From positions 1 to 16,582 of the forward strand of contig JALSQH010000266.1 in NCBI GenBank assembly GCA_026985515.1: a stretch of DNA of 16,582 bases, written 5' to 3'. The notes under the pieces were generated by a model. It was not told the DNA's origin and did no database searches. It was given only the letters and a program-made list of their open reading frames with translations. The translations under genes were made by a program, and so were the position numbers. This stretch comes from a bacterium. GTDB taxonomy: Bacteria > JALSQH01. Each line of letters starts with the position of its first letter. Position 1 is the first letter of the stretch. This document shows, piece after piece, positions 1 through 16,582 of this stretch.

Positions 1-1
1 C

Positions 2-922
2 CCTCCTTCGATACCTGCTGTGATATATCAGAATCAGATCACAAATCAGGTTGATTATGTTTTGAAGAGGAGCGGAGGAAGTGTTGATAGCAATTTCCTT
101 TTGTGGGAATGTCAGGGTGGAGACAGGGCAGATTTTGTACCATGTGGAGGAAGTGAGTCCACCACAGATTTTTATTACAGGTTGCTTACGGGAACTCCCC
201 AGAGAATAAACATGCTACGATTAAGAGCAGTGGATAAAGCTGGAAACACAGGAGATTCTGCCATTGTTCAGATAATTTATGATTCAACTCCGCCCACAAG
301 ACCGCTTTTGGGTCATAGAGGAAGTAGAATCTTTGTTAATACTGATAGTTACCTTGTTGAAATAACCACACCTTCCAGTGATGTGAATTTTGATCTTTAC
401 CAGTACTGTGTTGAGGATGGAGATACTTCTTACTGCCCTGATTCAGATTTTGTCAATTCTTCTCAGTCTCTTGAGATACCCGTTCCTCTTGAACCTGATA
501 AGGTAGTGAGTGTGTTCATAAGGGGAAAGGATAAGGCGGGTAATGTGTCTCAATATGATAGAGTTGTCATAGAGCAGGATTCAGATCCACCATCGGCCCC
601 ACAGCTTCTGTTAAACGAGGTGTATGTAAATGCGATTTCTATACCTGTTTTCCTCTCAAGAGGGTCTGTTGATCCTTCTTTGGCTGATCCGGGAGAGGAT
701 AATTTTGATCACTATGAAGTTTATGGAGGATTAAACTGCAAAACAGGGGACGTTTATAACAACGATTCAATAGGAAGGAATGAAGGTCTCTGGGTATGCC
801 TTTTCAGAGAGGGAGGGATCCCCCTGCTGAAAAATGGAGAAGTGGATGTGGAGATATATGCTGTGGATAAAGCGGGAAACAGGAGTTATCCTGCTTTGTT
901 GAGAATATTTGCCAGAAATTCG
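2..922 (+). repeat. Three tandem Ig-like modules with DKAGN motifs
   Basis: Modules run from about 2-289, 290-586 and 587-922. Each opens with a Pro-Pro pair (codons at 2, 290 and 587) and carries DKAGN near its end (233-247, 530-544, 866-880), so the period is about 96-112 residues. Each module has two cysteines before DKAGN, spaced differently. The DNA around DKAGN is similar but not identical, so the copies are old. The pattern resembles bacterial Ig-like or fibronectin-like repeats of secreted proteins. Further copies probably lie upstream of the window. Confidence 0.75.
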
Positions 923-3900
923 GAACCTGTTTTTACTGATTCAAATTTATCGGATCTTATTACAATTGCTTCTCACGGAATTTTTTACAGGAAATACAGT
1001 GACAGCAAGGTCTTTTTTTACAATTTTGATGATGAGAAAATTTATTCAGATGATATTTACAGCAGGTTCGCAAATTGCTCTGAAGGTACTGATTACCTGT
1101 ATGTTGAGAGTCTGAAATCAATTACAAACTATGATGGTAATGAAATTTTGCTGGGGTCTGGAGGAGGTCTGTTGCCAAATTTTCTTCTTGCAGACAAGTT
1201 TGAAATGAGTGATAATAGCTGGAGTTCCTATTCATATCTCTTCCCTACAGAGGAAAGGATTGCAACACTTGCTACCAATCAGGGTGGGGTTGCCTGGGTG
1301 ACTACTGGAAAAGGTATAATTATGGCGCCATCGGTAACTTCTTCTACTTTCTATAATGTTGATAAGTGGAGATGCTATTTCAATTATTATCGTGTCACAT
1401 CTGAAACACAAATATATGGTTTTTATCAGCTGGTAAATCTCAGCAGGGAATCCACAGATGGTCTTTACGGAATGTATGGGAATGTTTATGGTGATAGTGC
1501 CTATGTGAGCCTTATACCTCTCAGCTGTCTGGGGACCGGTTACGGGGAAAATGGTTTTATGGAGAAAACATGGGTCATGGTTCCTGTTGATGCGAGAGTT
1601 CAGTTTGGTACGGTGTTTGTTGCTGGTATCTGTACTGATGGAAATAATAGATTATCCTGGAAAACTCTATCCAGAGATGATAACTTTCCTGGAGTTGTGA
1701 CAATGCCAGATATGGAATTGATCGGTTCTTCTGAATCATATAATCCTGCTATTACTGAGGACAATCATGAAATAGCGCATATTTCCGTTGATGATAGCAG
1801 GGCATACAGTCAGATTCTTCTCCTTCAGAAACATAAGGTTGCAGATTACATAAACCTTTACTACGCTCCTGAATCTATCAAGGATTTTACGCAATCAGAA
1901 AGATCTTATAATACCTATAAGACTCCTTTTACACCTGGCGAGGTAAGGGAGATCCTTGAGATTCCTGAAGTAATCAATGGTTACGAAAGATTATTTTTCG
2001 ACAGCGACTCCTACACCGGAACCGACAGGTTGAGAGGTATTGAAATTTCATTTAACAGTAGCTATAAGATTTCTGCTATACGTGCTTATCTGAAGTGCAG
2101 CGGCAATACTACAATACGGGGAGCCATCTATAAGGAGACATCTTCAGATACTTATTCCCGTATAGCATCCACCTCCACGGTAAATTCATTTACAAGTGAT
2201 TTTTTTGAGTATGTTCTTCGTTTTGACGAGCCTGTACATGTTGATAGTGATGCTCCTTATCTCATTGTGTTTCAGTGGCGGGGTGATAGTTGCGAATATT
2301 ATGCAGGGGGCAACAATCCTATTGAAAGGCCATATGGAGTTGTTGAGAGACGGGTAATGGTTAACAATGTTTCTGAAGTTCCGTTGACAATAAGTAGCAG
2401 CAGTATTCAAACTGGATATTTTTATGAAATAGGCTTTGACATCAGTGAGGGAGGCGACATAATCAAAGATCCCGGCCGCATTCTGGATCTTTCTGGAAGA
2501 TATCTTTTCCTTGCAACTTCCTTTGATTCATCAAATCCACTGACTTATTCAACCCTGAGAGTTATTGATCTGGGGGAAAATTTCCTTTATGACTCTTCCG
2601 ATAGGCAGTGCATAATCCAGAGCGGAGACGGGATTGAGTTCGGTATCCTTGATGCTACCGGAAAAAGTTTTACATATGTTTATACCACCAATGATGGAAC
2701 CATCAGACATGTCTTTTATGATTTTGGCAGTGATGGAATTCCCTGTACAGGCGATGATGAGAAGATTACCACAGATATTTCCCGATGGGTTGATTCGGAA
2801 AGGATATATCCCTCTCTTTCAATGATAGCTTCAATGGAACCCGATGTCGTCTCTCTGAGGACCGGGATTTACTGGTATGACCTGGCAAAGGTGAAGGATT
2901 ACGGTGATAACTGGTATGGAAATATTCAGCCTGAAAAAAAGAGTGAAAACGGATTTGCCGGGGATTCTTATCTTCTCGGGGATATACCTTTCGTACTCCA
3001 GGAAAATTATGGGAACGAAAATTATACTATTTACAGAGAAAATCCAGAAATTTTCTATCCATTTGGATCAACTTCTGTAGATAATGGTTTTAAGATATCG
3101 AGCAACGGCGATTATGTGGTGGTAACAGGTTTTGATTATTATAATAACCTTATTCAGGGCAGCACGCTATATGTTTTCGATAGAATCACAGGAAAATATA
3201 TTGGAGGAATAAAAAGCGAAGACTCCTTTTTTGTCTCTGTTCCTGCTGGTAATGAGGTTTTTATTAATGCAAATTTCACTAATTTTACTCAAGGACAACA
3301 AAAGTATCTCATGTATGATATTCACACAGGCAATCTTTTTGAACCTTCAAACATTTCTGGTGGGTACAAACTAAAGTGGGGCGATTACGAATTTTTAATC
3401 TCTAATTTCAATGTACCATCAGGTACAAGGTTTCTTTTCAGCAGTTATGAGAATGACAGGTATGTTGTTCACATTTATGACCTGGGGGATGATGGAATAC
3501 ATGTTGATGAAGGTTCTGGCGATGATAGAGAAGACTGGATCGATCCATTTCCTTTTGAAATGAGTGTTACAACTCCTGTTGGATTTTATCTTACAGATAC
3601 TTACTTCGCTGTTGAGGTAACAGAAGCGGACTTTGTACATGATGTTTTATATGGAAAATTGGGAAGTACCCAGATTAAAAGTATACACGATATTGATGTT
3701 TTCCTGGGTATTTCTGGTGAAGACATGTATTACATCGCTGATAGCTATTTGCACAGGAGAAATCTATCCTCTGATGATGATAGGATAATGAGAGTTGCTT
3801 ATATACATGACTTCTTTCCATACAATGTGGGCAGGAAAGGTGACTGGATATTTTTTGCATCTGACGACAATATCTTTGGAATAACTGCTATTAATCTTTT

Positions 3901-4057
3901 TTCTAATGAGGAAATTCCCATATTTGCAGGTAACAACCTTCCACCTTTTACGGGAAGTGTTTATCCTGGAAAATTTATTGAACCTGATGGTAATGGTTTT
4001 ATGTTCAGTCTACAGAATGGCAAAAGGATTCTCATGAGGTATGAGATTGGCAGATAG
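2..4057 (+). CDS. Very large probable surface/secreted protein, 5'-truncated: Ig-like DKAGN modules plus beta-propeller-like region
   Basis: The frame is open from base 2 and the protein evidently began upstream, because the first codons (Pro-Pro-Ser) match the Pro-Pro starts of the later modules. GTG at 20 is therefore probably an internal valine. Three modules of about 100 residues (2-922) each contain DKAGN and two cysteines. The rest is rich in Tyr, Asp, Gly, Ser and Asn with alternating hydrophobic strands, as in beta-propellers. A likely beta-sandwich interrupts it at about 1980-2400, and two Asp-rich loops lie at 2720-2758 and 3479-3526. There is no transmembrane segment, lipobox or recognisable C-terminal sorting signal in the visible part; it ends in YEIGR and TAG. 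The many cysteines and the extracellular-type repeats suggest export to an oxidising compartment. I do not recognise a named family. Adhesin, surface-layer-associated protein or sugar-binding protein are all possible. That it is a real gene is very secure; its function is not. Confidence 0.9.
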   Translation, partial: PPSIPAVIYQNQITNQVDYVLKRSGGSVDSNFLLWECQGGDRADFVPCGGSESTTDFYYRLLTGTPQRINMLRLRAVDKAGNTGDSAIVQIIYDSTPPTRPLLGHRGSRIFVNTDSYLVEITTPSSDVNFDLYQYCVEDGDTSYCPDSDFVNSSQSLEIPVPLEPDKVVSVFIRGKDKAGNVSQYDRVVIEQDSDPPSAPQLLLNEVYVNAISIPVFLSRGSVDPSLADPGEDNFDHYEVYGGLNCKTGDVYNNDSIGRNEGLWVCLFREGGIPLLKNGEVDVEIYAVDKAGNRSYPALLRIFARNSEPVFTDSNLSDLITIASHGIFYRKYSDSKVFFYNFDDEKIYSDDIYSRFANCSEGTDYLYVESLKSITNYDGNEILLGSGGGLLPNFLLADKFEMSDNSWSSYSYLFPTEERIATLATNQGGVAWVTTGKGIIMAPSVTSSTFYNVDKWRCYFNYYRVTSETQIYGFYQLVNLSRESTDGLYGMYGNVYGDSAYVSLIPLSCLGTGYGENGFMEKTWVMVPVDARVQFGTVFVAGICTDGNNRLSWKTLSRDDNFPGVVTMPDMELIGSSESYNPAITEDNHEIAHISVDDSRAYSQILLLQKHKVADYINLYYAPESIKDFTQSERSYNTYKTPFTPGEVREILEIPEVINGYERLFFDSDSYTGTDRLRGIEISFNSSYKISAIRAYLKCSGNTTIRGAIYKETSSDTYSRIASTSTVNSFTSDFFEYVLRFDEPVHVDSDAPYLIVFQWRGDSCEYYAGGNNPIERPYGVVERRVMVNNVSEVPLTISSSSIQTGYFYEIGFDISEGGDIIKDPGRILDLSGRYLFLATSFDSSNPLTYSTLRVIDLGENFLYDSSDRQCIIQSGDGIEFGILDATGKSFTYVYTTNDGTIRHVFYDFGSDGIPCTGDDEKITTDISRWVDSERIYPSLSMIASMEPDVVSLRTGIYWYDLAKVKDYGDNWYGNIQPEKKSENGFAGDSYLLGDIPFVLQENYGNENYTIYRENPEIFYPFGSTSVDNGFKISSNGDYVVVTGFDYYNNLIQGSTLYVFDRITGKYIGGIKSEDSFFVSVPAGNEVFINANFTNFTQGQQKYLMYDIHTGNLFEPSNISGGYKLKWGDYEFLISNFNVPSGTRFLFSSYENDRYVVHIYDLGDDGIHVDEGSGDDREDWIDPFPFEMSVTTPVGFYLTDTYFAVEVTEADFVHDVLYGKLGSTQIKSIHDIDVFLGISGEDMYYIADSYLHRRNLSSDDDRIMRVAYIHDFFPYNVGRKGDWIFFASDDNIFGITAINLFSNEEIPIFAGNNLPPFTGSVYPGKFIEPDGNGFMFSLQNGKRILMRYEIGR
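1980..2400 (+). other. Candidate beta-sandwich (choice-of-anchor/carbohydrate-binding-like) domain inside the large protein
   Basis: The segment from about Gly-Tyr-Glu-Arg (near 1980) to about 2400 reads as alternating hydrophobic strands. It contains a 'YKISAIRAYLKC' strand, then a 'RGAIYKE' strand, a serine/threonine-rich stretch, a 'FDEPVHV' strand and a 'PYLIVFQW' strand. This order (kinetic strand, 'xIY' strand, 'F..PV.v', 'Y.ivf') is typical of small extracellular sandwich domains found next to anchors and sugar-binding proteins. Two cysteines (in YLKC and in DSCEYY) could form a disulfide. The assignment is from pattern only and the boundaries are approximate. Confidence 0.4.
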
Positions 4058-4085
4058 TTGACGCGAGAGCTCCATATGGTATTAT
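4058..4085 (+). promoter_or_regulatory. Candidate sigma-70 promoter for the lipid kinase gene
   Basis: TTGACG at 4058-4063 directly follows the stop codon of the upstream gene. TATTAT lies at 4080-4085, giving a 16-base spacer. A start point about seven bases beyond the -10 box falls at the ATG (4092), and no GGAG-like site precedes that ATG. The spacer contains the palindrome CCATATGG (4072-4079). The match is good for both boxes but rests on consensus only. Confidence 0.45.
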
Positions 4086-4091
4086 TAAAGT

Positions 4092-4985
4092 ATGAAAAAT
4101 CCAGTGATCGTAAATGGGAATGCGAAAGGGATACGAAAGAGATATGCCAGTATATTAAAGGAGCTGAAAGAAGATTTTGATTTTGAATTCATACTCACAT
4201 CTTCCCTTGATGAACTTAACAGTGTTAGCAGGCAACTGAGTGAGCAAAAACCTGAACTTATCGGAATCTGGGGTGGAGATGGGACACTTTTTCACACCCT
4301 TAATGCCATTTTAAAATATTTTTCCGAACCACCCATCTTTTTTTATCTTCCAGGAGGAACCTTCAATACAGTTGGAAGAAATCTTGGATATTCAGGCTCA
4401 CCTCTCAGGATATTGAAACATCTTGGAGGTAATAAATTTGATGTGCCCACTCTCAGGATTAAAACGAGGGATAAAGAATACACCGGTTTTATTTTCACCA
4501 GCGGTCTTCCATACAAATCAATGGAACAGTACTACTGCTGTGGAGAGCCCAATCTTTTCACAGGAATCAAAGTTGCCCTGTGGCCCCTGGTGTCATTTCT
4601 CTTTCCCTTTCTTGTGAAGAATAATAATTATTTTGATGCACCTGTTATGAAAGTTGAGATAGACGGTAAATTCCTCTGGGAGGGTCCCACATTAACTGTA
4701 ACGGTTTCAACTGTACCCAACCTTGGGCTCTGGATTGCTCCTTTTTCTGAAGAGGGAGAAGGTTTTTATACCCTTGCCAGCTCTGTACCGGTGAAAGTTA
4801 TTATGAAAGATTTCTTCAAGGTACTTCGCGGACGTTTCAGTCACCCTCTACACTATAACAGAAGGAGCAAAGAGGTAAAAATTACTCTTTCTTACGGATT
4901 TCTTATCGATGGGGAGATGTTCCCCCTGAAGGATATGGAAGAAATAATCATAGTTGAGGGCCCCGTATTAAAATTTGCACGATAA
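4092..4985 (+). CDS. Diacylglycerol kinase family lipid kinase (YegS/DagK/LCB5-like)
   Basis: This 297-residue protein belongs to the DAGK catalytic-domain family, which phosphorylates diacylglycerol, sphingoid bases or related lipid alcohols with ATP at the inner face of the membrane. The start has the family's 'PVIVNGNAKG' strand and loop, which supports the ATG at 4092. The nucleotide-binding GGDGT signature lies at about residues 60-65, followed by 'LPGGTFNT', matching the usual P-x-GTxN element. Near the C-terminus 'IDGEMFP' matches the conserved DGE segment. The length is typical. It sits alone between two promoters, 34 bases after the large surface protein gene and 81 bases before the acyl-CoA dehydrogenase gene. 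The lipid substrate cannot be deduced. No Shine-Dalgarno site is visible, so it may be read from a leaderless transcript. Confidence 0.88.
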   Translation: MKNPVIVNGNAKGIRKRYASILKELKEDFDFEFILTSSLDELNSVSRQLSEQKPELIGIWGGDGTLFHTLNAILKYFSEPPIFFYLPGGTFNTVGRNLGYSGSPLRILKHLGGNKFDVPTLRIKTRDKEYTGFIFTSGLPYKSMEQYYCCGEPNLFTGIKVALWPLVSFLFPFLVKNNNYFDAPVMKVEIDGKFLWEGPTLTVTVSTVPNLGLWIAPFSEEGEGFYTLASSVPVKVIMKDFFKVLRGRFSHPLHYNRRSKEVKITLSYGFLIDGEMFPLKDMEEIIIVEGPVLKFAR

Positions 4986-5008
4986 ATGTTGTTTGTCCGG
5001 GCTTTTAT

Positions 5009-5037
5009 TTGAAAATCCCTCACTTTATGTATAAAAT
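5009..5037 (+). promoter_or_regulatory. Sigma-70-type promoter at the head of the long operon
   Basis: TTGAAA (5009-5014) and TAAAAT (5032-5037) are separated by 17 bases. An overlapping TATAAA starts at 5030. Transcription would begin near 5044 and leave a leader of about 23 bases carrying the strong ribosome binding site. This is the best promoter match seen upstream of the gene cluster. The 81-base gap shows no terminator hairpin and no riboswitch-sized leader. Confidence 0.55.
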
Positions 5038-5053
5038 TAAAGAAACCAGAAGG

Positions 5054-5060
5054 AAAGGAG
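5054..5060 (+). promoter_or_regulatory. Strong ribosome binding site for the acyl-CoA dehydrogenase gene
   Basis: AAAGGAG ends six bases before the ATG at 5067. It is the most complete Shine-Dalgarno site in the window and fixes that start. Confidence 0.8.
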
Positions 5061-5066
5061 TGTGAG

Positions 5067-6221
5067 ATGCAGTTTGAATTAACAGAAGAGCAGAAGATGG
5101 TTCAGCAGTTAGCAGCAGAATTTGCCCAGAAGGAACTGCCGTATGAAAAAGTGAGGGAATGGGATGCCAACAAAGTCTTTCCTGAAGAGGTTGTAAAGAA
5201 GCTGGGAGAACTTGGATTTATGGGAGTTGCCATTCCACCTGAGTATGGTGGAGCCGGATTCGACACCATTTCCTATGTCCTTGCAATGATTGAGATCGCA
5301 AAATATGATCCGGGTACAGCTGTAATTATGTCTGTCAATAATTCTCTTGTTTGTGATCCATTAAACAAGTTTGGAACTGAGGAGCAGAAGAAAAAATATC
5401 TAACCCCCCTTGCCAGCGGGAAAATACTTGGATGTTTTGCCCTCTCTGAACCTGAGGCTGGCTCAGATGCGGCGGAGCAGAGAACCACTGCTGTGAAGGA
5501 TGGAAATTACTATGTTCTCAATGGCGTAAAGAACTTTATAACCAACGGTCCCCAGGCTGATGTGGCAATAGTTTTTGCCATGACAGATAAGTCCAAGAGG
5601 CATCATGGAATAAGCGCTTTCATCGTTGAAGCGGATACACCCGGTTTCAAAATTACTCATGTTGAGGATAAAATGGGAATAAGAACCTCAGGCACTGCAG
5701 AAATCACCCTTGAAGATGTGAGAGTGCCTGCTGAAAATATGCTCGGAAAAGAGGGGGAAGGATTCAAAGTTGCCATGGTAACCCTTGACGGAGGAAGGAT
5801 CGGTATTGCTGCTCAGGCTGTGGGGATTGCAGAGGGGGCTTTTGAAGAGGCAATAAAATTTGCTCAGGAAAGGGTTGCCTTTGGTCAGAATATCATAAAC
5901 TTTCAGGCTATCCAGTGGATGCTTGCAGATATGCATGCAAGAATTGAAGCAGCCAAATTGCTTACCTTGAAGGCTGCGTATCTAAAAGATAAAGGTGTAA
6001 GGCACACGAAGGAATCTGCTGTTGCAAAAATGTACGCATCTGAAACTGCTGTCTGGGTGACAAACAGGGCTGTTCAGATCCATGGTGGCTATGGTTACAT
6101 TAAAGATTACAAGGTTGAGCAACTGTACAGAGATGCTAAAATTACGGAGATTTATGAAGGAACAAATGAGATACAGAGGCTTGTCATTGCAAATCAACTC
6201 AGGAAGGAATACCAGATATAA
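5067..6221 (+). CDS. Acyl-CoA dehydrogenase (short/medium-chain, butyryl-CoA dehydrogenase type)
   Basis: This 384-residue FAD enzyme oxidises acyl-CoA to trans-2-enoyl-CoA in the cytoplasm, passing electrons to electron-transfer flavoprotein. The N-terminal helical domain (about 5-115) begins 'FELTEEQKMV'. The first family signature 'ALSEPEAGSD' is at 125-134 and starts the middle beta domain. The C-terminal helical domain holds the second signature, from 'QIHGGYGY' (337-344) to 'LYRDAKITEIYEGT' (353-366). Glu364 in 'YEGT' is the catalytic base in the position used by short- and medium-chain enzymes, unlike the isovaleryl-CoA or long-chain types. The length is normal. It heads the operon with its own promoter and ribosome site, and its TAA shares one base with the next ATG. 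No etfAB or other beta-oxidation gene is present here, so the exact substrate stays open. Confidence 0.96.
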   Translation: MQFELTEEQKMVQQLAAEFAQKELPYEKVREWDANKVFPEEVVKKLGELGFMGVAIPPEYGGAGFDTISYVLAMIEIAKYDPGTAVIMSVNNSLVCDPLNKFGTEEQKKKYLTPLASGKILGCFALSEPEAGSDAAEQRTTAVKDGNYYVLNGVKNFITNGPQADVAIVFAMTDKSKRHHGISAFIVEADTPGFKITHVEDKMGIRTSGTAEITLEDVRVPAENMLGKEGEGFKVAMVTLDGGRIGIAAQAVGIAEGAFEEAIKFAQERVAFGQNIINFQAIQWMLADMHARIEAAKLLTLKAAYLKDKGVRHTKESAVAKMYASETAVWVTNRAVQIHGGYGYIKDYKVEQLYRDAKITEIYEGTNEIQRLVIANQLRKEYQI

Positions 6222-6711
6222 TGGCTAAAATAGCCTATGTTAAAAAGTGTCCATTGTTTAAAGATCTTACCGACAAAGAGCTTGCGGTTCTTGCAAAATT
6301 GATGGAAGAGAGAAGCTACAATGTGAACTCCTTTATTTTTGAAGAGGGTATGCAGGTTTCCGCTTTCTATCTTATAAAGAAAGGGAGAATAAAGCTTTCA
6401 AGAAAGATAAATCCGGGGGTGGAGAACCACCCCCTTCTTCTTCTCGGGCCGGGGCAGTTTTTTGGCGAACTATCACTGATTTACGCAATGCCCAAAATTT
6501 ACACTGCCAAGGCACTGGAAAATGTAGAGCTTCTGGTTCTGACGAGGGAAAAATTCCAGTTTTTATCTGAGAAAGTTCCATCACTTGCTTTGAAGATTAT
6601 CAAACAACTTCTCATCAATACCCTTATGCGCTGGGAATTAATAACCAAGAATTTCGCAGATGATATGATAACCTGTCTTGTTGAAAAAGCACTTTCCGGG
6701 AATGAACCTGA

Positions 6712-6715
<4 letters not shown>
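6221..6715 (+). CDS. Stand-alone cyclic-nucleotide-binding-fold protein (CRP-like N-domain, no HTH)
   Basis: The 164 residues cover one cNMP-binding domain (about 10-115). They start with the usual 'PLFKDLTDKELAVL' helix, then beta strands with 'FIFEEGM', 'FYLIKKGRIKLS' and 'LGPGQFFGELSLI'. After the domain comes a helix (about 118-145) and a short tail, with no room for the DNA-binding helix-turn-helix of CRP/FNR regulators (about 220 residues). In the phosphate-binding cassette G82-E83-L84 are kept, but the arginine expected before Thr-Ala appears to be Tyr94, so binding of cAMP or cGMP is doubtful. The start shares one base with the upstream stop, and the stop overlaps the next ATG by four bases (ATGA), which implies coupled translation. 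It may be a sensor or partner protein. Which ligand or partner it has cannot be told. Confidence 0.85.
6415..6434 (+). repeat. Perfect GC-rich inverted repeat inside the cNMP-fold gene
   Basis: GGGGGTGG (6415-6422), loop AGAA and CCACCCCC (6427-6434) form an eight-pair stem in which seven pairs are G-C. It is followed by a pyrimidine run TTCTTCTTCTC (6435-6445). The RNA would form a very stable tetraloop hairpin. It looks like a terminator stem, but the tail is not a true U tract and it lies within codons for Asn-Pro-Gly-Val-Glu-Asn-His-Pro. The structure is certain as sequence; any role in attenuation, pausing or mRNA stability is a guess. Confidence 0.6.
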
Positions 6716-9103
<2,388 letters not shown>

Positions 9104-9106
9104 TAA

Positions 9107-10654
9107 ATGAAATTTGACAGAATACTGATTCTTGATTTTGGTTCACAGTACACACAGCTTATTGCCAGGAGAATCAGGGAACTTGGAGTTTACAGCGAAA
9201 TACAGCCATTTAATTTCCCGGTTGAAAAAATAAAAGAATTCGGTCCCAGGGGGATAATCCTTTCAGGTGGTCCCTCCAGTGTCCTCGATGAGGGGGCACC
9301 TGTTGTGGATAGATCTATTTTTGATCTGGGAATACCTGTGCTCGGCATCTGTTACGGGATGCAGTTAATAACCAGACTTCTTGGCGGCGAGGTGGAGTAT
9401 TCACCTGCAAGGGAGTATGGAAAGTCTGAAATGATAATACTAAGCAATGAGGATCTCTTCTCTGGCTTCTCTTTGAATGAAAGGATAACAGTCTGGATGA
9501 GCCACAGTGACAGAATAAAATCGGTTCCTGAGGGTTTTGAAGTAATTGCAAAAAGTGAAAATTCTCCAGTGGCCGCATTTCGCCACAGAGAAAGAAAGAT
9601 ATTTGGAGTTCAGTTTCATCCTGAGGTGGTTCATACACCCCGTGGAAAGGAGATCCTATCCAATTTTGTTTTTAAAATCTGTGGAGCAGAAGCCAACTGG
9701 AATATGAGTTCATTTATTGAGGAAGAGAGTAAGAGAATAAGAGAAACGGTGGGGAAGAGCAACGTTATTCTTGCTCTCAGTGGAGGAGTCGATTCTTCAG
9801 TTGTCGCTGCACTTTTAAACAGGAGTATAGGTTCTCAACTTTACGCAGTTTTTGTGAATAATGGGCTTTTGAGAAAGGGAGAACCGGAACAGGTGATTGA
9901 AACTTTCGAAAACAGGATGAAGCTGAAGAACTTCATATATGTTGATGCCTCTGAAGAGTTTCTTGATGCACTCAGGGGAGTAGTTGACCCGGAGGAAAAG
10001 AGAAAAATAATAGGAAGAAAGTTCATTGAAGTTTTTGAGAGAGAGGCAAAAAAGATTGAAAATGTTGAATTTCTTGCACAGGGCACACTTTATCCCGATG
10101 TCATAGAGAGTGTTAGTTTTAAGGGTCCATCAGCAAAGATAAAATCGCACCACAATGTGGGTGGATTGCCGGAGAAGATGAATTTAAAACTTATTGAGCC
10201 ACTCAGGGAATTGTTTAAGGATGAGGTAAGAAAACTTGGTCTTGAACTTGGTCTTCCCGAAGAAATTATATACAGACACCCCTTTCCCGGTCCGGGTCTT
10301 GCTATCAGAATAATTGGTGAAGTGACAGAGGAGGACCTTAATATACTCAGGGAAGCTGATGACATTGTCACGGAGGAAATTAAGGCTGCCGGTTTGTACC
10401 GTAAGGTCTGGCAGGCTTTTGCAGTTTTACTTCCAGTCAGAAGTGTGGGAGTTATGGGAGATGAAAGAACATATGAAAGGGTTGCTGCTATAAGAGTTGT
10501 GGAAAGTAAAGATGGAATGACTGCAGACTGGAGCAAATTGTCATATGATCTCCTTGAGAGGATTTCAAACAGAATAGTTAACACAGTGAAGGGAATTAAT
10601 CGGGTTGTTTATGATATCACTTCCAAACCACCATCAACAATTGAATGGGAATAG
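9107..10654 (+). CDS. guaA: GMP synthase (glutamine-hydrolysing)
   Basis: GuaA aminates XMP to GMP using ATP and glutamine, acting right after GuaB. The N-terminal class I glutamine amidotransferase domain (about 5-190) has the triad Cys82 in 'GICYGMQ', and His171 and Glu173 in 'QFHPEVV'. The ATP-pyrophosphatase domain carries the PP loop 'SGGVDSS' at 225-231. The C-terminal XMP-binding and dimerisation domain includes '[11 protein letters not shown]', '[11 protein letters not shown]' and ends in the classical 'KPPSTIEWE'. At 515 residues it is complete. GGAG at 9097-9100 within the end of guaB serves as ribosome site. It is three bases from guaB and three from dnaE. Confidence 0.98.
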
Positions 10655-10657
10655 AGG

Positions 10658-13600
10658 ATGAGTTTCGTTCATCTTCATCTGCACACAGATTACAGTCTAC
10701 TTGATGGTGCAATAAGAATTGATGAACTTGTTGAAAGGGCCAGAGAATTCAATATGGAAGCTGTGGCAATTACTGACCATGGAAATATCTTTGGGGCTGT
10801 GGAGTTTTTTCTCAAGGCAAAGGAAAAGGGGCTCAAGCCCATAATTGGTGCTGAAATGTATCTTGCACATGGAAGCAGGTTTGATAAGAGAAAATTGCCC
10901 AATGGCGAACCTGCTTTCCACATTGTTCTCCTCGTTCAGAATAGAAAGGGGTATGTAAATCTCAATAAGTTATTGACTGCCTCCTATCTTGAAGGTTTTT
11001 ATATGAAGCCAAGGATTGATCTGGAACTTCTGAGAGAGCATAATGAAGGATTGATTGCTCTCAGCGCGTGTTTACAGGGACCTGTGGCGTATTATCTGAA
11101 AAATGATAATTATGATGAGGCAAAGAAATGGGCTGAGACTCTTGCTCTCATTTTCCCTGACAGATTTTATCTTGAATTACAGGAAAATGGAATTGAAGAG
11201 CAGAAAAAAGTTAACCAGGGGCTGCTGGAGCTGAGCAAGGAACTTTCCCTTCCCATTGTTGCAACCACTGATGCCCACTATCTGAGAAGGGAAGATGCTC
11301 CCTATCATGAAGTCTTACTGTGCCTCCAGACAAACAAGAGGCTGTCAGATGAAGACAGAATGAGGTTTCCCACAGATGAATTTTACTTCAAATCACCTGA
11401 AGAGATGAAGAAGGCATTTTCCTATGCTCCGGAGGCCATATCCAATACTGTGGAGATAGCGAGAAGAGTTGAGTTTGAATTTGACATTGAACATGTGCAT
11501 ATGCCCAGATTTCCTGTTCCTCCAGGGGAAAGCGAAGAATCTTACTTTGAAAAACTTGTATGGAAGGGTTTCAGGAAGAGGCTGGAGGAAATAAAGAAGA
11601 AAAAAGAATTTACAGAGGAAGATGAAAGAATCTACCAGGAGAGACTCAAAAAAGAAATCGAGATAATAAAGCAAAAAGGTTTTCCGGGATATTTTCTCAT
11701 TGTTCAGGATTTCATTAATCATGCGAGATCCCATGGAATTATGGTGGGACCGGGGAGAGGATCAGCTGCGGGAAGCCTTGTGGCTTACTCTCTGGGGATT
11801 ACAAGTATTGACCCCATTGAGTATGGACTGCTCTTTGAGCGTTTTTTAAATCCAGAGCGGAAAAGTTTGCCTGATATTGATGTGGATATTGAGAAGATTA
11901 AGAGAGAGCAGGTAATAGATTATCTGGCAGAAAGATACGGAGGTGAGGAATATATCAGCAGAATTATCACCTTTGGTGTGATGAAAACAAAGCAGGTGAT
12001 AAAGAATGTTGGAAGAGTTCTGGGTATACCCTTTCAGGAAGTTAACAGGCTTTCCAAGATGATTCCTGACAATGTTAAGAGTGTCGAAGATGTACTGAAA
12101 GAGGAGAGAATCAGAAAGATTGTGGATAAGGATCCAAGATTTCAGGAACTTTTTAACTATGCCCGGAAACTTGAAGGGTTAAAAAACAACGCCTCTACCC
12201 ATGCAGCTGGAATTGTTGTTGCAGATAAACCCCTCACGGAGTATCTCCCCCTATTTGTTCAGAGAGAGGAAAAACCCACCACACAGTTTGATAAGGATTA
12301 TGTTGAAAAGATTGGTCTTGTTAAATTTGATCTACTGGGACTGGCAACCCTGACACTTATTGAAACGACTCTTAAACTCATTGAAAAGTACAGGGGGGTT
12401 AAAATCAATCTTGATGAAATTCCCCTTGATGACCCTGAAACCTATAAGCTCCTCTCCTCGGGAGATACGGAAGGGGTATTTCAGCTTGAGAGTCAGGGAA
12501 TGAAGAGAATTCTTGTTGAACTTCAACCAACTAAGTTCACAGATATCATAGCTATTCTCGCTCTTTACAGACCTGGACCTATGCAGATGGTTCCCGATTT
12601 CATCAATAGAAAACATGGTCGCGTCCCAATTGAGTATCCTCATCCGGACCTCGAGCCAATTTTAAAGGAAACATATGGAATAATCGTATACCAGGAACAG
12701 GTTATGCAGATTGCCTCAGTTATGGCTGGTTATTCACTTGGAGAAGCGGACATTCTCCGCAGGGCAATGGGTAAGAAGAAAAAGGAATTGATGGAGCAGC
12801 AGAGGGAAAAGTTTATTGAAGGTGCCTTAAAGAAGGGTTACAGCAGGGAAAAGGCAGAAGAAATTTTTGCCCTGATCGAAAAATTTGCAGAGTATGGTTT
12901 TAACAAATCTCACAGTGCCGCCTATGGAGTTATCTCTTTCTGGACCGCTTATCTGAAAGCTCACTATCCCATTGAATTTATGACGGCTCTTCTCACTACC
13001 GAAGAGAAACCTGACAAGGTTGTTTCCTACATAAACTACTGCAGGAGCAGGGGAATTGAAATACTTCCCCCCGATATCAACAGGAGTGATAAGGATTTTA
13101 CCATTGAAGGTAACAGCATTCGCTTCGGTTTTAATGCCCTGAAGAATGTTGGGTCAAGTGCCATCTCTGCTATTTTAAAAGCAAGAAAAGAAGTTGGAGA
13201 GTTCAGGGACCTGTTCCATTTCTGTGAATCGGTGGACCTCAGAAAGGTGAACAAAAAAGTTATTGAAAGTTTGATTAAAGGGGGTGCTTTCGACAGCTTT
13301 GGTAAGAGCAGAGAGTGGCTTATGCGAAATATTGAAATAGCAATGGAATATGGTGAAAAGGTGAGAAAAACTAAAAAGACCGGTCAGGCTTCCCTTTTTG
13401 GTGGTACCAGTGAGGTTGAGGTAAACACTTTTGCCACAGTGGATGCTGGTCCATCCTGGAGTGAAGAACAGAAACTCCAGTATGAGAAGGAAATACTGGG
13501 CTTCTACCTGACGGGCCACCCACTATCAAGGTACAGGGAGTACATAGAGCTTTTTTCCAATGCGACAACAAGTACATTGTCTGAGAGGGAAGATGGTGAT

Positions 13601-14101
13601 TTCATAAAAATGGTGGTGATGTTTGATAAGGTTGAGATAAAGAAGTCCAAAAATCAGAAAGAGTTTGCAAGAGTTGTTCTTGAGGATATGTTTGGTTCGG
13701 TGAACGGAATTATCTGGTCAAATGTTCTTGATGATTTTGGGGGAGAAATAGTGGAAAACAGGGTTGTCTATGTTGAGGGACATCTTGATAAACAGGAAAA
13801 TGACATGACGCTGATAATTGAGAATATCGTTCCAATCGGGGAAATAATGAACAGAAAGATAAGAGAGATTAACATAATGTTGAAGGATGGAGAAGTAACT
13901 GAGGAAGGTATTAACTTTCTCAAGAAGATGATTGATAACCACCGTGGAAAGACAAGGCTTAATTTTCATCTGCTGAGGGACGAGAAAGAGATCATAGTTG
14001 AGGTTCCTGAAAGATACTGGGTTAATCCTTCAATGGAACTCATCAGAGCCATAAAGGATCGTTTTGGTGAGGACTCCATTGAGGCTGTAACGGGAGGTTA
14101 A
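10658..14101 (+). CDS. dnaE: DNA polymerase III alpha subunit
   Basis: DnaE is the replicative polymerase. The 1147 residues match the family. The N-terminal PHP domain (about 3-210) keeps a full set of metal ligands: His7, His9, Asp16, His41, Glu66, His88, Cys138, Asp204 and His206. The palm has 'GPGRGSAAGS', the catalytic pair Asp406 and Asp408 in 'PDIDVDIE', and the third Asp558 in 'KFDLLGL'. The usual Phe after DVD is Ile here. Later come 'ALYRPGPM', 'YQEQVMQIA' and 'NKSHSAAYG'. The clamp-binding motif is 'QASLF' (910-914), followed by an OB fold (about 980-1050) and a C-terminal tail. Translation starts three bases after guaA and the stop shares a base with hflX. No separate promoter is evident. 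Confidence 0.98.
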   Translation: MSFVHLHLHTDYSLLDGAIRIDELVERAREFNMEAVAITDHGNIFGAVEFFLKAKEKGLKPIIGAEMYLAHGSRFDKRKLPNGEPAFHIVLLVQNRKGYVNLNKLLTASYLEGFYMKPRIDLELLREHNEGLIALSACLQGPVAYYLKNDNYDEAKKWAETLALIFPDRFYLELQENGIEEQKKVNQGLLELSKELSLPIVATTDAHYLRREDAPYHEVLLCLQTNKRLSDEDRMRFPTDEFYFKSPEEMKKAFSYAPEAISNTVEIARRVEFEFDIEHVHMPRFPVPPGESEESYFEKLVWKGFRKRLEEIKKKKEFTEEDERIYQERLKKEIEIIKQKGFPGYFLIVQDFINHARSHGIMVGPGRGSAAGSLVAYSLGITSIDPIEYGLLFERFLNPERKSLPDIDVDIEKIKREQVIDYLAERYGGEEYISRIITFGVMKTKQVIKNVGRVLGIPFQEVNRLSKMIPDNVKSVEDVLKEERIRKIVDKDPRFQELFNYARKLEGLKNNASTHAAGIVVADKPLTEYLPLFVQREEKPTTQFDKDYVEKIGLVKFDLLGLATLTLIETTLKLIEKYRGVKINLDEIPLDDPETYKLLSSGDTEGVFQLESQGMKRILVELQPTKFTDIIAILALYRPGPMQMVPDFINRKHGRVPIEYPHPDLEPILKETYGIIVYQEQVMQIASVMAGYSLGEADILRRAMGKKKKELMEQQREKFIEGALKKGYSREKAEEIFALIEKFAEYGFNKSHSAAYGVISFWTAYLKAHYPIEFMTALLTTEEKPDKVVSYINYCRSRGIEILPPDINRSDKDFTIEGNSIRFGFNALKNVGSSAISAILKARKEVGEFRDLFHFCESVDLRKVNKKVIESLIKGGAFDSFGKSREWLMRNIEIAMEYGEKVRKTKKTGQASLFGGTSEVEVNTFATVDAGPSWSEEQKLQYEKEILGFYLTGHPLSRYREYIELFSNATTSTLSEREDGDFIKMVVMFDKVEIKKSKNQKEFARVVLEDMFGSVNGIIWSNVLDDFGGEIVENRVVYVEGHLDKQENDMTLIIENIVPIGEIMNRKIREINIMLKDGEVTEEGINFLKKMIDNHRGKTRLNFHLLRDEKEIIVEVPERYWVNPSMELIRAIKDRFGEDSIEAVTGG

Positions 14102-15222
14102 TGAATAGAAATCTGGAAGTGGAAAGGGAAAAAGCAGTAATAGTTTACGGTGTTCTGAAAAAGGATAAGAGCAATGTACGAGAATTTGTTTACGAGCTGA
14201 AGAGTCTTTCAGAAACTGCTGGTGCCAGAGTTCTTGAAGTTTTTGTTCAGAGAGTTGAGCGATTCAATCCATCACTGCTGGTAGGGAAAGGAAAATTAAA
14301 TGAAGTGAAAGAGTTTGTTCATAAAAATGGTATTGATGTGGTGATATTCGGGAATGATCTGACCCCCCTTCAGCATGAAAACCTCGAAGATTTCCTGAAA
14401 ACTAAGGTTGTTGACAGAACTGAGCTGATTCTTGACATATTTGCCCAGCATGCGAGAAGCAAAGAGGGTAAGATTCAGGTTGAACTTGCCCAGTTGAGAT
14501 ACAGGTTGAACCAGCTGGTTGGCAGAGGTAAAGAGTTATCAAGGCTGGGAGGTGGAATTGGAACAAGGGGTCCTGGTGAAACGAAACTTGAAGTTGATAG
14601 AAGAAGGATTAAAAACAGGATAAGCAAACTCCAGCGTGAACTCGAGAAAGTTAGAAAAAGTAGAGCAGAACAGAGAAAAGGGAGGAAAAGGTCTGGAATA
14701 CCCCATTTTGCACTGGTCGGATACACCAATGTTGGCAAATCTTCTCTTCTGAATCTGCTTGCAAAGAGCAATGTTCTTGTGGAAGATAAACTCTTCGCCA
14801 CTCTTGATCCAACTACCAGGAGAGTTTATATTGGGGATGGGATGGTTGTTCTGGTGAGTGATACTGTGGGTTTCATTGAAAATCTTCCTTCCGATCTTTT
14901 TGAGGCTTTCAAGGCCACTCTTGAGGAAATAGAAGAGGCGGATTATGTGATTCATGTAATTGACGCTTCAAATTTCGACATTGGAAGAGAGCTTGAGAGT
15001 GTAAACAGGATACTGAATCTCCTTGATGTGACCGATAAACCAGTCATTCATCTCTTCAACAAAATTGATCTGGTGGATGAGGAACTTTTAAGAAAGAAAT
15101 TCGAAAAGAGGTTAGAAAACAGCGTTTTTGTCTCAGTAAAGGAAAAAAGGGGGATCGAAGAGCTTAAAGAGATGATGAGAAAAATGGTGGAGAGGAAGAT
15201 AGATGAAATCAAGGTTGGTTAG
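14101..15222 (+). CDS. hflX: Ribosome-associated GTPase HflX
   Basis: HflX is a GTPase that binds the large ribosomal subunit and splits stalled or heat-damaged ribosomes. The N-terminal HflX domain includes 'NPSLLVGKGKL' (56-66), 'VVIFGNDLTPLQ' and 'VVDRTELILDIFAQHA'. A linker 'GGGIGTRGPGETKLE' (150-164) and a charged coiled coil (about 165-198) follow. The G domain has G1 'GYTNVGKS' (207-214), G3 'DTVG' (254-257) and G4 'NKID' (320-323). The 373 residues are normal for the short form. The ATG shares one base with the dnaE stop. GGGAGG at 14092-14097 leaves only three bases, so coupling to dnaE translation is likely. The end overlaps the next gene by 20 bases. Confidence 0.97.
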   Translation: MNRNLEVEREKAVIVYGVLKKDKSNVREFVYELKSLSETAGARVLEVFVQRVERFNPSLLVGKGKLNEVKEFVHKNGIDVVIFGNDLTPLQHENLEDFLKTKVVDRTELILDIFAQHARSKEGKIQVELAQLRYRLNQLVGRGKELSRLGGGIGTRGPGETKLEVDRRRIKNRISKLQRELEKVRKSRAEQRKGRKRSGIPHFALVGYTNVGKSSLLNLLAKSNVLVEDKLFATLDPTTRRVYIGDGMVVLVSDTVGFIENLPSDLFEAFKATLEEIEEADYVIHVIDASNFDIGRELESVNRILNLLDVTDKPVIHLFNKIDLVDEELLRKKFEKRLENSVFVSVKEKRGIEELKEMMRKMVERKIDEIKVG

Positions 15223-16231
15223 CATTGTAATTTTTATTTTACTGCTTTTTAAATTCGCATCAGATACTTATGCCCAGCAGTGCGTTATGACAAAGGGCTC
15301 TGCCATATTCAGAGAGAATGTTGAGGAGGGAATTGAAAGGGCAAAAAAGATAGCTCTGGCCAGGGGAGTTATAAAGGTTCTTGGGAAGAAAATACCACTG
15401 CAGTTTCTCAAAGCCAGATACGCTATTATAAAGAAGCATATTGTTAGTCGGGCGGAGGATTTTGCAACAGATGTTAAAGTCGTAAGAAAGATTATTCATG
15501 GACACTCTGTTAAACTTCTTTTGTGTGTCAAATGGAATGAAAATTTATTAACCACCACTCTTGAATCACTCACGATCATTCCTGAGGGGATTCTTCCTCC
15601 TCCTCTGCAACTGAAAATTGTGGTGAAAGATTTTAGTTTCCCTGTAACAGAAAAAGCTCTTTATTCTTTTTTATCTGACTATATCAGATCTTATGGCTTC
15701 CCCATTACAACGGATAATTACCGCTATGCTTTTCTAATTAAAGTGAGCTCCCGCCCCATCAGGCCTTTTCCACTTATTGTCTCTCCCTCTGAGATCAGAA
15801 TAAAACTTGTGGTTACCGGTAACAATAATTTCAGATTTAACTCTGGTGAGGTGGCACTGTATCCTTTTGCAACGTCTGATTTCATTATGGATGAAATAAA
15901 AAGTGTTATAAGAGAAGGACTTGAGAAGGTAAGGCTCAACTGGTTCATGCATATAAAGAAATTGAACAGACTTGTAATAACTGTTCCTGTGAAATTCAAA
16001 AATAAATTTGTAAGAATAATGACTGATCTCATGAAAAATTCAAGTTATGCTTCCCTCGTTAGGGCAGGACAATTTTTCCCTGATGCTCTTACTCTTGTGG
16101 TCTATTATGGAAAAAGTGTTTCAAAAGATGAGGTAATTGAAGAGATATCTTCCGTTCTTGCCCGGGATCTTGGATTGACATTGAAGAAGACGGAGGGTGG
16201 AATAGAAGTTGAAGAATCTGCATCGAAGTAA
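15203..16231 (+). CDS. Secreted protein with FlgT_N-like domain, function unknown
   Basis: The 342-residue product begins with a Sec signal peptide: Lys3 and Arg4, a hydrophobic core 'IVIFILLLF', and a likely cut after 'DTYA' before Gln25. Cys27 is not in a lipobox. Residues about 28-116 follow the pattern of the FlgT N-terminal/LPP20-like fold: a 'TKGSAIF' strand, a helix with 'GIERAKKIALARGVIKVLG', then 'HIVSRAEDF' and a 'HSVKLLLCVKWNENLL' strand pair. Cys27 and Cys108 may pair. The C-terminal two thirds are mixed alpha/beta with no motif I recognise and are highly basic. The ATG overlaps hflX by 20 bases; purine-rich AGAGGAAG (15191-15198) precedes it. Its own end is overlapped by the next exported protein. 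The context suggests an envelope role, possibly with the amidase; a flagellar role is not supported here. Confidence 0.8.
   Translation: MKSRLVSIVIFILLLFKFASDTYAQQCVMTKGSAIFRENVEEGIERAKKIALARGVIKVLGKKIPLQFLKARYAIIKKHIVSRAEDFATDVKVVRKIIHGHSVKLLLCVKWNENLLTTTLESLTIIPEGILPPPLQLKIVVKDFSFPVTEKALYSFLSDYIRSYGFPITTDNYRYAFLIKVSSRPIRPFPLIVSPSEIRIKLVVTGNNNFRFNSGEVALYPFATSDFIMDEIKSVIREGLEKVRLNWFMHIKKLNRLVITVPVKFKNKFVRIMTDLMKNSSYASLVRAGQFFPDALTLVVYYGKSVSKDEVIEEISSVLARDLGLTLKKTEGGIEVEESASK
16192..16200 (+). promoter_or_regulatory. Ribosome binding site for the TTG-started final gene
   Basis: GGAGGGTGG lies 8 bases before TTG at 16209 (measured from its last base) and within the preceding gene. It supports the unusual start codon. 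Confidence 0.55.
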
Positions 16232-16582
16232 AATTTTTATCATTTTTTTTGCTCTGGCTGTTTTGACTGTAAATCTTTACCCTTCTGCCTATTCCGATTA
16301 TCAAAAGGCGGAGTTTCAGAAAAAGAAATTGCTAAAGAATACCAGATTGAGGCAGTATCGAAGCAACTGGATAAAAGTAATAGATATGTTTCTTTCCATT
16401 CCCTCCAGATATCCTCATTCTCACTATATCTCCTGTGCGTATCTTGAAGCAGGAAAATTATACCTTCAACTTTTTAAATTTTCCCGTACGAAAAAAGACA
16501 GGGAGAGTGCCAGATATCTTTTCAGAAAAGCTTACAGAAGTGGAATCAAAAATGATTGTACTGCCGAAGCTCTTTACAGGGC
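16209..16582 (+). CDS. Probable N-acetylmuramoyl-L-alanine amidase, N-terminal signal peptide and TPR-like region (3'-truncated)
   Basis: The frame opens after a TAG at 16203-16205 and runs to the right edge (124 codons). No ATG gives a sensible start. TTG at 16209 gives a signal peptide 'MKNLHRSKIFIIFFALAV...' with a likely cut after 'SAYS', and a ribosome site lies upstream. The mature start 'DYQKAEFQKKKLL' and 'YRSNWIKVIDMFLSIPSRYP', then 'AYLEAGKLYLQLFKFS', match in style the TPR-like N-terminal region that precedes the Amidase_3 domain in many deltaproteobacterial cell-wall amidases. That family cleaves the amide bond between N-acetylmuramic acid and the peptide stem in the periplasm. 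The catalytic domain would lie beyond the window, so the amidase call is an inference. The gene overlaps the previous one by 23 bases. Confidence 0.6.
   Translation, partial: MKNLHRSKIFIIFFALAVLTVNLYPSAYSDYQKAEFQKKKLLKNTRLRQYRSNWIKVIDMFLSIPSRYPHSHYISCAYLEAGKLYLQLFKFSRTKKDRESARYLFRKAYRSGIKNDCTAEALYR

Follow-up and report, generated by a model that had tools for sequence, protein, structure and literature searches.

The open reading frame at the start of the window (the whole stretch of DNA analysed, 16,582 bases, which is the entire contig C266 in the genome of an uncultivated bacterium, 2.36 Mb in 268 contigs and 97.6% complete) probably encodes the outer, C-terminal end of a long modular surface-binding lipoprotein, in which a conserved anchor and stalk carry a variable head. 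The frame runs uninterrupted on the + strand, as do all features within it, from 2 to 4057 (1351 amino acids, stop codon at 4055–4057), and its length and continuity leave little doubt that it is coding. Its 5′ end is missing, the frame being open at the contig start, so that these coordinates cover only the C-terminal part of the gene. Both this truncation and a probable lipoprotein anchor on another contig (C265) emerged here, having been overlooked in the earlier note. Elsewhere in the window, downstream of an hflX-like gene, positions 15203–16231 encode a protein of 342 residues whose start resembles a signal peptide and which matches nothing significantly in Pfam or NCBIfam.

The first 303 residues (2–910, truncated 5′ at the contig edge) form the stalk, a tandem array of similar Ig-like units in which the DKAGN motif is found at least three times, at window positions 233, 530 and 866. 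Self-alignment of this part scored 106, whereas the highest of 60 shuffles reached 57. The OmpL47-type NCBIfam model NF047446 matched the window protein with an E-value of 6.9e-9 and 36 bits, below its cut-off of 40, while a homologue of the stalk in a sister genome (G001:C72; genome JALTID01) reached 44.7 bits, above that cut-off, and also passed the Big_13 cut-off. These Ig-type family matches, weak in the window protein itself, and the strong internal repeats confirm the Ig-like stalk that had been proposed from the sequence alone.

The missing N-terminal part is probably encoded on contig C265 of the same genome, at whose end a frame of the same family runs off the contig. This frame opens with a signal peptide and a cysteine, continues through a pair of CarboxypepD_reg-like domains and a stretch reading ‘VTGDFEIVGYL’, and goes on into Ig repeats. 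Our sequence comparisons suggest that C265 and C266 are two parts of one gene split by a gap of unspecified length, because both frames are open at contig ends and because C72 carries both parts on one contig, with an N-terminus resembling C265 (47% identity) and, past a run of N, Ig repeats whose end is 47% identical to window residues 1–75. There is no sequence overlap between C265 and C266, and the joining therefore stays an inference. The lack of overlap would also fit a different gene history, in which C266 is the tail of a different Ig-bearing surface gene that lacks its start in the assembly, and other Ig-bearing proteins are indeed encoded in this genome (C5, C104); against this stand the arrangement in C72 and the fact that C265, open at its 3′ end, is the sole incomplete N-terminus of the family found in the genome, and we consider a separate gene rather unlikely.

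With C265 taken as the N-terminus, the family comprises C265 and a paralogue on C38 in the window’s genome, and C72, C157 and an interrupted copy on C106 in the sister genome; a contig search with the N-terminal profile found members in that sister genome only. An invariant S-C-S follows the signal peptide in four N-termini of the family, C265 included, and an Omp85 protein is encoded in both genomes, so an outer membrane is expected. The protein would accordingly appear to be lipidated at the conserved cysteine and exposed at the surface. The copy on C106 (L027 5255–6819) is split over several frames and contains a TAG in frame; it is either a decaying copy or the product of assembly errors. 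Directly upstream of the probable N-terminus, and divergently transcribed, lies a gene (L021 3–1595, G000:C265) for a possibly lipid-anchored protein that by eye looks like an SGNH-type hydrolase. A further pair of orthologues in the two genomes (L024 4602–7610 and L026 2772–5729) combines Big_5 and Ig-like domains with subsequent FG-GAP repeats, as assigned by Pfam on L024.

The remainder of the window protein, the head (residues 304–1351, 1048 residues), is an orphan in sequence yet ordinary in kind. Searched whole and in pieces, it gave no family in Pfam, NCBIfam or PHROGs and no sequence relative in the PDB: the whole protein returned weak Ig-type matches only, and the separate pieces returned sub-threshold matches only. 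No relative of the head was found in 290 genomes at an E-value of 0.001 or among plasmids and phages, a contig search with the window protein found none, and literature searches yielded nothing on this protein. Blocks 1 and 2 of the head, each searched alone against 386 genomes at E 0.02, and an internal-repeat profile of the head used in a genome search returned chance-level matches only; those of the matched proteins that were read included, recognised by eye, one GH92-like protein and others of the GGDEF/EAL, SelB and CarB types. Matches to DarT (E 7e-4 over 42 residues, 19/150 bits) and to PL28 were likewise dismissed as chance.

Residue counts in the head (Tyr 7.5%, Phe 6.6%, Asp 8.3%, Gly 8.7% and Ser 9.8%) exceed those of adjacent housekeeping genes for tyrosine (1.6–4.0%) and for serine (2.9–7.4%). 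Enrichment in tyrosine and serine is frequent in extracellular beta proteins. The earlier description of the head as Tyr/Asp/Gly-rich, beta-rich, of extracellular type and lacking an annotated family thus agrees with our counts and searches, one ordinary β-sandwich being the exception to the last point. The short strands, which had been called repeated, were not confirmed as such in either block, as set out below, and autocorrelation of strand propensity gave no significant period (p 0.37–0.57).

This β-sandwich lies at 1988–2443, between the two blocks, and its core is the one region of the head models with moderate confidence (pLDDT about 54–72), which were folded without homologues, none being at hand. 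In Foldseek and VIA, its best structural matches included PHR domains and several carbohydrate-binding modules (CBMs), the highest Z being 8.0; the PHR structure 3gbw superposed in VIA with a Z of 7.3 and 3.2 Å over 105 residues, values of Z under 8 being common for this β-sandwich arrangement. Pfam PHR (PF08005) was also the top family by sequence, with an E-value of 0.05 and 14.5–14.7 bits against a cut-off of 23.6. A forward search matched the domain to part of an extracellular-looking protein from another phylum, with E 0.003 in a single genome of the 386, a result at chance level if taken alone. A reverse profile, built from the foreign domain and its same-phylum relative only, scored 10.8 bits on the window protein at residues 670–781, whereas the highest-scoring of 500 shuffles reached 6.2; a shared β-sandwich pattern, in place of descent, could also give such a match. 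Several weak lines, from the model, its neighbours and the profiles, thus indicate that the middle domain is a PHR/CBM-like β-sandwich. Its presence bears out the division of the head near 1970–2440 in the earlier note, since a separate domain sits there, although the note itself had left the gap empty. A resemblance to the NCBI ‘choice-of-anchor R’ domain was not borne out, there being no NCBIfam match. Two long extracellular-looking proteins of another phylum (L050 1480–1962, L051 1453–1932) each contain a β-sandwich without an above-cut-off Pfam or NCBIfam match; these two domains and, more distantly, that of the window are possibly one undescribed mobile domain.

Block 2 (2444–4054) is probably propeller-like. 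The β-propeller fold consists of four to twelve four-stranded blades, between which sequence similarity is frequent, not obligatory (PMC3797127). Foldseek on the model of this block, a poor one with a mean pLDDT of only 33.9, listed mostly propellers, their status being judged by the titles of the entries; none of these matches had an E-value under 0.001. In VIA, one blade-sized unit (3080–3229; residues about 1027–1076, model residues about 217–266) fitted single blades of many propellers at 2–3 Å with Z at most 5.3. The best internal match pairs a unit with the motif YDFGSDGIPCTGDDE at 2633–2791 with a unit containing YDLGDDGI at 3392–3541; the two share the pattern Y-D-x-G-x-D-G-I. This match is not significant alone, and 5 of 60 shuffles reached the score of the block's best self-match. 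Block 1 (911–1990), also beta-type in sequence, has a model with pLDDT mostly about 30, which was not usable, and its best self-match was reached by 15 of 60 shuffles. Block 1 showed no similarity to block 2, and neither block matched the heads of C38 and L003 (a protein of another phylum) in hhalign or, against C38, scored beyond shuffles in Smith–Waterman alignments. A propeller, which the earlier note had suggested for both blocks, is therefore plausible for block 2, going by its model’s look-alikes and its one blade-sized unit, and unproved for block 1, where repeat, usable model and relative are all wanting.

Two true, highly diverged β-propellers flanking the sandwich nevertheless remain a serious, if less than even, prospect: the block 2 look-alikes are mostly propellers, block 1 is about propeller-sized with the same composition, and in C38 and, by eye, in L003 a propeller-like head comes after similar Ig repeats. 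This reading is opposed by the failure of block 1 repeats to exceed shuffles, by the dissimilarity of block 1 to block 2 and to the C38 head, and by the lack of a match to any Pfam propeller family. Were block 1, and perhaps block 2, instead to represent new domain families or folds, they could be lineage-specific binding heads exchanged on a conserved anchor and stalk within one uncultivated phylum, which we think unlikely. More improbable still is a head with enzymatic action, such as that of a surface enzyme which degrades polysaccharides with a catalytic propeller or sandwich, rather than passive binding; a CBM-like sandwich in mid-head and the propeller enzymes among several of the block 2 look-alikes would suit it, but no catalytic family matched, and the PL28 match reached just E 0.13 over 32 residues.

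We favour a modular binding lipoprotein whose N-terminal half (probably C265) would be held in the outer membrane by a lipid on the conserved cysteine. The stalk would be built from a pair of small carboxypeptidase-regulatory-like domains and a run of Ig-like repeats, and block 1, the CBM-like β-sandwich and the propeller-like domain would together make up a binding head at the tip. The head presumably binds a ligand, which would be extracellular, a glycan or a protein on a surface or particle; we lean slightly and weakly to a glycan, given the likeness of the modelled middle domain to CBMs. On the lipoprotein reading, the window adds an orphan head to an anchor-plus-stalk lipoprotein family of a little-sampled phylum. 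Its β-sandwich, together with those of L050 and L051, has no above-cut-off Pfam or NCBIfam model and may be common to several phyla.

Among the closest known systems is the paralogue C38 (L022 1164–5318, G000:C38), a complete protein of the 1385-residue class, which has the same N-terminus as C265 (37% identity) and the same carboxypeptidase-regulatory-like and Ig domains; its head, however, is unrelated in sequence to that of the window protein, strongly repetitive, and weakly matched by the PDIAV lipoprotein model NF053835. Sequence comparison is thus best read as showing an anchor and stalk conserved in the family and heads that vary between paralogues, a single anchor being able to carry unrelated heads. 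In L003, similar Ig repeats are joined to a run that by eye resembles LVIVD propeller repeats, and since C38 pairs the same anchor with a different head, an architecture of stalk and propeller-like head seems to recur. The window stalk is like the OmpL47, Big_13 and Big_3 Ig-like repeats (NF047446, PF19077, PF13754) in repeat length, DKAGN motif and linker, but scores just under the NF047446 cut-off and carries a head unfamiliar in that family. The middle domain shares a jelly-roll-like β-sandwich with the PHR domain (PF08005) and CBM sandwiches, yet falls below the Pfam cut-off for PHR; the known animal PHR proteins are intracellular. Block 2, unlike typical β-propellers, belongs to no sequence family and has no significant internal symmetry, and its low-confidence model nonetheless resembles the fold in its mostly propeller look-alikes and its one superposing blade-sized unit.
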